DNA of 64,000 nucleotides from assembly GCA_019163375.1 (NCBI GenBank), contig JAFLKK010000009.1:1-64000 (forward strand), written 5' to 3'. This stretch comes from Paludibacter sp. Its GTDB lineage: Bacteria; Bacteroidota; Bacteroidia; Bacteroidales; Paludibacteraceae. Below, piece after piece: positions 1 through 64,000 of this stretch. A program made the translations under genes and the position numbers. Under the pieces are notes generated by a model. The model did no database searches, was not told the origin of the DNA, and was given only the letters and a program-made list of their open reading frames with translations. Position 1 is the first letter of the stretch; every line of letters starts with the position of its first letter.

Positions 1-54
1 TGTTTGTTTGTTTGTTTGTTTGTTTGTTTGTTTGTTTGTTTGTTTGTTTGTTTG
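1..54. repeat. (TGTT)n tetranucleotide microsatellite
   Basis: About 13.5 uninterrupted copies of TGTT fill the left edge of the window, just beyond the terminator of the potassium transporter gene. The tract may extend further left. Pure tetranucleotide tracts are prone to slipped-strand length change. No promoter or reading frame that it would switch is visible here. Confidence 0.95.
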
Positions 55-62
55 GAGTGTGC

Positions 63-107
63 AAAAAAAAGAAAGAGATATGAATGGTATCATATCTCTT
101 TCTTTTT
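63..107. terminator. bidirectional intrinsic terminator after kup
   Basis: Perfect 18-bp stem (66-83 with 90-107) with a 6-nt loop, flanked by A and T runs, so it can work on both strands. It lies 4 bp beyond the minus-strand stop codon of kup and would end that transcript. Confidence 0.85.
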
Positions 108-110
108 CGC

Positions 111-2069
111 TTATGTTCTATTTTTCTTGAGTCGTCTTTGTTCTTTTTGTTCAGCTTCTTTCTGGTATTGAAGTGGAACATATTCGAGCGTTACTACCGA
201 CGGATCCAAATCCAGAATTTGAGTGTCGGAAGTGGAGAACTTTTTAATCATATAATAAAGTCCCAAAACAGTTTTTTTGAATGGCGGTAAATCCAGGTTG
301 CGGATAATACGTTCCACCACTACGAACCGGAAATCGCCTTCGACCTTCGACTCACGAAGAGAAGGATAGCGACTCATTAAATCTACTAGTCCGTTTTCCT
401 GCATCTCTTTACAGATAAGATGTACAAATGCGTCGACGTGAACACCTTGCTTGAAGCCGGAATAAATATCCAGTCGGAATATTTTTTTAGCAACAAAAGT
501 TTTTACATGGTATTTGAATTGATAGGGTTCGTCGCTGCGGTGCAAGTATACAAACCAGTACGTGTCAGCACGTTTAGGCTGTTTTTTTATTAATGAAAAG
601 ATGACCTTACTGTCCATTTCATTTGGGTATTTGGCACGCGTAACGTACACCAAATGTGTTGCAAACTTAGGAATCGTTTCATCTTCGCTAATTCTATCCA
701 AACAAGTGATAACAGGAGCAATTTTCTCGTATTTTACACAGCGGTTTTTAATACGTCGTCCGTTGTACCAAATTAACATTATGGCAAATAAAGCCCCGGC
801 AATAAGCACTGTTGCATAACCACCATGCATAAATTTAAAGGCATTGGCAGTAAAGAAAAATCCTTCGACGGTTATAAAGAACCCAGTCAGCGGTATACTA
901 AACCACAAAGGTCTTTTTTGATGTTGAAGATACATAAACAACAGTATGGTGGTCATCATCATGGTGATAGTGATGGAGAGACCGTATGCTGCTTCCATGT
1001 TTGACGACGACTGGAATGCCAATACCATCAAAATACACATTACCAATAAAGCGTGATTTACACCGGGAATGTACATTTGTCCTTTGATCTCGGTTGGATA
1101 TTTGATTTGAATATTGGGCCATAAATCCAGCGAAATAGCCTCGCTGATAATTGTAAATGATCCACTAATCAAGGCCTGACTGGCGATAATGGCAGCCAAT
1201 GTTGCCATTATAACTCCAATGAATGAGAACCACTCCGGCATAATGGTGAAAAATGGATTTGTATCTTTTACAATTGCTGAAGAGTGAGAAATAATCCATG
1301 CTCCTTGCCCAAGGTAGTTTAAAATCAATGTGATCTTAACATAAAGCCACGATACACGAATGTTGTGTAAACCGCAGTGACCCAAGTCGGAGTAGAGTGC
1401 CTCTGCTCCGGTAGTGCAAAGGAAAACAGCCCCCAGAATAACAAATGCATTTGGTACAGCTTTTAGCACCAATATCGCGTACATAGGATTAAATGCTTTC
1501 AAAATCATAGGGAAATCAGTGAGTGCAAAAACTCCAAGCACCCCAATCATGGTAAACCATAAAAACATGATGATACCAAACGATTTTCCTAAAAATGCAG
1601 TTCCAAGTGGTTGAATGAGAAACAATCCCATAATAATTGCAATTACTACGGGAATAATGGGAACGGAAGGTATTAACGTGTTTATTCCTTCCACAGCCGA
1701 CATTACGGTAATGGCAGGAGTAATGATACCATCGGCCAGAAGTGTGGCTGCTCCAATGGCAGCAATGACGTAGGTCCAACGGTAGTTTTTTCGAATAAGT
1801 GCAAAGAGCGATAAAATACCACCCTCGCCACGGTTATCAGCACGAAGTGTGACGATTACATATTTTACTGTAGTCTGTAAAGTTAATGTCCAGATAATAC
1901 ATGAAATTGCCCCAATAATATAGTCGGGATTTGACTGCTGACCAGCAGGTAACCCATTGAGAATAGCCTTCATGACATATAAAGGAGAGGTTCCAATATC
2001 TCCAAATACAATACCGATAGCCATAAATATGCCCATAATACCAAAGGGCACTTTGTGATGTTGTTTCAT
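111..2069 (-). CDS. kup: Kup-family potassium uptake protein
   Basis: Low-affinity K+ import across the inner membrane, most likely by K+/H+ symport. The 652-residue length is close to that of E. coli Kup (about 620). The N-terminus carries the family signature GDIGTSPLYV (residues about 24-33), followed by a long run of hydrophobic segments to about residue 450 (12 transmembrane helices in the family) and then a hydrophilic cytoplasmic tail of about 180 residues. It starts at ATG 2069 and is followed by a strong terminator, so it looks monocistronic. Nothing in the sequence shows its regulation beyond a possible promoter element just upstream. Family assignment is secure. Confidence 0.97.
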   Translation of the reverse strand: MKQHHKVPFGIMGIFMAIGIVFGDIGTSPLYVMKAILNGLPAGQQSNPDYIIGAISCIIWTLTLQTTVKYVIVTLRADNRGEGGILSLFALIRKNYRWTYVIAAIGAATLLADGIITPAITVMSAVEGINTLIPSVPIIPVVIAIIMGLFLIQPLGTAFLGKSFGIIMFLWFTMIGVLGVFALTDFPMILKAFNPMYAILVLKAVPNAFVILGAVFLCTTGAEALYSDLGHCGLHNIRVSWLYVKITLILNYLGQGAWIISHSSAIVKDTNPFFTIMPEWFSFIGVIMATLAAIIASQALISGSFTIISEAISLDLWPNIQIKYPTEIKGQMYIPGVNHALLVMCILMVLAFQSSSNMEAAYGLSITITMMMTTILLFMYLQHQKRPLWFSIPLTGFFITVEGFFFTANAFKFMHGGYATVLIAGALFAIMLIWYNGRRIKNRCVKYEKIAPVITCLDRISEDETIPKFATHLVYVTRAKYPNEMDSKVIFSLIKKQPKRADTYWFVYLHRSDEPYQFKYHVKTFVAKKIFRLDIYSGFKQGVHVDAFVHLICKEMQENGLVDLMSRYPSLRESKVEGDFRFVVVERIIRNLDLPPFKKTVLGLYYMIKKFSTSDTQILDLDPSVVTLEYVPLQYQKEAEQKEQRRLKKNRT

Positions 2070-2092
2070 TCTTTTTTATTTTAAAAACCCGA

Positions 2093-2100
2093 CAAAAGTA
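2093..2100 (-). promoter_or_regulatory. possible -7 element for kup
   Basis: On the minus strand this reads TACTTTTG, matching the Bacteroidota -7 consensus TAnnTTTG, 23 bp upstream of the kup ATG. I found no TTG at the usual -33 distance, so support is weak. Confidence 0.35.
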
Positions 2101-2377
2101 ATAAATAAAAATTAGCTTTAATGTGAAAATGTTTATTTAACCAAGAATATTCTCAATCTGACCGTTTTGAGTCCTGAAATTATGTCAAATTTATGTTTTA
2201 TGAGCGTTTTTGATATTGTTTTGATAGCTAATGTTGAATAATGCGTTCTGTTTGATATTTTGTTTCGGTGAGTGCTATGGTGTTCTGATTTTTAAAGCCA
2301 AGAGTGGTTTTCTACTTGTCAATTAGAGATATAAAGTTTCGTATTAATCGTTTTTATATAACTTTTTTTTGCTGAAA
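2101..2377. other. intergenic spacer, no gene seen
   Basis: AT-rich stretch between the kup start and the end of the DUF3037 gene. Both strands are broken by stops. I see no RNA gene, strong hairpin or repeat. Confidence 0.6.
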
Positions 2378-2761
2378 TCAGAGGACCAATTCTTCAAATA
2401 GTTTTTCCACTTTCTCGTCCAGGTTGTCTGCAAAACCGGGATGCGGCCGCGAGGTTTGAATACAGGAACTACGCACCGCTGTGAGCCATCGGAATCGTTC
2501 GGGGATATCGAATTGGGCAATGACGCCGGCTTCTTTGTTGCCGTTACAAATTTTTTCGAACGATGTCAAAGCATCGTCAAGCAAGTCCACATCTAGTTCT
2601 GTACAAAAAATACCAAGTCGGTTTGTGTCCAGTTTGTACAGCATGCGGATGTATTTTGCTCGTTTAGAGAACAGAATAATGCCCACATTGATAAATTCTT
2701 CGCGCTCCACCTTAGGCAACACACGAATTACGGCGTATTCAAATAAGTGCTTTCCTTGCAT
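2378..2761 (-). CDS. DUF3037 family protein
   Basis: A 127-residue protein that I assign to DUF3037 from its opening pattern (FEYAVIRVLPKVEREEFINVGIILF) and the later RPHPGF-type ending. The family has no established biochemical role. It overlaps the end of the upstream HipA-like gene by 23 bp in another frame, so the two are translationally linked. DUF3037 genes recur beside HipA-like kinase genes in bacteria, which suggests they act together. Start ATG 2761. Whether the pair is a toxin-antitoxin-like unit or a housekeeping kinase pair is not shown by sequence. Confidence 0.8.
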   Translation of the reverse strand: MQGKHLFEYAVIRVLPKVEREEFINVGIILFSKRAKYIRMLYKLDTNRLGIFCTELDVDLLDDALTSFEKICNGNKEAGVIAQFDIPERFRWLTAVRSSCIQTSRPHPGFADNLDEKVEKLFEELVL

Positions 2762-3521
2762 TTTGCGCTTCGTTTAAAAAGTTATCCGAATGTTTTAGTC
2801 TCTCGCAAAGAAACTGATAATACACTTCTCTGATTGAATCGGGCGTGTCTCCATCCTCCGTCCAGTTTGCCCAGGTATCGGGAATCATGTTTGTTATCTC
2901 GTGGATAACTTCATCAGTCAACAGCTGCTTACATTCCGCATCCACTGTTTCCAATTGGTCGGCAAAGGGGAGGAGCACATGGTCTTTGATGAGCGAAAAC
3001 GGCGTGAGCGCCTGTTTCATGTGGTTTGTCCAGGAATGATGAAAATACAAAGTTGCACCATGGTCGATGAGCCACAGTTCTTTGTGCCACATAAGCATAT
3101 TGGTATTGCGAACGGTGCGGTCCACGTTCGTAAGGAAAGCATCCATCCACACGATGAGCGATGCTGTTCGACCATCTACCTTGGTGGTAACGGGATCGTA
3201 AGTGAGCGCACCCGACAGAAAGTGCAGGCCGAGGTTCAAGCCCTGACTACCTTGCAGCAAGTCTTGAATTTCTTCATCGCCTTCGGTTTGCCCGAAAGCT
3301 TTGTCGAGTTCTACAAAAACCAGTTCGGGAATACGCAGCTTTAGCAGCTTGGCTACCACGCCGCCAATCAGTTCCGAAATCAGCATTTTAGTGCCATGTC
3401 CCGATCCTCGGAACTTGACAACATATTTGAAGTCGTCATCAGCTTCAGCCAATGCCGGCAACGAACCTCCTTCGCGCAAAGGAGTTATATAACGGGTTAC
3501 ATTTACGGTACGTAAGGTCAT
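2739..3521 (-). CDS. HipA-like kinase-fold protein
   Basis: A 260-residue protein related to the C-terminal kinase half of HipA. Visible landmarks are YVVKFRG (about 33-39, the position of the ATP-binding lysine), an AKLLKLRIPE helix, DAFLTNVDRTVRNTNML (about 128-144, the catalytic-loop region with an N/D-rich pattern) and WLIDHGATLYFHH (about 150-162, corresponding to the metal-binding aspartate). It is shorter than HipA (about 440) and lacks the HipA N-terminal subdomain. No HipB-type antitoxin is adjacent; its partner is the overlapping DUF3037 gene. Substrate unknown; a Ser/Thr kinase activity is an inference from the fold. Confidence 0.78.
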   Translation of the reverse strand: MTLRTVNVTRYITPLREGGSLPALAEADDDFKYVVKFRGSGHGTKMLISELIGGVVAKLLKLRIPELVFVELDKAFGQTEGDEEIQDLLQGSQGLNLGLHFLSGALTYDPVTTKVDGRTASLIVWMDAFLTNVDRTVRNTNMLMWHKELWLIDHGATLYFHHSWTNHMKQALTPFSLIKDHVLLPFADQLETVDAECKQLLTDEVIHEITNMIPDTWANWTEDGDTPDSIREVYYQFLCERLKHSDNFLNEAQNARKALI

Positions 3522-3540
3522 TTTTTTCTGTGATATTCAA

Positions 3541-3620
3541 CCCCTTCGGGGCTGAGAGTTTGGTTTTGTTGGTATCCGTGGGCTTCTCCCACGGTTATTT
3601 ATATTTACTCCCTTCGGGAG
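3541..3620. repeat. cluster of three short palindromes (REP-like)
   Basis: Three hairpins occur in a row between the HipA-like gene and radA: CCCCTTCGGGG (3541-3551), a 19-bp CCGTGGG..CCCACGG unit (3576-3594) and CTCCCTTCGGGAG (3608-3620). They fill the spacer just beyond the radA stop codon and could end its transcript, but they lack the T-run of a classic terminator. Intergenic REP-like units of this style are common in Bacteroidota. Confidence 0.65.
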
Positions 3621-3640
3621 ATAGCTGACTATCGTATCTT

Positions 3641-5011
3641 TTACCCTTTAAACAGTACCCTAAACGCTTCTTCCACCTTCTTTACCTGTATTAATTCGAT
3701 ATTAAGCTTGCTGATATTGAGACTTTTTAAGTTGTATTCGGGCATAATCATTTTTTTGAACCCAAGTTTTTCGGCTTCGAGTATGCGTTGTTCGATGCGG
3801 TTGATGGGGCGAATTTCACCCGATAGTCCTACTTCACCGGCTACACAAACGTGTTTTTCGATGGCAATATCCACGTTGGACGATAGGATAGCAGAGATCA
3901 CTGCCAGATCGATAGCCGGGTCGTTTACTTTTATACCTCCGGCAATGTTGAGGAATACGTCCTTTTGGGCAATTTTGAACCCGGCACGTTTTTCGAGTAC
4001 GGCCAGCAGCATGTTCAGTCGGCGAAGATCAAAGCCGGTGCTGGAGCGTTGCGGTGTGCCGTAAGCTGCCGAACTGACCAGTGCCTGCGTTTCTATCAGG
4101 AAAGGACGAACGCCTTCGATAGCCGAAGCGATGGCTACACCACTTAGTCCTTCGTGGTTTTGCGAAAGCAGTAGCTCCGACGGATTGCTCACTTCACGTA
4201 GACCGTTTTGCTGCATCTCGAAAATGCCCAACTCCGAGGTACTCCCGAAGCGGTTTTTGATGGAGCGGAGGATGCGGTACATATAATGTTGGTCGCCTTC
4301 GAACTGGAGTACCGTGTCCACGATATGTTCCAGCACTTTTGGACCGGCAATGCTGCCTTCTTTGTTGATATGACCAATAAGCAGCACCGGAATAGAGGTT
4401 GTTTTGCAAAATTTCAACAAGTTGGCTGCACATTCGCGCACCTGCGATACCGAGCCGGGCGACGATTCAATCAACTCGGTAGAAACGGTTTGTATGGAAT
4501 CGACAATAACCACATCGGGCTGAATGTTTTGAATATGCACAAAGATTTGTTCGAGCGAAGTTTCGCTAACGATATAGCAATCCGGATTCTCGAACTTTAG
4601 GCGTTCGGCACGAAGTTTCAGCTGTTTTACGCTTTCTTCGCCCGAAATATAAAGGGTACGTTTGCCTTTCATGTTGAGCACTACCTGCAATACCAGCGTG
4701 GATTTACCAATGCCCGGTTCGCCACCAATCAGCACCAACGAGCCCGGAACCAATCCACCACCCAACACGCGGTTCAATTCGTTGCAGCTGGTATCAAAGC
4801 GGCTCTCTTCCGAGGTTTCCACTTCGGTGATAAGAATGGGTTTTTGTTTGACAAGTTCAACACCCCCTAAATGAATTTTTGGAGTGGTATCTTTGCTGAT
4901 AATTTCTTCTACGTACGAGTTCCATTCGCCGCACGATGGGCATTTGCCAATCCATTTAGGAGAATCGACGCCACAATTTTGACAAACATATACTGATTTG
5001 GTTTTGGCCAT
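3641..5011 (-). CDS. radA: DNA repair protein RadA
   Basis: A 456-residue ATPase that helps process branched recombination intermediates during DNA repair. Domains in order: N-terminal C4 zinc finger (CQNCG..CPSCG, residues about 10-28), RecA-like ATPase with Walker A GGEPGIGKST (about 96-105), the RadA-specific KNRFG motif (about 252-256), and a C-terminal Lon-protease-like domain. Length matches the family. Start ATG 5011. The upstream spacer to the MATE gene holds direct repeats and competing hairpins, so co-transcription with MATE is uncertain. Confidence 0.97.
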   Translation of the reverse strand: MAKTKSVYVCQNCGVDSPKWIGKCPSCGEWNSYVEEIISKDTTPKIHLGGVELVKQKPILITEVETSEESRFDTSCNELNRVLGGGLVPGSLVLIGGEPGIGKSTLVLQVVLNMKGKRTLYISGEESVKQLKLRAERLKFENPDCYIVSETSLEQIFVHIQNIQPDVVIVDSIQTVSTELIESSPGSVSQVRECAANLLKFCKTTSIPVLLIGHINKEGSIAGPKVLEHIVDTVLQFEGDQHYMYRILRSIKNRFGSTSELGIFEMQQNGLREVSNPSELLLSQNHEGLSGVAIASAIEGVRPFLIETQALVSSAAYGTPQRSSTGFDLRRLNMLLAVLEKRAGFKIAQKDVFLNIAGGIKVNDPAIDLAVISAILSSNVDIAIEKHVCVAGEVGLSGEIRPINRIEQRILEAEKLGFKKMIMPEYNLKSLNISKLNIELIQVKKVEEAFRVLFKG

Positions 5012-5014
5012 GAG

Positions 5015-5053
5015 GTTGATGTGATAATGTGATAATGTGTTGATGTGATAATG
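5015..5053. repeat. short direct repeats upstream of radA
   Basis: The 15-mer GTTGATGTGATAATG occurs at 5015-5029 and 5039-5053, with a third partial GTGATAATG between them. The array starts 4 bp upstream of the radA start codon, so it forms the radA leader. Similar words recur in opposite orientation at 31937-31978. Confidence 0.85.
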
Positions 5054-5064
5054 AAAGAGAATTA

Positions 5065-5072
5065 CAAAAATA
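5065..5072 (-). promoter_or_regulatory. possible -7 element for radA
   Basis: On the minus strand it reads TATTTTTG, fitting TAnnTTTG, 53 bp upstream of the radA ATG. No clear -33 TTG is seen, so this is a weak call. Confidence 0.3.
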
Positions 5073-5158
5073 GGGATTTTATTTTGATATTCTGTCTGGA
5101 TTTTTTAAGTTTAAAACTGCTGATAGAGTATTTTATTTATGTCTGCTATTTTCGATTT

Positions 5159-5218
5159 AATCACACTTTTTGTGCCTAAAGTGTGATTCTATACACATAA
5201 TTGGCACAAAAAGTGAGA
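5159..5218 (-). promoter_or_regulatory. mutually exclusive hairpins between MATE and radA
   Basis: On the minus strand, a 3' segment (5176-5159, GGCACAAAAAGTGTGATT read through 5188-5159) can pair with either of two upstream segments. One is AATCACACTTT (5188-5178; perfect 11-bp stem, 8-nt loop). The other is CACTTTTTGTGCC (5215-5203; 13-bp match). The two pairings share bases and exclude each other. This could be an attenuator-like element, a MATE terminator or a repeat remnant. There is no T-run. Confidence 0.45.
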
Positions 5219-5246
5219 TGTGTACTTACAAAACTAATTTATTTGA

Positions 5247-5286
5247 TCAACCAATCAACCAATCAACCAATTAACCAGTCAACCAA
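5247..5286. repeat. 8-bp tandem repeat (TCAACCAA)x5
   Basis: Five head-to-tail 8-bp units, four exact or nearly exact TCAACCAA and one TTAACCAG, end directly at the stop codon of the MATE gene. The placement right after a stop codon recurs for other tandem repeats in this window. Confidence 0.9.
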
Positions 5287-6609
5287 TTAAATTTCTTTCT
5301 TACGCCAGCTTCCTTTGAGCAGATACAAATAGCCCAGGGCACCAATAATAATCCAGTACACAAATTCAGACATCCATACCACCTCTACCGAACTGGGGCT
5401 CACAATGGCGGTGTAATACACATAACTAATGTAGAAAAACAGGGTCAGAAACTCGATGGCAAACGCTGTTCGGGTGTTACCGGTACCCGAAACACCATTG
5501 AAAATGATAAAACTCAGCGCAAAAACCAGATTGGCGAGCGACACAATTTTTATAACCGGGATACAGGCCATCATCAGCCCGGGATCGTCGGTGTAAATAT
5601 GTGCGAAAAGCTCAGGGAAAATGAAGGTGCAAATCATCAGTGGTAAAACCAATACAAATGCAATAAATGCCATTTTTCTGATAAAAGGGAGTACTTCTTC
5701 TTTTCTGTTGGCTCCAATAAGGTTGCTAACCAGCGTGTTCACCGTTGTTGCCAATGCTGATGCCGGAATCATAAGCAACACATACAAGCTTCGCCCGACA
5801 TTGGAAACTGCCAGTGGTCGTTCGCCCATGTGTTCGATAAAGATAAAGAATACAAACCATGTGGAAATGGAAATAAAATACTGGAACATGATGAAAATGG
5901 ATAAATCCAGGATTTGTAACACGGTTTTGAGTTCCACCTTTTTGAATTGAAACAAGCCGTAACGTTTTATATCGGCATGGAAAAACGTATAAATAATGAC
6001 ATAAATAAGTGTAACGATTTCGGCAATTACTGATGAGATCCCTGCACCTTCGATGCCCAGTTGTGGGAATCCCCAATGTCCGAAAATGAGAATGTAGTCG
6101 AACAATATATTGGTAATGGCCATTAAAATAGCCGAGGTGGTAAGGATGCGCGTTTGTGTAATGCCAACATAAAAACTTCGGAAAATGGCATTTGCAAAGG
6201 CAAAAAAGAAACCGTAAATACGCCAGTCGAGGTAGGCAATGGTTGCATCGTAGACCTCCGGCGAGCTCACCGCATATTTCATTACAAACGGAACGCCTTT
6301 TAGCGAAATAGCAAAAATGAGTATGCTTAATAAAATATTAAACAATAATGCATTATTGAAAATTGGGCCTATCTGCGAATAGTTTTTCTCTCCATTGCGG
6401 CGCCCGATAAGGATTTGAGCACCCTGACTAAACCCAAACCCAACCATATAAATGGCAAAATAAAACACGCCGCCAATGGCCGATGCACCCAGTTCTACTT
6501 CGCCAACACGCCCCAGAAATGCAGTGTTGGTTACATTTATGATGTTTTGGGCAATGAGCGTCAAAAAAATAGGATAGGTTACGCTGAAAATGTTTTTATT
6601 GGAAGTCAC
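5287..6609 (-). CDS. MATE family efflux transporter
   Basis: Cation-coupled multidrug exporter of the inner membrane. The translated product of about 440 residues has about 12 hydrophobic segments arranged as two repeats, with family landmarks near the N-terminus (TLIAQN..NTAFLGRVGEVELGA) and GTGNTRTA near residue 375 of the protein. No in-frame ATG exists near the start. GTG at 6609 places the first conserved segment about 8 residues in, as usual for the family; TTG at 6660 would add 17 polar residues. The substrate cannot be told from the sequence. Confidence 0.93.
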   Translation of the reverse strand: MTSNKNIFSVTYPIFLTLIAQNIINVTNTAFLGRVGEVELGASAIGGVFYFAIYMVGFGFSQGAQILIGRRNGEKNYSQIGPIFNNALLFNILLSILIFAISLKGVPFVMKYAVSSPEVYDATIAYLDWRIYGFFFAFANAIFRSFYVGITQTRILTTSAILMAITNILFDYILIFGHWGFPQLGIEGAGISSVIAEIVTLIYVIIYTFFHADIKRYGLFQFKKVELKTVLQILDLSIFIMFQYFISISTWFVFFIFIEHMGERPLAVSNVGRSLYVLLMIPASALATTVNTLVSNLIGANRKEEVLPFIRKMAFIAFVLVLPLMICTFIFPELFAHIYTDDPGLMMACIPVIKIVSLANLVFALSFIIFNGVSGTGNTRTAFAIEFLTLFFYISYVYYTAIVSPSSVEVVWMSEFVYWIIIGALGYLYLLKGSWRKKEI

Positions 6610-6688
6610 AATGATAAATTGAAAATTAAAGATTTGGTCATTTACATTCTCTGAAAACAAACTATACTATGATTTGTTTTGAGGAGTG

Positions 6689-6696
6689 CAAAGGTA
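6689..6696 (-). promoter_or_regulatory. -7 element for the MATE gene
   Basis: Minus-strand TACCTTTG matches TAnnTTTG and lies 28 bp upstream of the farther (TTG) start and 79 bp upstream of the GTG start. No good -33 TTG is seen. Confidence 0.45.
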
Positions 6697-6858
6697 CAGA
6701 AATTGTAATGAATATGAATAAAAAATCATTTTCTAAGGCGTCAAAATCATTTTAGAAACTAACTTTGTTGGATAGTAAATACAACGTGCAACGTTTTAGT
6801 ATTTTAAATCATCATCTATTATTGTGCACTCCAAATAGGATATACCGTTTTTTGGTAT

Positions 6859-6866
6859 TATATTTG
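6859..6866 (+). promoter_or_regulatory. -7 element for the alpha-2-macroglobulin gene
   Basis: TATATTTG matches the Bacteroidota -7 consensus and lies 39 bp upstream of the ATG, giving a leader of roughly 30 nt. A TTG at the usual -33 spacing is not evident. Confidence 0.5.
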
Positions 6867-6905
6867 CCTTTCGATTAACAACAATAATAATCATCCTCCT
6901 CACTT

Positions 6906-9900
6906 ATGAAGAAAAGTATAGTATTTATCGTTTTTACAACTGTGGTTCTTGCCACTTTTATATTCGCTCAAAAATCAACAACTACCATTGCCGCACGCTG
7001 GCTGAAAGTAGATCAATTGGCTGAAAAGCAATTGCCTGAATCGGCATTGAAAGAAGTAGAAGCCATTCTAGAACAGGCACAGAAAGAAAAAAACTCACCC
7101 GAAGTCATCAAAGCTATGGTCTATAAAATGCGTTTTACTCTAGAGAAAAATCCTGACGAAGCACCCGCTTTGATAAAAGATTTTGAAGCCTTTACCAAAC
7201 AAAGTACCGAACCGGCTGAAAAGGCTTTACTGCACTCGATGACGGCTGATTTGTATGCTCAATTTTACCAAAAAGATCAGTGGACAATTAATAATCGCAC
7301 CGTTGTTACCGGCTTTGTACCCGAGGATATTAAAGAGTGGACAAAAAACATTTATTTCGATAAAATCAGCAAACACCTTGCGGCTTCGATGGATAATGCT
7401 ACGGTTCTGCAACAAACGGATGCACTGAAATTTGTTGCTTTGCTCGAAAAAGGTGCTGATAGTAAGGAGCTACAACCTACACTGTTTGACTTTTTGGGAA
7501 ACCGGAGGATTGAAATTTTGGGGCGCTTGACGCAAGCTGCCTCGGTGAAGAATCCGCTGGAAAATAAGGAATTGTTTGCAGCTGCACCTCAGTTTGTCTC
7601 ATCGTCATTAGATTCTGTATATGCGTCTTCTGTTGAAAATAATGTAGTGGATACTTATCGCCAATTACTTGCCTTCCGGCAGAAAGCTGATAATGTGCCG
7701 GCATTTCTCTATGTCGATTTGCAACGCCTGAAGTACATAAAAGAACATACTGAATCCGCAAATTCGGATTCTCTTTACCTTGCCGCATTGAACCGCCTCG
7801 AAAAACAATTTGCCGGTAATGAAGTGGTGGTTGAAGTATTGGCGGAGAAGGCAAATTATTACTTGTCTAATTCAAACGATGATGAAAACAAATCGAATAA
7901 GAAAATAGCTTATGATATTTGCAGCGATGGCTTGAAACGTTTCCCCAACTATAAAAGAATAGGGTTGCTTGGTAATATTCAGAAATCAATTGCTCATAAA
8001 ACGATTGGAATGAGTTTTAATCAAGTGGCTAAGCCTACCACTGCTCTCAAAGTTCATTTGAATACAACGAATATATCAACGATAAAACTAACTGTTTACA
8101 GAGTAAATGCAACAGCACTGGAGTATTATAATTATATTCAGAACAGACGAAATGAGAAGGCGCTTTACGCTAAGAAAACACTTGTTGAAACAAAACAAAT
8201 TGATGTAAAACAGGATGCGAATTTTGGAACTGTAACTACAGATATTGATTTAAAAACCGGTGTTTACGGCATTTATGAAATTTGTGCCGAACAGCAAGCA
8301 AACGAAAATGAATCCGAAAGGGTAATTGGTTCACTTACCATTTCCGATTTGGCATTTATAAATCGCACCCATGTGCCGAAGCAAGCCAGTTTGTATGTGC
8401 TCGACAGAATAAGTGGCAAGCCTGAGAATGCTGTGAAAGTGTCTGTTTATGAAAATATGTGGACCGGTAATCGTTATTCGGTCAACTTTGTTGCGGCTAT
8501 CGCAACCGACAAGAATGGCTTGTGCCAATACCCATTTAATTTGAATTATGGCAACAATATTTTGATGTTGGAGAAAGGCAAAGATTGCTATTTCACTAAT
8601 GCTTCCAATAGCTATTTCAACGAACAGAACAGATCTGATAATAAGACTGCGAGAATAAATATCTTCACCGATCGGTCGTTGTATCGCCCTGGTCAAACAG
8701 TTTATTTTAAAGCGATAGTTTATTTTGCGAATAAAACCAAACAAGAAACGGTTGCCGGAGCGGAATACGAAGCTACTTTATTTGATGCCAACGGACAAAA
8801 AGTAAGTGCCACGAAATATAAGACCAATGAATTCGGATCGCTTGCCGGTGAATTTGTTTTGCCCGAAGGTGGCTTAAACGGGACTTATCGTATTCAGGTG
8901 GGTGCTATTTCTCAATCTATCTGGGTAGAGGAATACAAACGACCAACTTTTGAGGTAACGATTGATAAACCCAAAGTAGAAATCAGTTTTGGCGAAAAGG
9001 CAACTGTAAAAGGAACCGTAAAAGCCTATGCCGGATATACCATTGCCGATGCGAAAGTCAAATATCGTGTGGTTCGCAGCACCCATCGCTATTGCTGGTG
9101 GTGGAGTGCGCCCGACAAAGAAATAACCAACGGAACCACTAGCTCAAAAGCAGATGGAAATTTTGAAGTATCGTTTATTCCCGAAAAAACAAAAAGTGAA
9201 ATAATGCCATTTCGTAACGAGCAGTTTTATACCTACACCATTTTTGTGGATGTTACCGACCCGAAAGGTGAAACGCAACAAGGACAACAATACGTTTCGG
9301 TTGGCGATAAATCTTTATTTATTTTGGCAGAACTAGCTGAAAAAATTGATAAGAAACAGGCACTAAATATCGAAGTGAGTACTGAAACTCTTAACGGAGA
9401 GAAAGTAAATTCAATGATCAAATATAGTCTGTATCGCTTGGAAGATACTGATGTTTATGCTGAGAAAATGGATGATAAAACTGTTTTGAAAGAGGGTGAA
9501 AAAGTATTGTCGGGCAGTTTTGATACCAATAACAAAAAATTAAATCTGGCCGTTGCCAATTTAGCTTCGGGTAGATATAAACTGGTATTGACTACTCCCG
9601 ATGCGCATGGTAAGGAAGTAAAACTCGAAAAAACGGTTGTTCTTTACGATACGAATGATAAACGTCCACCGGTAAAAAGTTACGAGTGGTTTTTAGCCAC
9701 CAAAACAGAATGTGTGGTTGGAGAAAAAGCTCAGATTCAATTTGGAACTTCTGCCCAAAATTCATCAGTTTTGTATGAAGTGATGCAGGGCAATACGATA
9801 TTGGAAAGTCGCTGGGTTCCGTTTTCGGACGAGATAAAGACTTTTGAAATTCCATTTAAAGAAAGCTATGGAGCAGGAGTGACGGTAATGTTCACCTTCC

Positions 9901-12797
9901 TGAAAGATGAGCAGTTCTTTAGCAAGCAAGTTCAGATAACCCGCAAAGTGGCCGATAAGAAACTGACGCCTACGCTTAGTGTGTTCCGCAATAAGTTGTT
10001 GCCTGGCGAAAATGCAGAATGGACCATTACGGTACCGGAAAGTGCTAAGGATAAAAAATCAGCGGAGGTGTTAGTAGGAATGTACGATGCGTCATTAGAT
10101 GCTTTGCGTCCACATAGTTGGTCATTTAATCCGTCCTACAGAGAATCGGTTTACTATTCTCCGGGTTGGGCAAGTAATGGTTTTGATGCAACCTCAGATT
10201 ATGCCAATATAAATGACAAATCTATTAATGTGAAAGAGTTTGAATTTAATCAATTGAACTGGTTTGGATTAAATATGGGATATCGGAATATTCGGATTAG
10301 AGGGATGGCATCAAGAGTAAAGTTTGCTGCACCAGTAATTGCAAAGGATGAGGAAATGACAGAAATGAAATCACAAGAAGAACTGACAAATTCAAATATG
10401 AAAATTTCTATAGCAGATGTAAAAGGAGTGGCAAGTGATGTTGTAGTGCTTAATAAAGTCGTTGAAAAACCACAAGAGCCCGTGCAAATCCGCACCAACT
10501 TCAACGAAACCGCTTTTTTCTATCCGCAATTACGAACCGATGCGCAAGGCAATGTGAAGTTTACCTTCACTGCCCCTGAGAGTTTGACGCGTTGGAACGT
10601 GAAGATGCTGGCACATACGCAGGATTTGTATTTCGGACAAGGTGCTGAGCAGGTAGTTACTCAAAAGGATTTGATGGTGCAAATGAATTTGCCCCGTTCT
10701 GTGCGTCGGTCGGATAAACTGGTACTGAGTGCTAATGTAGTCAACTTGACGGATAAAGCTCAAACTGCTTCTGTTCAGTTCGAAATGATAGATCCTGCAA
10801 CAGAGAAATTAATTAAATTGAAAGATGCAGTTGCTAAAACAATTACCCTGGCTGCCAACGAAACCAAAGCGGTGGAGTGGGAGCTAACCGAGTTTTCGCC
10901 TTATGAATTGGTGACTTGCAAAGTGGTGGCTCGTGCCGGTAACTTTAGCGATGGGGAGCAAAAATACTTGCCTGTGTTGCCGGATAAAGTACTAGTGACT
11001 GAAAGTATGCCATTGACTGTTCGTGGTAATCAAACCCGCACGTTCAATTTCGAAAGTTTGTTGAAAAACGGTTCGAACGTAGATACTAAAAACTTGTCGG
11101 TAGAATTTTCATCCAACCCGGCATGGTATGCCGTACAGGCTTTGCCAACTATTTCTACTCCCGAAAATGATAATGCATTGGATTATTTTACCGCTTATTA
11201 TGCCAATAGTTTAGCGGCATTTATAGCCAATTCTAATCCGAAAATTGCTGCTACTTTCGACCGTTGGAAAAAAGCGGGTGGTAGTCGTGAAGCATTGCTT
11301 TCGAACTTGCAAAAAAATACCGAGTTGAAAAATATGTTGCTGGAAGAAACACCCTGGGTAATGGCTGCCAAAGACGAAACGGAGCAAAAGCGGCAGATAG
11401 CCTTGCTGTTCGACTTGAATATGCAAAAGAATCAGGCGCAACAATATCTTGATAAACTGATTTCGTTGCAATTGCCTTCGGGAGCTTTCTCGTGGTTTAA
11501 AGGTATGGGTGAAAGTCGCTATGTGACACAAGAAATTATACTAAATCTGGCACGGTTAAACAAAATGACAGGTCAGTCAGTAGTCAGCAGTCAGCAGTCA
11601 GCAGTTCAATCTGCCTTAAATTATTTGGATTTGGAAATTGCCCGTGACTTTGATAACCTGAAAAAGTACAACAAGAATTATGACAAGGAAATGTCTATCG
11701 GCAATATGCAGTTGTTTTACCTGCACATGCGGTCGGAATATCCCGAAATGCCGGTGCATGTATCGGCACAGGCCGCGGTGAGATTCTACACGGCTCAATC
11801 TGAAAAATTCTGGACTACTTTCACACTTTATGGCAAAGCCATGATGGCGGTAGTAGCACAACGAAATGGTAAAATTCAGGTGGCAAATGACATTTTGAAA
11901 TCGTTGCGAGAAAATGCATTGAAAACGGATGAGTTTGGAATGTATTGGGCAAAAAATACTTCGGGATATTATTGGAACGAACGACCAATAGCTGTTCAGG
12001 CAGCTATTATTGAAGCCTTTGCCGAAGTGGAAAAGAATAAAGCAGAAGTTGATGAAATGAAAATATGGTTGCTCAAGCAAAAACAAACCCAGCGTTGGGA
12101 TTCGCCAATGGCCACGGTTAATGCTATTTATGCATTGTTACATCAGGGAAGTGATTGGTTGGGCAGCGAAGGTTCGGTTCAGATCAAAGTTGGAAATACT
12201 TTGCTTCAACCGTCAAGTACTGAGGCGGGAACCAGTTATTTTAAAGAAACAATTCCTTTGGCTACTGTTCGTCCGGAAATGGGAAAAGTGACGGTAACGA
12301 AATCGGATAAGAATATCGGTTGGGGAGCCATGTACTGGCAATATTATCAGGATTTAGATAAAGTCTCGGGACAAGGCAGTGCTTTGAAAATTACCAAGAA
12401 ACTGTTTGTTGAGAAAATGACTTCAACCGGAAAAACCATGCTGCCTATTGAACAAGCAAAATTGGTGAAAGGCGATAAGGTTATTACCCGATTGGTGATT
12501 ACCACCGACAGGAACCTGGAATTTGTAGCGTTGAAAGATTTACGCGCTTCGTGTTTTGAACCTGTGAATCAACTTTCGGGCTGCGAATGGAAAGAAGGAG
12601 TTTGCTATTACCAAACCACCAAAGATGCTTCCACACAATTTTTCTTCTCCTTTTTGCCAAAAGGAACCTATGTATTTGAATACGAACTTTGGGCAAATGC
12701 TGCGGGAGAATACACAAGTGGCATTGCGTCCGTTCAGTGTCAGTATGCACCGGAATTTGTAAGCCACACCGGAGGAGAAAGAATAAAGATTCAATAA
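6906..12797 (+). CDS. Large alpha-2-macroglobulin-like secreted protein
   Basis: At 1963 residues this is the largest gene of the window. A signal peptide (about 1-21) exports it to the periplasm or outer membrane. An MG2-type macroglobulin domain is marked by DRSLYRPGQTVYFKA (about 590). The A2M domain begins near residue 1195 (RTNFNETAFFYPQL then TAPESLTRWNVK). An all-helical TED-like domain follows from about 1415. At the place where protease-trapping family members have the CxEQ thioester, this protein reads STPENDNALDYF, so the thioester is absent. Relatives are thought to be envelope protease inhibitors, but without the thioester a scaffold role is equally possible. It stands alone between its own promoter and terminator. 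Confidence 0.93.
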   Translation: MKKSIVFIVFTTVVLATFIFAQKSTTTIAARWLKVDQLAEKQLPESALKEVEAILEQAQKEKNSPEVIKAMVYKMRFTLEKNPDEAPALIKDFEAFTKQSTEPAEKALLHSMTADLYAQFYQKDQWTINNRTVVTGFVPEDIKEWTKNIYFDKISKHLAASMDNATVLQQTDALKFVALLEKGADSKELQPTLFDFLGNRRIEILGRLTQAASVKNPLENKELFAAAPQFVSSSLDSVYASSVENNVVDTYRQLLAFRQKADNVPAFLYVDLQRLKYIKEHTESANSDSLYLAALNRLEKQFAGNEVVVEVLAEKANYYLSNSNDDENKSNKKIAYDICSDGLKRFPNYKRIGLLGNIQKSIAHKTIGMSFNQVAKPTTALKVHLNTTNISTIKLTVYRVNATALEYYNYIQNRRNEKALYAKKTLVETKQIDVKQDANFGTVTTDIDLKTGVYGIYEICAEQQANENESERVIGSLTISDLAFINRTHVPKQASLYVLDRISGKPENAVKVSVYENMWTGNRYSVNFVAAIATDKNGLCQYPFNLNYGNNILMLEKGKDCYFTNASNSYFNEQNRSDNKTARINIFTDRSLYRPGQTVYFKAIVYFANKTKQETVAGAEYEATLFDANGQKVSATKYKTNEFGSLAGEFVLPEGGLNGTYRIQVGAISQSIWVEEYKRPTFEVTIDKPKVEISFGEKATVKGTVKAYAGYTIADAKVKYRVVRSTHRYCWWWSAPDKEITNGTTSSKADGNFEVSFIPEKTKSEIMPFRNEQFYTYTIFVDVTDPKGETQQGQQYVSVGDKSLFILAELAEKIDKKQALNIEVSTETLNGEKVNSMIKYSLYRLEDTDVYAEKMDDKTVLKEGEKVLSGSFDTNNKKLNLAVANLASGRYKLVLTTPDAHGKEVKLEKTVVLYDTNDKRPPVKSYEWFLATKTECVVGEKAQIQFGTSAQNSSVLYEVMQGNTILESRWVPFSDEIKTFEIPFKESYGAGVTVMFTFLKDEQFFSKQVQITRKVADKKLTPTLSVFRNKLLPGENAEWTITVPESAKDKKSAEVLVGMYDASLDALRPHSWSFNPSYRESVYYSPGWASNGFDATSDYANINDKSINVKEFEFNQLNWFGLNMGYRNIRIRGMASRVKFAAPVIAKDEEMTEMKSQEELTNSNMKISIADVKGVASDVVVLNKVVEKPQEPVQIRTNFNETAFFYPQLRTDAQGNVKFTFTAPESLTRWNVKMLAHTQDLYFGQGAEQVVTQKDLMVQMNLPRSVRRSDKLVLSANVVNLTDKAQTASVQFEMIDPATEKLIKLKDAVAKTITLAANETKAVEWELTEFSPYELVTCKVVARAGNFSDGEQKYLPVLPDKVLVTESMPLTVRGNQTRTFNFESLLKNGSNVDTKNLSVEFSSNPAWYAVQALPTISTPENDNALDYFTAYYANSLAAFIANSNPKIAATFDRWKKAGGSREALLSNLQKNTELKNMLLEETPWVMAAKDETEQKRQIALLFDLNMQKNQAQQYLDKLISLQLPSGAFSWFKGMGESRYVTQEIILNLARLNKMTGQSVVSSQQSAVQSALNYLDLEIARDFDNLKKYNKNYDKEMSIGNMQLFYLHMRSEYPEMPVHVSAQAAVRFYTAQSEKFWTTFTLYGKAMMAVVAQRNGKIQVANDILKSLRENALKTDEFGMYWAKNTSGYYWNERPIAVQAAIIEAFAEVEKNKAEVDEMKIWLLKQKQTQRWDSPMATVNAIYALLHQGSDWLGSEGSVQIKVGNTLLQPSSTEAGTSYFKETIPLATVRPEMGKVTVTKSDKNIGWGAMYWQYYQDLDKVSGQGSALKITKKLFVEKMTSTGKTMLPIEQAKLVKGDKVITRLVITTDRNLEFVALKDLRASCFEPVNQLSGCEWKEGVCYYQTTKDASTQFFFSFLPKGTYVFEYELWANAAGEYTSGIASVQCQYAPEFVSHTGGERIKIQ
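11572..11605 (+). repeat. in-frame GTCAGCA microsatellite inside the macroglobulin gene
   Basis: Five GTCAG-containing units, three of them GTCAGCA, lie in the TED-like region and encode a Ser/Gln/Val-rich linker near residues 1556-1567. Nearby coding sequence has no such periodicity. A related cagcaaacagt.. tract lies between genes at 50087-50130. Confidence 0.85.
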
Positions 12798-12800
12798 ATG

Positions 12801-12830
12801 AGTAGAGCCGCACGAATGTGCGGCTCTACT
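12801..12830. terminator. perfect GTAGAG..CTCTAC palindrome after the macroglobulin gene
   Basis: Perfect 13-bp stem (12801-12813 with 12818-12830) and 4-nt loop, 3 bp past the stop codon and between convergent genes. It probably ends the transcript, although there is no T-run. Its 28-bp core belongs to the same family as the palindrome inside spoIID at 44476-44503. Confidence 0.75.
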
Positions 12831-12860
12831 CTAAAAGATGTTGATATCTTTACTGAATGT

Positions 12861-13931
12861 CTATTCCACTCTTCCCCCACGTTCTACGCGGTGTTCGGTT
12901 TTTAGTGGATTAGCACTTATTTCTTTGTTCCAAACTCTGCTTTGGTGAATATCGTAAGCCATATACAAGGCCTGACGGAACGATTCCTCCGAGGCTACAT
13001 TTTGTCCCGCTATATCGTAAGCCGTTCCATGATCGGGCGAAGTTCTGATAACCGGTAAGCCGGCGGTGAAATTCACGCCTGTATCCATCGATACGGTTTT
13101 GAACGGAATAAGTCCCTGATCGTGGTACATCGCCAATACTGCATCAAATTTATTGAAATTTCCCGAACCGAAGAAACCATCGGCAGGATAGGGCCCCACG
13201 CAAATGATGCCTTGTTTCTCGGCTTGTTTTAGGGCAGGAATAATAACGGTTTGTTCTTCGTCACCAATCACACCTTCGTCGCCGGCATGTGGGTTTAAAC
13301 CCAGCACAGCAATACGTGGGCGAACAATGGAGAAATCACTTTTCAACGAAGCATTCAACACTGCCAGTTTATCCAAAATCAGTTTTTCTGTTAAAGCTCC
13401 CGACACTTCATTTACCGGAATATGTCCTGTAACCACTGCCACTCGCATCACATCGTTTACCAGCATCATAAGCGCCGGTGTTCCGGTTCCAAACTTTTGC
13501 TCCAGGTATTCGGTATGTCCCGGAAATTTGAAAGTCGCCGATTGAATATTCTTTTTATTGATAGGCGCAGTAACAATGGCATGAAGCGCACCTTTGTTCA
13601 GGTCCTCGGTAGCGCGTTCTAAAGCCGAAAGAGCTGCCTTACCTGCTTCAGTAGTGGAAGTGCCCAGCTCAACTTTTATTTCATCGTCGCAGCAATTAAT
13701 GATATTGACACGTTTAGGGTTTATCTCTTCAATAGAATTGACGGTATTTAGATTTAAACCTTGTATGTCCAACTGCTTGCGATGAAAAGATGCTACTTTG
13801 GGTGAACCATAAATAACGGGAATAAATGTTTCCAACATGCGGGGATCGGACATGGTTTTTAAAATAACTTCGTACCCGACACCATTGATGTCACCATGTG
13901 TTATGCCAATTATTATTTTGCTTGCTTCCAT
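12861..13931 (-). CDS. pdxA: 4-hydroxythreonine-4-phosphate dehydrogenase
   Basis: NAD-dependent oxidation of 4-phosphohydroxy-L-threonine in the deoxyxylulose-5-phosphate-dependent route to pyridoxal phosphate. Family landmarks include ITHGDINGVGYEV near the N-terminus, the metal-ligand region FPGHTEYLEQKFG, GLNPHAGDEG and the C-terminal YHDQGLIPFK and DHGTAYDIAG segments. ATG 13931 (356 residues) gives the usual N-terminus; a longer frame to 13967 only adds 12 atypical residues. It follows the secreted amidase-like gene by 51 bp in the same direction. A pdxJ partner is not in the window. Confidence 0.95.
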   Translation of the reverse strand: MEASKIIIGITHGDINGVGYEVILKTMSDPRMLETFIPVIYGSPKVASFHRKQLDIQGLNLNTVNSIEEINPKRVNIINCCDDEIKVELGTSTTEAGKAALSALERATEDLNKGALHAIVTAPINKKNIQSATFKFPGHTEYLEQKFGTGTPALMMLVNDVMRVAVVTGHIPVNEVSGALTEKLILDKLAVLNASLKSDFSIVRPRIAVLGLNPHAGDEGVIGDEEQTVIIPALKQAEKQGIICVGPYPADGFFGSGNFNKFDAVLAMYHDQGLIPFKTVSMDTGVNFTAGLPVIRTSPDHGTAYDIAGQNVASEESFRQALYMAYDIHQSRVWNKEISANPLKTEHRVERGGRVE

Positions 13932-13982
13932 ATTATGAGTTTTATTGTATAAGTAAACATTGTTCAAAAATACGACAATTTT

Positions 13983-16900
13983 TTATTGATTTATTGAAGA
14001 TAAGAACGACAAAACCGATTCCATTAATTTCGCCCGATCTTTCTCCTGTTGTATCGTTTCAAAAGGAAAACCAAAAACACAGGTTTTGTATTTCCCCGAA
14101 TAAGTTACGCCTGCACTAAGATTATTCTCAGCATACCGACAAATTGTAAATCCTCCTTCACCAACCGGTTCGATAGCATCAGGCGACTGAACAAAGTAAG
14201 AAGTTGCATTCGGCTCGTCGAAATAATTCAAATTCATTTTTTTGAAATATCGATTCGGCGAAGAAACCATTTTTACATTTCCACCAACACTGGCTTTAGA
14301 TGTTCTGAACTTTATTTTTAAAACGTTTTCTAAAAATAAACGATCTTCTTTTACCAAACGGTCGCCTTCACAAAGGTCGGAAGCAATGTACGAACCGCTT
14401 AAAAGCAGGTTGCCGCCTTTCGCACAATACGTTCTGATTATTTGCTGCAAAGCTAATGGAAAAGTTTTAAATTCGGTAACTTTTTTAGCATTTCCTACGT
14501 ATGTTTGCTTTTGTTTACCCAAAATTAAATCAAGTATCTTAAATTTAGTTATATCTATATCGCCAACAAGCAATGCTTTGGTACTACACGACGTAAATGA
14601 ATAGCCCGCTTCCTTTATCGCTTTACCGTGCAGGTAAGGATAATCGAAGGAATTTCCGGCTATTACCTTACCTTCAAAATTAGCGTGACTGGCTCCAAAA
14701 CCGGGTGCATCATCGGTAACCCAGGGTTTACTCCGTTTAAATTCATACTGTTTTCCTACAAAACTGATTTCCGACAGATAAGGCACTCCTGCATCTTCAT
14801 CATTCAAAAATCCGCCATAAATACTGTCTGATTTAAAACTTGCCGGAGCACTTATCCGCTGAAAGCCATTTACGATAAGCACTTCGCCTTTTTCGTTGGG
14901 TGCACGATAGGCCGAAAGTATTTCCGAAGGAAAACTTTCACCTCCTTTATTCACAGCAGTCACCTTGAAACTATACATCTTGCCCGGCTGTAAAGTAACC
15001 GTAGCGCCATTAGTATTTACCAGTACGCCATTATCAAATCCACCATCGTCTATTCGGGTATACACAATATATTGTTCCGCTTTTGCACTTGGTTCAAGCG
15101 TATCATTTACGGCTATCCAACGCAGTTCCGCTTTATTTTTATCAATAAACCTGCAACTGAATTGATCTACCGGAAGCGGCTGAACCACGTAGGCAGTATT
15201 GTTTACCGAAGATAAATATTTCAACATGCCCTTATAAATAGCTCTGCTCACCGAAAAGCGAAAACGTGGGTCGAGACCATAGCGCATGTCGGCAAAATTC
15301 TGGTGCGAGAGCAATTCAAGTAGCATGGTTGGCACTTCAGGTACCCGTGATTCACTGTATGATTTGTTCCACAACCCACGACGACTCCATTCGGGTGAGT
15401 ATAATTTCCGTACATCATTTACAATTTCTGTTTGAACAATATCGGTCAAGTCGCGTGATGCCCAGCGTGAAACTCCATTCTGAAAAACAGTTTGGCCGAT
15501 TGAATTTTGAATCGTACTAATTCCCAACGTACCTACAATTGAGTCGTTCGGAGTTGTTCCCGCATCGGAATGAAAGGCAAAAGCCAAATCAACCGGTATG
15601 CCCAGGCCGTTTTGATTGGGAGCAACGGACGAACCTCCAATTAAATAATTCACCCAGTTGCCGCGCGACTGAAAATCGTCGGTATAATCATTTTTGCCTT
15701 TACTCAGGCTATAAATACTATCGGGAATTCCGGCCCATTGTAGCCAATAGCGTGCTCCCTCGGCAAAGCGCGGATAACCACTTACTTCCGGTTCATAAAC
15801 AGGGGTAATCAGATCTTTATCAGCTCCGGCAGAGACAGTCGGTTCATTGGAGTTTGTTGTTTTCTCTAATGGCAGTCGGGCCATATTACCCATGCCGCCA
15901 CCAAACTTCACTGCATCAGCAGTAATCACCTTACCATCCTCCGAATTGTAGTTGGTGAGTACCACTTTATCCAGATTGTTGCGTCCTTTATCAAAAAAGA
16001 AATGACCCAGATAAAGCCATGTGCCCCCATCCATTGTCTGATTCACCGAAAATTCTGTTTTACCTCCTTGATGATAAACTGTATAATGGGCAGCGGCTGC
16101 ACTATTGGGCAGCGTTTTGTACGACACGTAAACGGCATACAATCCTGCCTCTGGGAAACTAGGTATCCATTCAGTACGACTGGATTCGTTGACATCAAAC
16201 ACCGACGGAATGACTTTATACGTTCCAAGTTCAAATGGATTTTCGCCAAACAGATATGTTTTATTTGGATTAGCAAAGCCTTTCCCGTCACCTGTTTTCC
16301 AACTTTTTCGGTCGTTATGCTCCCTGTATCGCGAATCACGATCTTTCGAATCATTGTCGACAATCACCTCATTTAATTGCGTATCGCGTTCGCGGGGAAG
16401 GAGCACATTTGCTCCCGAATTTTCGAGCATCGGCACCAAATAAGGCAATACAAAAGACTGTGTGTACAAATCCTCCACTGTTTGAAAAACCCGTGCACGT
16501 TGCCATTGCCAGCGAGCAGATTTTTGGTCGAAATGTAAACCATGACTTTGCCAAAGTGCAATATGCTTATTTAGCAATCCGTTTTCGGGCTGGTAAGGTC
16601 GTGACGTATTTTTAATCAATGGCTGAGCCGGTGATGCTACTTTAAACCTTAATTTTTCGTCAGCATTTTCTGTACGATAAAAATTAGGAATCAAATCTTC
16701 AATATTTCGATTCTCTACCTGACAAACAACCGAAAAACCATTGTATTTGGATGGTAATATCTTAGCGATAGCGTTATAAATACGCTTCACATTGCTGGGA
16801 CGAAAGGGCATGTAAGCAAATTTTTCATTTGCACTCACAACTATCTTATTCGTTTTTGAATTGATGGAGAAATCAGAAAGGGTAATTCGTCCCACATAGG

Positions 16901-17030
16901 TATAGCTATTGGCAATTGCCGTTAATGAATCGGCAATTTGGCTCTCCATATTTCGTTGTGCGAAAAGGGATGCTTTTACACTGAAAACCAGAAATAGAAT
17001 TAGACTTACTTTTCTTAAATATTGAATCAT
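13983..17030 (-). CDS. Secreted amidase-like protein with golvesin-type and FN3 domains
   Basis: A 1015-residue exported protein (signal peptide about 1-24). After about 150 residues comes an N-acetylmuramoyl-L-alanine amidase type 3-like fold that is split by an insert. Its parts are ALWQSHG and ENSGANVLLPRERD, then a carbohydrate-binding golvesin-C-like module (TEWIPSFPEAGLYAVY to VITADAVKFGGG, about 285-380), then AFAFHSDAGTTPND and PTMLLELLSHQNFADMR (about 565-580, likely catalytic glutamate). A fibronectin type III domain (about 650-705) and a Ser/Lys-rich C-terminal region follow. Homologues are often labelled xanthan lyase without proof. Peptidoglycan or another wall glycan is the likelier target. 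Confidence 0.8.
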   Translation of the reverse strand: MIQYLRKVSLILFLVFSVKASLFAQRNMESQIADSLTAIANSYTYVGRITLSDFSINSKTNKIVVSANEKFAYMPFRPSNVKRIYNAIAKILPSKYNGFSVVCQVENRNIEDLIPNFYRTENADEKLRFKVASPAQPLIKNTSRPYQPENGLLNKHIALWQSHGLHFDQKSARWQWQRARVFQTVEDLYTQSFVLPYLVPMLENSGANVLLPRERDTQLNEVIVDNDSKDRDSRYREHNDRKSWKTGDGKGFANPNKTYLFGENPFELGTYKVIPSVFDVNESSRTEWIPSFPEAGLYAVYVSYKTLPNSAAAAHYTVYHQGGKTEFSVNQTMDGGTWLYLGHFFFDKGRNNLDKVVLTNYNSEDGKVITADAVKFGGGMGNMARLPLEKTTNSNEPTVSAGADKDLITPVYEPEVSGYPRFAEGARYWLQWAGIPDSIYSLSKGKNDYTDDFQSRGNWVNYLIGGSSVAPNQNGLGIPVDLAFAFHSDAGTTPNDSIVGTLGISTIQNSIGQTVFQNGVSRWASRDLTDIVQTEIVNDVRKLYSPEWSRRGLWNKSYSESRVPEVPTMLLELLSHQNFADMRYGLDPRFRFSVSRAIYKGMLKYLSSVNNTAYVVQPLPVDQFSCRFIDKNKAELRWIAVNDTLEPSAKAEQYIVYTRIDDGGFDNGVLVNTNGATVTLQPGKMYSFKVTAVNKGGESFPSEILSAYRAPNEKGEVLIVNGFQRISAPASFKSDSIYGGFLNDEDAGVPYLSEISFVGKQYEFKRSKPWVTDDAPGFGASHANFEGKVIAGNSFDYPYLHGKAIKEAGYSFTSCSTKALLVGDIDITKFKILDLILGKQKQTYVGNAKKVTEFKTFPLALQQIIRTYCAKGGNLLLSGSYIASDLCEGDRLVKEDRLFLENVLKIKFRTSKASVGGNVKMVSSPNRYFKKMNLNYFDEPNATSYFVQSPDAIEPVGEGGFTICRYAENNLSAGVTYSGKYKTCVFGFPFETIQQEKDRAKLMESVLSFLSSINQ

Positions 17031-17134
17031 AATACATTACAACTATAGAAAACAAACAGACGAAGGTTTATTCGCCTTAAAATAAAAGAGTTTCAACCAT
17101 TAATGAGTTGAAGACGAATGAATTAAAAAAAAGA

Positions 17135-18172
17135 TTACTCTGCAACTTCGTTTTTGCTATTTTCGAGTGTTGAAAGCATTCCACAGGCAGCAAAAATATC
17201 CTCCCCTCGCGACCGACGAATTGTTGCTGTAACTCCATTGCTGGTCAAATAATCGCGGAAGAAAGTCATTTTTTCTGCATTTGAGCCTTTTAAGTTGACT
17301 TTCGGGATGGCATGAAAACGAATCAGATTTACACGACAGTCAATCCCTCGTAATATTTTCACCAACTCTACTGCATGACGCATTGTATCATTGACTCCAT
17401 CAAACAAAATATATTCGAAGGAAACGCGACGTTGTTTGCTAAAATCATGCTTCCGCAACTCATCGAGTACGCTACTTATCGGATAAGCTTTTTCAATAGG
17501 CATTAGCTCCAATCGTTCGTGCGAGAAAGGCGAGTGTAAACTGATAGCCAGATGGCAATTTGATTTTTCAAGGAAAACCTTCATTCCCGGAATTAATCCG
17601 ATAGATGAAACAGTGATGCGACGTGGACTCCAGCCATAACCGTAATCAGCAGTCAGTATTTCTAGTGCTTTCAGCATCGGCAGAGTATTATCAAAGGGTT
17701 CACCCATGCCCATAAAAACCAGATTGGTCAAGGTTTCGGCTTCGGGGATAGACAATATTTGGTTCAATATTTCGGTAGCCGTAAGTTGTGCGGTGAATCC
17801 TTGTTTGCCAGTCATACAAAACAGGCAGTCCATTTTACAACCAACCTGCGACGACACACACAAGGTGGCTCGTTCTTCATCGGGAATATAAACAGTCTCG
17901 ATAGAATGACCACCTTCGGTTTTAAATAAGTACTTATTCGTTCCGTCGGTCGAGTTAGCGGTATGAATTGGCAATGATCGTCCTACTTCATATTTTTCAC
18001 TCAGCAATTGACGGTTTTTGATGGAAATATTCGACATTTCGTCAACGCTGAAGGCACGTTTTTTATAAAGCCATTCGCTGATTTGTTTTGCAGTAAATCC
18101 GGGCATTCCTAATTCAGAGACTATCGCTTTTAATTCATCGAGGGTTTTACCTACGAGTGCTATTTTGTTCAT
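17135..18172 (-). CDS. rlmN: 23S rRNA A2503 / tRNA A37 C2-methyltransferase
   Basis: Radical-SAM enzyme that methylates C2 of adenosine 2503 in 23S rRNA and of A37 in some tRNAs. The 345-residue length is typical. The cluster-binding CxxxCxxC is seen in GCKMDCLFCMTG (about 111-122), followed by FMGMGEPFDN (about 154-163) and, near the C-terminus, the acceptor cysteine segment FAACGML (about 328-334). Start ATG 18172. A -7-like element lies 69 bp upstream. Confidence 0.97.
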   Translation of the reverse strand: MNKIALVGKTLDELKAIVSELGMPGFTAKQISEWLYKKRAFSVDEMSNISIKNRQLLSEKYEVGRSLPIHTANSTDGTNKYLFKTEGGHSIETVYIPDEERATLCVSSQVGCKMDCLFCMTGKQGFTAQLTATEILNQILSIPEAETLTNLVFMGMGEPFDNTLPMLKALEILTADYGYGWSPRRITVSSIGLIPGMKVFLEKSNCHLAISLHSPFSHERLELMPIEKAYPISSVLDELRKHDFSKQRRVSFEYILFDGVNDTMRHAVELVKILRGIDCRVNLIRFHAIPKVNLKGSNAEKMTFFRDYLTSNGVTATIRRSRGEDIFAACGMLSTLENSKNEVAE

Positions 18173-18240
18173 GGTTGGAGTCGTTGATTGAAAAATAATG
18201 AATGGTTGAAAACTTCATGCTACTGAATTTTCAACTCCGG

Positions 18241-18248
18241 CAAAGTTA
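18241..18248 (-). promoter_or_regulatory. -7 element for rlmN
   Basis: Minus-strand TAACTTTG matches TAnnTTTG, between the ppiD terminator and the rlmN start. The -33 element is unclear. Confidence 0.4.
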
Positions 18249-18268
18249 AGCAAACTTACCGACAAAAA

Positions 18269-18299
18269 GAAAACGGAATGAAAGAATCATCCCGTTTTC
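18269..18299 (-). terminator. intrinsic terminator after ppiD-like gene
   Basis: 13-bp stem (18269-18281 with 18287-18299, one mismatch) and 5-nt loop, followed on the minus strand by TTTTT. It lies 33 bp beyond the stop codon of the foldase gene and separates it from rlmN. Confidence 0.8.
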
Positions 18300-18331
18300 C
18301 GAATTTTTAAAATAATATTTGTTTTGATTTA

Positions 18332-20446
18332 TCAGAAGAAATTGATACGGTTATCAACAATATCAGCTTTGTCTTTTAAATCTTGAATTATCATGTAAGG
18401 CAACGCGTAGCTCAGACGACCATTCAATTGCATTTTTTCCATTTGTGCATTAAATGGTTGTGGGTTTACTTGTTTGTTTGAAGTACGAATAACAAATACA
18501 CCTGCATTACCCTTAATCGGAGCAGAAACTTTATTCAATGCAACAACTGACGATTTACCAATTACTGCCGGCTCCATACCTGCCAATCCAAATTGATAAG
18601 CTGCAAAGTTAACACCGGTTGCTACTTTTAGTGAATCACCCAACGATCCTGCCAATCCTTCCAAAGTTGGAGTTTTAGCTAATTGAGCTGTCAGATTTTT
18701 AATCATCAATTCAGCTTTTTTATCTTTGATAATCTCAGCTTTCAATTGTTCGTTTAGTTTTTCAATTGAACGATACCCTTTTTCATTTACATCGGTGATC
18801 GTTGCAACTACCAAAGTAGAACCACATTCAAACACGTCAGAAACATCACCTTTGTCGCCTTTAAAAGCCCATTGAACAACTTTACGTGATTGAGCAATAT
18901 CAGAAATTTTATCTGAAACTTTTAAAAATTCGTTAGCAGGATGAACAACATATCCTTTTTCTTTTGCCTTTGCATCGAATTTATCAGCTGTCAAATCAAC
19001 CGCAAATTGTTTTGCATCATTGTAGATTCTACTTTGCGACTTGCTGCTTGCTACAACCTTACGTTCTAAAATGGCTAATTTGACTTTGCTGCGAGCCGGT
19101 GTTTTTTCCATTACTTGCATAATTTGAACACCTTGAGGATTTTTAAGTGTGAACACTTCATTTGTTGCTTTTGAGAAAGCAGCTGCAGACATTTCTTTAT
19201 CCATGCCCGGAACACCTTCCTGAATCCAACCTATTTCACCACCATTAGCTGCCGTTTGTTTTACTGCTGAGTATTGTCTTGCCATGGCAGCAAAATCACC
19301 ACCAGCACGAATTGCAGCTACTAAACTATCAGCTTTTGCTGCATCTTTCTCAACCAAAAATATGTGACGTAATTTTACCGAGTCGGATTGCATAATGCCT
19401 GATTGCATGATACGAGCCATTGTGTAAGTTTCGTTTACAAACATTGGACCTACTATATCACCGGTTTTTCCACTAAAGGCAAACGCTTTTAGATTTGCAG
19501 GAACAGTGGCTAAAGAGTAGTTTTGACCGTTATACATTACGTCAGAGTTTGAATTTACTAAGCCCACCACATCATCAGTAGTTTTAAATTCAGTACTTAG
19601 TTTGTTAATCCATGCTTCTGCTTCTTTGTAATCTTCTTTTAATGGTTTGATTTCAAATGCTACATAATTAACAGAACAATTAGCGTCTTGTTTGTATTGT
19701 TCTTTTTGTTTATTGTAACGATCTTTGATTTCGCTTTTGCTTACAGATACTGCCGAGTCGGAAACGGTATAATATGGTTGAACCACATATGCCACATCAA
19801 CACTTGTTTTGCGATCTTGATAGCTCATTTTTGCATCAAGACTGTTTGCAACAACTGCTTTAGAGATAAGAGCAGTATATTTTTCTTGTAAAATACTATT
19901 CTTTACCGTTTTTTCCCAAAACATCCAATAGCTTTTAGCTTTTGCAAGTTGTTGTTTCATTTCCTCATTAGCAGGAGCCTGCTCTAAGCTATTGAGGAAT
20001 TGAACTAAAAGCGGACGGCTAAACTGACCATTTTCGCCTGCAAAAGTGCGACGTTGTTGGATTAATGGGTGAATATTGTTACCGATACAGCGATCAGACA
20101 ACTCTTCTTTACTTACAGCCAATCCTAATTTTTTAGCTTCTGCATTTAAAATTTTCTCATTAACCATACTTTCCCAAACCGAAGTGCGAAGTTGAGTCAT
20201 CATTTCTTCATTCAATTCCGATTTGCCTGTTTCGATCTTGTATACTTCAGACATTTGATCAATACTTGCAGTATAGTCCTTTATATTAATATCTTCACCA
20301 ACAATTTTTGCAACTGTTTCTTTTGATTTATTAAAATAAGATGATCCTGAATTAAGGAAGTCGCCTACAATAAAGGCTAATAATGCAAGTCCTACTGCTC
20401 CTATCAGCAAAACTCCTTTGCTTCTAATCTTTTCTAATACTGCCAT
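18332..20446 (-). CDS. PpiD/SurA-type periplasmic peptidyl-prolyl isomerase
   Basis: A 704-residue membrane-anchored foldase. One N-terminal transmembrane helix (about 13-31) is followed by a SurA-N-like chaperone region and a parvulin domain around residues 345-450 (LRHIFLVEKDAAKADSLVAAIRAG, then GGEIGWIQEG). A second parvulin-like stretch follows and is more divergent. It assists folding of exported and outer-membrane proteins. It ends at its own terminator and lies 151 bp downstream of the CorC-type gene. Called PpiD by anchor and length; the exact subfamily is not certain. Confidence 0.9.
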   Translation of the reverse strand: MAVLEKIRSKGVLLIGAVGLALLAFIVGDFLNSGSSYFNKSKETVAKIVGEDINIKDYTASIDQMSEVYKIETGKSELNEEMMTQLRTSVWESMVNEKILNAEAKKLGLAVSKEELSDRCIGNNIHPLIQQRRTFAGENGQFSRPLLVQFLNSLEQAPANEEMKQQLAKAKSYWMFWEKTVKNSILQEKYTALISKAVVANSLDAKMSYQDRKTSVDVAYVVQPYYTVSDSAVSVSKSEIKDRYNKQKEQYKQDANCSVNYVAFEIKPLKEDYKEAEAWINKLSTEFKTTDDVVGLVNSNSDVMYNGQNYSLATVPANLKAFAFSGKTGDIVGPMFVNETYTMARIMQSGIMQSDSVKLRHIFLVEKDAAKADSLVAAIRAGGDFAAMARQYSAVKQTAANGGEIGWIQEGVPGMDKEMSAAAFSKATNEVFTLKNPQGVQIMQVMEKTPARSKVKLAILERKVVASSKSQSRIYNDAKQFAVDLTADKFDAKAKEKGYVVHPANEFLKVSDKISDIAQSRKVVQWAFKGDKGDVSDVFECGSTLVVATITDVNEKGYRSIEKLNEQLKAEIIKDKKAELMIKNLTAQLAKTPTLEGLAGSLGDSLKVATGVNFAAYQFGLAGMEPAVIGKSSVVALNKVSAPIKGNAGVFVIRTSNKQVNPQPFNAQMEKMQLNGRLSYALPYMIIQDLKDKADIVDNRINFF

Positions 20447-20597
20447 TTTCTTGAAATTTATTTGTGTGTTTTATTATTATTTCGTTTTCTTATTTGAGGG
20501 CACGAATATACAAAAAAAATGTTTACACTTACCTAGTTTCTGAAATATTAAGTGTTTTTTGTTCAATTATATTGAGTCTTTTTAATTCGATAATCAA

Positions 20598-21851
20598 TTA
20601 GTAGCCTGTACCCACTTTTACTAATTCTATTCTATTATTGGTTACTTTTACACATTTAATCGTAAAACCTTCTATTCTGATCACCTCGTTCAATTTTGGG
20701 AAATGTTGATGGTTGTGCAATATAAACCCGGCAATTGTCTCATATTCATCCGATTCCGGAATCTCTAAACTAAATTTCGCATTAGCAACTTTTACCTCCA
20801 GTCTTCCCGAAAAAATATATTCTTTCTCGCTGGTCTGTTCGGCCATATAGCCTTTGTTGTCGTGTTCATCCTCTATTTCACCGAAAATCTCTTCTATAAT
20901 ATCTTCGAGCGTAATAATACCGGCCGTACCTCCAAATTCATCTACCACCACCGCAATGCTCTTTTTTTGCAACATAAAAAGCTTCATCAGCTTTTGTGCC
21001 GCCATGTTTTCGGGCACAATCGGAATCTGATTGATTTGTTTTTTCCAATCCTTTTGATGTTCAAACATCTCCGAGGAATGGATATAACCCACGATATTAT
21101 CAATGTCGCCCTTATAAATAGGAATTTTCGACAATCCTGTTTCGATAAAGGTTTGTTTTAATGTAACAACGTCTGTGTCGTAATCTAATGCAATAATCTC
21201 AGTGCGAGGTACAGAGCAATCGCGCAATCTCACTTTCGAAAAATCCAGCGCGTTTTGGAAAATTTTCACTTCATTTTCCAACTCTTTTTCATTTTGATGA
21301 TTTTCAAAAGTTTCTTGAATCAGATAATTCAAGTCTATGCGTGAAAATACATTTTCCTGCGTGGTAGCACTTATTTCAACTCTGAATACTTTCAATATCC
21401 CCATCGAGAGCCAGGTGCTGAAACGGGAGATGGGGTATAGCAGCACATAAAACAATAATAATAGCCACGAAAAAATACGAAGCCATAAATTGGGGTTTAC
21501 TCTGAAAATTGTCTTAGGAAGAAATTCGCCGGTGAAAAGCACAATCACGGTCGCCAGAATAGTTTGAAACAAAGTAATCAAAAATTGATTTCCTACGGGC
21601 TCTAACCACGGAGTCAATACATCGGCCATTAATAAACCGTAAATAACCAAACTCACATTATTCCCAACCAACATGGTGGAGATAAATTGTTGTGGATACT
21701 TGTAAAAAATGGACAAGATCGAAGATGAAAGATCACGCTGCTTCTTGTCCAACTCAAACCTGAGTTTGTTCGAAGTAACAAATGCTATTTCCATCCCCGA
21801 AAAGAATGCGGAGAAAAGAAGAGTCAATAGAATAAACGTAAAACTGTCCAA
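20598..21851 (-). CDS. CNNM/CorC (hemolysin C) family transporter-associated protein
   Basis: A 417-residue inner-membrane protein. An N-terminal CNNM (DUF21) domain of three to four helices (about 1-150, FFSGMEIAFVTSNKLR) is followed by a CBS pair (about 200-320; VPRTEIIALD, VVDEFGGTAGIITLEDIIEEIFGEIEDEHD) and a C-terminal CorC/HlyC domain (ETIAGFILH). The family is linked to Mg2+/Co2+ export and to gliding protein GldE in Bacteroidota. The start is TTG at 21851, because an in-frame stop lies just upstream and the next ATG falls inside the first helix. Confidence 0.93.
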   Translation of the reverse strand: MDSFTFILLTLLFSAFFSGMEIAFVTSNKLRFELDKKQRDLSSSILSIFYKYPQQFISTMLVGNNVSLVIYGLLMADVLTPWLEPVGNQFLITLFQTILATVIVLFTGEFLPKTIFRVNPNLWLRIFSWLLLLFYVLLYPISRFSTWLSMGILKVFRVEISATTQENVFSRIDLNYLIQETFENHQNEKELENEVKIFQNALDFSKVRLRDCSVPRTEIIALDYDTDVVTLKQTFIETGLSKIPIYKGDIDNIVGYIHSSEMFEHQKDWKKQINQIPIVPENMAAQKLMKLFMLQKKSIAVVVDEFGGTAGIITLEDIIEEIFGEIEDEHDNKGYMAEQTSEKEYIFSGRLEVKVANAKFSLEIPESDEYETIAGFILHNHQHFPKLNEVIRIEGFTIKCVKVTNNRIELVKVGTGY

Positions 21852-21890
21852 AATTAGAAATTAATGTACATTCAGTGTGTTAATTGACCA

Positions 21891-21898
21891 CAAAGATA
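21891..21898 (-). promoter_or_regulatory. -7 element for the CorC-type gene
   Basis: Minus-strand TATCTTTG is the preferred Bacteroidota -7 sequence, 39 bp upstream of the TTG start. The -33 position has no clear TTG. Confidence 0.5.
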
Positions 21899-22098
21899 CA
21901 ATATTTTACGTTGAATCGAATTGATTGTTGATAAAATTAGCTCCAAAACAATAAGAAAAATTATAAAAAACGCATGTAATCAAATTGCCCGAAAAGTTTC
22001 TTCCTAAAAATGTAATTATTTTGATTGTTCCAAATAATTGTTTTTCTGAAACTTAGAAATCATTTTCAAATTTATCCGTTTTTTATTTCCAAAAGCAG

Positions 22099-22128
22099 TT
22101 GCAGGACTGAAAAAAAGCAGTATCTTTG
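22099..22128 (+). promoter_or_regulatory. Bacteroidota promoter of the tRNA-Lys pair
   Basis: TTG (22099-22101), 19 bp, TATCTTTG (22121-22128): an exact match to the TTTG/TAnnTTTG promoter architecture. It lies 19 bp upstream of the first tRNA-Lys. Confidence 0.85.
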
Positions 22129-22147
22129 CAACCGCTTAGAAAAAGAG

Positions 22148-22223
22148 ATTCAGTAGCTCAGCTGGTAGAGCACATCCCTTTTAAGGATGGGGTCCTGGGT
22201 TCGAACCCCAGCTGGATCACCAA
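22148..22223 (+). tRNA. tRNA-Lys(TTT) with encoded CCA
   Basis: Complete cloverleaf: acceptor GATTCAG pairs with CTGGATC (one T-G wobble), D arm GCTC..GAGC, anticodon loop CTTTTAA giving anticodon TTT, T loop TTCGAAC. The discriminator is A22220 and CCA is encoded at 22221-22223. Confidence 0.97.
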
Positions 22224-22251
22224 TTTTTCGAAGCCAATACAAAGTTTGTTG

Positions 22252-22324
22252 ATTTAGTAGCTCAGCTGGTAGAGCACATCCCTTTTAAGGATGGGGTCCT
22301 GGGTTCGAACCCCAGCTGGATCAC
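22252..22324 (+). tRNA. tRNA-Lys(TTT), second copy
   Basis: Almost identical to the first copy. It differs by one acceptor base (GATTTAG, giving a second wobble pair) and by not encoding CCA. The 28-bp spacer suggests co-transcription from the upstream promoter, ending at the terminator just downstream. Confidence 0.97.
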
Positions 22325-22330
22325 ACTTTA

Positions 22331-22363
22331 AAGCCTTTCAAGTTTTCTTGAAAGGCTTTTTTC
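22331..22363 (+). terminator. intrinsic terminator of the tRNA-Lys pair
   Basis: Perfect 13-bp stem (22331-22343 with 22348-22360), TTTT loop, then a T-run. It lies 6 bp after the second tRNA-Lys. Confidence 0.92.
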
Positions 22364-22674
22364 ATCTCATCAACTTGGTTGATGCAAATCAAGGATCAAT
22401 GTAAAAAGTAGATGGAGTAAAAATATCAAGCAAAAAGATTCGCTAGCCTAAAGCTGAAGGTTGGAATATCTCTTTCACTTCTGAACTGAGATCTAAAAGC
22501 GTTAATTTTGCAGCAAGCTATTTCAGACAAAACGTTTACATTTCTTCAACAGAGTCAAGAATAACCGCGCCATTCAATTTATTTATCACGACTAAAATCT
22601 AAACGATAGATATTGAATTTTCTCAATTCTGCCATCCAGCTCACCCAAAATTTCACCAAATCATCCATAAAGAC
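22364..22674. other. intergenic spacer, no gene seen
   Basis: A 311-bp stretch between two terminators. I see no convincing reading frame, RNA fold or repeat. A short minus-strand frame that enters it from the tRNA region is not coding. Confidence 0.55.
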
Positions 22675-22709
22675 AAAAAAAGTCGCACAATTTCTTGTAC
22701 GACTTTTTT
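22675..22709. terminator. bidirectional terminator at the end of the minus-strand tRNA cluster
   Basis: Stem of about 15 bp with one mismatch (22675-22690 with 22695-22709), flanked by an A-run and a T-run. It lies 1 bp past the 3' end of the decayed tRNA, so the minus-strand tRNA transcript once ended, or still ends, here. Confidence 0.85.
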
Positions 22710-22710
22710 G

Positions 22711-22785
22711 TGGACGTTGAGGGATTTGAACCCCCGACCCTTCGGATTGTATCGGAATGCTCTTAGCCATCTGAGCTAAATGGCT
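22711..22785 (-). pseudogene. decayed tRNA (tRNA-Val-like)
   Basis: 75 nt on the minus strand that align without gaps to the neighbouring tRNA-Val. The D arm, T arm and 3' acceptor half (AACGTCC plus A) are intact. The 5' acceptor half reads AGCCATT instead of the GGACGTT needed, leaving three mismatches. The anticodon stem has a C-C mismatch, and the loop ATACAAT would give anticodon ACA, which is not a normal bacterial anticodon. Its first 10 nt are also the last codons and stop of the GIY-YIG remnant. Probably non-functional. Confidence 0.7.
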
Positions 22786-22958
22786 TGCTCTAGTATCAAG
22801 CTTTCGATATGTTTTCTACTTTTTTGAGATTTTATATACATCTCCGTGCAGTAAGCTTCTGACTTTGTTTCATATTCTTTCCAGTAGACGATCTTCCATG
22901 GAATTCCTCTATAGTAGGTGTCGATTTTTCCGGAGTACAAAATGTAGGTTGTGTGCAT
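22776..22958 (-). pseudogene. internally deleted GIY-YIG nuclease remnant
   Basis: A 60-residue frame that starts MHTTYILYSGKIDTYY and continues RGIPWKIVYWKEYETKSEAYC to QKSRKHIESLI. These are the beginning and the end of a UvrC/Intron-like single-domain GIY-YIG protein (normally about 80-100 residues). The middle, with the second G-Y-T motif and the catalytic arginine, is missing, in frame. Its stop codon TAG is supplied by the TAGCTCAG of the decayed tRNA downstream. Small GIY-YIG genes of this type are common beside tRNA and rRNA genes in Bacteroidota. Enzymatic activity is unlikely. Confidence 0.7.
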
Positions 22959-23008
22959 AATCAAATACAAAAAAAGGTTATACAAAATAAATGTATAACC
23001 TTGATTTG

Positions 23009-23083
23009 TGGGCGTTGAGGGATTCGAACCCCCGACCCTCTGCTTGTAAGGCAGATGCTCTGAACCAGCTGAGCTAAACGCCC
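23009..23083 (-). tRNA. tRNA-Val(TAC)
   Basis: 75-nt cloverleaf: acceptor GGGCGTT/AACGCCC, D arm GCTC..GAGC, anticodon stem TCTGC/GCAGA with loop CTTACAA (anticodon TAC), T loop TTCGAAT, discriminator A. CCA is not encoded. Confidence 0.97.
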
Positions 23084-23112
23084 GAAATGAATTTGAAGAA
23101 TGACTAAATACG

Positions 23113-23187
23113 TGGGCGTTGAGGGATTCGAACCCCCGACCCTCTGCTTGTAAGGCAGATGCTCTGAACCAGCTGAGCTAAACGCCC
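23113..23187 (-). tRNA. tRNA-Val(TAC), identical second copy
   Basis: Sequence identical to the copy at 23009-23083 and separated from it by 29 bp. It is first in the minus-strand tRNA transcription unit, downstream of the promoter at 23232-23261. Confidence 0.97.
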
Positions 23188-23231
23188 GAATATGCATTCG
23201 GTTTGTAATGTGCCTTTCTCCAAAAGCGTTG

Positions 23232-23261
23232 CAAAGATACTGCTTTTTTTCAATCCCACAA
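23232..23261 (-). promoter_or_regulatory. Bacteroidota promoter of the tRNA-Val cluster
   Basis: On the minus strand: TTG (23261-23259), 19 bp, TATCTTTG (23239-23232). This matches the tRNA-Lys promoter exactly in both boxes and spacing. It lies 44 bp upstream of the first tRNA-Val. Confidence 0.8.
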
Positions 23262-23424
23262 GGGCTCTTCAACGATATTTTGAATAAAAAAGAGGAAAGA
23301 ACAAAGGCGAAGCTATTAACGCATTCAAAATCAAGTTCATCGAATTGAAACATTTTATTTCAATTATTGTACATTTTATAAAACTGCCGGGAAACAGCTG
23401 TTTTACCCTTTCGAAAAAAAATCG

Positions 23425-23432
23425 TACCTTTG
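23425..23432 (+). promoter_or_regulatory. -7 element for der
   Basis: TACCTTTG matches TAnnTTTG, about 103 bp upstream of the der ATG. The -33 region reads CTGTTTT, a weak match. Confidence 0.5.
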
Positions 23433-23535
23433 CACCCGAAATATTTGCACCCACTGTTCGTATTTGAGAAAATGGGAACAGAAGCGAAAAAATGGAATGT
23501 GAATATCTAACATATTAGATATATAATAAAAAACA

Positions 23536-24849
23536 ATGGGAAATATTGTAGCAATTGTAGGTCGTCCAAACGTTGGAAAATCGACCTTATTTAACAGGCT
23601 CACGAATAGTCGTAGAGCCATTGTAAACGAAGAAGCCGGAACAACACGCGACCGTCAGTACGGAAAAAGCGAGTGGGAGGGACGTGAATTTTCAGTAATC
23701 GACACGGGTGGTTGGGTAATAAACTCCTCCGACGTATTTGAAGGCGAGATTAAAAGACACGTAACACTGGCTATTGATGAATCGGACGTAGTTATCTTTT
23801 TAGTAGATGTACAAAACGGTATTACCGATTATGACTTAGAAGTGGCGCAGATTCTTAGAAAATGCACCAAACCGATTATTTTAGCTGCTAATAAAGCAGA
23901 CACTTTTGAATGGCAATATCAAATGCCGGAGTTTTATAAACTGGGTCTTGGGGAGCCACAAATGGTTTCGGCCATTAACGGACTTGGATCAGGAGATTTG
24001 CTCGACAGGTTGCTTACTCACTTCAATCCTGACGTAACCGAAGAGATAGAAGCCGAGTTGCCTCGTTTTGCGGTAGTTGGTCGTCCTAATGCAGGAAAAT
24101 CATCCATCATCAATGCCTTTATCGGAGAGGATCGCACCATTGTAACGGATATTCCCGGAACTACGCGTGACTCAATCTATACGCGTTTCAATAAATTCGG
24201 TCACGATTTTTATTTGGTAGACACTGCGGGTATCCGTAAAAAAGCCAAAGTAAATGAAGATTTGGAATATTACTCGGTAGTTCGCGCTATCCGTGCCATT
24301 GAGAATTGTGATGTTTGTATTTTGATGATAGATGCTACACGTGGTATTGAAAGTCAGGATTTGAATATATTTTCGCTTATTCAAAAAAACAAAAAAGGAT
24401 TGGTGGTTTGTATCAACAAATGGGATTTGATAGAAAACAAAGAATCGAACGATATTAAGAAGTATGAAGTGAGCATACGCGAGCGTTTAGCTCCGTTTGT
24501 AGACTTCCCCATTATATTTACGTCGGTTATCACCAAACAACGTATTTTAAAGGTAGTAGAGACCGCTGTGGAGGTTTTTGAGAACAAACAACGCAAAGTT
24601 GCCACTGCCAAGTTGAATGAATACATGTTGCCGGCTATCGAAAATTATCCACCACCGGCATTGAAAGGAAAATACATTAAAATAAAATATGTAACTCAGC
24701 TGCCGAATACTTCAATTCCGACATTTTTATTCTTTGCCAATCTGCCTCAATATGTAAAAGATCCATATCGTCGTTTTTTGGAGAATAAAATCAGAGCGAA
24801 GTATGACTTTACCGGAACACCAATACAGATTTTTATTCGTCAGAAATAG
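23536..24849 (+). CDS. der: Ribosome biogenesis GTPase Der
   Basis: Double-GTPase needed for 50S subunit maturation. G domain 1 has GRPNVGKST (about 9-17), DTGGW and NKAD. G domain 2 has GRPNAGKSS (about 182-190), DTAGI and NKWD (about 295). A C-terminal KH-like domain closes the 437-residue protein, which is the normal family length. Start ATG 23536. It appears monocistronic, ending at a very long terminator hairpin. Confidence 0.98.
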
Positions 24850-24861
24850 CCGGATAATTCT

Positions 24862-24908
24862 AAACCAAAAGAGGAGCAGATCATTATGATCTGCTCCTCT
24901 TTTGGTTT
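24862..24908. terminator. 22-bp perfect hairpin, bidirectional terminator
   Basis: Perfect 22-bp stem (24862-24883 with 24887-24908) between the convergent der and DUF4270 genes. The outer part of the stem, AAACCAAAAG/CTTTTGGTTT, supplies a T-rich end on both strands. Confidence 0.9.
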
Positions 24909-24926
24909 GTAAAATGATAGGATTTA

Positions 24927-26288
24927 TCAAAAACCGCTATACACAACGTGGATTCTCATCGGAGATACTTTGTTTTTACCACTTCGAATGGTTACGGCAC
25001 TCATAGAGTTTTGTTGTTTTACTGCTGTAATAGCGTTATTCGAGTTGTAAGTTACGTCTACCGGCACTAGTCTCAATGTAAGATATTCGGGCAAAGCAGT
25101 ACCGTTTGTTGCAGCTGTTTTAATTTCAGTTGCAATCAGTTTTGCTATATTAAAAGAATAATAAGGAACTGTAGTAGTAGTGGCTTCTTGGTAAGCGCCA
25201 AAAGCTGCATTTGAGCCTGAAGGAATTTCGTTATTTTTAAAGAATTCAGACAATTCGGAATCCTTCATAATCATCAGGCTTGCAACTCTAGGCTGCCCAT
25301 AGGTTGAAGAGTCTAGTTCAGTAACCTCAGCCTTAATGACAATATTGTTCATTGTAAGGTTTTTATTCAAAATCTTAGCATCCATTCGTTGCTTCATTCT
25401 TGCCAACGGAACAACTATGCTCGTTTGAATATTCGCAGGGGATGAAACATAGTTTATACTGTCTTTCAGATTTAATTTTGCAATTACTGCAGTCGTGTCC
25501 GGGTGTACAATTCTGTTTACCTGGCGAACATTCAGGTTGGCCGGGAATACAAGTGATCCGTTCAGTATAGTATCTTTGCCATTTCTCATTACATGGTAGT
25601 GGTAATAACTTTCCAAATAAAGCGTATTAATATTCAATAGTGCAGATGTGCCAAAGTTAACTTTGATATATACTCCTCCAAAAAAATCTTTGAATGTCTT
25701 TTCGCTGGCGTATTTTGTGTCGTCGAAAAATCTATTTTTAAAGTTATCCGACAGTTTTATAGTTTTCCATATAGAATCGGAGCTAACCACACTCGCGTGT
25801 CTGGCAGTTATAACATTATGACCCAGCCAAGATTTGGAATCGGCAAAGTCAACGTATTGCGAAGGGTTCAGATCTGTAGGGATATTATCCGTAAAGTTGA
25901 ACGTTTTCTTGTTCATTTCATAAACATTGACATCCAATGGAGCATATTTGTCGCCAAACCAACTTAGACATTTCATTACCAGAAATACCGAATCGGGAAC
26001 TGCACCCGTAGGATATTTGTAACCGGTAGGACCTTCTACTTGTGCCAGGATATCAGCTTGCGTTGAACCATATTTCGCATCGTAGAACGCTCCAAGTAAA
26101 AACGAATCGGGTTTTGTTGACATTGATTTTATAATGACATTTTGAGTCGAAACGTGAAAGGTATCAGCTCCAACAGTAATGCCATCCGAGGTTGGTTGAA
26201 TTCCCGTACCAACATCTACCAGGTTATCGGTACACGAAACAGTCAGAAATGACAGAACAAAAAACAGAATAAATGAATTGTATTTCAT
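24927..26288 (-). CDS. DUF4270 lipoprotein
   Basis: A 453-residue lipoprotein. The signal peptide ends in the lipobox LTVSC (C19), so the mature protein is anchored in the envelope. The remainder is a beta-rich DUF4270 domain, recognised from DNLVDVGTGIQPTSDGITVGADTF after the lipobox. DUF4270 genes sit next to glycogen synthase and panC in many Bacteroidota, as here. Function unknown. It follows the glycogen synthase gene by 46 bp on the same strand, so they are probably one operon. Confidence 0.85.
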   Translation of the reverse strand: MKYNSFILFFVLSFLTVSCTDNLVDVGTGIQPTSDGITVGADTFHVSTQNVIIKSMSTKPDSFLLGAFYDAKYGSTQADILAQVEGPTGYKYPTGAVPDSVFLVMKCLSWFGDKYAPLDVNVYEMNKKTFNFTDNIPTDLNPSQYVDFADSKSWLGHNVITARHASVVSSDSIWKTIKLSDNFKNRFFDDTKYASEKTFKDFFGGVYIKVNFGTSALLNINTLYLESYYHYHVMRNGKDTILNGSLVFPANLNVRQVNRIVHPDTTAVIAKLNLKDSINYVSSPANIQTSIVVPLARMKQRMDAKILNKNLTMNNIVIKAEVTELDSSTYGQPRVASLMIMKDSELSEFFKNNEIPSGSNAAFGAYQEATTTTVPYYSFNIAKLIATEIKTAATNGTALPEYLTLRLVPVDVTYNSNNAITAVKQQNSMSAVTIRSGKNKVSPMRIHVVYSGF

Positions 26289-26334
26289 GTGAGATATTGA
26301 AAAAAGTGACTAATGGGTTATTGAAATATGAAAA

Positions 26335-27147
26335 TTACAAAAGACTGTCGTAAAAATTTACATAAGCATCAGCATAGTCCTCTTCCGACTGGAAAGGCAA
26401 GAATTTGATTTTCTTCTCGTCTACATATTTTAGAACGTCCGCATTTACTTCAGGGCTTGATTGAATTACTCCGTCGGAATAGTCTATTGCAAGTTTTGAA
26501 AGTGCTACGTAATCGATAACTTTATCTTTTACTTGCACAACATGTTTGTTTTCAATGCCTTCCAATAGCAATCGTTCTGCAAATAAATTTCTGAATGGCT
26601 TTTTGAAATCGTCTTTAAAAATGGAATAAACAACTTTTGAGTGTTTGAAAAATGGATCGTCGTTAAATGCTTTTTTGATATATAAAGGTGCTAAAGCAGT
26701 CATCCAGCCTTGGCAATGAATAACATCAGGCGTCCAACGAAGCTTCTTTACTGTTTCCATTACTCCTCTTACAAAGAAAATAGTACGCTCATCATTATCG
26801 TCGTACTCTTCTCCTTTTTCGTCGGCAATAGTATTTTTTCGGTGAAAATAATCATCATTGTCAATAAAATACACTTGCATGCGTGCAGCTTGAATAGAAG
26901 CAACCTTGATGATAAGAGGGTGGTCAGTGTCGTCAATTATCAAATTCATACCAGATAAGCGGATTACTTCGTGAAGTTGATTGCGACGTTCGTTTACGGC
27001 ACCAAATTTAGGCATGAATGTTCGGGTTTCTCGCCCTCGATCTTGTACTGCTTGAGGTAAGTACCTCCCCATGTTTGCTAATTCAGACTCCGGTAAATAA
27101 GGAAAAATTTCTTGCGAAATATACAAAACTTTTGTAACTTTTTTCAT
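26335..27147 (-). CDS. Glycogen synthase-like protein, GT5 N-terminal domain only
   Basis: A 270-residue protein matching the N-terminal Rossmann domain of GT5 glycogen/starch synthases. The start (KVLYISQEIFPYLPESELANMGRYLP) and the CQGWMTALAPLYIK region (about 146-159) show this. It ends before the C-terminal GT-B domain that binds ADP-glucose (full enzymes have about 480 residues). The KxGGL-type motif is changed to SELANM. Catalysis alone is therefore doubtful; a regulatory or partner role is possible. The short form is typical in Bacteroidota at this locus, so it is not a fresh truncation. Confidence 0.85.
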   Translation of the reverse strand: MKKVTKVLYISQEIFPYLPESELANMGRYLPQAVQDRGRETRTFMPKFGAVNERRNQLHEVIRLSGMNLIIDDTDHPLIIKVASIQAARMQVYFIDNDDYFHRKNTIADEKGEEYDDNDERTIFFVRGVMETVKKLRWTPDVIHCQGWMTALAPLYIKKAFNDDPFFKHSKVVYSIFKDDFKKPFRNLFAERLLLEGIENKHVVQVKDKVIDYVALSKLAIDYSDGVIQSSPEVNADVLKYVDEKKIKFLPFQSEEDYADAYVNFYDSLL

Positions 27148-27187
27148 GCTTTAATTATCCGATGCTTATAAGAAAATTTTCGGTATG

Positions 27188-27220
27188 CAAAGATATATAA
27201 AAAAAATCGGATATAAACAA
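27188..27220 (-). promoter_or_regulatory. promoter of the glycogen synthase-like/DUF4270 operon
   Basis: Minus strand: TTG (27220-27218), 22 bp, TATCTTTG (27195-27188), 40 bp upstream of the ATG. The -7 box is optimal; the spacing is slightly long. Confidence 0.6.
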
Positions 27221-27249
27221 GATGTAAATGGCTTAATGTTAAGTAGACT

Positions 27250-27269
27250 TATAAGATAATTATCTTATA
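27250..27269. promoter_or_regulatory. 20-bp perfect palindrome, candidate operator
   Basis: TATAAGATAATTATCTTATA is a perfect dyad without a loop, in the spacer between the divergent glycogen synthase-like gene and panC, about 30 bp upstream of the former's -33 box. The loopless symmetry suits a dimeric regulator better than an RNA hairpin. The regulator is unknown. Confidence 0.45.
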
Positions 27270-27525
27270 CAAAAATAAATAACAATGCTGTTTTGTGTAT
27301 ATTCAAGTAAATCAAATAGATATGATAAATATGATCGGTTGGAGTGAATTTGGGGCTTATGCCGATTTATAGAAGTTTAACGGAGTATGAATTTTGATAA
27401 ATAAGAACCTGTCACATAAAAATAGTGTAAAAACGGAGATGTATGATTACTATTGAACCAAGAAAGGGAAATACTTGTTTGACAATAATGTAGCATTCTT
27501 GAATGAATATACAAATAAGTTTTAG

Positions 27526-27533
27526 TACTTTTG
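27526..27533 (+). promoter_or_regulatory. -7 element for panC
   Basis: TACTTTTG matches TAnnTTTG, 58 bp upstream of the preferred panC ATG. A TTG at 27499-27501 is 24 bp away, longer than usual. The remaining spacer between the divergent genes shows no gene. Confidence 0.5.
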
Positions 27534-27591
27534 CAGGCGTTTTTTGATAAGTAAAAAGTGTATAATTTGTATTAGCAGAACTCTTCAGACA

Positions 27592-28440
27592 ATGAAAATA
27601 ATACGTTCAAAACAAGAGCTTCAAATCGAAATTGAAGCCATTAAACGAAGTGGAAAAACGGTAGGATTTGTACCCACCATGGGAGCTTTGCACGATGGGC
27701 ATAAAGCGTTGGTAAGTCGTGCAGTAGCCGAAAATGATCTAAGTATCGTTAGTGTTTTTGTAAATCCCACACAGTTTAATAACGCTGCCGATCTGGAAAA
27801 ATATCCCAGGGATTTGAAGGCTGATGCAGATATGCTCGAGAGTGTAGGTTGCAATTTGATTTTTGCACCGACTTCTGACGAAGTCTATGATAAGGAAGAG
27901 CTGAACAGTCGTTTTGAATTTGATTTCGGGGGGCTTGATACGGTCATGGAAGGTCGGTTTCGTCCGGGACATTTTAATGGCGTAGTACAAATTGTCAGCA
28001 AGCTTTTTCAACTGGTACAACCTACCAAAGCTTATTTTGGGGAAAAAGATTTTCAACAACTGGCCATTATTCATCGAATGGTGAAACTGCTTAAAATGGA
28101 CGTAGAAATTGTCGATTGCCCGATAGTACGCGAATCATCCGGACTTGCTTTGAGCAGCAGAAACCAACGGCTAACACCCGAACAACACAAAAATGCGATT
28201 GAAATATCGAAAGTCTTGTTTGAAAGTCGTAACTTTGCAGCCCAATTAGCTCCTAAAGAACTTTCGGAATGGGTTGTTGATAAGATAAACAGCACCGAAG
28301 GACTTGAAGTAGAATACTTTGACATTGCAGATGCGCATACACTTCAAACTATTGATACATGGTGCAACGAAGCCGTGGGATGTGTTGCAGTATTTTGCGG
28401 AGAAGTAAGATTAATTGATAATATAAGATACAATTTATAA
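27592..28440 (+). CDS. panC: Pantothenate synthetase
   Basis: ATP-dependent condensation of pantoate and beta-alanine to pantothenate, the last step to vitamin B5. Landmarks: FVPTMGALHDGHKALV (about 25-40, the HIGH-like motif), VNPTQFN, FRPGHFNGV, YFGEKDFQQL and SSRNQRLTPEQ. ATG 27592 gives 282 residues, the family norm; a frame open to 27544 would add 16 atypical residues. panD, which makes its beta-alanine substrate, follows after 60 bp. Confidence 0.97.
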   Translation: MKIIRSKQELQIEIEAIKRSGKTVGFVPTMGALHDGHKALVSRAVAENDLSIVSVFVNPTQFNNAADLEKYPRDLKADADMLESVGCNLIFAPTSDEVYDKEELNSRFEFDFGGLDTVMEGRFRPGHFNGVVQIVSKLFQLVQPTKAYFGEKDFQQLAIIHRMVKLLKMDVEIVDCPIVRESSGLALSSRNQRLTPEQHKNAIEISKVLFESRNFAAQLAPKELSEWVVDKINSTEGLEVEYFDIADAHTLQTIDTWCNEAVGCVAVFCGEVRLIDNIRYNL

Positions 28441-28500
28441 TTAGTAAAGCGGATATAAATATCTGGTTACTAATAATTTTAATTGATAATAAAAATAAAG

Positions 28501-28851
28501 ATGTTAGTTCACGTTGTAAAGTCAAAGATTCATAGAGTTTCAGTAACTGAAGCTAATCTGAATTATATAGGAAGTATTACCATTGATACCGATTTAATGG
28601 ATGCTGCCAATATTATAGCAAATGAAAAAGTAAGCATTGTAAATAATAATAATGGCGAACGGATTGAGACTTACGTTATCCCCGGCGAACGTGGTTCAGG
28701 TGTTATCTGCTTGAATGGTGCTGCAGCCCGTAAATTTCAACCAGGTGACATCGTTATTATTATGGCTTTTGCCATGATGGAAATGGAAGAAGCAAAGGTG
28801 TTTAAACCAGCCATTGTTTTTCCGGACACTGCAACAAACAAGATCATTTAA
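28501..28851 (+). CDS. panD: Aspartate 1-decarboxylase
   Basis: Pyruvoyl enzyme that converts aspartate to beta-alanine. The 116-residue proenzyme from ATG 28501 has the self-cleavage site in YIGSITID (Gly23-Ser24), which generates the pyruvoyl group, and the conserved [17 protein letters not shown] segment. An alternative start at 28483 adds only six residues. It sits directly after panC, so pantothenate synthesis from aspartate is coupled here. Confidence 0.97.
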
Positions 28852-28901
28852 TGATGAACCGATTAGTGTTCAATGTTTAACATGATACAGAACTAAAAAA
28901 C

Positions 28902-29489
28902 ATGAAAGTAGTAATCATAAAATACAATGCAGGTAATATTCGTTCGGTGCTTTTTGCGTTGGAACGGATTGGTGTGGATGCCATTGTTACGGATAATCAC
29001 GACGAAATTCGGTCAGCCGACAAAGTGATTTTCCCGGGGGTTGGCGAAGCATCGTCGGCTATGAAATATTTGCAGGAAAAAGGGCTGGATAAATTAATCG
29101 TATCGCTGACACAACCCGTTTTGGGAATTTGCTTAGGCATGCAACTAATGTGTTCTCATTCCGAAGAAAATGATACGGCTTGTCTTGGTATTTTTGATGA
29201 AAAAGTAAAGCTTTTCCCTCAACAAGGACTCAAAATACCGCAAATTGGCTGGAACAATATTGTGGATTTAAAATCACCGCTTTTCGTTGGGATCAATGAA
29301 AATGCGTATATGTATTTCGTTCATAGTTATTATGTTGAGAATTGCGATGATGCAATTGCCAAAACCGATTATGTACAGAAATACAGTTCTGCGGTACATA
29401 AAAATAACTTTTATGCTGTGCAATTTCACCCAGAAAAATCGGGTGAGGTAGGACAAAAAATTCTTGAAAATTTTATACACAATATCTAA
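28902..29489 (+). CDS. hisH: Imidazole glycerol phosphate synthase glutaminase subunit
   Basis: Class I glutamine amidotransferase that passes ammonia to HisF in histidine synthesis. Landmarks: YNAGNIRSV at the N-terminus, PGVGEASSAM, nucleophile cysteine in GICLGMQLM (about 77-85), and the His/Glu pair in FHPEKSG (about 178-184). The 195-residue length is standard. No other his gene is in the window. It lies between panD and tgt, probably in the same transcript. Because HisH-like glutaminases also serve other pathways, the histidine role is likely but not proven. Confidence 0.9.
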   Translation: MKVVIIKYNAGNIRSVLFALERIGVDAIVTDNHDEIRSADKVIFPGVGEASSAMKYLQEKGLDKLIVSLTQPVLGICLGMQLMCSHSEENDTACLGIFDEKVKLFPQQGLKIPQIGWNNIVDLKSPLFVGINENAYMYFVHSYYVENCDDAIAKTDYVQKYSSAVHKNNFYAVQFHPEKSGEVGQKILENFIHNI

Positions 29490-29571
29490 TTTTTAGATAG
29501 GAAATAGTTTCATTTACAACAACCAACATCACATAACTTTAACCAGTTACCACTCGCAATCCAAGAAAAGA

Positions 29572-30702
29572 ATGACCTTCGAAATTCAGCATACCGATCC
29601 GACATCAAATGCCAGAGCAGGCAAAATAACCACCGATCACGGTGTTATTGAAACTCCAATATTTATGCCGGTAGGTACAGTGGCTTCGGTGAAAGCGGTA
29701 CATCAACGTGAACTGAAAGAAGACATAAAGGCTCAAATCATTCTTGGTAATACCTATCATCTTTATCTCAGACCGGGAATTGACACACTGGAACGTGCCG
29801 GTGGATTACATAAATTCAACGGTTGGGATGGACCAATTCTTACTGATAGTGGTGGTTTTCAGGTATTTTCATTATCTGAAAACAGAAAACTGAAAGAAGA
29901 GGGCGCTACATTTCGTTCACATATTGACGGTAGCAAGCATCTTTTTACTCCCGAAAATGTGGTGGATATCCAACGTGTTATCGGAGCTGATATTATTATG
30001 GCTTTCGATGAATGTACGCCGGGAACAGCCGATTATAATTATGCAAAAAAATCGATGGAAATGACCCATCGCTGGTTGGATCGTGGACTGAAGTACTTCG
30101 ACCAAACAGAACCAAAATACGGTTACTCACAAACCTACTTTCCTATTGTTCAGGGATGTGTATATCCCGACTTACGTCGTCAATCGGCCGAATTCATTGC
30201 TTCGCAAGAACGTGAAGGTAATGCCATTGGTGGTTTAGCGGTGGGTGAACCTACCGAGAAAATGTACGAGATGATAGAGGTGGTGAATGAGATACTTCCA
30301 AAAGATAAACCCCGTTATTTAATGGGTGTGGGTACTCCTCAAAATATTTTGGAAGGAATTGAACGTGGTGTGGATATGTTCGACTGTGTGATGCCTACCC
30401 GTAACGGACGTAACGGAATGTTATTCACCTCGCAGGGAATCATGAATATGAAGAACGAGCGTTGGAAAAATGATTTTTCGCCACTTGACGAATATGGCAC
30501 TTCGTACGTCGACAGCTTTTATTCAAAAGCCTATCTTCGTCACCTTTTTATGAGCAAAGAGTTATTGGCTATGCAAATTGCATCCATCCATAACTTAGCT
30601 TTTTACTTGTGGTTGGTTGGCGAAGCACGTAAACATATCCAAATGGGCGATTTTGCTGCCTGGAAAAAAGTGATGGTTGAACAAGTTGGACGAAGATTAT
30701 AA
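29572..30702 (+). CDS. tgt: Queuine tRNA-ribosyltransferase lacking the zinc-site cysteines
   Basis: Exchanges guanine 34 for preQ1 in tRNAs with GUN anticodons. Landmarks: DSGGFQVFSL (about 93-102, catalytic Asp region), FDECTPG, GGLAVGEP, and MFDCVMPTRNGRNG (about 263-276). The length of 376 matches bacterial Tgt. At the position of the CxCxxC zinc ligands, this protein reads EYGTSYVDSFYS, with no cysteine, although the later histidine in ASIHNLAFYL is kept. From memory, other Bacteroidota Tgt sequences share this loss. It is followed after 20 bp by the LptG-like gene. Confidence 0.95.
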   Translation: MTFEIQHTDPTSNARAGKITTDHGVIETPIFMPVGTVASVKAVHQRELKEDIKAQIILGNTYHLYLRPGIDTLERAGGLHKFNGWDGPILTDSGGFQVFSLSENRKLKEEGATFRSHIDGSKHLFTPENVVDIQRVIGADIIMAFDECTPGTADYNYAKKSMEMTHRWLDRGLKYFDQTEPKYGYSQTYFPIVQGCVYPDLRRQSAEFIASQEREGNAIGGLAVGEPTEKMYEMIEVVNEILPKDKPRYLMGVGTPQNILEGIERGVDMFDCVMPTRNGRNGMLFTSQGIMNMKNERWKNDFSPLDEYGTSYVDSFYSKAYLRHLFMSKELLAMQIASIHNLAFYLWLVGEARKHIQMGDFAAWKKVMVEQVGRRL

Positions 30703-30722
30703 ATAATTGACGATTGAAACAC

Positions 30723-31823
30723 ATGAAAATCGATTATCGCAAATTCGGCTTAAAGCGAATTGACACCTACATAATGAAGAAATTTTTGGGAACTTATTTC
30801 TTCTCATTAATCCTCATCCTGAGTATATCGGTGGTATTCGACTTGACCGAAAAGCTTGATAATTTTTACGATCATGATGCTCCTTTAAAGGCGATTGTGC
30901 TCGATTACTACCTCAACTTCATTCCGTATTACATGAATATGTTCAGTCCGCTGTTCACATTCATTGCCGTTATTTTCTTCACATCCAAAATGGCAACCAA
31001 TACAGAGATTGTTGCTATTCTGGCAAGTGGTGTGAGTTTTAAAAGACTTATGCTACCTTACTTCCTTTCAGCAACGCTTATTGCGTTGATTTCATTCGTA
31101 CTTGGAGCCTTTATTATTCCACCGGCACAGGTGAAAATGCTTGATTTTGAAAACCTTTACATTCGTAAGTTTAAAACCGAGAACGCATCTAATTTGCAAA
31201 TGGAGGTGGATAAAGGTGTGATAATGTATATCGAACGTTTTGAAATTACCAACAACACCGGCTATCGTTTTTCGCTCGAAAAGTTCAAAGGCAAAACCCT
31301 GGTGTCGAGACTTACCGCACAATCCATTACCTGGGATTCGGCGCACAGCTGGAAAATGAATGACTATCTGCAACGCGATTTCCGCGGTATGCGTGAAAGC
31401 ATTACCAAAGGAATAATGAAAGACACCACGATAAATGTGCAGCCGAAGGAGTTTTTTATCACCTCGAAGGAAGCTACACAAATGAACGTTCTCGAATTAC
31501 GAAATTATCTGGTAAAACAAAAAGAAAGAGGTATTGGAAATGCTCAAGCCTTTGAGGATGAGTACTACAAGCGTTATTCCATGCCACTTGCGGCATTTAT
31601 TATGACGCTGATTGGTGTTTCACTTTCGTCGCGTAAAGTACGGGGAGGAATAGGATTGCACCTGGGAATCGGACTGGCATTGAGTGCCTTCTACATCCTG
31701 TTTATCACCATGTCCACCACGTTTGCCGTAAATGGCGTTATGTCGGCATTTGCAGCTGTTTGGCTCCCAAACGTAGTTTTTACATTGATTGGCATTTATT
31801 TGTACCGCACTGCTCCGAAATAA
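30723..31823 (+). CDS. LptF/LptG family permease (YjgP/YjgQ)
   Basis: Inner-membrane subunit of the lipopolysaccharide transport system, which extracts LPS with LptB for transfer to LptC and LptA. The protein has about 366 residues from ATG 30723 (a TTG at 30714 is possible). Six helices are arranged three at each end, around a soluble periplasmic jellyroll (about 130-270). Typical N-terminal text is RIDTYIMKKFLGTYFFSL and a C-terminal half begins with YYKRYSMPLAAFIMTLIGVSLSS. Whether it is LptF or LptG cannot be told. It is the last gene of the panC-panD-hisH-tgt run. Confidence 0.92.
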   Translation: MKIDYRKFGLKRIDTYIMKKFLGTYFFSLILILSISVVFDLTEKLDNFYDHDAPLKAIVLDYYLNFIPYYMNMFSPLFTFIAVIFFTSKMATNTEIVAILASGVSFKRLMLPYFLSATLIALISFVLGAFIIPPAQVKMLDFENLYIRKFKTENASNLQMEVDKGVIMYIERFEITNNTGYRFSLEKFKGKTLVSRLTAQSITWDSAHSWKMNDYLQRDFRGMRESITKGIMKDTTINVQPKEFFITSKEATQMNVLELRNYLVKQKERGIGNAQAFEDEYYKRYSMPLAAFIMTLIGVSLSSRKVRGGIGLHLGIGLALSAFYILFITMSTTFAVNGVMSAFAAVWLPNVVFTLIGIYLYRTAPK

Positions 31824-31850
31824 AATAGTTACGAGTAAATAGTTACGAGT
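31823..31850. repeat. 14-bp direct repeat after the lptG-like stop
   Basis: Two head-to-tail copies of AAATAGTTACGAGT begin at the stop codon of the permease gene. Same pattern of short direct repeats after stop codons as elsewhere in the window. Confidence 0.8.
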
Positions 31851-31894
31851 TACAAGGGCTGTTTATCTGAATCCTATTTTTATAATTAATAAAC

Positions 31895-31936
31895 AAACGC
31901 GGGCTAAATTTCTTCTCAGAAATTCAGCCCGCGTTT
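31895..31936. terminator. bidirectional terminator between lptG-like and qmoC-like genes
   Basis: Long imperfect stem, AAACGCGGGCT..AGCCCGCGTTT (31895-31905 with 31926-31936), with further pairing of AATTTCT/AGAAATT inside. It lies between convergent genes. Confidence 0.85.
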
Positions 31937-31978
31937 ATCATATCATCACATTATCATATCATCACATCATCACATCAT
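31937..31978. repeat. ATCATATCATCACAT-type tandem repeat
   Basis: Degenerate 7- to 8-bp tandem repeat (ATCACATC and ATCATATC words) that runs up to the stop codon of the QmoC-like gene. Read on the other strand it resembles the GTGATAATG repeats upstream of radA. Confidence 0.75.
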
Positions 31979-33018
31979 TCTTTCAACTTTGCAAAATACA
32001 TGGCGAATGAACGATATAAAAAATGTGTCCATTTACCAAATGGAACAATAATCAGTGCCCATTGAACCAACACGGTTAGGTGGAAAACATACAGCCATTT
32101 GTTTGCTTCGAGGATGTTGATGTCGATAAACAGACGAACCAGGAAAGCGGTTAAACCCATCAGAAACAACCATACCACAAAGAAAATATCAGAAGGTTGC
32201 GAGTGTTTGCTCACTTCTTTTTGCTTCTTCATGCGGCTCGAAACAAAATCTACTGTCACCACAAATACGATAGCACTCATTACGTAACCCAGTATGATAA
32301 CGAACATATTTTGGGACGAAAACCAGTCCAGCGCAACCGTGGTAAAGAGCAATGACAAATAGCCGATGACCAGAATAAAGTGTTCGAACCAGCGGAATTG
32401 ATTATCGTCGCAGCCCAATGCACGTTTCTGTGTAAACATGTGTATAAACAATTCGCCCATGCTTTTTACATACTTGGTGAATGATACGTTGACTTTCGGT
32501 TTCAGAATGGTGAAGTACCACATGCGCGCCACGTTGGGCAATAAAATAACCAAACCAACGGTTCCAATGGCTATCATTTCGAACATGTGCCCAAAATGAA
32601 CCATTTTCTCCAGTTCAAAACCAACCGACATAACGAAAGCTAATACCCCAACGAATGTAAGAATAAAAGCTGCCAAACTAACGGGCAGTGATTTGTAAAG
32701 TAGCCCCGAAAGCCCTGTCCAGTCATATTTTCCGGTCAGGTACCTTCGCAGCGACATCATCAACTCACCCGGATTGGCTTCTTGCGGACAATGGGTGGAA
32801 CATTCACCACAGTAGTAACATTCCCAGGGTTTCAGGGATGCTTTGATATCATCTTCGAGTCCAAGCGCGCTCAATCGCACCATTTCGCGCGGAAACGAAT
32901 CATCTTCGGTAGATAATGAACAAACCGCTGTGCAGTTACCACAGTTGTAACAGGCGTTGAAATTTACAGCGCCATATTTGTTCAGTTCTTTTCCAAATGC
33001 AGGATTTATTTTTGCCAT
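31975..33018 (-). CDS. QmoC-like HdrC/membrane fusion protein
   Basis: Predicted membrane subunit of a quinone-linked Hdr/Qmo-type complex. The cytoplasmic N-terminal HdrC domain carries two 4Fe-4S motifs, CYNCGNCTAVC and CYYCGECSTHCPQ (about residues 23-33 and 67-77 from the ATG). From about residue 105 come five or six hydrophobic helices of the HdrE/NarI type. QmoC of sulfate reducers has exactly this fusion. ATG 33018 (347 residues) is preferred over a GTG 21 bp earlier. It is the last gene of the operon. A menaquinone site is inferred, not seen. Confidence 0.88.
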   Translation of the reverse strand: MAKINPAFGKELNKYGAVNFNACYNCGNCTAVCSLSTEDDSFPREMVRLSALGLEDDIKASLKPWECYYCGECSTHCPQEANPGELMMSLRRYLTGKYDWTGLSGLLYKSLPVSLAAFILTFVGVLAFVMSVGFELEKMVHFGHMFEMIAIGTVGLVILLPNVARMWYFTILKPKVNVSFTKYVKSMGELFIHMFTQKRALGCDDNQFRWFEHFILVIGYLSLLFTTVALDWFSSQNMFVIILGYVMSAIVFVVTVDFVSSRMKKQKEVSKHSQPSDIFFVVWLFLMGLTAFLVRLFIDINILEANKWLYVFHLTVLVQWALIIVPFGKWTHFLYRSFAMYFAKLKE

Positions 33019-33033
33019 TAGATTTATATTTTG

Positions 33034-33112
33034 AACCACGTAGGTGCATAGATAAGATAGAAATATTACATTTCTTTCAAATGGTTTTTGTGTCCTATGT
33101 GCCTATGTGGTT
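33034..33112. repeat. inverted repeat AACCACnTAGGnnCATAG
   Basis: Arms at 33034-33051 and 33095-33112 match at 15 of 18 positions, with differences that allow G-U pairing. They enclose about 43 bp and nearly fill the spacer between the winged-helix gene and the QmoC-like gene. Confidence 0.75.
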
Positions 33113-33117
33113 AATAA

Positions 33118-33399
33118 TTATTTATTCAATTTATACGTGTAATATTCGTCCATATCATCCACTTCACCGGTTTTCACAAAACCGTATTTCACGAGCGACA
33201 TCAGGTAATAAACCACTTCATCCGAAGGCATATTGAGCTTTTCGGTAAGTTGCTTAATCGTCAAATCTTCATCTTTCAATGCTTCAAGTATCTGTTTTTT
33301 GATACCATTGAATATTTTCAGATTTTCTTTGGCCTGCTCTGGGATTCCGCCCAGTTTCTCGCGCAGGTATTTTGCTGTTTTTCCTTTTTCTACTTCCAT
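33118..33399 (-). CDS. Winged-helix regulator-like protein in the Qmo-like operon
   Basis: A 93-residue protein from ATG 33399. The central segment IKKQILEALKDEDLTIKQLTEKLNMPSDEVVYYLMSLVKYGFV fits a winged helix-turn-helix, followed by a wing-like acidic tail EVDDMDEYYTYKLNK. No sensor domain is attached. It lies within the operon, between the QmoB-like and QmoC-like genes, so it could be a local transcription factor. A non-DNA-binding assembly role is also possible, since many Hdr-type operons carry small helical proteins. No close family is recognised. Confidence 0.75.
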   Translation of the reverse strand: MEVEKGKTAKYLREKLGGIPEQAKENLKIFNGIKKQILEALKDEDLTIKQLTEKLNMPSDEVVYYLMSLVKYGFVKTGEVDDMDEYYTYKLNK

Positions 33400-33409
33400 G
33401 TTTTTTAGA

Positions 33410-33478
33410 GGTAAGAGGTAAGAAAGTAAGAAGTAAGTAATTAGCATTTACTTGCCGCTTACCTCTTACCTTCTTACT
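33410..33478. repeat. inverted repeat of GGTAAGAGGTAAGAA units
   Basis: Purine-rich GTAAG-tandem arm (33410-33430) is answered by CTTAC-rich arm (33459-33478), able to form a hairpin of about 18-20 bp in the spacer between the QmoB-like gene and the winged-helix gene. Confidence 0.75.
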
Positions 33479-33484
33479 GCTGTT

Positions 33485-35416
33485 TTATACTAATGCATCA
33501 ATCATACTCATTATTTCCTTACTCGAACAGGCAATCAGATTCACGGCATCGGGATCGCAAACCGGAGCACACATGCCACAACCCTTACAAACCGTATTGT
33601 TGATTTCAGCGATTGTTTTACCATCTTTCTCTACTTTCAGAATAGCGTCAAACGGGCAAGCCGCCTCACAAGCACCGCACCAGGTACATTTCTCCGGGTC
33701 GATAGTTGCTACCAACGGATCGGTCTCCAGCTCTCCTTTACTTAGAATAGAATAAGATTTAGTTGCTGCCGACAGTGCTGAGTTCACCGATTCTGCAATG
33801 TTTTTAGGACCCTGACAAGCTCCTGCAATAGTAATACCGTCGATAACCGTTTCCACCGGACGAAGTTTCATGTGTACTTCGTTGTAGAATTTATCGCGAC
33901 CTTTCGGTATTTTGAATAAACTTCCTATTGTATTATCGGCACGGGGTACCATGCCGGTTACCAATACCACCAAGTCGGCTTCTACTTCTATTTCACGCCC
34001 ATTCGTTAGGATGTCATTGATTTTCACAATAGTCTTCTTGCCTTCGGTTATTACGGTTGGCAGTCCATCTTCGTAGGATTGCAAGTAAATATCGCCCGAG
34101 CGCAATGAATCCGCGTAAAGTATTTCCTGTTTTCCGTAGGTACGCAAACCACGATTAAAGTGATAATTGTTGATGTCGGCAAATTTCTGCTTGGCAGTAA
34201 CCGCAGCATGAATGGTAGAAGTACAACAGTTGCGGGAACAATAGGTATTCTCACCATCAGTTTGTCGACTACCCACACAATAGATATACGCAATATTCTT
34301 AATCTGTTTGCCATTGTACGTAAGCTTATCAAACTGTGTATCAATCATACGTTTGAATTGTGGCAAAGTGATGACATTGTCAGAAGTAGCATACCCAAAC
34401 TCACCATATTCCGGCGTATAAGAGTCGAAACCGGTTGCCATTAAAACAGAACCCACTTCTACATCGAGAATTTCCTCTTTTTCGGTAAAATCAACAGCTT
34501 TGCAAACTTTCTCACATTCTCCGCAGCGGGTGCAGTTTTTTACATCAATAACCGGTATTTGGGGGTATTCGCTCGGATAGTTTTTGTAGATAGCTTTGCG
34601 GTTACTCAAACGGAAGTTGAACTCGTCAGGCACCTCCACCGGACAAACCTCAATAGCACGTTTCAAATCATCCGGATGACAAGCCGAAGCTTTGATAAAG
34701 CGTGGTGTTCTTTTTACTTTCAAGGAGATATTCCCCACACTTCCTTTATTTTCAATGACCTCACTATTAGTCAGGATAGTAATATTGTCGTGTTTGGTCA
34801 GCTCGCTATAAAGGCGTTTCACCATGTTTTTACCTGTTTCGGTAGTGGTGGAAAGCGAATCCCACTGCGCTACCCGTCCACCCACAAAAGGTTCTTTTTC
34901 GATAAGAATAACTTCTGTGTTTTTTTCTGCCAGCGAAATAGCTGCTTTCATACCGGCTACACCTGCACCAATAACAGCAACGGCTTTTTTTGCTTTAATC
35001 TTATTTGTTTCCAAAGCATCAGCGTAACGCGCTTTGGCAATGGCTGCCTTTACCAAATGAATCGCCTTTTCGGTTGCACCCATTTTGTTGTCGGAGTGTG
35101 CCCACGAGGCCTGTTCGCGGATATTAGCGTGCACATAGGTATATTTGTTCAAATCGGCCCGAATGGACACATTGCGAAAAGTCAACTGGTGAAGTTTTGG
35201 TGAGCACGAAGCTACGATCACACCATCGAGATTGTTGGCTTTAATGTCGTCCACCATATCGCGCTGATTGGTATCGGAGCAAGCAAACATCGTTGTTTTA
35301 GCAATAAAAACAATATCTTCTCCTTCCACCGACTGGCGAACTTTTTCTACATCTACATAATCGGAAATATTACCACCACAATGGCAAATATAGACTCCTA
35401 TCTTTTTCTTTTTCAT
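33485..35416 (-). CDS. QmoB-like HdrA-family flavoprotein with C-terminal 2x[4Fe-4S]
   Basis: A 643-residue HdrA relative. The N-terminal HdrA cysteine cluster is present (C11, C13, C46, C71). It is followed by an FAD Rossmann motif VAVIGAGVAGMKAA (about 146-159), with VGGRVAQW but without the CxxC that HdrA normally has next. An internal ferredoxin motif is CTRCGECEKVC (about 295-305). At the C-terminus are CTWCGACEAACP and CKGCGMCAPVC. This layout resembles QmoB, except that the MvhD module is a separate gene here. It overlaps the upstream QmoA-like gene by 4 bp, so the two subunits are translationally coupled. It is likely to bifurcate or relay electrons. Confidence 0.88.
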   Translation of the reverse strand: MKKKKIGVYICHCGGNISDYVDVEKVRQSVEGEDIVFIAKTTMFACSDTNQRDMVDDIKANNLDGVIVASCSPKLHQLTFRNVSIRADLNKYTYVHANIREQASWAHSDNKMGATEKAIHLVKAAIAKARYADALETNKIKAKKAVAVIGAGVAGMKAAISLAEKNTEVILIEKEPFVGGRVAQWDSLSTTTETGKNMVKRLYSELTKHDNITILTNSEVIENKGSVGNISLKVKRTPRFIKASACHPDDLKRAIEVCPVEVPDEFNFRLSNRKAIYKNYPSEYPQIPVIDVKNCTRCGECEKVCKAVDFTEKEEILDVEVGSVLMATGFDSYTPEYGEFGYATSDNVITLPQFKRMIDTQFDKLTYNGKQIKNIAYIYCVGSRQTDGENTYCSRNCCTSTIHAAVTAKQKFADINNYHFNRGLRTYGKQEILYADSLRSGDIYLQSYEDGLPTVITEGKKTIVKINDILTNGREIEVEADLVVLVTGMVPRADNTIGSLFKIPKGRDKFYNEVHMKLRPVETVIDGITIAGACQGPKNIAESVNSALSAATKSYSILSKGELETDPLVATIDPEKCTWCGACEAACPFDAILKVEKDGKTIAEINNTVCKGCGMCAPVCDPDAVNLIACSSKEIMSMIDALV

Positions 35417-36714
35417 GCCTGTTGAATTAAATAACTAATAGCTTCGGACGATGCGGCTCCTGCCGAGAGAATTGAATCCGGAATATCCATAGGTCCGGTG
35501 GCAGTACCGGCCACGAAAACGCCCTCGATACTCGTTTTGGCCGGGCTGGCAAGCATATCACTTTGTCCCACAAAACTAAACGGATCCAGTGCCAACGTTT
35601 CATTGACGAAGAATTTATCGATGCCTTTATTGGGCAATACGCCGGTCGACAAGATAACCATATCGTGTTCCGCTTCCTGCAATTTTCCTTCGTTGATATC
35701 TTCATATCGAAGCAGCAGATTTCCACCTTCTTTTTCCGAAATTCGTCCTATTTTCCCCTTCACAAAGTTCACACCCATACCTTTGGCTTGTTGGTAAAAC
35801 TCTTCAAATCCTTTACCAAACGAACGAATATTGATGTAATATATCGTCACATCAGCCATAGGCAATGCACCCATCAGCAGTTGAGCCTGTTTAATGGAAT
35901 ACATACAGCAAATTTGCGAGCAGATAGGATTTCCAACCGAGGCATCACGCGAACCAACACACAGTACATACGCAATTTTATCGGGCACTTTTCCATCTCC
36001 GGGACGAAGAATGGTATTGAACGGACGGGTTGGAGCCAATTCACGCTCCATTTGCAAAGCCGTAATCACGTTTTTATATTGTCCGTAACCATAACGAGGC
36101 ATCTTCTTAGCATCGAACATATCAAAACCGGTAGCAATAACTACTGTTTTTACATGCAAATCCATTACTTCAACTTCTTGGGTAAAATCAATACAATTGG
36201 TAGGGCAAACTTTTTCGCAAGCACCACACAAAGTGCAATTATCGATATCAATAGCGGCAGCCTTGGGACTACAAATGCTGAACGGAATAAATGCTGCTTT
36301 ACGACCAATTAGTCCAAACTGATACTGATCGCGGACATTTTGCGGACAGGCTTTTTCGCACAACTGGCAAGCTGTACAGTCCTCCACGCGAACATAACGG
36401 GGGTGTTTGGTTACTTTAGCTGTAAATTCATGGTCGCTTATTTTTTTTATCTCGCCTACTTCGCTCCCCGTAAAAATGGTAATGTTAGGGTGCCGCGATA
36501 TCTCGGAAACTTTGGGAGTGGTGATACAAGCCGAGCAGTCGAGTGTTGGAAACACTTTGCTGAGCATGATCATTTTACCGCCCACCGAAAGCTCTTTATC
36601 CACCAAAAGCACTTTAAAGCCTGTGTTGGCAAGATTCAATGCCGCCTCGCCACCGGCAATACCGGCACCAATGACTAATGCATCGTAGCTGATATTCTTA
36701 ATTGGGTTTTCCAT
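35413..36714 (-). CDS. QmoA-like HdrA-family flavoprotein
   Basis: A 433-residue FAD protein. The dinucleotide motif VIGAGIAGGEAALNL lies at residues 14-28. LDCSACITTPKVSEI (C60, C63) is the HdrA cluster-ligand segment. Two 4Fe-4S motifs are at C113-C116-C119-C123 and C160-C163-C166-C170. It lacks the long HdrA N-terminal domain and the C-terminal ferredoxin, which fits the compact QmoA type. It overlaps the MvhD-like gene by 1 bp and the QmoB-like gene by 4 bp, so the three form a tight translational block. Predicted to work in the cytoplasmic module of the membrane complex. Confidence 0.88.
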   Translation of the reverse strand: MENPIKNISYDALVIGAGIAGGEAALNLANTGFKVLLVDKELSVGGKMIMLSKVFPTLDCSACITTPKVSEISRHPNITIFTGSEVGEIKKISDHEFTAKVTKHPRYVRVEDCTACQLCEKACPQNVRDQYQFGLIGRKAAFIPFSICSPKAAAIDIDNCTLCGACEKVCPTNCIDFTQEVEVMDLHVKTVVIATGFDMFDAKKMPRYGYGQYKNVITALQMERELAPTRPFNTILRPGDGKVPDKIAYVLCVGSRDASVGNPICSQICCMYSIKQAQLLMGALPMADVTIYYINIRSFGKGFEEFYQQAKGMGVNFVKGKIGRISEKEGGNLLLRYEDINEGKLQEAEHDMVILSTGVLPNKGIDKFFVNETLALDPFSFVGQSDMLASPAKTSIEGVFVAGTATGPMDIPDSILSAGAASSEAISYLIQQA

Positions 36715-37121
36715 TAGGCATGTAGTGTTTTAAGTAAATACTCATTGAAGGTACGCATCTGTTTTACAAACGATTCGCTGCAAACCGAACAGATGGCAGC
36801 CATGCGCAAACGTGCAGGTTCAATCCCATTTTCTTTCATCAAATTGTGTGTTTTTCCTACTAAATGTCCTGTCTTCTCGGTACATGATTCACCAAAAACA
36901 CAGTCGCTACCATCGGCAGCAATAAACACACCGTCGAATCCTTTTTCGTAAGCGTATAGTATCCAACTTGGTTTTATTCCGCTTGAACAGGGAATAGAAA
37001 TGGTATACACGGTAGGTGGGTAATGTAGTTTTAGTAATCCGGCCATATCAATAGCTGGATCGGATATTTTTTCGGTGGAAAATACCAGTATTTTCGCACT
37101 TTTTTTGTTGAGTTCTGCCAT
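36714..37121 (-). CDS. MvhD/FlpD-like electron-transfer subunit
   Basis: A 135-residue protein from ATG 37121 (a TTG 9 bp earlier is possible) that matches the MvhD/FlpD domain. It starts with AKILVFSTEK, then shows IPCSSGIKPSWILYAYEKGFDGVFIAADGSDC and a cysteine-rich segment FGESCTEK..AICSVCSESF. The family carries a [2Fe-2S] cluster and links hydrogenase or formate dehydrogenase to HdrA; in QmoB it is fused to the C-terminus. The gene directly precedes the two HdrA-like genes. The electron source in this organism is not visible. Confidence 0.85.
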   Translation of the reverse strand: MAELNKKSAKILVFSTEKISDPAIDMAGLLKLHYPPTVYTISIPCSSGIKPSWILYAYEKGFDGVFIAADGSDCVFGESCTEKTGHLVGKTHNLMKENGIEPARLRMAAICSVCSESFVKQMRTFNEYLLKTLHA

Positions 37122-37146
37122 TATGGTCAATTTAAAGTATTATGTT

Positions 37147-37235
37147 GAACGCAAATTACTCAAATCAGAATTTAAAATAAACAACTCATTTATATATCAA
37201 TTCAGGAGCAGTCTTTATTTGCGTAATTTGCGTTC
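37147..37235. repeat. inverted repeat GAACGCAAATTAC
   Basis: Perfect 13-bp arms (37147-37159 and 37223-37235), extendable to about 19 bp with one mismatch, in the TusA/MvhD spacer. The right arm region TTTGCGTAATTTGCGTTCT is nearly the same as the TTTGCGTCATTTGCGTTCT tract at 41148-41166. Confidence 0.85.
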
Positions 37236-37254
37236 TAATCCATTACTGAAGAAA

Positions 37255-37506
37255 TTATTTTTTCTTCATGTAAACCTTGAAGTAGCCATTTTCTTCTACC
37301 CATCCCATGTATTCATGACCTTGTTTGCCACACCATTTCGGAATGTCTTGTTTTGTTCCTTCGTCCGACGAAAGAATTTCCATTACATCACCGGCTTTGA
37401 TAGTTCCAATAGCTTTTTTTGCTTCCAAAAGTGGTCCCGGACAAGCTGTTCCACGTGCATCTACCGATCTTGCTACATCTACTGATTTTAATTCTTCTGC
37501 TGTCAT
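37255..37506 (-). CDS. TusA family sulfurtransferase
   Basis: An 83-residue sulfur carrier. The active-site motif is ARGTACPGPLLEAKKAI (Cys22, CPxP type), which carries a persulfide in family members, followed by the usual beta-alpha-beta ending KQDIPKWCGKQGHEYMGWVEENGYFKVYMKK. In sulfur-oxidising bacteria, TusA genes are grouped with dsrE and hdr-like genes, as here. In this operon it lies between the DsrE-like gene and the MvhD-like gene, so it is more likely part of energy-related sulfur transfer than of tRNA thiolation. That conclusion rests on context. Confidence 0.92.
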   Translation of the reverse strand: MTAEELKSVDVARSVDARGTACPGPLLEAKKAIGTIKAGDVMEILSSDEGTKQDIPKWCGKQGHEYMGWVEENGYFKVYMKKK

Positions 37507-37526
37507 AATAATAAGTTATTAGTTGT

Positions 37527-37586
37527 TATTTTGCCCTACGGGCGTTATTTACTTCGTGTTATTTACCCTGTGGGCGTTAATATAGT
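37527..37586. repeat. GGGCGTTATTTACTTCGTGTTATTT intergenic repeat unit
   Basis: Two related units, CCCTACGGGCGTTATTTAC and CCCTGTGGGCGTTAATAT, separated by TTCGTGTTATTTA, in the DsrE/TusA spacer. The AATAACACGAAGTAAATAACG core is shared with the repeats on each side of the phenylacetate-CoA ligase gene. Confidence 0.75.
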
Positions 37587-37605
37587 TATCAATCCCGGCC
37601 AAAGG

Positions 37606-38172
37606 CTAGATAAATAGTTGTATCGAACTTTCACCTGCATCGGCTACAAATGTTGCAGCTCCGGCATAACTTAAGTTCGGGTAATCAATAAATTCTTCTT
37701 TTTTGAAACCCATGAGGCCCATCGACATTTCGCAAACTACAATTTCAATTCCCAACTCACCCGCTTCTTTGAACATAGTTTCCAGAGACATCACATTTTG
37801 CTTTTTCATAAGATAACCAATCATCTTGGGTCCCATGCCTGCCATATTCATATTGGATAGTTTGAGTTTTTTCGTTCCTGTGGGAAGCATGCAACCAAAC
37901 ATTTTAGAGATAATATCTTTTCCTTTTGGTGATTTGTTTGGATCGCGAAGTGCAGATAGCGACCAAAAAGAGAAAAATAGCTTCACTTGAGTGTCCATGG
38001 CAGCAGCCGCAATCGAAATTACCATTGCGGCCAGTACTTTGTCCAAGTCGCCCGAAACAACTGCAATAGAAAGTTGATCTTTGCGGGAGTTTTCTAACTG
38101 AGAAATTTTATCTTTCAGAGCATCAATTTGCACTTGTAATTGTTCAATAGATACTTTTTGATTATCTTCCAT
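37606..38172 (-). CDS. DsrE/DsrF-like (DsrE3-type) sulfur-carrier protein
   Basis: A 188-residue protein with an N-terminal coiled coil (about 7-33) followed by a DsrE-fold: LSIAVVSGDLDKVLAAMVISIAAAAM, FFSFWSL, and GIEIVVCEMSMGLMG (about 141-155). Cysteines occur at 94 (MFGC) and 147. DsrE3 proteins accept and pass on sulfane sulfur and partner with TusA in sulfur oxidation loci, in agreement with the gene next door. First gene of the operon, transcribed divergently from the Crp/Fnr-type regulator. Confidence 0.88.
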   Translation of the reverse strand: MEDNQKVSIEQLQVQIDALKDKISQLENSRKDQLSIAVVSGDLDKVLAAMVISIAAAAMDTQVKLFFSFWSLSALRDPNKSPKGKDIISKMFGCMLPTGTKKLKLSNMNMAGMGPKMIGYLMKKQNVMSLETMFKEAGELGIEIVVCEMSMGLMGFKKEEFIDYPNLSYAGAATFVADAGESSIQLFI

Positions 38173-38216
38173 TTTGATTATATTTTTAAATGATTCTGAT
38201 TAAAGAAATTCTTCTG

Positions 38217-38224
38217 CAAATGTA
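38217..38224 (-). promoter_or_regulatory. -7 element of the Qmo-like operon
   Basis: Minus-strand TACATTTG matches TAnnTTTG, 45 bp upstream of the DsrE-like ATG. No TTG lies at the -33 distance, as expected for a promoter that needs an activator. The palindrome at 38279-38294 is centred about 73 bp upstream of the predicted transcription start. Confidence 0.5.
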
Positions 38225-38277
38225 GGTGAATAAAAAAATGGAAATGATTTTTATCGCGTGTGACTGCATACATTATT

Positions 38278-38307
38278 TTGTGATATGCATCACATTGTAT
38301 ATCTTTG
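38278..38307 (+). promoter_or_regulatory. promoter of the Crp/Fnr-type regulator gene
   Basis: TTG (38278-38280), 19 bp, TATCTTTG (38300-38307): a perfect Bacteroidota promoter, 27 bp upstream of the ATG. The spacer contains the TGTGAT palindrome, so a bound protein should cover the -33 box. Confidence 0.8.
38279..38294. promoter_or_regulatory. TGTGAT-N4-ATCACA operator for a Crp/Fnr-type factor
   Basis: TGTGATATGCATCACA has perfect 6-bp half sites of the CRP type. It is in the only spacer between the regulator gene and the divergent operon. It overlaps the regulator's -33 box (autorepression likely) and is in an activator position for the operon. The adjacent regulator has the CRP-type contact residues that read TGTGA. 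Confidence 0.75.
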
Positions 38308-38334
38308 CATCTTGTTTCGTAAAATCAACTACAC

Positions 38335-39012
38335 ATGCAAAACGATTGTAAAAATTGTCCGTTTAATTCAAAGGCTGCATCCATGTTAAGCGACTGCAGC
38401 TTCGATCAACTTTCTGAGAATCATCTGGTTCTCAAATTCAAGAAAGGTGATAGCATTATTAAGCAAGGGATGTATTCCACCAACGTGGTTTTTCTTCGTA
38501 CCGGTTTAGCTAAAATTCATTTAGCCGGTCCGTATCATGAGCAGATCGTAAAACTGGTAAAAGCTCCGACATACTTAGGATTGCCAACCACTTTCGGAGA
38601 CAAAATAAATCAGTATTCAGTAACGGCAGTTTCGGAGGTTGAAGTTTGTTTTATTGACGTGGAGGTTTTTCAAACGATTCTGAATGAAAATCATGCGTTC
38701 TCACATGAAATAGTACTTGAACTTTGCCGAAATGAATTAGAATCGTTTCATCGATGTGCTAATCGCACTCAAAAACTTCTGCGTGGAAATATGGCAGATG
38801 CTTTACTCGAGTTTTCAGACAAAATCTTCATGTCAGATACATTTACATTGCCTTTGTCGCAAGTAGAGTTGGCCAACCTGGTTGACACAAGCCGCGAGAG
38901 TGTAAGTCGTATCTTGACCGAGTTTGACAAAGATGGAATTATTCAATTGAAAGGCAAAGAGATTCAAATTACAAATAAAAAATCATTGCAACTCGTTAGT
39001 CAAAACGGGTAA
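38335..39012 (+). CDS. Crp/Fnr-family regulator with FNR-like cysteines and CRP-like recognition helix
   Basis: A 225-residue transcription factor: N-terminal cyclic-nucleotide-binding fold, long dimer helix, C-terminal helix-turn-helix. N-terminal cysteines C5, C8 and C21 plus C105 (SEVEVCFIDVEVF) match the spacing logic of the four FNR cluster ligands (C20, C23, C29, C122 in E. coli), so an oxygen- or NO-sensitive Fe-S cluster is likely. The recognition helix TSRESVSRIL (R187, E188, R192) has the CRP contact pattern R-E-x-x-x-R, not the FNR one. It is divergent from the Qmo-like operon and probably controls both. HcpR-like nitrosative-stress regulators are the alternative relatives. Confidence 0.87.
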   Translation: MQNDCKNCPFNSKAASMLSDCSFDQLSENHLVLKFKKGDSIIKQGMYSTNVVFLRTGLAKIHLAGPYHEQIVKLVKAPTYLGLPTTFGDKINQYSVTAVSEVEVCFIDVEVFQTILNENHAFSHEIVLELCRNELESFHRCANRTQKLLRGNMADALLEFSDKIFMSDTFTLPLSQVELANLVDTSRESVSRILTEFDKDGIIQLKGKEIQITNKKSLQLVSQNG

Positions 39013-39093
39013 TATAAAAGTATAATTAACAAGCCACGATGTATAATTCATTTTTGATATTGAAGATTTTATTATGCATTCTAAATTAATGAA

Positions 39094-39894
39094 ATGGGAA
39101 TAGAGAAAGCTATCTTTCAGCGCACCGAATTGCTAATTGGCAAAACTAGAATGGAGCGTCTGAGTGAAAAAAGAGTAATAATTTTTGGTATTGGAGGTGT
39201 AGGAAGCTGGTGTGCTGAAAGCTTGATACGCAGCGGAATAAAATATTTGACTATTGTTGATTCCGACCGGGTGTGTGTAACCAACATCAACCGCCAACTA
39301 ATGGCCACCACCAAAACAGTGGGTAAAGTAAAAACAGAAGTGCTGAAAGAACGCCTGCTGGAAATAAATCCAAAAGCAGAGATCACAGCTTTACAAAAAA
39401 TATACAGCCCGGAAACATACGAGTCGTTTGAACTTGATTCGTATGATTTTATCATTGATGGTATCGATAGTTTGGCTAACAAAGTGCATCTGATCCAAAC
39501 TGCCACCAAAACAAATGCTACCTTCTTTTCGTCGATGGGAGCTGCATTAAAGATTGATCCCACACGTATTAAGGTTGCAGAGTTTTGGAAAGTAATGGGC
39601 TGCCCATTAGGCTCCGCTTTACGTAAGCGACTAAAAAAGCTGGGAGTTCCAAGCAAGAAATTCATGTGCGTTTACAGTGATGAACTACTGGAAAATCAGG
39701 GGGAGAATGCCTCATGTGGAACTGAGAAATGTTTGTGCCCTAAAGCACAGAATGGGCCGGGTGATCCCGATTTGGTGAATCATGAGTGGTGTAGCATGAA
39801 GGCGCAAGTAAACGGCACAAGTTCGTATATGCCAGCCATGTTCGGTATGACCATTGCAGGACTGGTGATGCAAGCAATTTATAAAGAAGAATAG
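39094..39894 (+). CDS. tcdA: tRNA threonylcarbamoyladenosine dehydratase
   Basis: E1-like ThiF-family enzyme that cyclises t6A37 to ct6A37 in tRNAs, with ATP. Landmarks: N-terminal RTELLIGKTRMERL, the ATP-binding GIGGVGSWCAESLIRSGI (about 32-49), DSDRVCVTNINRQL (about 56-69) and the late segment GTSSYMPAMFGMTIAG. The 266-residue length is standard. It follows the regulator by 81 bp, with no clear link to it. Ends before a bidirectional terminator. Confidence 0.95.
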   Translation: MGIEKAIFQRTELLIGKTRMERLSEKRVIIFGIGGVGSWCAESLIRSGIKYLTIVDSDRVCVTNINRQLMATTKTVGKVKTEVLKERLLEINPKAEITALQKIYSPETYESFELDSYDFIIDGIDSLANKVHLIQTATKTNATFFSSMGAALKIDPTRIKVAEFWKVMGCPLGSALRKRLKKLGVPSKKFMCVYSDELLENQGENASCGTEKCLCPKAQNGPGDPDLVNHEWCSMKAQVNGTSSYMPAMFGMTIAGLVMQAIYKEE

Positions 39895-39948
39895 ATATTA
39901 AACCGCATATCCGTGCGTTTTTTTATTTTATTCCTGTTTCAAAAAAAG

Positions 39949-39986
39949 AAAAAGTCGTCAGGCTAATTTGCCCGACGACTTTTTTT
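39949..39986. terminator. bidirectional terminator after tcdA
   Basis: Stem AAAAAGTCGTC-A-GGC with GCC-C-GACGACTTTTT (one mismatch), loop TAATTT, flanked by A and T runs. Lies between convergent tcdA and the small winged-helix gene. Confidence 0.9.
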
Positions 39987-40004
39987 AAAATTGAGTTGCT
40001 ACGC

Positions 40005-40181
40005 TCATTTAGGTTGCCAGAAACACATTTTCGGCGAAACGATGGCTTCGTCAGCTTTCAATAGTTTCATGGCTTTGTCTACCTCTTTGCGTTCGAGTCC
40101 GGTTAGTTCAACTATTTTGCCTGCATTTAAAGGCACTCCGGCTTTTTTCATTGCGTCTAATACTAGTTCTTTTGCTTCCAT
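40005..40181 (-). CDS. Small winged-helix protein
   Basis: A 58-residue protein from ATG 40181: [47 protein letters not shown], then a short wing with PKMCFWQPK. This is a minimal MarR/PCI-type winged helix without any other domain. Such single-domain proteins occur widely in Bacteroidota and archaea, but I do not know a tested function. It lies 79 bp downstream of tyrA in the same direction, with a small inverted repeat (AATGGTAAAT/ATTTACCATT, about 40209-40256) in the spacer. Confidence 0.75.
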
Positions 40182-40260
40182 AAATTTAATTGTCAATTAT
40201 TAATGGTGAATGGTAAATGAAAAATGTACGAATTAGCCATTGATAATTTACCATTGATAA

Positions 40261-41034
40261 TTATTCAATATTCTTCCTTACCTTTTTCAAAAATGTCTGC
40301 ATACGTTCCGTGTCTTTATCCTCGATAATGTCCAACAGAACTTTCAGTTCAGCACGAATATTTTCCACTTGCTTGGTGGTGTTTGGATTGAAAAGGATTT
40401 CAGTCAGCAGATAATCGTCTTCGCCCAAGAGTCCTTTAGCAATGTCCATATGGCGCTTAAAAGTGGTTCCGGGAGCTTCCTGCGGCTTCATTACCGAAGC
40501 AAAAACCAATGTGGAAGCAAACGGAATGGACAGAGAATAAGCGATAGTCTCATCGTGTTCATCGAAAGTGTATTCAAAAATCTTTAGTTTCAATGATCCG
40601 TATAAATCTTTGAAGAAAGCTTTACCCATATGATCCGATTCGGAAATGATGATGGAGCTTTGCGTGCTCAGGTTATCCAAGGTTGCGAAGGTCGGTCCGA
40701 ACATAGGGTGCGTGGACACGTAGCGCATTCCTGTGCTTTCGTAATAGCTTTGTAGACCCGTTTTCACCGAAGCGATATCCGAGATAATACAGTTTTTAGG
40801 CAGATAAGGCAATATGGTTTGGAAAGCCTCAATCGTATATTTCAACGTTACGCAGTTGATAACCAACTCAGGCTCAAATGCACGAACTTCTTCGTATTCG
40901 GTCATTCGCAAGGTGTTGAAAACAAAGCGCAGACGTTTTGGGTCTGTGTCGAAAAGTGCCACTTCGTGATGGATACACATCACGTCGGTAAGAAATGTGC
41001 CCATTTTTCCGGCACCAAGAACAAGTATTTTCAT
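40261..41034 (-). CDS. tyrA: Prephenate dehydrogenase
   Basis: NAD(P)-dependent oxidative decarboxylation of prephenate to 4-hydroxyphenylpyruvate for tyrosine synthesis. Rossmann motif VLGAGKMGTFL (about 4-14), then SDIASVKTGLQSYY (about 88-101) and STHPMFGPTF (about 107-116, with the catalytic histidine region), then an all-helical dimer domain. At 257 residues it is a stand-alone enzyme without a chorismate mutase or ACT domain. Its promoter lies inside the inverted-repeat element at 41047-41194. Confidence 0.93.
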   Translation of the reverse strand: MKILVLGAGKMGTFLTDVMCIHHEVALFDTDPKRLRFVFNTLRMTEYEEVRAFEPELVINCVTLKYTIEAFQTILPYLPKNCIISDIASVKTGLQSYYESTGMRYVSTHPMFGPTFATLDNLSTQSSIIISESDHMGKAFFKDLYGSLKLKIFEYTFDEHDETIAYSLSIPFASTLVFASVMKPQEAPGTTFKRHMDIAKGLLGEDDYLLTEILFNPNTTKQVENIRAELKVLLDIIEDKDTERMQTFLKKVRKNIE

Positions 41035-41046
41035 AAAAAATTCCAG

Positions 41047-41194
41047 CCCCTAAATCCCCCAAGGGGGACTTTTGAATAGCTAATTATTTAATGTTATTAT
41101 TGATAATCTAATTATGAGTTGCAAAGGTAAATAAAAATTTGCGTCATTTGCGTCATTTGCGTTCTCTAAAAGTCCCCCTTGGGGGATTTAGGGG
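41047..41194. repeat. 148-bp element bounded by perfect 27-bp inverted repeats
   Basis: Arms at 41047-41073 and 41168-41194 are exact reverse complements (CCCCTAAATCCCCCAAGGGGGACTTTT type). Each arm is itself partly palindromic around CCCCCAAGGGGG. The core holds the tyrA promoter and a TTTGCGTCA-like tandem tract. The right arm includes the stop codon of the MFS gene. A MITE- or REP-like origin is likely. Confidence 0.85.
41122..41129 (-). promoter_or_regulatory. -7 element for tyrA
   Basis: Minus-strand TACCTTTG matches TAnnTTTG, 88 bp upstream of the tyrA ATG, within the core of the inverted-repeat element. No -33 TTG at the usual spacing. Confidence 0.4.
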
Positions 41195-43089
41195 GCAGTA
41201 TTTAGATGGTCTTTCTTTCCATAACTTTTATCTATCTTCAAAAACGGAATAACAGCCAGGGTCGGAATGGCACAAATCATTACCCAAATAAAGAAATGAT
41301 TATACCCGAGTAGATCCTGTAACCATCCTGCTATCATACCGGGAAGCATCATGCCAAGTGCCATAAAGCCGGTACAAATAGCGTAATGAGCTGTTTTATG
41401 TTCGCCATCGGCAAAATAAATCATGTAAAGCATATAGGCGGTGAATCCGAATCCGTAACCGAATTGCTCAAGAGCAACCGATATGTTGATAAGTACAAAA
41501 CTCTCAGGGGTAAATAAAGAAAGATAAAGGAATGTTAAATGTGGAAGGGTGATGCTTAATGCCATCGGCCAAATCCAGTATTTCAATCCTTTTCGCGATG
41601 CAGCAAATCCGCCAATTATTCCACCTAAAGTTAGCGATATTACACCCACTGTCCCATAGACAAGTCCTACCTGACCGGTGGTTAATCCCAATCCGCCCAC
41701 TTCTCTCGCATCAAGTAGGAAAGGAGATGCCATTTTTACTAACATGGCTTCACCTAGGCGATAAAGTAACATAAATACGATTGCCAGTACAACTCCTGGT
41801 TTTTTGAAGAATGATGTAAACGTCCGACCAAATTCCCTGAAAACATCTTTCGGAGAATTGGCCACTAACGAATAATCGGAAGTTGGGCGAGGCAATATAA
41901 ATCGATGATAAATGAAGAGAAGAACAAATAACCCTGCCAGAATAAAGAAGGTAATGCTCCAAGCTAGTTTTATATTTCCCGATATTCCTTTGAAATTACT
42001 TGTAACATCATCTTTTAGTTTATAATCCAAAGCTACAACCAAATAAGCTGGCTTCTCCCAGTTTTCTTCTGTGAAAACAAAACGGTCACCCGAAATTATT
42101 GATATGTTTTTATCTCCTTTGGCAAGACTGGAATTAAGAACTACCGTTTTGCCTGATTCCGGTTTTTTTGTTAGACGCACAGCCACCAGTCCTGCATTTC
42201 CGACCTTTCCATCGGAACCTGCAATGTCGAGTCTTTTTTCGCCAAAATGTGTTTTGATGAAATTTCCTAGCGGCATCGATACGTTTTGTGTCCACCACGA
42301 TTGATGTTCATTCTTTTTGTCTGTTGCTATTTCTTCACCCGAAACAAAACCATTTGTTCGATTTTGTGCCAATGCGAAGGTTTTGATTTTATTCAGTGAG
42401 TCTGATGTAATTTTGTTGGTATTCATCACCAAGTTGGATGGAAAAGCAACGAAAGTCATTTTGTCCGATGCTTGCACAGCATAGCTGTGAGGAGTCAGCA
42501 CAATTTCCGTTTGCTTCGTATTTGACGATTGAACCGTGAATTGCATTGGCTCTAATCCGGTGAATGTTTCCAAACTTCCGGCAATGATGATCAATAATCC
42601 TTGCCCGGTAATCATTGCCAGTCGATAAAAAGTACTCCGTATTCCAACGAAAAAGGATTGCTCTGAACTATCCAGTGCCAACATATAGAAACCATCAGCA
42701 GCAATATCGTGTGTGGCTGAACTAAATGCAATAAGCCATAATACAGCCAATGTGGCCTGAAAGAAAAACGGCATGGGAATTAGAAAAGCAACCCCGGCTA
42801 ATCCCGCTCCTATAAGCAATTGCATGGTGACTATCCACCAACGTTTGGTTTTTATAATGTCTACAAACGGGCTCCAAAACGGCTTAATGACCCATGGTAA
42901 ATACAACCAACTGGTGTAAAGGGCAATGTCGGTATTCGAAATGCCAAGGCGCTTGTACATAATCACAGCCACTGTCATGGCTACAACATAGGGTATTCCT
43001 TCAGCAAAATAAAGGGTTGGTATCCATGACCAGGGGGATTGTTTTTTTGAGAAATTATTTTCAGCTTTCATATATGATTTATTTTCCAT
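41188..43089 (-). CDS. AmpG-like MFS transporter with a periplasmic domain insertion
   Basis: Inner-membrane transporter of the AmpG/major facilitator type; in relatives the substrate is anhydro-muropeptides. N-terminal half: five helices with PTLYFAEGIPYVV, SWLYLPWVIKPFWSPFVD and THDIAADGFYMLAL. Between the fifth and sixth helices, a soluble insert of nearly 200 residues occurs (about 181-376 counted from a TTG at 43101, about 177-372 from this ATG). By topology it is periplasmic. Its second half (VAVRLTKKP..VVLNSS to FVFTEENWEKPAYLVV) looks like a Calx-beta-type beta-sandwich. Six more helices follow the cytoplasmic loop. ATG 43089 overlaps the upstream lipoprotein gene by 11 bp; ATG 43071 is the alternative. 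Confidence 0.82.
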   Translation of the reverse strand: MENKSYMKAENNFSKKQSPWSWIPTLYFAEGIPYVVAMTVAVIMYKRLGISNTDIALYTSWLYLPWVIKPFWSPFVDIIKTKRWWIVTMQLLIGAGLAGVAFLIPMPFFFQATLAVLWLIAFSSATHDIAADGFYMLALDSSEQSFFVGIRSTFYRLAMITGQGLLIIIAGSLETFTGLEPMQFTVQSSNTKQTEIVLTPHSYAVQASDKMTFVAFPSNLVMNTNKITSDSLNKIKTFALAQNRTNGFVSGEEIATDKKNEHQSWWTQNVSMPLGNFIKTHFGEKRLDIAGSDGKVGNAGLVAVRLTKKPESGKTVVLNSSLAKGDKNISIISGDRFVFTEENWEKPAYLVVALDYKLKDDVTSNFKGISGNIKLAWSITFFILAGLFVLLFIYHRFILPRPTSDYSLVANSPKDVFREFGRTFTSFFKKPGVVLAIVFMLLYRLGEAMLVKMASPFLLDAREVGGLGLTTGQVGLVYGTVGVISLTLGGIIGGFAASRKGLKYWIWPMALSITLPHLTFLYLSLFTPESFVLINISVALEQFGYGFGFTAYMLYMIYFADGEHKTAHYAICTGFMALGMMLPGMIAGWLQDLLGYNHFFIWVMICAIPTLAVIPFLKIDKSYGKKDHLNTAP

Positions 43090-43522
43090 GAGATATTCCA
43101 ACTACTTCACACGTTCTTCTATTGATTGCTATGTTGAATGTTCCACCTTTCATTCCTTCAGGCAATGTTCCAGTAAGCATCCAATAGTCACCAAATAAAT
43201 ATGCATCGTATGGTCTTTCCTGGATAATTTTATTTTTCCCGTAGATTTTGAAAAGAATAGGCTCTACAAGTTGTATTAATTCTTTTTCATCATTGATTAA
43301 GACCTCACCTCTAAGAAGATTATTTGTAGAATCTTTTAGAAACCCATCAAGTTCTTCTTTTACGAGTTTTCTCATAAAATTTCTATACTCCTTATTTCTA
43401 ATGTTAGTAGTATCAAGGATTATATTAGTATTTACAATTCTCATTAGTTTGCTTTGATTTTTCTTGCAACTTGGAAATATAAGAAGCGAAAATAGAATCA
43501 AAATGCATATTGATTTTTTCAT
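43079..43522 (-). CDS. Lipoprotein with NTF2-like immunity-type fold
   Basis: A 147-residue lipoprotein; signal peptide with lipobox IFPSC (C19). The C-terminal half matches the YbbC/YhhH-type NTF2-fold immunity family: ELIQLVEPILFKIYGKNKII, then RPYDAYLFGDYWMLTGTLP, EGMKGGTFNIAINRRTCEVVGISHGK. In other bacteria, such proteins neutralise contact-dependent toxins, but many family members have no toxin nearby. No toxin gene is adjacent here. Its stop codon overlaps the start of the MFS gene by 11 bp, which suggests coupled expression. Confidence 0.75.
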   Translation of the reverse strand: MKKSICILILFSLLIFPSCKKNQSKLMRIVNTNIILDTTNIRNKEYRNFMRKLVKEELDGFLKDSTNNLLRGEVLINDEKELIQLVEPILFKIYGKNKIIQERPYDAYLFGDYWMLTGTLPEGMKGGTFNIAINRRTCEVVGISHGK

Positions 43523-43588
43523 ATATAATCATGTTTTTGAATTACTTTATCTTCCTGAAAGTTTGATAACGATTAATATCGCCGAACT

Positions 43589-43602
43589 TGCCTGCGGAGG
43601 CA
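43589..43602. repeat. TGCCTGCGGAGGCA palindrome
   Basis: Small GC-rich palindrome in the spacer after spoIID, set in a context of AATATCGCCGAA and AACGGCGAAG words. Similar AATATCGCCGAAGG words occur at 51523-51543. Probably another intergenic repeat fragment. Confidence 0.55.
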
Positions 43603-43642
43603 GGGGCAAATAACGGCGAAGCCTACTATCGCGAAGCAAATA

Positions 43643-44950
43643 TCAATATATTTTTTCTAATTCTGCACCTCTAAAATAATGCAACAGAATTTCGTTATAC
43701 GGATATCCTTTTTCGCCCATCACGGCAGCACCTATCTGGCAGAGACCTACACCATGTCCCCAGCCGGCTCCTGTGAGGGTGAAGTGTTGTGGAATGCCGT
43801 TTGAAAGGTCCGTTTTATCTACCACAAATGCCGAACTGTAGAGATGTGAGTTGGAAAGCCATTTGCGGATTTCCAGTTCTTTGCCCACAATAATGCTTCG
43901 TTTTGTTCCAACTATATTGAGTTCAATGATGCGCCCCGATTCACCTCGTTTTACCGGAATAAGATCGATAATTTCTCCAAAATCGATGCCGGAACGACGT
44001 GCCAGTAGTTCCGATAATTCTGCCTGCGAGTAGTTTACTTTCCAACGATAAAAGTCGGTGGTTTCCTGATCGTAATTATTAAGCACTTGTCCCAGCACTT
44101 TTTTGTCGGTAGTATTACAGAATGCTTCGGGCGATTGGCGAATCCATTTCTCTGCATTTACTTCAACAGTCAAATCAAGTTCAAATCCTTCCGGAGCGGT
44201 GGGGTTGTCGATTACTTTGGTGAGGTAGGGGTAATGCTCCGGTGCCCAGCAGTTCTCGAAAGTTTCTGATGCTCCTCCACACGATTTGCTGAAACGTGCA
44301 TCGCAAATTTTATCTTCAAACATCAATACCTCACCACGCGTGGCTTCGATGGCTTTTTCTACAGCCGCTGTTGAAGCACGTGTAATGCCCTGATAACGCT
44401 GGCAATGATCGTCGGCGCATACATCGAAATGGGTATGAGCATCGCGTTCGTACCACTTTATGTGTTTGTTCTCTTGTAGAGACGCACGGCGGTGCGCCTC
44501 TACTACAGATGGATTCATGATGGGATGCAACAACCAACTCCTCGAAATCACGGCATGTGCTTTCAGTAATTCGTCGGAGGCAGTGGCACTCATTTCGCTG
44601 GAAATTACGCTGGTGAGGTAATTCTCTACCGAAATATGATTAATTGCTGTCAATTGTTCATTATCAACTATCAACTTTAGTGCTCCTTTGAACTGTTGAT
44701 TTTCCTTGCGCTCCCAGTGGAAATTGATGCCAATCACCACGTCGATAAGGTCGAAGGATGCTGTTTCTGTTGTTGGTTCGAAAATGATTTCGGTTGCATT
44801 TTGTCCATCAAAGAAGGCTTGTCCGTCTTTGTATTCGGTTTTTTGGTTGCCGGTGTATATTTTTCCGTTGGTGCACGTAAATTTTCCGTTCAGCACAAAT
44901 TCAATGCTGTTGGCAGACACTATCCCGACGTTGATATATAATTCCTTCAT
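43643..44950 (-). CDS. SpoIID/LytB domain protein
   Basis: A 435-residue SpoIID/LytB-family protein; in Bacillus, SpoIID is a lytic transglycosylase acting on denuded glycan strands. Landmarks: VENYLTSVISSEMSATASDELLKAHAVISRSWLL (with the family glutamate), DVCADDHCQRYQGI, FSKSCGG and the C-terminal GAGWGHGVGLCQIGA. No signal peptide is obvious, which is unusual for a wall enzyme. A 28-bp palindrome (44476-44503) is embedded in frame between RSWLL and KWYERDAHTHFDV. It follows the transglutaminase gene by 24 bp. Confidence 0.88.
   Translation of the reverse strand: MKELYINVGIVSANSIEFVLNGKFTCTNGKIYTGNQKTEYKDGQAFFDGQNATEIIFEPTTETASFDLIDVVIGINFHWERKENQQFKGALKLIVDNEQLTAINHISVENYLTSVISSEMSATASDELLKAHAVISRSWLLHPIMNPSVVEAHRRASLQENKHIKWYERDAHTHFDVCADDHCQRYQGITRASTAAVEKAIEATRGEVLMFEDKICDARFSKSCGGASETFENCWAPEHYPYLTKVIDNPTAPEGFELDLTVEVNAEKWIRQSPEAFCNTTDKKVLGQVLNNYDQETTDFYRWKVNYSQAELSELLARRSGIDFGEIIDLIPVKRGESGRIIELNIVGTKRSIIVGKELEIRKWLSNSHLYSSAFVVDKTDLSNGIPQHFTLTGAGWGHGVGLCQIGAAVMGEKGYPYNEILLHYFRGAELEKIY
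44476..44503. repeat. GTAGAG..CTCTAC palindrome inside spoIID
   Basis: 28 bp, 12-bp arms GTAGAGACGCAC/GTGCGCCTCTAC with one mismatch and loop GGCG. It encodes part of an extra loop (VVEAHRRASLQE) in SpoIID. Arms differ by one base from the perfect palindrome at 12802-12829. Related units are, from memory, widespread in Bacteroidota and cyanobacteria. Confidence 0.85.
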
Positions 44951-44974
44951 TATAATAGACTTTATTTGTGTTGC

Positions 44975-46150
44975 TTACTTCACCGGAACTCCTAACCAGG
45001 TGAACTTGTAAAATGATGCTTTTCTGAATAATTTGCCGGTGGATAAATATTTTTTCAGGAATATTTTTTGTTCTTCCAGGTTCAGACCGGCCTCTTCAAT
45101 TGATTTATAGAGTTGATTTAAAGACGTCAGGGTATTGGTATCTCTACCGCCGACCAATTTCATTTTTGATTTTGCAAGCATGAAGCAATTGTCAATATTA
45201 TCGAGCATTATTTTTAGCTCGGCATCCGGCTTCATGGGGGTAAACTGTTTGTTTCGATAATTGATAAACGCGTTTAAAGAATTGATGCCCTCATTGTAAT
45301 AATTGATGGCTGCATTATAGTGGTCGGCATTTCTCTTATTCCCGAAGTACTCAATCTCGCGCTTGTTGTATTGCAGTCGGTCAAATACAATGGCATTCGT
45401 AACCTTGTTTCTTTCCATTCTGCCCGTGGTGGTAACCAATTGCTCTTCATTGCTAAGCTTTTCGTATGCGCTGATCGAATCATTGAAATTGAAGTAGGAC
45501 TTTTTGTAGGTCGTGCCGGATTTTAGATCACAAAATTCCTCGTAGCTGACCGGGTAATTCAAAAACTGCCACTGTGGGTCGAACGGCATATGCGATTTGA
45601 CGAAACTTTCGGGTTTAGATTTAAAAAAGAGATTGTTTTGTTGGTTGACATACTTGGAATTAATAACTGTACCTGCACCCCATGTAGGGTCGAAGAGATA
45701 CCAGGTAGCGTCAATGTTGGCTGCGCACCATGCATGCGGAATGTTATCAACGGCACCGTTTTGTTTTGTAAATCCCTGTATAACATAGGATGTTATTCCT
45801 GTCTGATTGGCAATGTTATCGAACAAAATAGCGTAATCGATGCAGACGCCCTTTCTGGACTTTAGTAATTTGTCGGCAAGACCTTTGGTGTCTTCGTTCA
45901 GATTGATAGCATACATGTTCTTGACATCGTACTGAATATTTTTGGTAATCCAATAGTAGATAGCCCGTACTTTTTCTTGCTTAGTTGATAATTTACTGTT
46001 GATGTAACGTGCAATACTTTCGGTCGACTTTGTAGATGAATCAGGAATCTGAAGCATTTTCGCGTCAATCGGCGCATACTCGTTGCCGGTTTGCGCTGTT
46101 AACGCAAAAGATGTGTAAAGACTAAGGATAAATAAAAGTTTAAATTTCAT
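44975..46150 (-). CDS. Secreted transglutaminase-like cysteine protein
   Basis: A 391-residue exported protein (signal peptide about 1-19). A papain-fold transglutaminase domain includes RAIYYWITKNIQYDV (about 62-76), the catalytic cysteine in RKGVCIDYAILFDNIA (about 99), the histidine in HAWCAANIDATWYLFDPTWGAG (about 138) and the aspartate in the same stretch (about 153). A mostly helical C-terminal region follows. Such proteins act as peptidases or cross-linkers in the envelope; the substrate is unknown. It precedes spoIID by 24 bp, which supports a wall-related role. Confidence 0.87.
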   Translation of the reverse strand: MKFKLLFILSLYTSFALTAQTGNEYAPIDAKMLQIPDSSTKSTESIARYINSKLSTKQEKVRAIYYWITKNIQYDVKNMYAINLNEDTKGLADKLLKSRKGVCIDYAILFDNIANQTGITSYVIQGFTKQNGAVDNIPHAWCAANIDATWYLFDPTWGAGTVINSKYVNQQNNLFFKSKPESFVKSHMPFDPQWQFLNYPVSYEEFCDLKSGTTYKKSYFNFNDSISAYEKLSNEEQLVTTTGRMERNKVTNAIVFDRLQYNKREIEYFGNKRNADHYNAAINYYNEGINSLNAFINYRNKQFTPMKPDAELKIMLDNIDNCFMLAKSKMKLVGGRDTNTLTSLNQLYKSIEEAGLNLEEQKIFLKKYLSTGKLFRKASFYKFTWLGVPVK

Positions 46151-46200
46151 GATGTTGGTGGGAAAAATAATGTACTTTGATAACGGTTGGTTGGCAGTAA

Positions 46201-46554
46201 TTATTTCCCCACAATGTTTTTATAAATCGATAATTCAAATTTGACTTTTTCGAGTTCTTGTTCTAATTCTAATTCCCGTGCCGATTTTATCGGATCTACC
46301 ACTTCCGAAGGCAACTGAGCTGTTAACTCAGCCAAAAAATTATGCTTTATTGCAACACTAATTTTCCATAAGATCCGAAATTGTAAAGATTCACTCTCGA
46401 AATACTTTTGTATGGTACTTGGAGACATGCCCATTTTTCGTGATAGGGCAGCTTTGTTAATGGAGTTTGATTCAAAATATTCTGCAAGCATCTTTCCATT
46501 GTGTTGAAAGCCCTCTTTTGTTTTACTTTTAGGTGTTGTGCTATTTTCGTCCAT
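46201..46554 (-). CDS. XRE-type helix-turn-helix protein with C-terminal coiled coil
   Basis: A 117-residue protein. The HTH is KMLAEYFESNSINKAALSRKMGMSPSTIQKYFESESLQ (about 21-58). A C-terminal heptad-rich helix ARELELEQELEKVKFELSIYKNIV is likely a dimerising coiled coil. In Bacteroidota similar proteins are orphan regulators. A good promoter lies directly upstream, and beyond that a 231-bp array of 21-bp repeats. It could bind that array, but no data show it. Confidence 0.82.
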   Translation of the reverse strand: MDENSTTPKSKTKEGFQHNGKMLAEYFESNSINKAALSRKMGMSPSTIQKYFESESLQFRILWKISVAIKHNFLAELTAQLPSEVVDPIKSARELELEQELEKVKFELSIYKNIVGK

Positions 46555-46576
46555 AGTAAATAATGCTTTTTTATTG

Positions 46577-46609
46577 CAAATATATGAATAATTATTTGTT
46601 TAAAGCAAA
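46577..46609 (-). promoter_or_regulatory. promoter of the XRE gene
   Basis: Minus strand: TTTG (46609-46606), 21 bp, TATATTTG (46584-46577), 22 bp upstream of the ATG. Confidence 0.65.
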
Positions 46610-46679
46610 TTTATTGTTATTTTATACATATTAGACAGGCTATATTGTAAAATAGTGTTATTTTTATATGTATTTATAA

Positions 46680-46910
46680 TGTAATTATACGAATTATATA
46701 TGTATCTATACAAATTTTACATGTATCTATACATATTATATATGTAGCTATACGAATTAGAATTCTATTTATTCTAATTAGAATTGTATCTATACAAATT
46801 ATATATGTAGCTATACGAATTAGAATTCTATTTATTCTAATTAGAATTGTATCTATACAAATTATATATGTAGCTATACATATTAGATAGCTGGTTATAC
46901 AAATTTTAAT
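46680..46910. repeat. 11 x 21-bp tandem array with 63-bp higher-order period
   Basis: Eleven contiguous 21-bp units starting at 46680, most of form TGTAnCTATACnnATTnnAnA. Units 3-5 and 6-8 repeat exactly as a 63-bp block (46743-46805 and 46806-46868). The variant unit TCTATTTATTCTAATTAGAAT makes an AATTAGAAT/ATTCTAATT dyad with its neighbour. AT-rich and without a plausible coding role. It lies 70-300 bp upstream of the XRE promoter. Confidence 0.93.
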
Positions 46911-47130
46911 TATTGTAATGCTAAAGTGATAGATTTGAAGGTTTGGAAAATACAATTCAATATAAATACTGCGAGTTATACCAACTGTACATATATAATG
47001 ACCCAAAGTCATTTTATATGTCTACTGTTGTTAATGCCGATGTCCACAAACAAATAGAGCAATGAGACTTTGTCGAAATTGGGCTATATTGTTTGTACAA
47101 TCGGTATTAGTACTCGCGTATCCCAAATAA
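46911..47130. other. intergenic spacer, no gene seen
   Basis: Between the tandem array and the lipoprotein terminator I see no reading frame, RNA fold or clear promoter. Confidence 0.5.
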
Positions 47131-47166
47131 AAAACCACCATTCGAAATTCCGAATGGTGGTTCTTT
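47131..47166. terminator. bidirectional terminator after the small lipoprotein gene
   Basis: 12-bp stem AACCACCATTCG/CGAATGGTGGTT (47133-47144 with 47151-47162), loop AAATTC, flanked by AAAAAA and TTCTTTT. Lies 24 bp past the stop codon of the minus-strand lipoprotein. Confidence 0.88.
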
Positions 47167-47190
47167 TGAATGCGTGAGCTTCTGCTTAGC

Positions 47191-47580
47191 TTATTTCAGT
47201 CGCTCAAAAACAAGTTTGGTAACGGTGGAATCGGTTTCGTAAAACTTGTCCACTTCTATTCTGCTCGTTTTTAAATCGAACTTAAACTTATAGTCAATGT
47301 AGCCATTATAACTAGATAAATAGTATCGAAGTGATATTTTATTCTTCAATATTTTATAGTCATAAGGACCGGAGCCATGTTTAGGAAGCCTAAAGCTATC
47401 TCTCATCTCGTAGCCCCTGTTTACCATCATAGCTTCCTGGTCGCCAAACAGTCCAAATACCAGCGTATCGGATTTTGTGTTGACTTCTATCCATTTGCCT
47501 TTCAGTAAATCGGCCGTCGATAAGCTGTCGCTCTTACAACTCATCAACGTAATTGCGATAATTAAAAATACATATTTCAT
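47191..47580 (-). CDS. Small lipoprotein, lipocalin-like
   Basis: A 129-residue lipoprotein: signal peptide and lipobox TLMSC (C15). The mature part has the pattern LLKGKWIEVNTKSDTLVFG, then alternating beta-strand text to LVFERLK, which resembles lipocalin-like lipoproteins of Bacteroidota. No ligand or partner is evident. It is 62 bp downstream of the phosphoglucomutase gene, in the same direction, and ends at its own terminator. Confidence 0.75.
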   Translation of the reverse strand: MKYVFLIIAITLMSCKSDSLSTADLLKGKWIEVNTKSDTLVFGLFGDQEAMMVNRGYEMRDSFRLPKHGSGPYDYKILKNKISLRYYLSSYNGYIDYKFKFDLKTSRIEVDKFYETDSTVTKLVFERLK

Positions 47581-47642
47581 AATCTTAGATTTAATCAGTG
47601 ATCTTTTGAAACGATAATTAATTAGTAACCGCGAACCGAATT

Positions 47643-49391
47643 TTATACCCCAAGCGATGCTCTTACTGCTTCAATTTTTACATTGGCAGCAGCATCAGCA
47701 GCATCGTAGTCGGCACGACTGGCCATTGTGCCGCGTACTTCTACATAGAATTTAATTTTTGGCTCAGTTCCCGAAGGACGTACCGAAATTTTAGTACCAT
47801 CTTCGGTAAAATATTGTAATACGTTAGAAGTAGCAGGCATTTCAAGGTCAGAAACCGCGCCTGTAGCCACGTTTGTCAATTTCAATGTTTCGTAATCTTT
47901 TATAACGCTTACTTTCGATCCGGCTATTTCTTTTGGAGGATTGCTGCGGAAATCTTTCATCATTTGAGCAATTTCTTCGGCTCCCGATTTTCCTTTGCGC
48001 ACTACCGAAATACCTTTTTCTTTTCCGTAACCGTATTCTACGTAAATATCCTGTAGCAGTTCGAACAATGTTTTGCCATTGTCTTTAGCCCATGCAGCAA
48101 TTTCTGCCATCATAGTACATGACGAAACAGCATCTTTGTCGCGGGCAAAATCTTCCGGTAAGAAACCGTAGCTTTCTTCGCCACCGCCAATGTATTCTTT
48201 TTTGCCCTCGTTTTCACGAATCACCGCACCGATCCATTTGAAACCGGTAAAACAGTCGAACATTTCAACGCTATTGCTATCGGCAATTTGTTTGATAATT
48301 TCGGTGGTAACAATCGTTTTTACGATATATTGGTTGCCTGTGAGTTTGCCCAGTTCTTTCCAGCGACGGATAAGGTAATAGATAAAAATCAAAGCCGTTT
48401 GGTTTCCGTTTACCAGAATCCATTCGTTTTTGTCGTTTTTTACAGCAATACCAAGGCGGTCGGCATCAGGGTCGGAAGCCATAACAATATCGGCGTCGGT
48501 AGCTATTGCTTTTTTTACAGCCATATCCAATGCAGCAGGTTCTTCAGGGTTCGGCGAAACTACGGTTGGGAAATCTCCACTGGTAACATCTTGTTCCGGA
48601 ACGTTGATAACGTTGGTGAAACCATATTCGCGCAAAGCACGTGGAATCAGTTTCACACCTGTACCGTGAATAGGAGTGTATACAATTTTCAAATCGCTGT
48701 TGCGTTTGATAGCATCAGGCGAAAGCGAAAGTTTTTTGATATTTTCGATATAAATCTTATCAATTTCTTCGCCGATAATTTCAATCAAAGCAGGATTGCC
48801 TTCGAATTTAATTTCGTCGATGCTTTTGATTTTCATTACTTCGGTAATTACGTTCTCATCGTGTGGAGCAATCATTTGTGCACCATCGTTCCAATAAGCT
48901 TTGTAGCCATTATATTCTTTCGGATTGTGAGAAGCGGTAAGGATAATTCCACTCTGACAGCCTAACTGACGAATAGCAAATGATGCTTCAGGAGTTGGAC
49001 GTAGGTCTTCGAATAAATATACTTTAATGCCATTAGCCGAGAAAATATTAGCAGAAACTTCTGAAAATAAACGGCTATTGTTACGACAGTCGTGTCCGAT
49101 AACCACGCTGATTTGAGGAACGTCAGGAAATTGTGCTTTCAAATAATTGCTCAATCCCTGAGTAGCTGCTCCAACGGTGTAAATGTTCATGCGATTGGTT
49201 CCTGCGCCCATGATACCACGTAATCCACCCGTTCCAAATTCCAGGTCGCGGTAAAAACATTCAATCAATTCAGTCTTATCGTCGGCATCAATCATGCGAC
49301 GTATTTCGTTTTTAGTTACTTCATCATAGTTACCAGTAAGCCACGTTTGTGCTTTGGCAATAACTTCCATTAGTAATGCATTGTCTTTCAT
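47643..49391 (-). CDS. Phospho-sugar mutase (phosphoglucomutase/phosphomannomutase)
   Basis: Interconverts hexose 1- and 6-phosphates. Alpha-D-phosphohexomutase domains in order: N-terminal GTGGLRGIMGAGTNRMN (about 51-67), catalytic serine loop TASHNPKEYNGYK (about 153-165), metal loop SDPDADRLGIAV (about 302-313), sugar-binding loop GGGEESYGFL (about 400-409) and phosphate loop RPSGTEPKIKFYVE (about 547-560). The 582-residue length fits the PgcA/PGM2-like subgroup, active on glucose or deoxyribose phosphates. Exact substrate not assignable. Confidence 0.95.
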   Translation of the reverse strand: MKDNALLMEVIAKAQTWLTGNYDEVTKNEIRRMIDADDKTELIECFYRDLEFGTGGLRGIMGAGTNRMNIYTVGAATQGLSNYLKAQFPDVPQISVVIGHDCRNNSRLFSEVSANIFSANGIKVYLFEDLRPTPEASFAIRQLGCQSGIILTASHNPKEYNGYKAYWNDGAQMIAPHDENVITEVMKIKSIDEIKFEGNPALIEIIGEEIDKIYIENIKKLSLSPDAIKRNSDLKIVYTPIHGTGVKLIPRALREYGFTNVINVPEQDVTSGDFPTVVSPNPEEPAALDMAVKKAIATDADIVMASDPDADRLGIAVKNDKNEWILVNGNQTALIFIYYLIRRWKELGKLTGNQYIVKTIVTTEIIKQIADSNSVEMFDCFTGFKWIGAVIRENEGKKEYIGGGEESYGFLPEDFARDKDAVSSCTMMAEIAAWAKDNGKTLFELLQDIYVEYGYGKEKGISVVRKGKSGAEEIAQMMKDFRSNPPKEIAGSKVSVIKDYETLKLTNVATGAVSDLEMPATSNVLQYFTEDGTKISVRPSGTEPKIKFYVEVRGTMASRADYDAADAAANVKIEAVRASLGV

Positions 49392-49547
49392 ACTCTTTAT
49401 AATTTGATAGTTTGATTTTGTTGGAACGATAAAAATACAACTTTTTTTTGAATAGAGAAAATCAATCGACTAATGATGATCAAATTCATGTTATTTCTTA
49501 GCTGAAAGCAAGTCGTCAATTTTTCTTTTAATTTATAACAAAACACT

Positions 49548-49576
49548 TTGTTTTTCCATCAATTTGTGTAAATTTG
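49548..49576 (+). promoter_or_regulatory. promoter of the ACT/paaK cluster
   Basis: TTG (49548-49550), 18 bp, TAAATTTG (49569-49576), 90 bp upstream of the ACT gene ATG. The leader of about 80 nt shows no obvious structure. Confidence 0.6.
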
Positions 49577-49666
49577 CGTGTCTTAAAAACAAGTTGTGTG
49601 GAGTAAGATGAACTCCTGCATTTGTTTCTACGGTGATAAAATCAACAACCTTTTATATCTAATACA

Positions 49667-50086
49667 ATGACAATACGCCAACTCTCTGTTTTCCTCGAAA
49701 ACAAAACCGGCCATTTGAACCAAATTCTTTCCGTTTTGGCCAAAAACAACATCAATATTATTGCATTAACCGTTGCCGATTCAAGTGATTACGGTATTCT
49801 TCGCGCCATCGTTTCCGATCCCGAAAAAGCCCTGGAAGCTTTACGATCCGAACAGTTTACGGTGCGTGTACACGACATTCTTTCGCTCGAAATGGATGCT
49901 GCGCCCGGCTCAATGTCGCATATCCTCGACTTGTTTACGGCAGCCGATATTTGCATTGAGTATGTGTATGCTTTCAGTTTTGGAAGTAAATCCATCCTGA
50001 TCATTCGTACCGATAACTGCGATAAAGCTGTGGAGGTAATTAAAGCTAATGGATTGAAATCAATTCGTGAAGCGGAACTAAGATAA
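49667..50086 (+). CDS. Tandem ACT-domain protein
   Basis: A 139-residue protein of two ACT domains (about 3-66 and 71-135): RQLSVFLENKTGHLNQILSVLAKNNINIIAL and PGSMSHILDLFTAADICIEYVYAF. ACT domains bind amino acids and regulate enzymes. In Bacteroidota and clostridia this form is coupled to phenylacetate-CoA ligase, the next gene, with a repeat-filled 132-bp spacer. It probably senses an aromatic or branched-chain amino acid to control the ligase. That is inference from the neighbourhood. Confidence 0.88.
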   Translation: MTIRQLSVFLENKTGHLNQILSVLAKNNINIIALTVADSSDYGILRAIVSDPEKALEALRSEQFTVRVHDILSLEMDAAPGSMSHILDLFTAADICIEYVYAFSFGSKSILIIRTDNCDKAVEVIKANGLKSIREAELR

Positions 50087-50217
50087 CAGCAAACAGCAAA
50101 CAGTTATCAGCCATCAGTAAACAGTTAGCAATAACCATTAAATATCACGACCGCAGTGAGTAATATCACGAAGTAATAACGCGACCGTAGGGAGTAAAAT
50201 AACACGAAGTAATAAAA
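50087..50217. repeat. repeat-filled spacer between ACT and paaK genes
   Basis: First an ACAGCAAACAGT-type tandem tract (50087-50130), then AATATCACGACCGCAGTGAGT, AATATCACGAAGTAATAACG and a 40-bp unit starting AATAACGCGACCGTAGGGAG (50174-50213) that is found inverted at 51537-51575. Confidence 0.8.
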
Positions 50218-50218
50218 T

Positions 50219-51517
50219 ATGATTTGGAATAAAGACATAGAATGTATGGGTCGCGACGCGATGCGTGCGTTGCAAAGTGAGAGATTAATAAAATTAGTGC
50301 AACAGGTATACGCCAATGTGGCTTTTTACCGTCGGCGAATGGATGAAATGGGTGTGAAGCCTTCGGATATTCAATCTATCGACGATATCGTAAAACTGCC
50401 ATTTACTTACAAAACCGATTTGCGTGATAACTATCCGTTTAATTTGTTTGCAGTACCCATGAAAGATATTGTACGTGTGCATGCTTCTAGCGGAACAACG
50501 GGTAAACCAACAACGGTGGGCTATACCAAAAACGATATTGAAAACTGGCGTGAAGTGCTCGCACGTTGCCTCACCATGGCCGGCATCTCCAACGAAGATG
50601 TTATGCAGATTTCCTACGGTTACGGATTATTTACCGGTGGATTGGGGGTTCATTACGGGGCTGAAAATGTGGGTTGTGCTGTTATCCCTATTTCAGGTGG
50701 AAATACACGTCGACAATTACAATTAATGTCCGATTTCGGCTCTACCGTGCTGGCTTGTACGCCTTCGTATGCGCTTCATCTTGCCGATGCATTAGCTGAA
50801 TATGGTTATTCGCTGGCCGATATGAAATTAAAAATCGGGGTTTTCGGTGCAGAGCCATGGACGGAAAATATGCGACTGGAGCTTGAGAAGAAATGGGGAA
50901 TTAAAGCTTACGATATTTACGGACTCAGCGAAATTATGGGACCGGGCGTGGCTAACGATTGTGAGGCGCATACCGGGTTACATGTTCACGAAGATCATTT
51001 TTATCCGGAGATCGTTCATCCCGACAGCAAGTTGCCTTTAGCTGATGGAACTGAGGGTGAACTGGTGTTTACAACGCTTACCAAAGAAGGAATTCCGTTG
51101 TTGCGTTACAACACGCGCGACCTTTCTACGCTAACCCGTGATACTTGCGAATGTGGACGCACATTGGTGCGCATGAAAAAGATTACCGGTCGCAGCGACG
51201 ATATGTTGATTATCCGTGGTGTGAACCTGTTCCCATCTCAAATTGAGCACGTTCTCCTTGAAATGGGTGAAACCAGCGCGCACTATATGCTCTATGTGGA
51301 CAATGTAAATAATCTGGATACATTGGAATTACAGGTTGAAATGGATGAAACAAAACTGACCGATACCATTCGTGAATTACAGGATTTATCGAAAAAAATC
51401 TCGCACGCACTTAATTCTGCCATTGGATTGAGCGTAAAAGTAACGCTGGTAGAGCCAAAAACCATTGCACGCAGCGAAGGAAAAGCTGTGAGAGTGGTGG
51501 ATAGGAGGAAGAAATAA
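50219..51517 (+). CDS. paaK: Phenylacetate--CoA ligase
   Basis: Adenylate-forming enzyme that activates phenylacetate or related aryl acids to CoA thioesters in the cytoplasm. The 432-residue length is standard. P-loop SSGTTGKPTTVGYT (about 91-104), GGNTRRQLQLM, YGLSEIMGPGV (about 237-247) and the late TGRSDDMLIIRGVNLFPSQIE (about 322-342) are seen. In fermenting Bacteroidota the reverse direction, release of an aryl acid with ATP formation, is possible. Neighbours are an ACT protein upstream and an aminotransferase downstream. Substrate unproven. Confidence 0.95.
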   Translation: MIWNKDIECMGRDAMRALQSERLIKLVQQVYANVAFYRRRMDEMGVKPSDIQSIDDIVKLPFTYKTDLRDNYPFNLFAVPMKDIVRVHASSGTTGKPTTVGYTKNDIENWREVLARCLTMAGISNEDVMQISYGYGLFTGGLGVHYGAENVGCAVIPISGGNTRRQLQLMSDFGSTVLACTPSYALHLADALAEYGYSLADMKLKIGVFGAEPWTENMRLELEKKWGIKAYDIYGLSEIMGPGVANDCEAHTGLHVHEDHFYPEIVHPDSKLPLADGTEGELVFTTLTKEGIPLLRYNTRDLSTLTRDTCECGRTLVRMKKITGRSDDMLIIRGVNLFPSQIEHVLLEMGETSAHYMLYVDNVNNLDTLELQVEMDETKLTDTIRELQDLSKKISHALNSAIGLSVKVTLVEPKTIARSEGKAVRVVDRRKK

Positions 51518-51519
51518 TA

Positions 51520-51576
51520 TTAGCCTTCGGCGATATTAACTCCGTGTTATTTGCTCCCTTCGGTCGCGTTATTGTT
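51520..51576. repeat. inverted copy of the ACT/paaK spacer repeat
   Basis: Reverse complement of 51537-51575 reads AATAACGCGACCGAAGGGAG followed by AAATAACACGGAGTTAA, matching 50174-50213 with few differences. An AATATTAGCCTTCGGCGATATTAA palindrome precedes it. The paaK gene is thus flanked by inverted copies. Confidence 0.8.
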
Positions 51577-51609
51577 TTCTTCGAAAACGTTATTTATTAA
51601 ATTTCGAAA

Positions 51610-52914
51610 ATGATTATAAAAAAAGAAATTGTCGATTCACTTTTTGCTCAATTTGGAGAGTCGGATATTACTCAGCTATCCATTCGTGAAGTGGGTAAAC
51701 TTGTTGCACAAATAGAGCAACAAAGCGGGCAGGAATTTATACATATGGAAATGGGTGTGCCGGGCTTGCCGGCTTCGGCTATCGCTATTGAGGCGGAGAA
51801 GCAGGCGTTGGACACCGGCCTTGCAGCTCAGTATCCGAATATCGAGGGTATTCCTTTTGCTAAAACTGAGATTGCCCGTTTTGCCAAATTATTTATCAAT
51901 ATCGATATTAGTCCGCTCAACTGTGTGCCAACAGTAGGAGGGATGCAAGGAAGTTTTGCGGCTTTGCTGGCTGCGGCGCGCACCAACCCCGATAAACCCT
52001 ACACCTTGTTTATCGATCCGGGCTTTCCGGTGCAGAAATCGCAATTGCACCTGATAGGTGTGCCGTATAAATCATTTGATATACTGAATTTCCGTGGCGA
52101 AAAGCTTCGTGATAAACTCGAATCGTTTTTGGCGGAAGGAAATATTTGTTCCATTTGTTATTCGTCGCCCAATAATCCGTCGTGGATATGTTTTTCGGAA
52201 GCGGAACTACAAATTATTGGTGAATTGGCCACTAAATATGATGCGATAGTGGTAGAAGATTTAGCCTATTTTGGCATGGATTTTCGCCAACATTACGGCG
52301 TTGCGGGTGTTGCGCCTTATCAACCTTCGGTAGCTAATTATACCGACAATTATATTTTGTTGCTTTCTGCGTCTAAGATTTTTAGCTATGCCGGTCAGCG
52401 CATTGGTATGATGATTACCTCTGAAAAGTTGCGGACACGTCATTATCCGAATTTGAAAAACTATTTTACCAGCGATGTGCTTGGACATTTCATCCCTTAT
52501 GGCGTATTGTATGCCACCACGGCCGGAACTTCGCACTCGGCACAATATGCCCTAGCTGCTACTCTGAAAGCAGTAAATGATGGTGAGCTTGATTTTGCAA
52601 GTGCATTACATCCTTACGCTGAAAAGGCACGCTTGATGAAAGCTATATTCCTGAAATATGGTTTTTATATTGTGTACAATGACGAAGACCGCGAATTGGC
52701 TGACGGTTTCTACTTCACTATCGCCTATCCGGGCATGACGAGTGGTGAGTTGATGAAAGAGTTTCTGTACTACGGTATCAGTGCCATTTCATTGGCCATT
52801 ACGGGTAGCGAAAATCCTAACGGTTTGCGTGCCTGTGTGTCGTTTGTGCGGCTAGACCAAATGGCGGTACTGGAACAACGATTAATTGAATTTAGTAAAC
52901 AGGTAAACAAGTAA
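51610..52914 (+). CDS. PLP-dependent aminotransferase, class I/II
   Basis: A 434-residue fold-type I aminotransferase. Cofactor-binding features: SSPNNPSWICFSE (about 183-195), VVEDLAYFGMDFR (about 214-226) and the Schiff-base lysine in SASKIFSYAGQRIG (about 255-268). N-terminal text MEMGVPGLPASAIAIEAEKQAL is typical. It follows the phenylacetate-CoA ligase and probably supplies an aryl-pyruvate or removes an amino group in the same path. Substrate not predictable. Some annotation sets would call it aspartate/tyrosine aminotransferase. Confidence 0.9.
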   Translation: MIIKKEIVDSLFAQFGESDITQLSIREVGKLVAQIEQQSGQEFIHMEMGVPGLPASAIAIEAEKQALDTGLAAQYPNIEGIPFAKTEIARFAKLFINIDISPLNCVPTVGGMQGSFAALLAAARTNPDKPYTLFIDPGFPVQKSQLHLIGVPYKSFDILNFRGEKLRDKLESFLAEGNICSICYSSPNNPSWICFSEAELQIIGELATKYDAIVVEDLAYFGMDFRQHYGVAGVAPYQPSVANYTDNYILLLSASKIFSYAGQRIGMMITSEKLRTRHYPNLKNYFTSDVLGHFIPYGVLYATTAGTSHSAQYALAATLKAVNDGELDFASALHPYAEKARLMKAIFLKYGFYIVYNDEDRELADGFYFTIAYPGMTSGELMKEFLYYGISAISLAITGSENPNGLRACVSFVRLDQMAVLEQRLIEFSKQVNK

Positions 52915-52947
52915 ACTGTGCTATTTTGCTTAAAGTAAATTGTTGTT

Positions 52948-53211
52948 ATGAAATTAGTAAATGCCTCCGATTATAATTTGCCATCGCGTGTTATCTTGCG
53001 CGCTGTTGACGAAAATCATATCGCTATTGTAAAGCTTATCAAGAGTCGTATCATTCAAAAAGATGCGGCAAAAATTGTAGAAATAGCCAGGCAAATACAA
53101 AGTGTAGATGCTGACATGAAAGTATCATTGGTTTGTTCATCTGCCATCTGTTCAAAATCGTTGACTCTGTTGAAGAATGAGGGTGTTGGGGTGATTATTG
53201 AAGAATTGTAA
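52948..53211 (+). CDS. Small protein of unknown function
   Basis: An 87-residue protein, 33 bp after the aminotransferase and in the same direction. It starts KLVNASDYNLPSRVILRAVDENHIAIVKLIKSRIIQKDA and ends with an SLVCSSAICSKSLTLLKNEGVGVIIEEL segment that looks like a Rossmann-like beta-alpha-beta unit with two cysteines four residues apart. I recognise no family. Codon pattern and spacing support a real gene. It may serve the paaK/aminotransferase unit. Confidence 0.65.
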   Translation: MKLVNASDYNLPSRVILRAVDENHIAIVKLIKSRIIQKDAAKIVEIARQIQSVDADMKVSLVCSSAICSKSLTLLKNEGVGVIIEEL

Positions 53212-53216
53212 AATAG

Positions 53217-53522
53217 CTACAATTTTATTGATAGCTCAATATGTCCTCCCAACCCAAGTTCCACAATTTTTTGAAGCGTTGTGAAACGAACTTCTTTTAT
53301 ATTATTCTCTATTTTTGAAATATAAGACTTGGTTGTTCCCGCTTTTATTGCTAATTGTTCCTGAGTCATTCCTTTTTTTATTCTCGCTTCGTGAATTAAT
53401 GCTCCAATTTTAAAGTTTTCGTAACCGGTTTCAAGTTCCTCGCGTTTTGATGTTCCGCGTTTACCGTATTGTTCATCCTTGAACTGTTCCAGCGTTTTTA
53501 GGCTGTTGTCTTTCGTTTTCAT
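53217..53522 (-). CDS. HigA-type antitoxin (XRE family)
   Basis: A 101-residue protein with a classic XRE HTH at about 38-80 (IGALIHEARIKKGMTQEQLAIKAGTTKSYISKIENN) and a helical N-terminal extension. It is encoded downstream of, and overlapping by 50 bp, a RelE/HigB-like toxin gene, the reversed order typical of higBA. It should bind and neutralise the toxin and repress the promoter. An internal start codon could give a shorter product. Probably transcribed only with the toxin. Confidence 0.87.
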   Translation of the reverse strand: MKTKDNSLKTLEQFKDEQYGKRGTSKREELETGYENFKIGALIHEARIKKGMTQEQLAIKAGTTKSYISKIENNIKEVRFTTLQKIVELGLGGHIELSIKL

Positions 53523-53853
53523 ATTCTTGTTTAATTTTAAGTGCTTTCTCTATTTCTTGTTTTGGTGTTTTTTGTGTTTTTTTCTGAAATCCGTTTGTAA
53601 GTACTACCAGATTTCCCCGATCGAAGAAGCAAAATATCCGAAAAATATCGCTTCCCAGTTGTATTCGAATCTCAAAGAGCCCATCTGTATTCTCTATGTG
53701 CTTGAGGTAAGTTTCGGGAACTTTCTGAATATCTTCCAATAATTCAAGTGTCCAGATAATTTTGCTTTTTACCTTGTCACGCTGTTTTACAAAGAACTCT
53801 TGAAAATAGTCTTTGTAGAAGATAATAGTCCTATGTTTATGTTGGTTACTCAC
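53473..53853 (-). CDS. RelE/HigB-type (Gp49-like) toxin
   Basis: A 126-residue protein of the phage-derived Gp49-like/HigB family: FYKDYFQEFFVKQRDKVKSKIIWTLELLEDIQKVP, then LFEIRIQLGSDIFRIFCFF and LVVLTNGFQKKTQKTPKQEIEKA. These match ribosome-dependent mRNA interferases. The only in-frame start is GTG 53853, which lies within a few bases of the predicted transcription start, so the message may be leaderless. The neighbouring HigA-like gene supports the toxin call. Confidence 0.87.
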   Translation of the reverse strand: MSNQHKHRTIIFYKDYFQEFFVKQRDKVKSKIIWTLELLEDIQKVPETYLKHIENTDGLFEIRIQLGSDIFRIFCFFDRGNLVVLTNGFQKKTQKTPKQEIEKALKIKQEYENERQQPKNAGTVQG

Positions 53854-53857
53854 CTTG

Positions 53858-53888
53858 CAAAGATAAATAAAGTTATCCGATAGTGCAA
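53858..53888 (-). promoter_or_regulatory. promoter of the higBA-type operon
   Basis: Minus strand: TTG (53888-53886), 20 bp, TATCTTTG (53865-53858). The -7 box ends only 4 bp before the GTG start of the toxin. Confidence 0.75.
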
Positions 53889-54035
53889 CTTTACGTATGC
53901 TATTTTATAGAATAAGTACAATTTAATAGTGCGAATTGTTTTGCAGCTACGCTGTTGATCTTGCGTGAAGTGATGCATCATCTGCGATTTCGCAATATCA
54001 CTATTTGTTAGTTTATACGTTCTGATATTAAACGG

Positions 54036-54069
54036 ACGAGGCCTACACAACCAAATGTGTAAGCCTCGT
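54036..54069. terminator. hairpin terminator after yceI
   Basis: Stem ACGAGGC(C)TACACA with TGTGTA(A)GCCTCGT, one mismatch, loop of 6 nt, 26 bp beyond the yceI stop codon. On the minus strand a short AT-rich tail follows. Confidence 0.8.
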
Positions 54070-54094
54070 TTCGTTTAGGAATAATGAGATGTAA

Positions 54095-54667
54095 TTAGCT
54101 GGCAGGACTAAGTTCTACGCTTGCAATCAGTTTAACTTCATTCCCAACCATAGCTGCAGGGAATTTGCTACCTACTCCGAAATCCGATCTTTTCAGAATA
54201 CCGCTAACTTTAAATACCGCTATTTCTTTTTTGTTCATTGGGTTGGTAATTTTGCCCACAAATACCAAATTTAAAACAACCGGTTTTGTAACGCCGTGCA
54301 TAGTAAGATTACCAAGTAGTTTGTAGTTTTTATCTTTGATTTTTGTTACAGATGTACTTTTGAAAGTAAGGGTAGGAAATTGCTTTGAATCAAAGAAATC
54401 ATCACCATTCAAGTGGGCATCACGTTTTTCGTCATCGGTGTTAATGCTTGCAATTTGTGCAGTGACTTCAATTTTTACATCACTGTAATCTGCCTTGGCA
54501 GTAGTTGCCTTCACTTCAAATTGTTTGAAATTGCCTGTAACTGTAGAAATTGCCAAATGCGAAATAGAGAATCCCAGACGTGAATGTGATAAGTCTGACA
54601 CCCATGTCTGCGAAAATGCTGTAACTGTAAATAGTAAAACTACTATCGATAAACTAATCTTTTTCAT
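54095..54667 (-). CDS. YceI family periplasmic lipid-binding protein
   Basis: A 190-residue exported protein (signal peptide MKKISLSIVVLLFTVTAFSQ). The lipocalin-like YceI domain is seen from WVSDLSHSRLGFSISHLAISTVTGNFKQFE (about 21-50), through DFFDSKQFPTLTFKST to GILKRSDFGVG. YceI proteins bind isoprenoids or other amphiphiles in the periplasm. ATG 54667 gives the canonical signal peptide; the frame is open a further 22 codons upstream, with no support. Monocistronic. Confidence 0.93.
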   Translation of the reverse strand: MKKISLSIVVLLFTVTAFSQTWVSDLSHSRLGFSISHLAISTVTGNFKQFEVKATTAKADYSDVKIEVTAQIASINTDDEKRDAHLNGDDFFDSKQFPTLTFKSTSVTKIKDKNYKLLGNLTMHGVTKPVVLNLVFVGKITNPMNKKEIAVFKVSGILKRSDFGVGSKFPAAMVGNEVKLIASVELSPAS

Positions 54668-54849
54668 ATTGCTTTTTTGTTTTTTTTGAAGTTGAATATT
54701 GTTATATATTTTTCGTTCAAACAGTAGAAACAATCATTTTGTTCGTAAATGAAAAAGTAATTTTATTTTACATGTTTTAATTACATTCAGAGTGCGACTT
54801 CAACACGCACACCGAACTAGTTGCAATCAGCGAATACAATCCTACAAAG

Positions 54850-57462
54850 TTATCTGTTCCAATTTCGTCCAAACAACGGAATGCTGATTTTTATGCCGGT
54901 ATCTTTGTGTTTAAACCCGTCGAAACTGCCAAAGATCCCAACTTTGCCCATAAAACCGAAGCTAATTGAATAGCCCAGTTCAGAGTAAGGCTGTTGAGTT
55001 TGTTCGTTCCAAAGGGTATGGAAGTGGATCGACTCGTAGAATTGCTTGGTTTGCAGAAACGGGATGCGTTTCAGCAGCAGGTACCTCGATGTGTAATTGA
55101 AATGCGTTTCCAACCATCGACTATGGCTATTGCTGTAGTTTGGCAACAAGCTGAAGGTGTAGTCGAACGCTTTTTCGGTTACAAGTAGCGGATTTGTTCC
55201 AAAATAATTGAGGTCGGGTGCATAGAGTTTTTGTTTGCTAAGAAATGCACCGGCTACTACCTGATAGTTGATACGGTTGAACTCTGAGAGTTTGATATTT
55301 TGATGTACCGAAACATCGACTTTATCGTAGTCCGACTGCTCGGTTTGGCTCAACAGCGAAATTCCCTTTTTATATTTTACAGCAAAGGTGGGGTAGGCCG
55401 AACCTGCATATTCTTTTCTGCCGTCCTTTATCCGGTACTTCATGTAGGGCGTATATTCCATTCTTACCCATGCAGTGGTGGCTGAATGGTTTGGGAATGC
55501 ATCTCTATAGGCCTGGTCGGGGTAGTTGGGTAGGGGCGCACCTCCAAAAAAGTGATAGTTGGTATGGTTGGTGAGCAATTGTCGGTCTTCGTAACTTGCA
55601 CCGGTCCAAATGCGCAGTCCGTTGGCTATGTCTACCTGATTTTCGGCCATAAAATATTTTTTCTGATAGAAGCGTATGGCGTTATCGCCGAAGAAAAGCG
55701 ACGACAGGGAATTGAAAAAACGTGATGTACCGCGATTTGTTTGTATGTCCTCGCTGGTGTTGCCACCGTTTACCCACAACTGTCCATTGCTCAGCGGTGC
55801 GTAGCGGTAAACGTTTTTTAAATCCCATACCATCGTGTGGCGGGCGGTGGTATAATATACCGAGGGTGCAATGTTTAGGCTGCTCGTTTTGGAAGTGTTG
55901 ATGTTGAGCGCCATTTTTTGCCCAAGCCACGCACCATCCACAAAATTGTATTGTTGGAGCACGCCCTTCAGTAGTCCGTCGAAACGGATATCGGCTGACT
56001 TGCCGAGCTTTATTGTTCCGCCCGAAAGTAAGGATGCTTTGGATTCGCCTCTGAGATTTATGGATACCGAATTAACGGTAGTAGTTATATTTTTCGAAAC
56101 AGCAGATGTGTCTTTTTTCTTGAAACTCTCAGCCTCATCGGCTCTGAGGGGCACATTGCGAACGTTTTCCCAATAAGTGGAGTCGCGCTTGGTCGACATG
56201 GAATCAATTTCCATTTTCAGGTCTTCGTTGTCTTTTATTTCGAGCGATTTTTCTTTGTCTTTCAATTCCTGTGGCTTGGTTTCGGCGGTCATCAATCGCG
56301 CCAGTTGAATGGCTTCACGCGTTTTCAGCTGCTCTTTGGCCGATAGTGCTGCTATTTTAGCCAAGGACTTGTTCGGCTTTTGTTGCGCGGTTGGAACGAT
56401 GCTCCCCTGTTTGTGTAAGTTTTGCAATGCAGCTACCGTTGGGTTTACTTTGATGGTATTGTACTTTACCGAAGAGTAAAATCGTCCGAAGCCTTTCACA
56501 CCCATGGTACCTATGTCGGCGTACATGTCGAAGGTAATGGGCATAAATACAGTGGGTTTTACCTCCTGGTACGAAATTTTATAGCGTGTGCTTATTCCCA
56601 TTTCCAGAGTTGTGAAATCAACGGAAAATACGCTCCAGTTATCTTCCAGAATATAGATGTAGCCGGCAAATAGTTTGTCGCTCTGCAGTCTGGGTATCAC
56701 TTTTATTTTGTTTACCGTATAGTTGCCGTTGGTAAAAATATCTTCGAGCTTGAATTGATAATATTGAAATGCCCGGGTGGATAATGGCGATACATAGCCC
56801 ATAAAATCGGCCTGATAAATGCTCGATGTAGCTATTTTCATCCCTCCTTTTGGTTCTATCTCTTTGGGCATGGAGCTTTTGTAGGCTGTCACCTTTTGAG
56901 TGTATTTGTTTGGTGAATTATAACTTACCTCGTTCTTCGACTCCAATACCATCAGCTTACCAATAAGTGACAGCAGTTTCTTGTCTTTTATCATCATTTT
57001 CATCAGTGCTGGAACTTTCTCGATTTTGGCACTTCCTTTCAAATAATTTTCAGAAGTAAAGCTTGATACCTGATACAAATGCTGTGGTGCGTGCGCAATA
57101 GCTTGTCGCATTACCCTGTTGGCGGGATTATCCTTTGATGGTTTCACCAATAACTCGTTGAGTTTAATTTCTTTTTCGACAAGGGTGATTTGAAGTGTTG
57201 TGCCTTCGGGTTTTAGCTCTATCGTCTTTGTTTGCGACTCATATCCCAGCGACCTAAATTCGCAAGTATACGTTCCGGCGGTGAGTCGGGTCTGAAACTT
57301 GCCTTGTTCGTCGGCCACGATGCCCGAGGTGGTTTCGTGAATGTACACCGTGGCATAGGAAACCGGTTCGCCGCTTGCCTTTGAAATATTTCCTTTTAAA
57401 ATTTGTGCCGAAAGGGATAAACCGAAAAAAAGAAAAGAGAAGATGAGGGTAAAATGCTTCAT
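54850..57462 (-). CDS. DUF5686/carboxypeptidase-like regulatory domain protein
   Basis: An 870-residue outer-membrane-type protein. After the signal peptide (about 1-19), a carboxypeptidase-like regulatory domain occurs (ILKGNISKASGEPVSYATVYIHETTSGIVADEQG). The remainder fits DUF5686, with a predicted beta-barrel C-terminus that ends FGRNWNR. The family is exclusive to Bacteroidota, often near nutrient-uptake or antibiotic-defence loci. Role unknown. It lacks a TonB box and a plug domain, so it is not a TonB receptor. Confidence 0.87.
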   Translation of the reverse strand: MKHFTLIFSFLFFGLSLSAQILKGNISKASGEPVSYATVYIHETTSGIVADEQGKFQTRLTAGTYTCEFRSLGYESQTKTIELKPEGTTLQITLVEKEIKLNELLVKPSKDNPANRVMRQAIAHAPQHLYQVSSFTSENYLKGSAKIEKVPALMKMMIKDKKLLSLIGKLMVLESKNEVSYNSPNKYTQKVTAYKSSMPKEIEPKGGMKIATSSIYQADFMGYVSPLSTRAFQYYQFKLEDIFTNGNYTVNKIKVIPRLQSDKLFAGYIYILEDNWSVFSVDFTTLEMGISTRYKISYQEVKPTVFMPITFDMYADIGTMGVKGFGRFYSSVKYNTIKVNPTVAALQNLHKQGSIVPTAQQKPNKSLAKIAALSAKEQLKTREAIQLARLMTAETKPQELKDKEKSLEIKDNEDLKMEIDSMSTKRDSTYWENVRNVPLRADEAESFKKKDTSAVSKNITTTVNSVSINLRGESKASLLSGGTIKLGKSADIRFDGLLKGVLQQYNFVDGAWLGQKMALNINTSKTSSLNIAPSVYYTTARHTMVWDLKNVYRYAPLSNGQLWVNGGNTSEDIQTNRGTSRFFNSLSSLFFGDNAIRFYQKKYFMAENQVDIANGLRIWTGASYEDRQLLTNHTNYHFFGGAPLPNYPDQAYRDAFPNHSATTAWVRMEYTPYMKYRIKDGRKEYAGSAYPTFAVKYKKGISLLSQTEQSDYDKVDVSVHQNIKLSEFNRINYQVVAGAFLSKQKLYAPDLNYFGTNPLLVTEKAFDYTFSLLPNYSNSHSRWLETHFNYTSRYLLLKRIPFLQTKQFYESIHFHTLWNEQTQQPYSELGYSISFGFMGKVGIFGSFDGFKHKDTGIKISIPLFGRNWNR

Positions 57463-57492
57463 AGCTTTGCATTATATGGTTGTTAAACAATA

Positions 57493-57500
57493 CAAATATA
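57493..57500 (-). promoter_or_regulatory. -7 element for the DUF5686 gene
   Basis: Minus-strand TATATTTG matches TAnnTTTG, 30 bp upstream of the ATG. The nearest TTG lies 15 bp away, shorter than usual. Confidence 0.45.
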
Positions 57501-57665
57501 TTAATTTAATAATAACAATCCATATAACTTTATTACCGTTAAATAATATTTAACGCAAGTCTATTTAAACGCTTAATATTTTTTGATTTGTTTTCTAACA
57601 GTTGTAATTTTTTACATATTAGGTATCCCTATTGAACTCAATTTTCTATTTGCGTTTAATTTATG

Positions 57666-57673
57666 TAATTTTG
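57666..57673 (+). promoter_or_regulatory. -7 element for the 57695 gene
   Basis: TAATTTTG matches TAnnTTTG, 21 bp upstream of the ATG at 57695. It lies inside the longer open frame, which supports the shorter start. No -33 TTG at usual spacing. Confidence 0.5.
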
Positions 57674-57694
57674 CGGTTAGAAAATAAAACTACA

Positions 57695-58234
57695 ATGTCG
57701 AAAATACAGATTCAACTTACAGGAGTAGGAGCAGAGCTCGTTTTGGGAAATTATATGCCAAAAGATACTACCATCTTTCATAACTGGGAAGAGTTTTTTC
57801 ATTATAACGATTTGGTTCACGGCTCACATTTATTGGCCGAACACATTGCCGAAATCGAGATTAAACAGGATGATGCATTGATTTTCAAAGGACAAATTCC
57901 GGCAAGTCAGTTTAAAGCTCAAAAAAGTGCTTCGCCCGTATTTGTAGATAAAGGATTGTACCTGCGTACGGAATGTGCCGAAAATGCGGTTTATAAATGC
58001 GAATTTGAAGTGGATGATTTCAATAAGATGAATCTTCAGTTCGAAACGCAGGACTATGATTTCCTTTTCAAAGTCGGTAAATCATTTGTCACCAAAATGC
58101 TTTATAATGATAAGGCGCTTGAATTGGAGTGGGTGAGTGCCAAGCCTGTTGGCAATATTTGCTTGCTTTGTAGGTTTGAAAATGGCTACTTAGTGCCCAT
58201 TTACGATGCAGTGAAAAGGATTGCAAATCATTGA
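57695..58234 (+). CDS. Cytoplasmic protein of unknown function
   Basis: A 179-residue protein: SKIQIQLTGVGAELVLGNYMPKDTTIFHNWEEFFHYNDLVHGSHLLAEHI, then an alternating beta-rich rest. No signal peptide or membrane segment. ATG 57695 is chosen because a -7 promoter box lies inside the upstream open frame. I recognise no family. Its neighbours are divergent DUF5686 and convergent metallophosphoesterase genes, so the context does not help. Confidence 0.7.
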   Translation: MSKIQIQLTGVGAELVLGNYMPKDTTIFHNWEEFFHYNDLVHGSHLLAEHIAEIEIKQDDALIFKGQIPASQFKAQKSASPVFVDKGLYLRTECAENAVYKCEFEVDDFNKMNLQFETQDYDFLFKVGKSFVTKMLYNDKALELEWVSAKPVGNICLLCRFENGYLVPIYDAVKRIANH

Positions 58235-58324
58235 TTGCTTTAGTTATATGAATATGATTCCCGCAGCCGATACACTTTTATCTGTACTAGCTACGGGAAT
58301 TATTATTTCATTAATTAAAAAGGA

Positions 58325-59647
58325 TCAGTTATTAGTAACCTCTCCTGTTTTAAGATTAATAGTGATGTTATTATCCTTCGGTGCCGGATCTGTCCAAACA
58401 CTTTGAATAGCTCCACCCAATGTTGGAATGAGCTTGGATACAGTTTGAATATCGGTGTTATCACTTGCACTTGCAGTTTCGTCACCTGCATAATGTGCTA
58501 CAAACGCATTTGTAAATATATCATCGAGTTTATATCCGGTTACAGCACTTGCCGGAATATTGTACGGAGCGCTTGTAAGCATATAATAGCTGATCGTTTT
58601 CATTCCTGTTGTTAAGTAATCTCTTGCATAGGTTTGAAAATTAGTTCCTGTAGGAATGGTGCTGTATGTAACTCCATCAATTTTTCCTGAAGTGATTTTC
58701 AATGTTTTGTTTACTGTATTCAATGTGGCGATACGATACGGACATGATGCCGTAACTGTACTTCCGGTTTCAACATCGTAAATAAAACCTTTTGTTCCTG
58801 TGCCTTTGGCAATATCTTGAGCATGAAAGTGTCCTGTAAAGACCACATTCATTCCAGAGTCGGCCAAAGCGCTCGATACATTTTTCCAGTCGGCAATAAC
58901 ATATTCCGAGAACATGGTGCTTTGACCTGTAAAATGTTCAACCATTCCGTGATGCATCATCGAAAGTAAAACCTTATTTTTAGCTTTAGATTTTGTAATG
59001 ATTGATTTTACCCAGCTTAGAGTAGTTGTGGAAATACTTCCGGCAGTTTCGCTAGGAGTATAATGACATGCATCAATACCCATTACCCAAATTCCATTTA
59101 CGGGTTCTGATACATAACTCAATGAACTAGGGTCGCGTTCAACAGCATTTCCATATCCGCAGTTGGTGTAGATAGATGCGAAATCTGTAGCAGTTACATT
59201 TGAAATTGCAGTTTGTGTTGTTCCTGTGTAGCTATATGCGCTAGGGTTATTTACATCATGGTTGCCAGGTATTACTAATACTTTAATTCCATTGTCGGAC
59301 AAATCTTTGAACAATGCTGCCAATGCTTGATGATCTATTTTTTCACCATCTTTTGTTAAATCGCCGGTTATCAGTAAGAAATCCGGTTTTTCAGTCATTA
59401 CAGTTGCAAGTACATTTTTTAAAATTGCACTACTTTCAATAATTAATTTTCGATCGGCGGTCAGATAGCCTTGAAAATAGGCATTGGCCGGGAGGGTAAA
59501 CAGCGATGGATCGAAATAGTGGATGTCGGAAATAACCATAAATTTCACTGTTTCCGGAACTGTCTTGGTGTCATCGTTGCTTTTGCAACTGCTTGTCATT
59601 GCAATACATAATAAACAAATTAAATACACAAGTAAATTTTTTTTCAT
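58325..59647 (-). CDS. Metallophosphoesterase lipoprotein
   Basis: A 440-residue lipoprotein (lipobox MTSSC, C21). Calcineurin-like phosphoesterase motifs: ISDIHYFDP (about 39-47, DxH), LLITGDLTKDGEKIDH (GDxx, about 92-97), IPGNHDVNN (GNHD, about 126-129), MMHHGMVEH (about 230) and VFTGHFHAQD (GHxH, about 260). An additional C-terminal segment of about 150 residues follows. Related enzymes cleave phosphodiesters or phosphomonoesters at the cell surface. Substrate unknown. Monocistronic. Confidence 0.92.
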   Translation of the reverse strand: MKKNLLVYLICLLCIAMTSSCKSNDDTKTVPETVKFMVISDIHYFDPSLFTLPANAYFQGYLTADRKLIIESSAILKNVLATVMTEKPDFLLITGDLTKDGEKIDHQALAALFKDLSDNGIKVLVIPGNHDVNNPSAYSYTGTTQTAISNVTATDFASIYTNCGYGNAVERDPSSLSYVSEPVNGIWVMGIDACHYTPSETAGSISTTTLSWVKSIITKSKAKNKVLLSMMHHGMVEHFTGQSTMFSEYVIADWKNVSSALADSGMNVVFTGHFHAQDIAKGTGTKGFIYDVETGSTVTASCPYRIATLNTVNKTLKITSGKIDGVTYSTIPTGTNFQTYARDYLTTGMKTISYYMLTSAPYNIPASAVTGYKLDDIFTNAFVAHYAGDETASASDNTDIQTVSKLIPTLGGAIQSVWTDPAPKDNNITINLKTGEVTNN

Positions 59648-59796
59648 TCTTTTTATATTATAAGTTTTGTTTTGTAAAATAACCTAATTGTTGCTACATG
59701 AATATGTGTATACTGTTAAGGGTCTGTGACATTTTAAGAATAAACATTTTGAATATTCCATTGTTATAAGTTGTAAATTGTAATTTTCTACTTCAT

Positions 59797-62172
59797 ATGA
59801 AAAATTTCTTGTTCTTTTCTCTCATCGTACTTTCTTCTCAAGCTTTTGCTCAAAATGGTGTACTTAAAGGTCGCATTTACGATGCCAAAACCAATCAGGC
59901 TTTAGAGTTTGCTGCAATTTTAATTCAAGGTACCACAATTAGTTCCACAACTGATGTGGAAGGTAACTACACGTTTACTGGTCTCGAACCGGGTTTTAAA
60001 CGTTTAGTCATTAGTTTGGTGGGGTACGAAAAGACCATCTCGTCCGAAGTGCAGGTGCAGGGAAATCAAACAACCTTTTTGGATGTTGCGGTGGAGCAAA
60101 CAGCCGTTCAACTGTCGGAAGTAACGGTTCGTTCAAACATCAACATAAAAAAAATAGAAAGTCCGATTTCTGTCCTGTCCATTGGTGTTCAGGAAATTGA
60201 AAAAAGTGCAGGTGCCAACCGTGATGTTTCTAAGGTAGTGCAGGCATTGCCGGGAGTGGGTGCCACCGATCCAAATCGCAACGACCTGATAGTGCGTGGT
60301 GGAGGCCCTTCAGAGAATGTGTTTTATCTTGATGGTATCGAAATTCCTGTCATCAATCACTTTGCCACTCAAGGTTCGTCGGGTGGTACTGTGGGAGTTA
60401 TCAATCCCGATTTTGTACGCGAGATAAGCTTTTATACCGGTGCTTTTCCTGCCAACAGAGGCAATGCGCTCAGCTCGGTGATGGAAATAAAACAGAAAGA
60501 CGGCAGCAAAGATCGTTTGCATACCAAACTGTCGGTGGGTGCTTCGGATGCTGCGTTGACCATCGATGGACCGATTGGAAAGAAATCAACCTTTATCGTT
60601 TCGGCTCGTCAATCGTATTTGCAGTTTTTGTTTGCTGCCATTGGCTTGCCGTTTCTTCCCACCTACAATGATTTTCAGGTAAAATATAAAATTCAGTTGG
60701 ATAAAAAGAATGAGATTTCATTTATCGGCATTGGTGCTATCGACGACATGGTGCTCAATACCGGTATAAGCAACCCCACCGAAAGTCAGCGTTATTTGTT
60801 GGCTTATCTGCCCACCTATAAACAATGGAATTATACTGTCGGCACTGTTTACAAACATTATGGCGATACGCATTACGATACGTGGGTGCTTAGTCGTAAT
60901 ATGCTCCGCAATTCAAATTTCAAGTACGTGGAGAATGATGAAACGAAGGGAAAAACCTCGGATTACAAGTCGGACGAGGCCGAAAATAAGTTGCGCTTCG
61001 AACGCAATTATCCCGATTTACCCATCAAACTTTCGTACGGAGCCGGCATCAAGTATTCGCATTACACAAATGAAACAAGCCGAAAATTATATTTGAATAA
61101 CACAGTAACCAATTTAAATTATAACACCGCCATCAATTTGTTTGGTTATCAGGCTTTCGTACAGGCCTCCGACCAGTATTTTGATGATAAACTGAAATTA
61201 TCGCTGGGGATAAATTTTGCGGGGCTCAATTACAATGATAATATGCGCAATCCGTTCCATCAGTTTTCACCCCGACTGTCGGCTTCCTATCAGCTATCCG
61301 AAAAACTGGATTTGAACGCTAATGTCGGACGTTATGCGCTTCAACCTGCTTACACCACGCTGGGCTTTAAAAATACTGCAGGTGTCTTTGTAAACCAAAA
61401 TGAAAATTTGCGGTATACCATTTCCAATCAGGCCATCGTCGGATTCGATTATCGTCCCATGGACAAAGTGAGGATGACAGTGGAAGGTTTTTATAAGGGG
61501 TATCATTATTACCCTTTCTCAGTGGTAGATGGGTTGAGTATTGCCAGTAAAGGAACCGAATATGGGCAAGTGGGCGATGAAGAAATTGTTTCTACCGGAA
61601 AAGGTCGTGCTTATGGTATAGAATTTATGGCCAAAATAGTGGAAATGAATAAAATGAACCTAACGGCAACCTACACTTATTTCAGGAGTGAGTTTACCAA
61701 TCTGGCAGGCAATTATGTGCCTTCGTCGTGGGATACGCGTCATTTGCTCAATCTTATAGCCAGCTACAAACTTCCCAAAAACTGGAATGTGGCTATTCGC
61801 TGGCGTTTTGTGGGTGGTGCTCCTTATACACCTATCGATTCCAAATCGTATGTGAAGGCTGCATGGGACGTTACCAATCAGCCTTATCTGGATTATTCGA
61901 AGTTTAATACGCTTCAATTGCCTAATGCTCACCAACTGGATATGCGTATCGACAAGGAGTTTTATTTCAAAAAGTGGGTGCTGAACCTCTACACCGACAT
62001 TCAAAATGTATATAATTTCAAAACACAGGGTGCACCTGTTTATACCAATCTGGATGCAAATGGCGCGGTTATTCCTGATGCAAACGGCGATACCAGCAAA
62101 CAAGGGTTACGAACCCTCGACAGCTTTGCGGGTAATATCCTGCCAACCATTGGGATAATAATTAAGATTTAA
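59797..62172 (+). CDS. TonB-dependent receptor with carboxypeptidase-like N-domain
   Basis: A 791-residue outer-membrane receptor. Signal peptide about 1-18, then a carboxypeptidase-like regulatory domain (GVLKGRIYDAKTNQALEFAAILIQG), a plug domain (SVLSIGVQEIEKSAGANRDVSKVVQALPGVG, then DLIVRGGGPSENVFYLDGIEIP) and a 22-strand-type barrel. The rest has typical alternating aromatic strands and the protein ends with GNILPTIGIIIKI. No SusD-like partner is next to it, so it is not a Sus locus. Ligand unknown; iron, cobalamin or peptide are options. Confidence 0.93.
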   Translation: MKNFLFFSLIVLSSQAFAQNGVLKGRIYDAKTNQALEFAAILIQGTTISSTTDVEGNYTFTGLEPGFKRLVISLVGYEKTISSEVQVQGNQTTFLDVAVEQTAVQLSEVTVRSNINIKKIESPISVLSIGVQEIEKSAGANRDVSKVVQALPGVGATDPNRNDLIVRGGGPSENVFYLDGIEIPVINHFATQGSSGGTVGVINPDFVREISFYTGAFPANRGNALSSVMEIKQKDGSKDRLHTKLSVGASDAALTIDGPIGKKSTFIVSARQSYLQFLFAAIGLPFLPTYNDFQVKYKIQLDKKNEISFIGIGAIDDMVLNTGISNPTESQRYLLAYLPTYKQWNYTVGTVYKHYGDTHYDTWVLSRNMLRNSNFKYVENDETKGKTSDYKSDEAENKLRFERNYPDLPIKLSYGAGIKYSHYTNETSRKLYLNNTVTNLNYNTAINLFGYQAFVQASDQYFDDKLKLSLGINFAGLNYNDNMRNPFHQFSPRLSASYQLSEKLDLNANVGRYALQPAYTTLGFKNTAGVFVNQNENLRYTISNQAIVGFDYRPMDKVRMTVEGFYKGYHYYPFSVVDGLSIASKGTEYGQVGDEEIVSTGKGRAYGIEFMAKIVEMNKMNLTATYTYFRSEFTNLAGNYVPSSWDTRHLLNLIASYKLPKNWNVAIRWRFVGGAPYTPIDSKSYVKAAWDVTNQPYLDYSKFNTLQLPNAHQLDMRIDKEFYFKKWVLNLYTDIQNVYNFKTQGAPVYTNLDANGAVIPDANGDTSKQGLRTLDSFAGNILPTIGIIIKI

Positions 62173-62180
62173 TTTTTACA

Positions 62181-62217
62181 AAAAGCCCCCGAATCATTCA
62201 ACGATTCGGGGGCTTTT
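62181..62217. terminator. bidirectional terminator after the TonB receptor gene
   Basis: Perfect 15-bp stem AAAAGCCCCCGAATC/GATTCGGGGGCTTTT (62181-62195 with 62203-62217), 7-nt loop. It lies between convergent genes. Confidence 0.95.
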
Positions 62218-62226
62218 GTTCTCCTG

Positions 62227-64000
62227 TCAGGGTGCAACTTTATTTGCTTCAGGATACGCTATCCGGGTATGGTATATATTCTTGATTTTTTCTTTGAATA
62301 CTGATTTTACCGTTTCTACATCCCTAAAAGTAATCGGCGCATCTTTAAATTGACCATCAGCTATCTGGCTGTTAATCATACTTTCCACCATCTCATTGAT
62401 ACTTTCTTCGGTGTACACTCCCAAACTTCTCGAACGGGCTTCCACCGCATCGGCCATCATTAGGATAGCTGTTTCTTTATTGTTTGGTAGCGGACCCGGA
62501 TAGGTGAAGGCAGCGTCGTTGGGAGTTTTGTCGGGATAAGCGTTTATAAATGAAGTATAGAAAAATTTCGCTTTACCAAACCCATGATGCGTGCCAATAA
62601 AATTGATGATCTGTTCAGGTAAATGACTTTTCTTAGCAATCTCAATACCATCGGTTACGTGGCTGATGACAATTTTTGCTGCTTCTTCATAATCCATATC
62701 CGTAAGCGGATTTTTACCTCCCATTTGGTTTTCGGTAAAAAATTCGGGATGTTTCATTTTTCCAATGTCGTGATACAAAGCACCTGTTCTCACCAGCAGA
62801 CTATTCGCGTTAATCTTCTTGGCTGCTTCGGTAGCCAGATTCGAAACCTGAAGCGTGTGTTGAAATGTGCCCGGAGCCACTTCGGCAAATTTCATCATTA
62901 AATCACTATTGATATTAGTCAGTTCCACCAAAGTAACGCTGGATATTAGACTGAACATTTTCTCGAAAATATAAATCAAAACATAAGCAAAAAGCAAACA
63001 AGCACTGCTGATGGAGAAATATAGAATGGGTTGCCAATTGATTCTTTCTATATTTCCTTCCGAAATAAGTTGAAATGCCAGGTACATAATGCAATAACAT
63101 AGAAAGATATACAGCGCTGTTTGAGCTAGTTGCGAGCGTTGCGTCATGTCTTTTAAACTCGAAACGGCTGCCATTCCGATCGTAACTTGTAAAAGTATAA
63201 ACTGGAACGAGTTATCCACCATAAATGAAATGATGAGCATGGTACAGATATGCGCAAACAGTGCCGTACGCGGGTCAAAGAAAACCCGGATGATAATCGG
63301 AATGAGTGCGAATGGAACCATGTAATAGCTCAACGTGTCGTATTGCAGCGAGAATGCCGTCAGGCCTACTATCATTACGATGAGTAGCGATAGAAAGAGC
63401 AAATCGCCGAATTTATTGTAGATACGCGGACGGAACAGGTAGATGTACGAAAAGAATAAACAAATAATCCCGGAAATCATGATAATTTCGCCAACCACCA
63501 CAATGGCGGACTGTTGAATAGCTCCTTTTCGTTTTTCGTATTCAATTTTCAACGAACTCAGTTCCAGATAATTTGCAGGTGTTATTATTTCACCTCTGTC
63601 AATAATTCGTTGCCCGGTTTGCACCATTCCTGATGTCAGGGACAGGTTTTTCAGTAGGTCGGTTTTCGATAATTCGGTAGTGGCACTGTCGTACTTTAGA
63701 TTTTCCACCAGGTATACATTCAAATCGTACGATTTTATGGCCTCGGGAGCAGCTCGCAAAATTTCTTCGTAAGCAGTTTTTGGGGTATAGACATTTTGTA
63801 CTGCCAGGGTATTTGATACCCGGCTAGGAGTGATGCACGATATGTTCTCGCGCTTATCTTCCAATAATTTATTGTAATCAGCAACAGAAATAATCCCTAC
63901 AGCATAAATAGATTGAAATTTGCGTTTAATGTAATTCTGAGAAATAGGGAATTGACCGGTCTTTTTCTTCCAATCGGTAAATAATTTATTGATTTGCAGG
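62227..64000 (-). CDS. PgpH-type 7TM-HD phosphodiesterase, partial at the window edge
   Basis: Membrane-bound HD-domain phosphodiesterase; characterised relatives (PgpH) hydrolyse c-di-AMP. The frame stays open to the right edge of the window, so the N-terminus is missing. The visible part has the end of the extracellular 7TMR-HDED domain, about seven helices (IIMISGIICLFFSYIYLFRP onward), and a cytoplasmic HD domain: GTFQHTLQVSNLA, LYHDIGKMKHPEFF (metal-binding HD), VISHVTDG and GTHHG. c-di-AMP specificity is inferred from the family. Confidence 0.93.
   Translation of the reverse strand, partial: LQINKLFTDWKKKTGQFPISQNYIKRKFQSIYAVGIISVADYNKLLEDKRENISCITPSRVSNTLAVQNVYTPKTAYEEILRAAPEAIKSYDLNVYLVENLKYDSATTELSKTDLLKNLSLTSGMVQTGQRIIDRGEIITPANYLELSSLKIEYEKRKGAIQQSAIVVVGEIIMISGIICLFFSYIYLFRPRIYNKFGDLLFLSLLIVMIVGLTAFSLQYDTLSYYMVPFALIPIIIRVFFDPRTALFAHICTMLIISFMVDNSFQFILLQVTIGMAAVSSLKDMTQRSQLAQTALYIFLCYCIMYLAFQLISEGNIERINWQPILYFSISSACLLFAYVLIYIFEKMFSLISSVTLVELTNINSDLMMKFAEVAPGTFQHTLQVSNLATEAAKKINANSLLVRTGALYHDIGKMKHPEFFTENQMGGKNPLTDMDYEEAAKIVISHVTDGIEIAKKSHLPEQIINFIGTHHGFGKAKFFYTSFINAYPDKTPNDAAFTYPGPLPNNKETAILMMADAVEARSRSLGVYTEESINEMVESMINSQIADGQFKDAPITFRDVETVKSVFKEKIKNIYHTRIAYPEANKVAP

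Follow-up and report, generated by a model that had tools for sequence, protein, structure and literature searches.

Background

Electron-transfer complexes built on HdrA-type flavoproteins have been described in several settings. In the AprAB-linked (type I) QmoABC, two HdrA-like flavoproteins are combined with QmoC, a fused HdrC/cytochrome-b protein, and with a link to menaquinone; MvhADG-HdrABC (5odc) brings together the HdrA fold, HdrC-type clusters and MvhD, and the sHdr sulfur-oxidation system pairs an HdrA-type protein with the sulfur carriers TusA and DsrE. All of these features recur, or in the case of the menaquinone link and the cofactors are predicted to recur, in the locus described here. 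A further group, the type II Qmo/HdrA complexes, has a function that is termed unclear in PMC10504309, the main text of which contains neither 'Bacteroid-' nor 'MvhD' and mentions TusA twice, in one passage as a donor to DsrEFH. In the literature searched, no TusA-linked QmoABC cluster of Bacteroidota is described.

We report a computational analysis of such a cluster from Paludibacter sp. (assembly GCA_019163375.1), carried on a stretch of 64,000 nucleotides (contig JAFLKK010000009.1, positions 1 to 64,000) that is referred to below as the window. An initial annotation had read the locus as a minus-strand operon for a Qmo/Hdr-like complex with sulfur carriers, distinct from the Apr and Dsr systems.

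Results

Profile searches recovered all seven of the annotated genes and the divergent regulator:

38335..39012, plus strand: divergent Crp/Fnr-type regulator (PF13545, PF00027)
38279..38294, no strand: Crp-type palindrome TGTGATGCATATCACA (TGTGA-N6-TCACA) between crp and dsrE
37606..38172, minus strand: DsrE-like sulfur carrier, 188 aa (PF13686, E 6.5e-46; nearest solved structure 3pnx)
37255..37506, minus strand: TusA sulfur carrier, 83 aa (PF01206, E 1.6e-23; Cys22 within CPGP)
36714..37121, minus strand: MvhD/FlpD-like protein (PF02662, E 2.8e-27)
35413..36714, minus strand: QmoA/HdrA-like FAD and 4Fe-4S flavoprotein, 433 aa (HdrA models best; 5odc_A 373 bits)
33485..35416, minus strand: QmoB/HdrA-like FAD and 4Fe-4S flavoprotein, 643 aa (HdrA2 model 573 bits; 5odc_A 470 bits)
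33118..33399, minus strand: small winged-helix protein, 93 aa, probable subunit (HTH_5 barely above the Pfam cut-off)
31975..33018, minus strand: QmoC-like subunit, 347 aa, with HdrC-type di-[4Fe-4S] and membrane cytochrome-b-like domains (NF038018, E 4.3e-42, under the cut-off; conserved Cys and His)

The overlaps, 1 bp between MvhD and QmoA and 4 bp between QmoA and QmoB, are exactly as annotated, and the description of a tight operon holds for this middle part but not for the remaining gaps, which are 99, 133, 85 and 99 bp. A GTG at 33039 was considered as the start of QmoC and rejected, the conserved start being the ATG at 33018. Judged by their sequence features, the products would include two HdrA-like subunits and a QmoC with di-4Fe-4S and predicted membrane heme domains. 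QmoC scores 144.9 bits on NF038018 (qmoC), short of the curated threshold of 300; its residues H213, H313 and H332 are conserved at 0.99-1.00 and H144 at 0.92, and the best match to its predicted fold (pLDDT 70.8) is NarI, a weak one (E 0.15).

The gene cluster is confirmed as real and conserved. The seven-gene order, for which the initial annotation had suggested a search, is kept across Bacteroidales with a recurrence far above chance, and also in two genomes from another class of the same phylum. Among the best 80 named loci of at least 533 relatives, the genes from DsrE to QmoB lie upstream of QmoC in 58, the upstream DNA is short in 19 of the remaining 22, and AprA/AprB occur in none of the 80. 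Among the 198 Bacteroidales genomes sampled, 26 have a QmoC of the family proper; the neighbourhoods were opened for 11 of these 26, nine of them containing TusA and one (genome G152) holding a type-B cassette (described below) interrupted by a contig end. In the eleventh, genome G210, the family-proper QmoC (C264) stands in a hydrogenase-type order, the TusA-linked cluster being on another contig. In the phylum sample the family-proper QmoC was found in the Paludibacter genome of the window only, with four weaker matches among 395, and two of those four genomes (G477 and G259) hold the TusA-linked cluster. Presence is patchy even inside a single genus, where the cluster occurs in 18 of 24 genomes, not all of them complete, and in some loci a divergent DsrE takes the place of the usual one. 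With the QmoA protein as query, 5878 relatives were obtained, and the best 120, which were listed, carried little taxonomic information.

Residue conservation and gene trees were drawn from a comparison set of 89 loci (80 named and nine added by hand), with 48 rows, the window included, for the seven-gene comparison. Proteins below 85% of the length of the window protein were excluded, and a match to DsrE, TusA or Crp was kept only if it scored above 100 bits, so that the figures for DsrE omit the divergent-DsrE loci.

A new finding from these comparisons is that the block TusA-MvhD-QmoA-QmoB-winged helix behaves like a single cassette, existing in two types and exchanged repeatedly between the Crp-DsrE and QmoC flanks. 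On the gene trees the type switches once each for TusA, MvhD, QmoA and QmoB, as against five times for QmoC, four for DsrE and eight for Crp, and TusA is therefore matched to the flavoprotein core. It is thus no incidental neighbour: it co-segregates with MvhD-QmoA-QmoB, and some genomes join the operon to YeeE and rhodaneses. In type B, carried for example by a Petrimonas strain (L090), an NAD(P)H-binding GltD/Nfn-like module is inserted and the winged helix is fused to QmoB; in type A, a second electron donor is not visible. The fusion, a homologue of the winged helix at the QmoB C-terminus, is found in all 21 type-B loci; it disfavours the winged helix as a regulator of the operon, and the protein looks like a subunit of the complex. 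Other clusters have a similar QmoABC-MvhD core, with a hydrogenase replacing TusA/DsrE.

The cysteines expected of sulfur carriers are invariant: Cys22 of TusA, the CPxP cysteine, in 71 of 71 aligned rows, and Cys147 of DsrE, the putative active cysteine, in 61 of 61. MvhD lacks the canonical [2Fe-2S] cysteines (CNWC, GCHPGDC); compared with the MvhD proteins linked to hydrogenase or Hdr, its set has been rebuilt as C45, C74, C80 and C111-x-x-C114, all five of which are present in 72 of 72 aligned rows. This five-cysteine site is not universal, since MvhD in the clusters from the other class retains the CxxC alone.

Residues C5, C8 and C105 of the Crp/Fnr-type regulator are conserved in 55 of 55 aligned rows. 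Upstream stretches were taken where DsrE scored above 100 bits and Crp above 150 bits, the two no more than 700 bases apart; 34 of 46 such crp-dsrE stretches contain GTGA-N6-TCAC, against 0.16 expected from mononucleotide shuffles. An earlier count for the same question, 30 of 45, had used crude ORF starts and is replaced by this recount on fixed stretches.

In some other Bacteroidales (e.g. L141-L145) the operon is preceded by genes for a YeeE transporter, a porin and rhodaneses. All ten genomes with an L141-type YeeE have the TusA-linked Qmo operon, whole or as contig pieces, and in nine of the ten this YeeE shares a contig with at least the TusA of the operon. PF04143 is not enriched together with the family-proper QmoC (8 of 26 genomes, against 93 of 198), and linkage to YeeE is therefore claimed for the extended lineage alone; the window's Paludibacter genome has no PF04143 match, hence no YeeE/YedE and no yeeE-tusA-dsrE adjacency.

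Discussion

Gene content, order, conservation, co-inheritance, fusions and, in one lineage, the linkage to import genes are the observations from which we infer that a complex would form and what its substrate and direction may be. In our judgement the operon rather probably encodes a membrane-attached sulfane-sulfur (persulfide) oxidoreductase tied to menaquinone, most likely one that reduces persulfide to sulfide. Among the links to sulfur, polysulfide, thiosulfate or sulfite metabolism first proposed, sulfane sulfur, as persulfide, is the better supported, and sulfite and thiosulfate find no support here.

As members of their families, TusA and DsrE would carry sulfane sulfur on cysteine in the cytoplasm, and the carrier may dock on the remodelled MvhD, where the conserved CxxC would accept or split the persulfide. 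Electrons would be relayed by QmoA and QmoB via FAD and 4Fe-4S clusters, and QmoC would form the connection with the menaquinone pool by way of HdrC-type clusters and b-type hemes, cofactors that the conserved ligands suggest; in type B the inserted module would provide a second electron input. The most likely net use would be as an electron sink under anaerobic conditions, with persulfide being reduced to sulfide. Menaquinol alone is, from the potentials, too weak a donor for persulfide reduction, and for this reason electron confurcation is possible. Reduction of S0 to H2S has been reported for Petrimonas sulfuriphila (PMC9695182, citing Grabowski 2005); this phenotype and the type-B cluster of Petrimonas come from different strains. 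Marinifilaceae, including Labilibaculum, are predicted in PMC9765461 to have a thiosulfate reductase, so the cluster can have further sulfur reductases alongside it.

The complex could instead work in the oxidative direction, as a sulfide/persulfide:menaquinone oxidoreductase that converts sulfide to TusA persulfide and passes the electrons to menaquinone, thereby replacing SQR, be it for detoxification or to gain another electron donor. Such a flow of electrons from sulfide to menaquinone is energetically downhill, and the cluster is present in Labilibaculum euxinus strain A4 (L104). As reported in PMC11129491, Black Sea Bacteroidota isolates, among them L. euxinus SYP, were able to grow with as much as 7 mM sulfide, and sqr was not found by the authors in any of their taxa other than an Ignavibacteriota MAG. 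We nevertheless regard this direction as unlikely: import of sulfane sulfur is suggested by the YeeE, rhodanese and porin genes to which the operon is linked in the extended lineage, the type-B NAD(P)H module fits a reductase, and no enzyme for further oxidation is found among the markers dsrA and AprB in the window's genome.

It is improbable that the complex sets the redox state of TusA/DsrE for thiolation, Fe-S or cofactor synthesis rather than serving energy metabolism. Such roles of TusA are described in E. coli, but here a QmoC-type membrane subunit is retained throughout, a Crp-type control site is present, the extended loci contain periplasmic sulfur genes, and the cluster is patchy within a single genus.

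The absence of Apr and Dsr, first noted for the window, extends to the whole Paludibacter genome, in which PF12139 and TIGR02064 have no match; the genome also has no molybdopterin oxidoreductase. Across the 198 Bacteroidales genomes, dsrA (TIGR02064) is above the cut-off in none, with one weak match (G146), and AprB occurs in 12, including three of the 26 with a family-proper QmoC. With its conservation in Bacteroidales and the lack of these markers, the cluster stands as the separate system that had been suggested, not tied to aprAB or dsr. An sHdr-like pathway, in which TusA-bound sulfur is oxidised to sulfite, is brought to mind by TusA and DsrE beside HdrA-type flavoproteins; it is rejected as very improbable, there being no oxidative follow-up genes among dsrA and AprB and no HdrB in the cluster or recognised in the genome, whose single CCG protein (241 aa) appears from its sequence to be LldE/LutA-like. 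Despite its identical subunit architecture, a canonical QmoABC serving AprAB is scarcely credible and is rejected, given the absence of AprB from the window's genome, the QmoABC of its own that accompanies AprBA in all six opened AprBA loci uninterrupted by a contig end, and a QmoB tree of 40 hand-picked rows (25 TusA-linked, 6 Apr-linked, 6 hydrogenase-linked, 3 Hdr) in which, on a quick tree with a midpoint root, the six Apr-linked proteins form their own branch (100) and the 25 TusA-linked another (98).

A fuller version of the persulfide-reductase reading, which we offer tentatively as possible rather than probable, is that Bacteroidales have a quinone-linked persulfide reductase, or an oxidoreductase working reversibly between persulfide and menaquinone, that has not been described before. 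In this enzyme the [2Fe-2S] ligands of MvhD would have given way to a CxxC to which TusA delivers its sulfane sulfur. The core of the enzyme would be a swappable cassette with or without an NADP(H) module for confurcation, and one lineage would possess the full chain from outer membrane to quinone: porin, rhodanese lipoproteins bearing SoxY-like GGCGG arms, YeeE, TusA/DsrE and MvhD-QmoABC. If this is true, a sizeable part of the anaerobic Bacteroidales (26 of 198 sampled) would have a sulfur-based redox system that marker surveys for dsr, apr, psr and phs would overlook, fermentative members such as Petrimonas would gain a candidate enzyme for S0 reduction, and the 'type II' Qmo/HdrA complexes of PMC10504309 would possibly gain a role. 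The two natural cassette types, with the NAD(P)H module present or absent, make the combination of electron donors in Hdr/Qmo complexes directly testable.

Relation to known systems

The present family may overlap with the type II QmoAB(C) of Neukirchen et al. 2023 (PMC10504309), from which it is set apart by description rather than by sequence. A possible functional parallel is the NAD(P)H sulfur reductase NSR (PMC9431562), which carries out cytoplasmic NAD(P)H-dependent sulfur reduction and is, again by description rather than sequence, a flavoprotein of another kind; in that study yeeE was induced with S0 or thiosulfate. The YTD cluster (yeeE/yedE-tusA-dsrE), as described in PMC13293266 and PMC12998232, has its YeeE, TusA and DsrE genes in common with the extended loci only, and these loci, unlike YTD, join them to an HdrA/Qmo-type complex, rhodaneses and a porin, whereas the Paludibacter genome is without YeeE.

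In contrast to MvhADG-HdrABC, the cluster has neither HdrB nor a hydrogenase and has a membrane subunit and sulfur carriers; compared with sHdr, it lacks HdrB and has the membrane QmoC. The tree separates the cluster from AprAB-linked Qmo: its QmoB-like subunit lies closer to HdrA and to the relatives linked with hydrogenase than to the QmoB of AprAB-linked complexes, and the name 'Qmo' therefore suits the architecture and not the lineage. Beside the AprAB-linked complex, then, the locus has a QmoB of separate lineage, an MvhD that is its own gene with other cysteines, TusA/DsrE in place of AprBA, and an extra winged helix.

The cluster and its regulator

The cluster lies on the minus strand of the window, beside a divergent regulator gene:

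37606-38172, minus strand, DsrE
37255-37506, minus strand, TusA
36714-37121, minus strand, MvhD/FlpD protein
35413-36714, minus strand, QmoA-like flavoprotein (best matches: HdrA models and solved HdrA)
33485-35416, minus strand, QmoB-like flavoprotein (best matches: HdrA models and solved HdrA)
33118-33399, minus strand, winged-helix protein of 93 amino acids
31975-33018, minus strand, QmoC-like membrane protein (HdrC match over about the first 95 residues)
38335-39012, divergent from the operon, Crp-type regulator

The tight operon described in the initial annotation holds for the 1-bp and 4-bp overlaps, which are exact, but not for the other intergenic gaps, of 85-133 bp; the divergent Crp-type regulator that it reported is present. 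The NCBI qmoC model matches the window QmoC below the model's cut-off. Reading of the sequence reveals simple-repeat and inverted-repeat-like filler behind qmoC (31939-31975) and in the gap between qmoB and the winged-helix gene (33410-33480). A tRNA at 22710-22785, called as Cys with anticodon ACA, is odd or degenerate (Rfam 34.6 bits, the window's other four tRNAs scoring 67-74 bits).

Between crp and dsrE lies TGTGATGCATATCACA (38279-38294), and the pattern GTGA-N6-TCAC occurs in 34 of 46 crp-dsrE stretches, the window included, against 0.16 expected from mononucleotide shuffles, the longer form TGTGA-N6-TCACA being found in 29 of the 46. The palindrome is like what we take to be the motif of HcpR-type regulators, and C5, C8 and C105 of the regulator are invariant in all 55 aligned rows.

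Conservation and distribution

When public species genomes were scanned with an alignment of QmoC, at least 533 loci with relatives came up. The best 80 were retained; by title they belong to Bacteroidota groups, one 'Chlorobiota' MAG excepted, and isolates among them include Labilibaculum euxinus A4, Labilibaculum sp. K2S and Petrimonas sp. IBARAKI. The search for the seven-gene order that the initial annotation proposed was borne out, in that DsrE, TusA, MvhD, QmoA and QmoB lie upstream of QmoC in 58 (28+12+8+5+3+2) of these best 80 of at least 533 loci, the DsrE counts including some divergent, short DsrE. A separate winged helix is recognised in 44 of the 58 and not recognised in 14. The other 22 loci comprise 19 with short upstream DNA and three without this shortage: one without recognised MvhD, one without recognised DsrE and one from MvhD onward only.

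Of the 198 genomes from the order, 45 match the QmoC profile at E<=1e-60, and 26 of these carry a family-proper QmoC (E 1.5e-139 or lower). Eleven of these 26 neighbourhoods were opened, and TusA is present in nine (the window's own G000, and G025, G030, G035, G047, G056, G085, G181 and G199); G152 has a type-B cassette (see below) that ends at a contig end, and G210 carries its family-proper QmoC on contig C264 in hydrogenase-type gene order and a TusA-linked cluster on C14. Among 395 genomes of the phylum five match, the window's own included, the other four at E 1.5e-79 to 9.7e-90. Two of these four, G477 and G259, belong to another class; both have the order TusA-MvhD-QmoA-QmoB-QmoC and then a DsrE-like gene, and a winged helix between QmoB and QmoC is recognised in G477 alone.

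A cassette within fixed flanks

The cluster occurs in two forms, the window's type A, with a closely related QmoB, and type B, a second QmoB form at 52-54% identity. A QmoB search of 24 genomes of the genus, the window's own included and some incomplete, found type A in eight, type B in ten and neither in six, and no genome with both among the matches listed. In type-B QmoA about 470 inserted residues follow window residue 158; they include Fer4_20 and Pyr_redox_2 domains and come closest to the GltD/Nfn-like, NAD(P)H-binding part of 9bov, 9n5u, 8oh5, 4ylf and 5jca. In 21/21 type-B loci, and in 0/68 type-A loci, QmoB ends in a fused winged-helix part, the strongest evidence that the winged helix is a subunit.

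Judged by sequence comparison, TusA-MvhD-QmoA-QmoB-wHTH is one travelling unit entering fixed flanks, as the following results indicate. Where a row has all seven genes (48 rows: 34 A, 14 B), one type change suffices on each of the TusA, MvhD, QmoA and QmoB trees, whereas those of QmoC, DsrE and Crp need five, four and eight, and label shuffles (100 per tree) no fewer than 8 to 10; if every available row is used, the first four trees still need one change each and the other three 7, 8 and 9. A single type-B clade is rejected for QmoC (p-AU 0.022), DsrE (8e-5) and Crp (9e-80) in the same 48 rows, using quick trees without a mixture model. In the closest A-B pair of loci (L095, L090), DNA identity is 87% between crp and roughly the end of dsrE, 65-75% in those parts of the cassette that align, and 79% in qmoC, starting some 60 bp into the gene. 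DsrE and QmoC are common to both types. The initial annotation's contrary case, in which TusA would be an incidental neighbour, is at odds with its co-travel with MvhD-QmoA-QmoB; no other evidence speaks as strongly for TusA being a partner matched to the complex.

Relation to Apr, Dsr and sHdr systems

That neither AprAB nor DsrAB stands beside the cluster agrees with the window's own genome, where AprB (PF12139) and dsrA (TIGR02064) are both missing. Nor is the cluster always accompanied by aprAB or dsr elsewhere: AprB is found in 12 of 198 order genomes and in 3 of the 26 with family-proper QmoC, dsrA exceeds its cut-off in 0/198 (one weak match), and no AprA or AprB is listed in any of the 80 best QmoC loci of at least 533.

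AprB loci were opened in 11 of the 12 AprB genomes (G121 left out); contig ends cut five (L161, L164, L165, L167, L168), and all six uncut loci have AprBA followed by their own QmoABC. These six (L039, L040, L160, L162, L163 and L166, from G037, G030, G199, G154, G106 and G148) encode APS reductase in genomes where no dissimilatory sulfite reductase is recognised. A quick midpoint-rooted QmoB tree was built from 40 rows picked by hand. In it a branch (98*) separates all 25 TusA-linked rows, the other-class pair included, from the AprAB-linked (100*), hydrogenase-linked (100*; hydrogenase checked by Pfam in L135 only) and HdrABC-linked (81) rows, as the initial annotation's separation from Qmo had supposed. 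We reject AprAB-linked Qmo, whose QmoB forms a branch of its own, and, by the marker dsrA, the Dsr pathway; sHdr is likewise rejected, the one CCG protein found in the window's genome being read as LldE/LutA-like. That genome has no PF00384 molybdopterin oxidoreductase and therefore no Psr/Phs/Ttr-type catalytic subunit left.

In six related loci (L121, L127, L130, L133, L134, L135) ORFs of 323-337 and 487-488 amino acids adjoin genes for QmoA, QmoC, QmoB and an MvhD-like protein, apparently a hydrogenase-linked quinone complex; in L135 Pfam identifies the large ORF as a NiFe-hydrogenase, and the small ORF looks by its sequence like the small subunit. L171 has, in this order, a QmoC-like gene, a gene for a 1490-aa HdrA/Qmo-like fused protein, an MvhD-like gene and two more ORFs.

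Extended loci

Other Bacteroidales (L141-L145 and others) carry upstream of the operon a second TusA, a YeeE-type transporter (PF04143), rhodaneses (PF00581), a Porin_O_P protein and DsrE-like genes, with Pfam checks of L141 and one DsrE of L142. A close relative of the L141-type YeeE (E<=1e-80) is present in 10 of 198 order genomes, all ten with the TusA-linked Qmo operon, either intact or split over contigs, and nine with YeeE and at least the operon's TusA on one contig (contig ends intervene in G085); the window's own genome has no YeeE (PF04143). Several rhodanese-type lipoproteins end in GGCGG or nearly so (L141-L145, L151-L155, L158; GGCGE and GGCGD in L144), adjoining YeeE and in several loci also a porin; these ends are reminiscent of what we take to be the SoxY C-terminal arm motif.

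Mechanism and direction

Our best reading is a putative persulfide oxidoreductase, in which sulfane sulfur borne by TusA/DsrE would be coupled to menaquinone and, in type B, to NAD(P)H as well. Some points favour the reductive direction, namely the sulfur-import genes of the extended loci, the follow-up oxidation enzymes missing among the markers tested, the NAD(P)H module of type B, and the S0 reduction that a passage of PMC9695182, citing Grabowski 2005, reports for Petrimonas sulfuriphila. Others favour the oxidative direction: the energetics with menaquinone alone, and the sulfide-tolerant Black Sea Bacteroidota in which, according to part of PMC11129491, the authors found no sqr, including L. 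euxinus SYP, the cluster itself being seen in strain A4. Portions of PMC9765461 credit most Marinifilaceae with thiosulfate reductase potential, and another sulfur reductase may therefore adjoin the cluster in Labilibaculum.

Comparison with known systems

The terms Bacteroid- and MvhD are absent from the PMC10504309 main text, and the TusA-linked Qmo complex is not described in excerpts of PMC13293266 and PMC12998232, on YTD clusters, nor covered in those of PMC12142623 and PMC4911364, on HdrA/MvhD and Qmo in sulfur disproportionators; passages of PMC7768429 and PMC5760507 have nothing on it, and PMC9431562 describes NSR.

Invariant cysteines in aligned rows are TusA Cys22 (71/71), DsrE Cys147 (61/61) and five of MvhD (72/72). 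QmoC keeps eight cluster cysteines, C203, H213, H313 and H332, with H144 at 0.92. The HdrA-type cysteines of QmoA persist throughout type A and in almost every type-B row. QmoB has no DCSxC pair, and some of its rows also lack one 4Fe-4S insert. This insert (window residues ~250-305) is missing in 14/59 type-A and 5/20 type-B rows, with eight changes on the QmoB tree.

In this order, MvhD linked to a hydrogenase or to Hdr carries the cysteines of CNWC and GCHPGDC, whereas in TusA-linked MvhD CNWC and GC are gone and C80 and C111-x-x-C114 are gained. Because other-class MvhD keeps the CxxC alone of the five cysteines, we infer that this pair is the leading candidate for the site that contacts the carrier.
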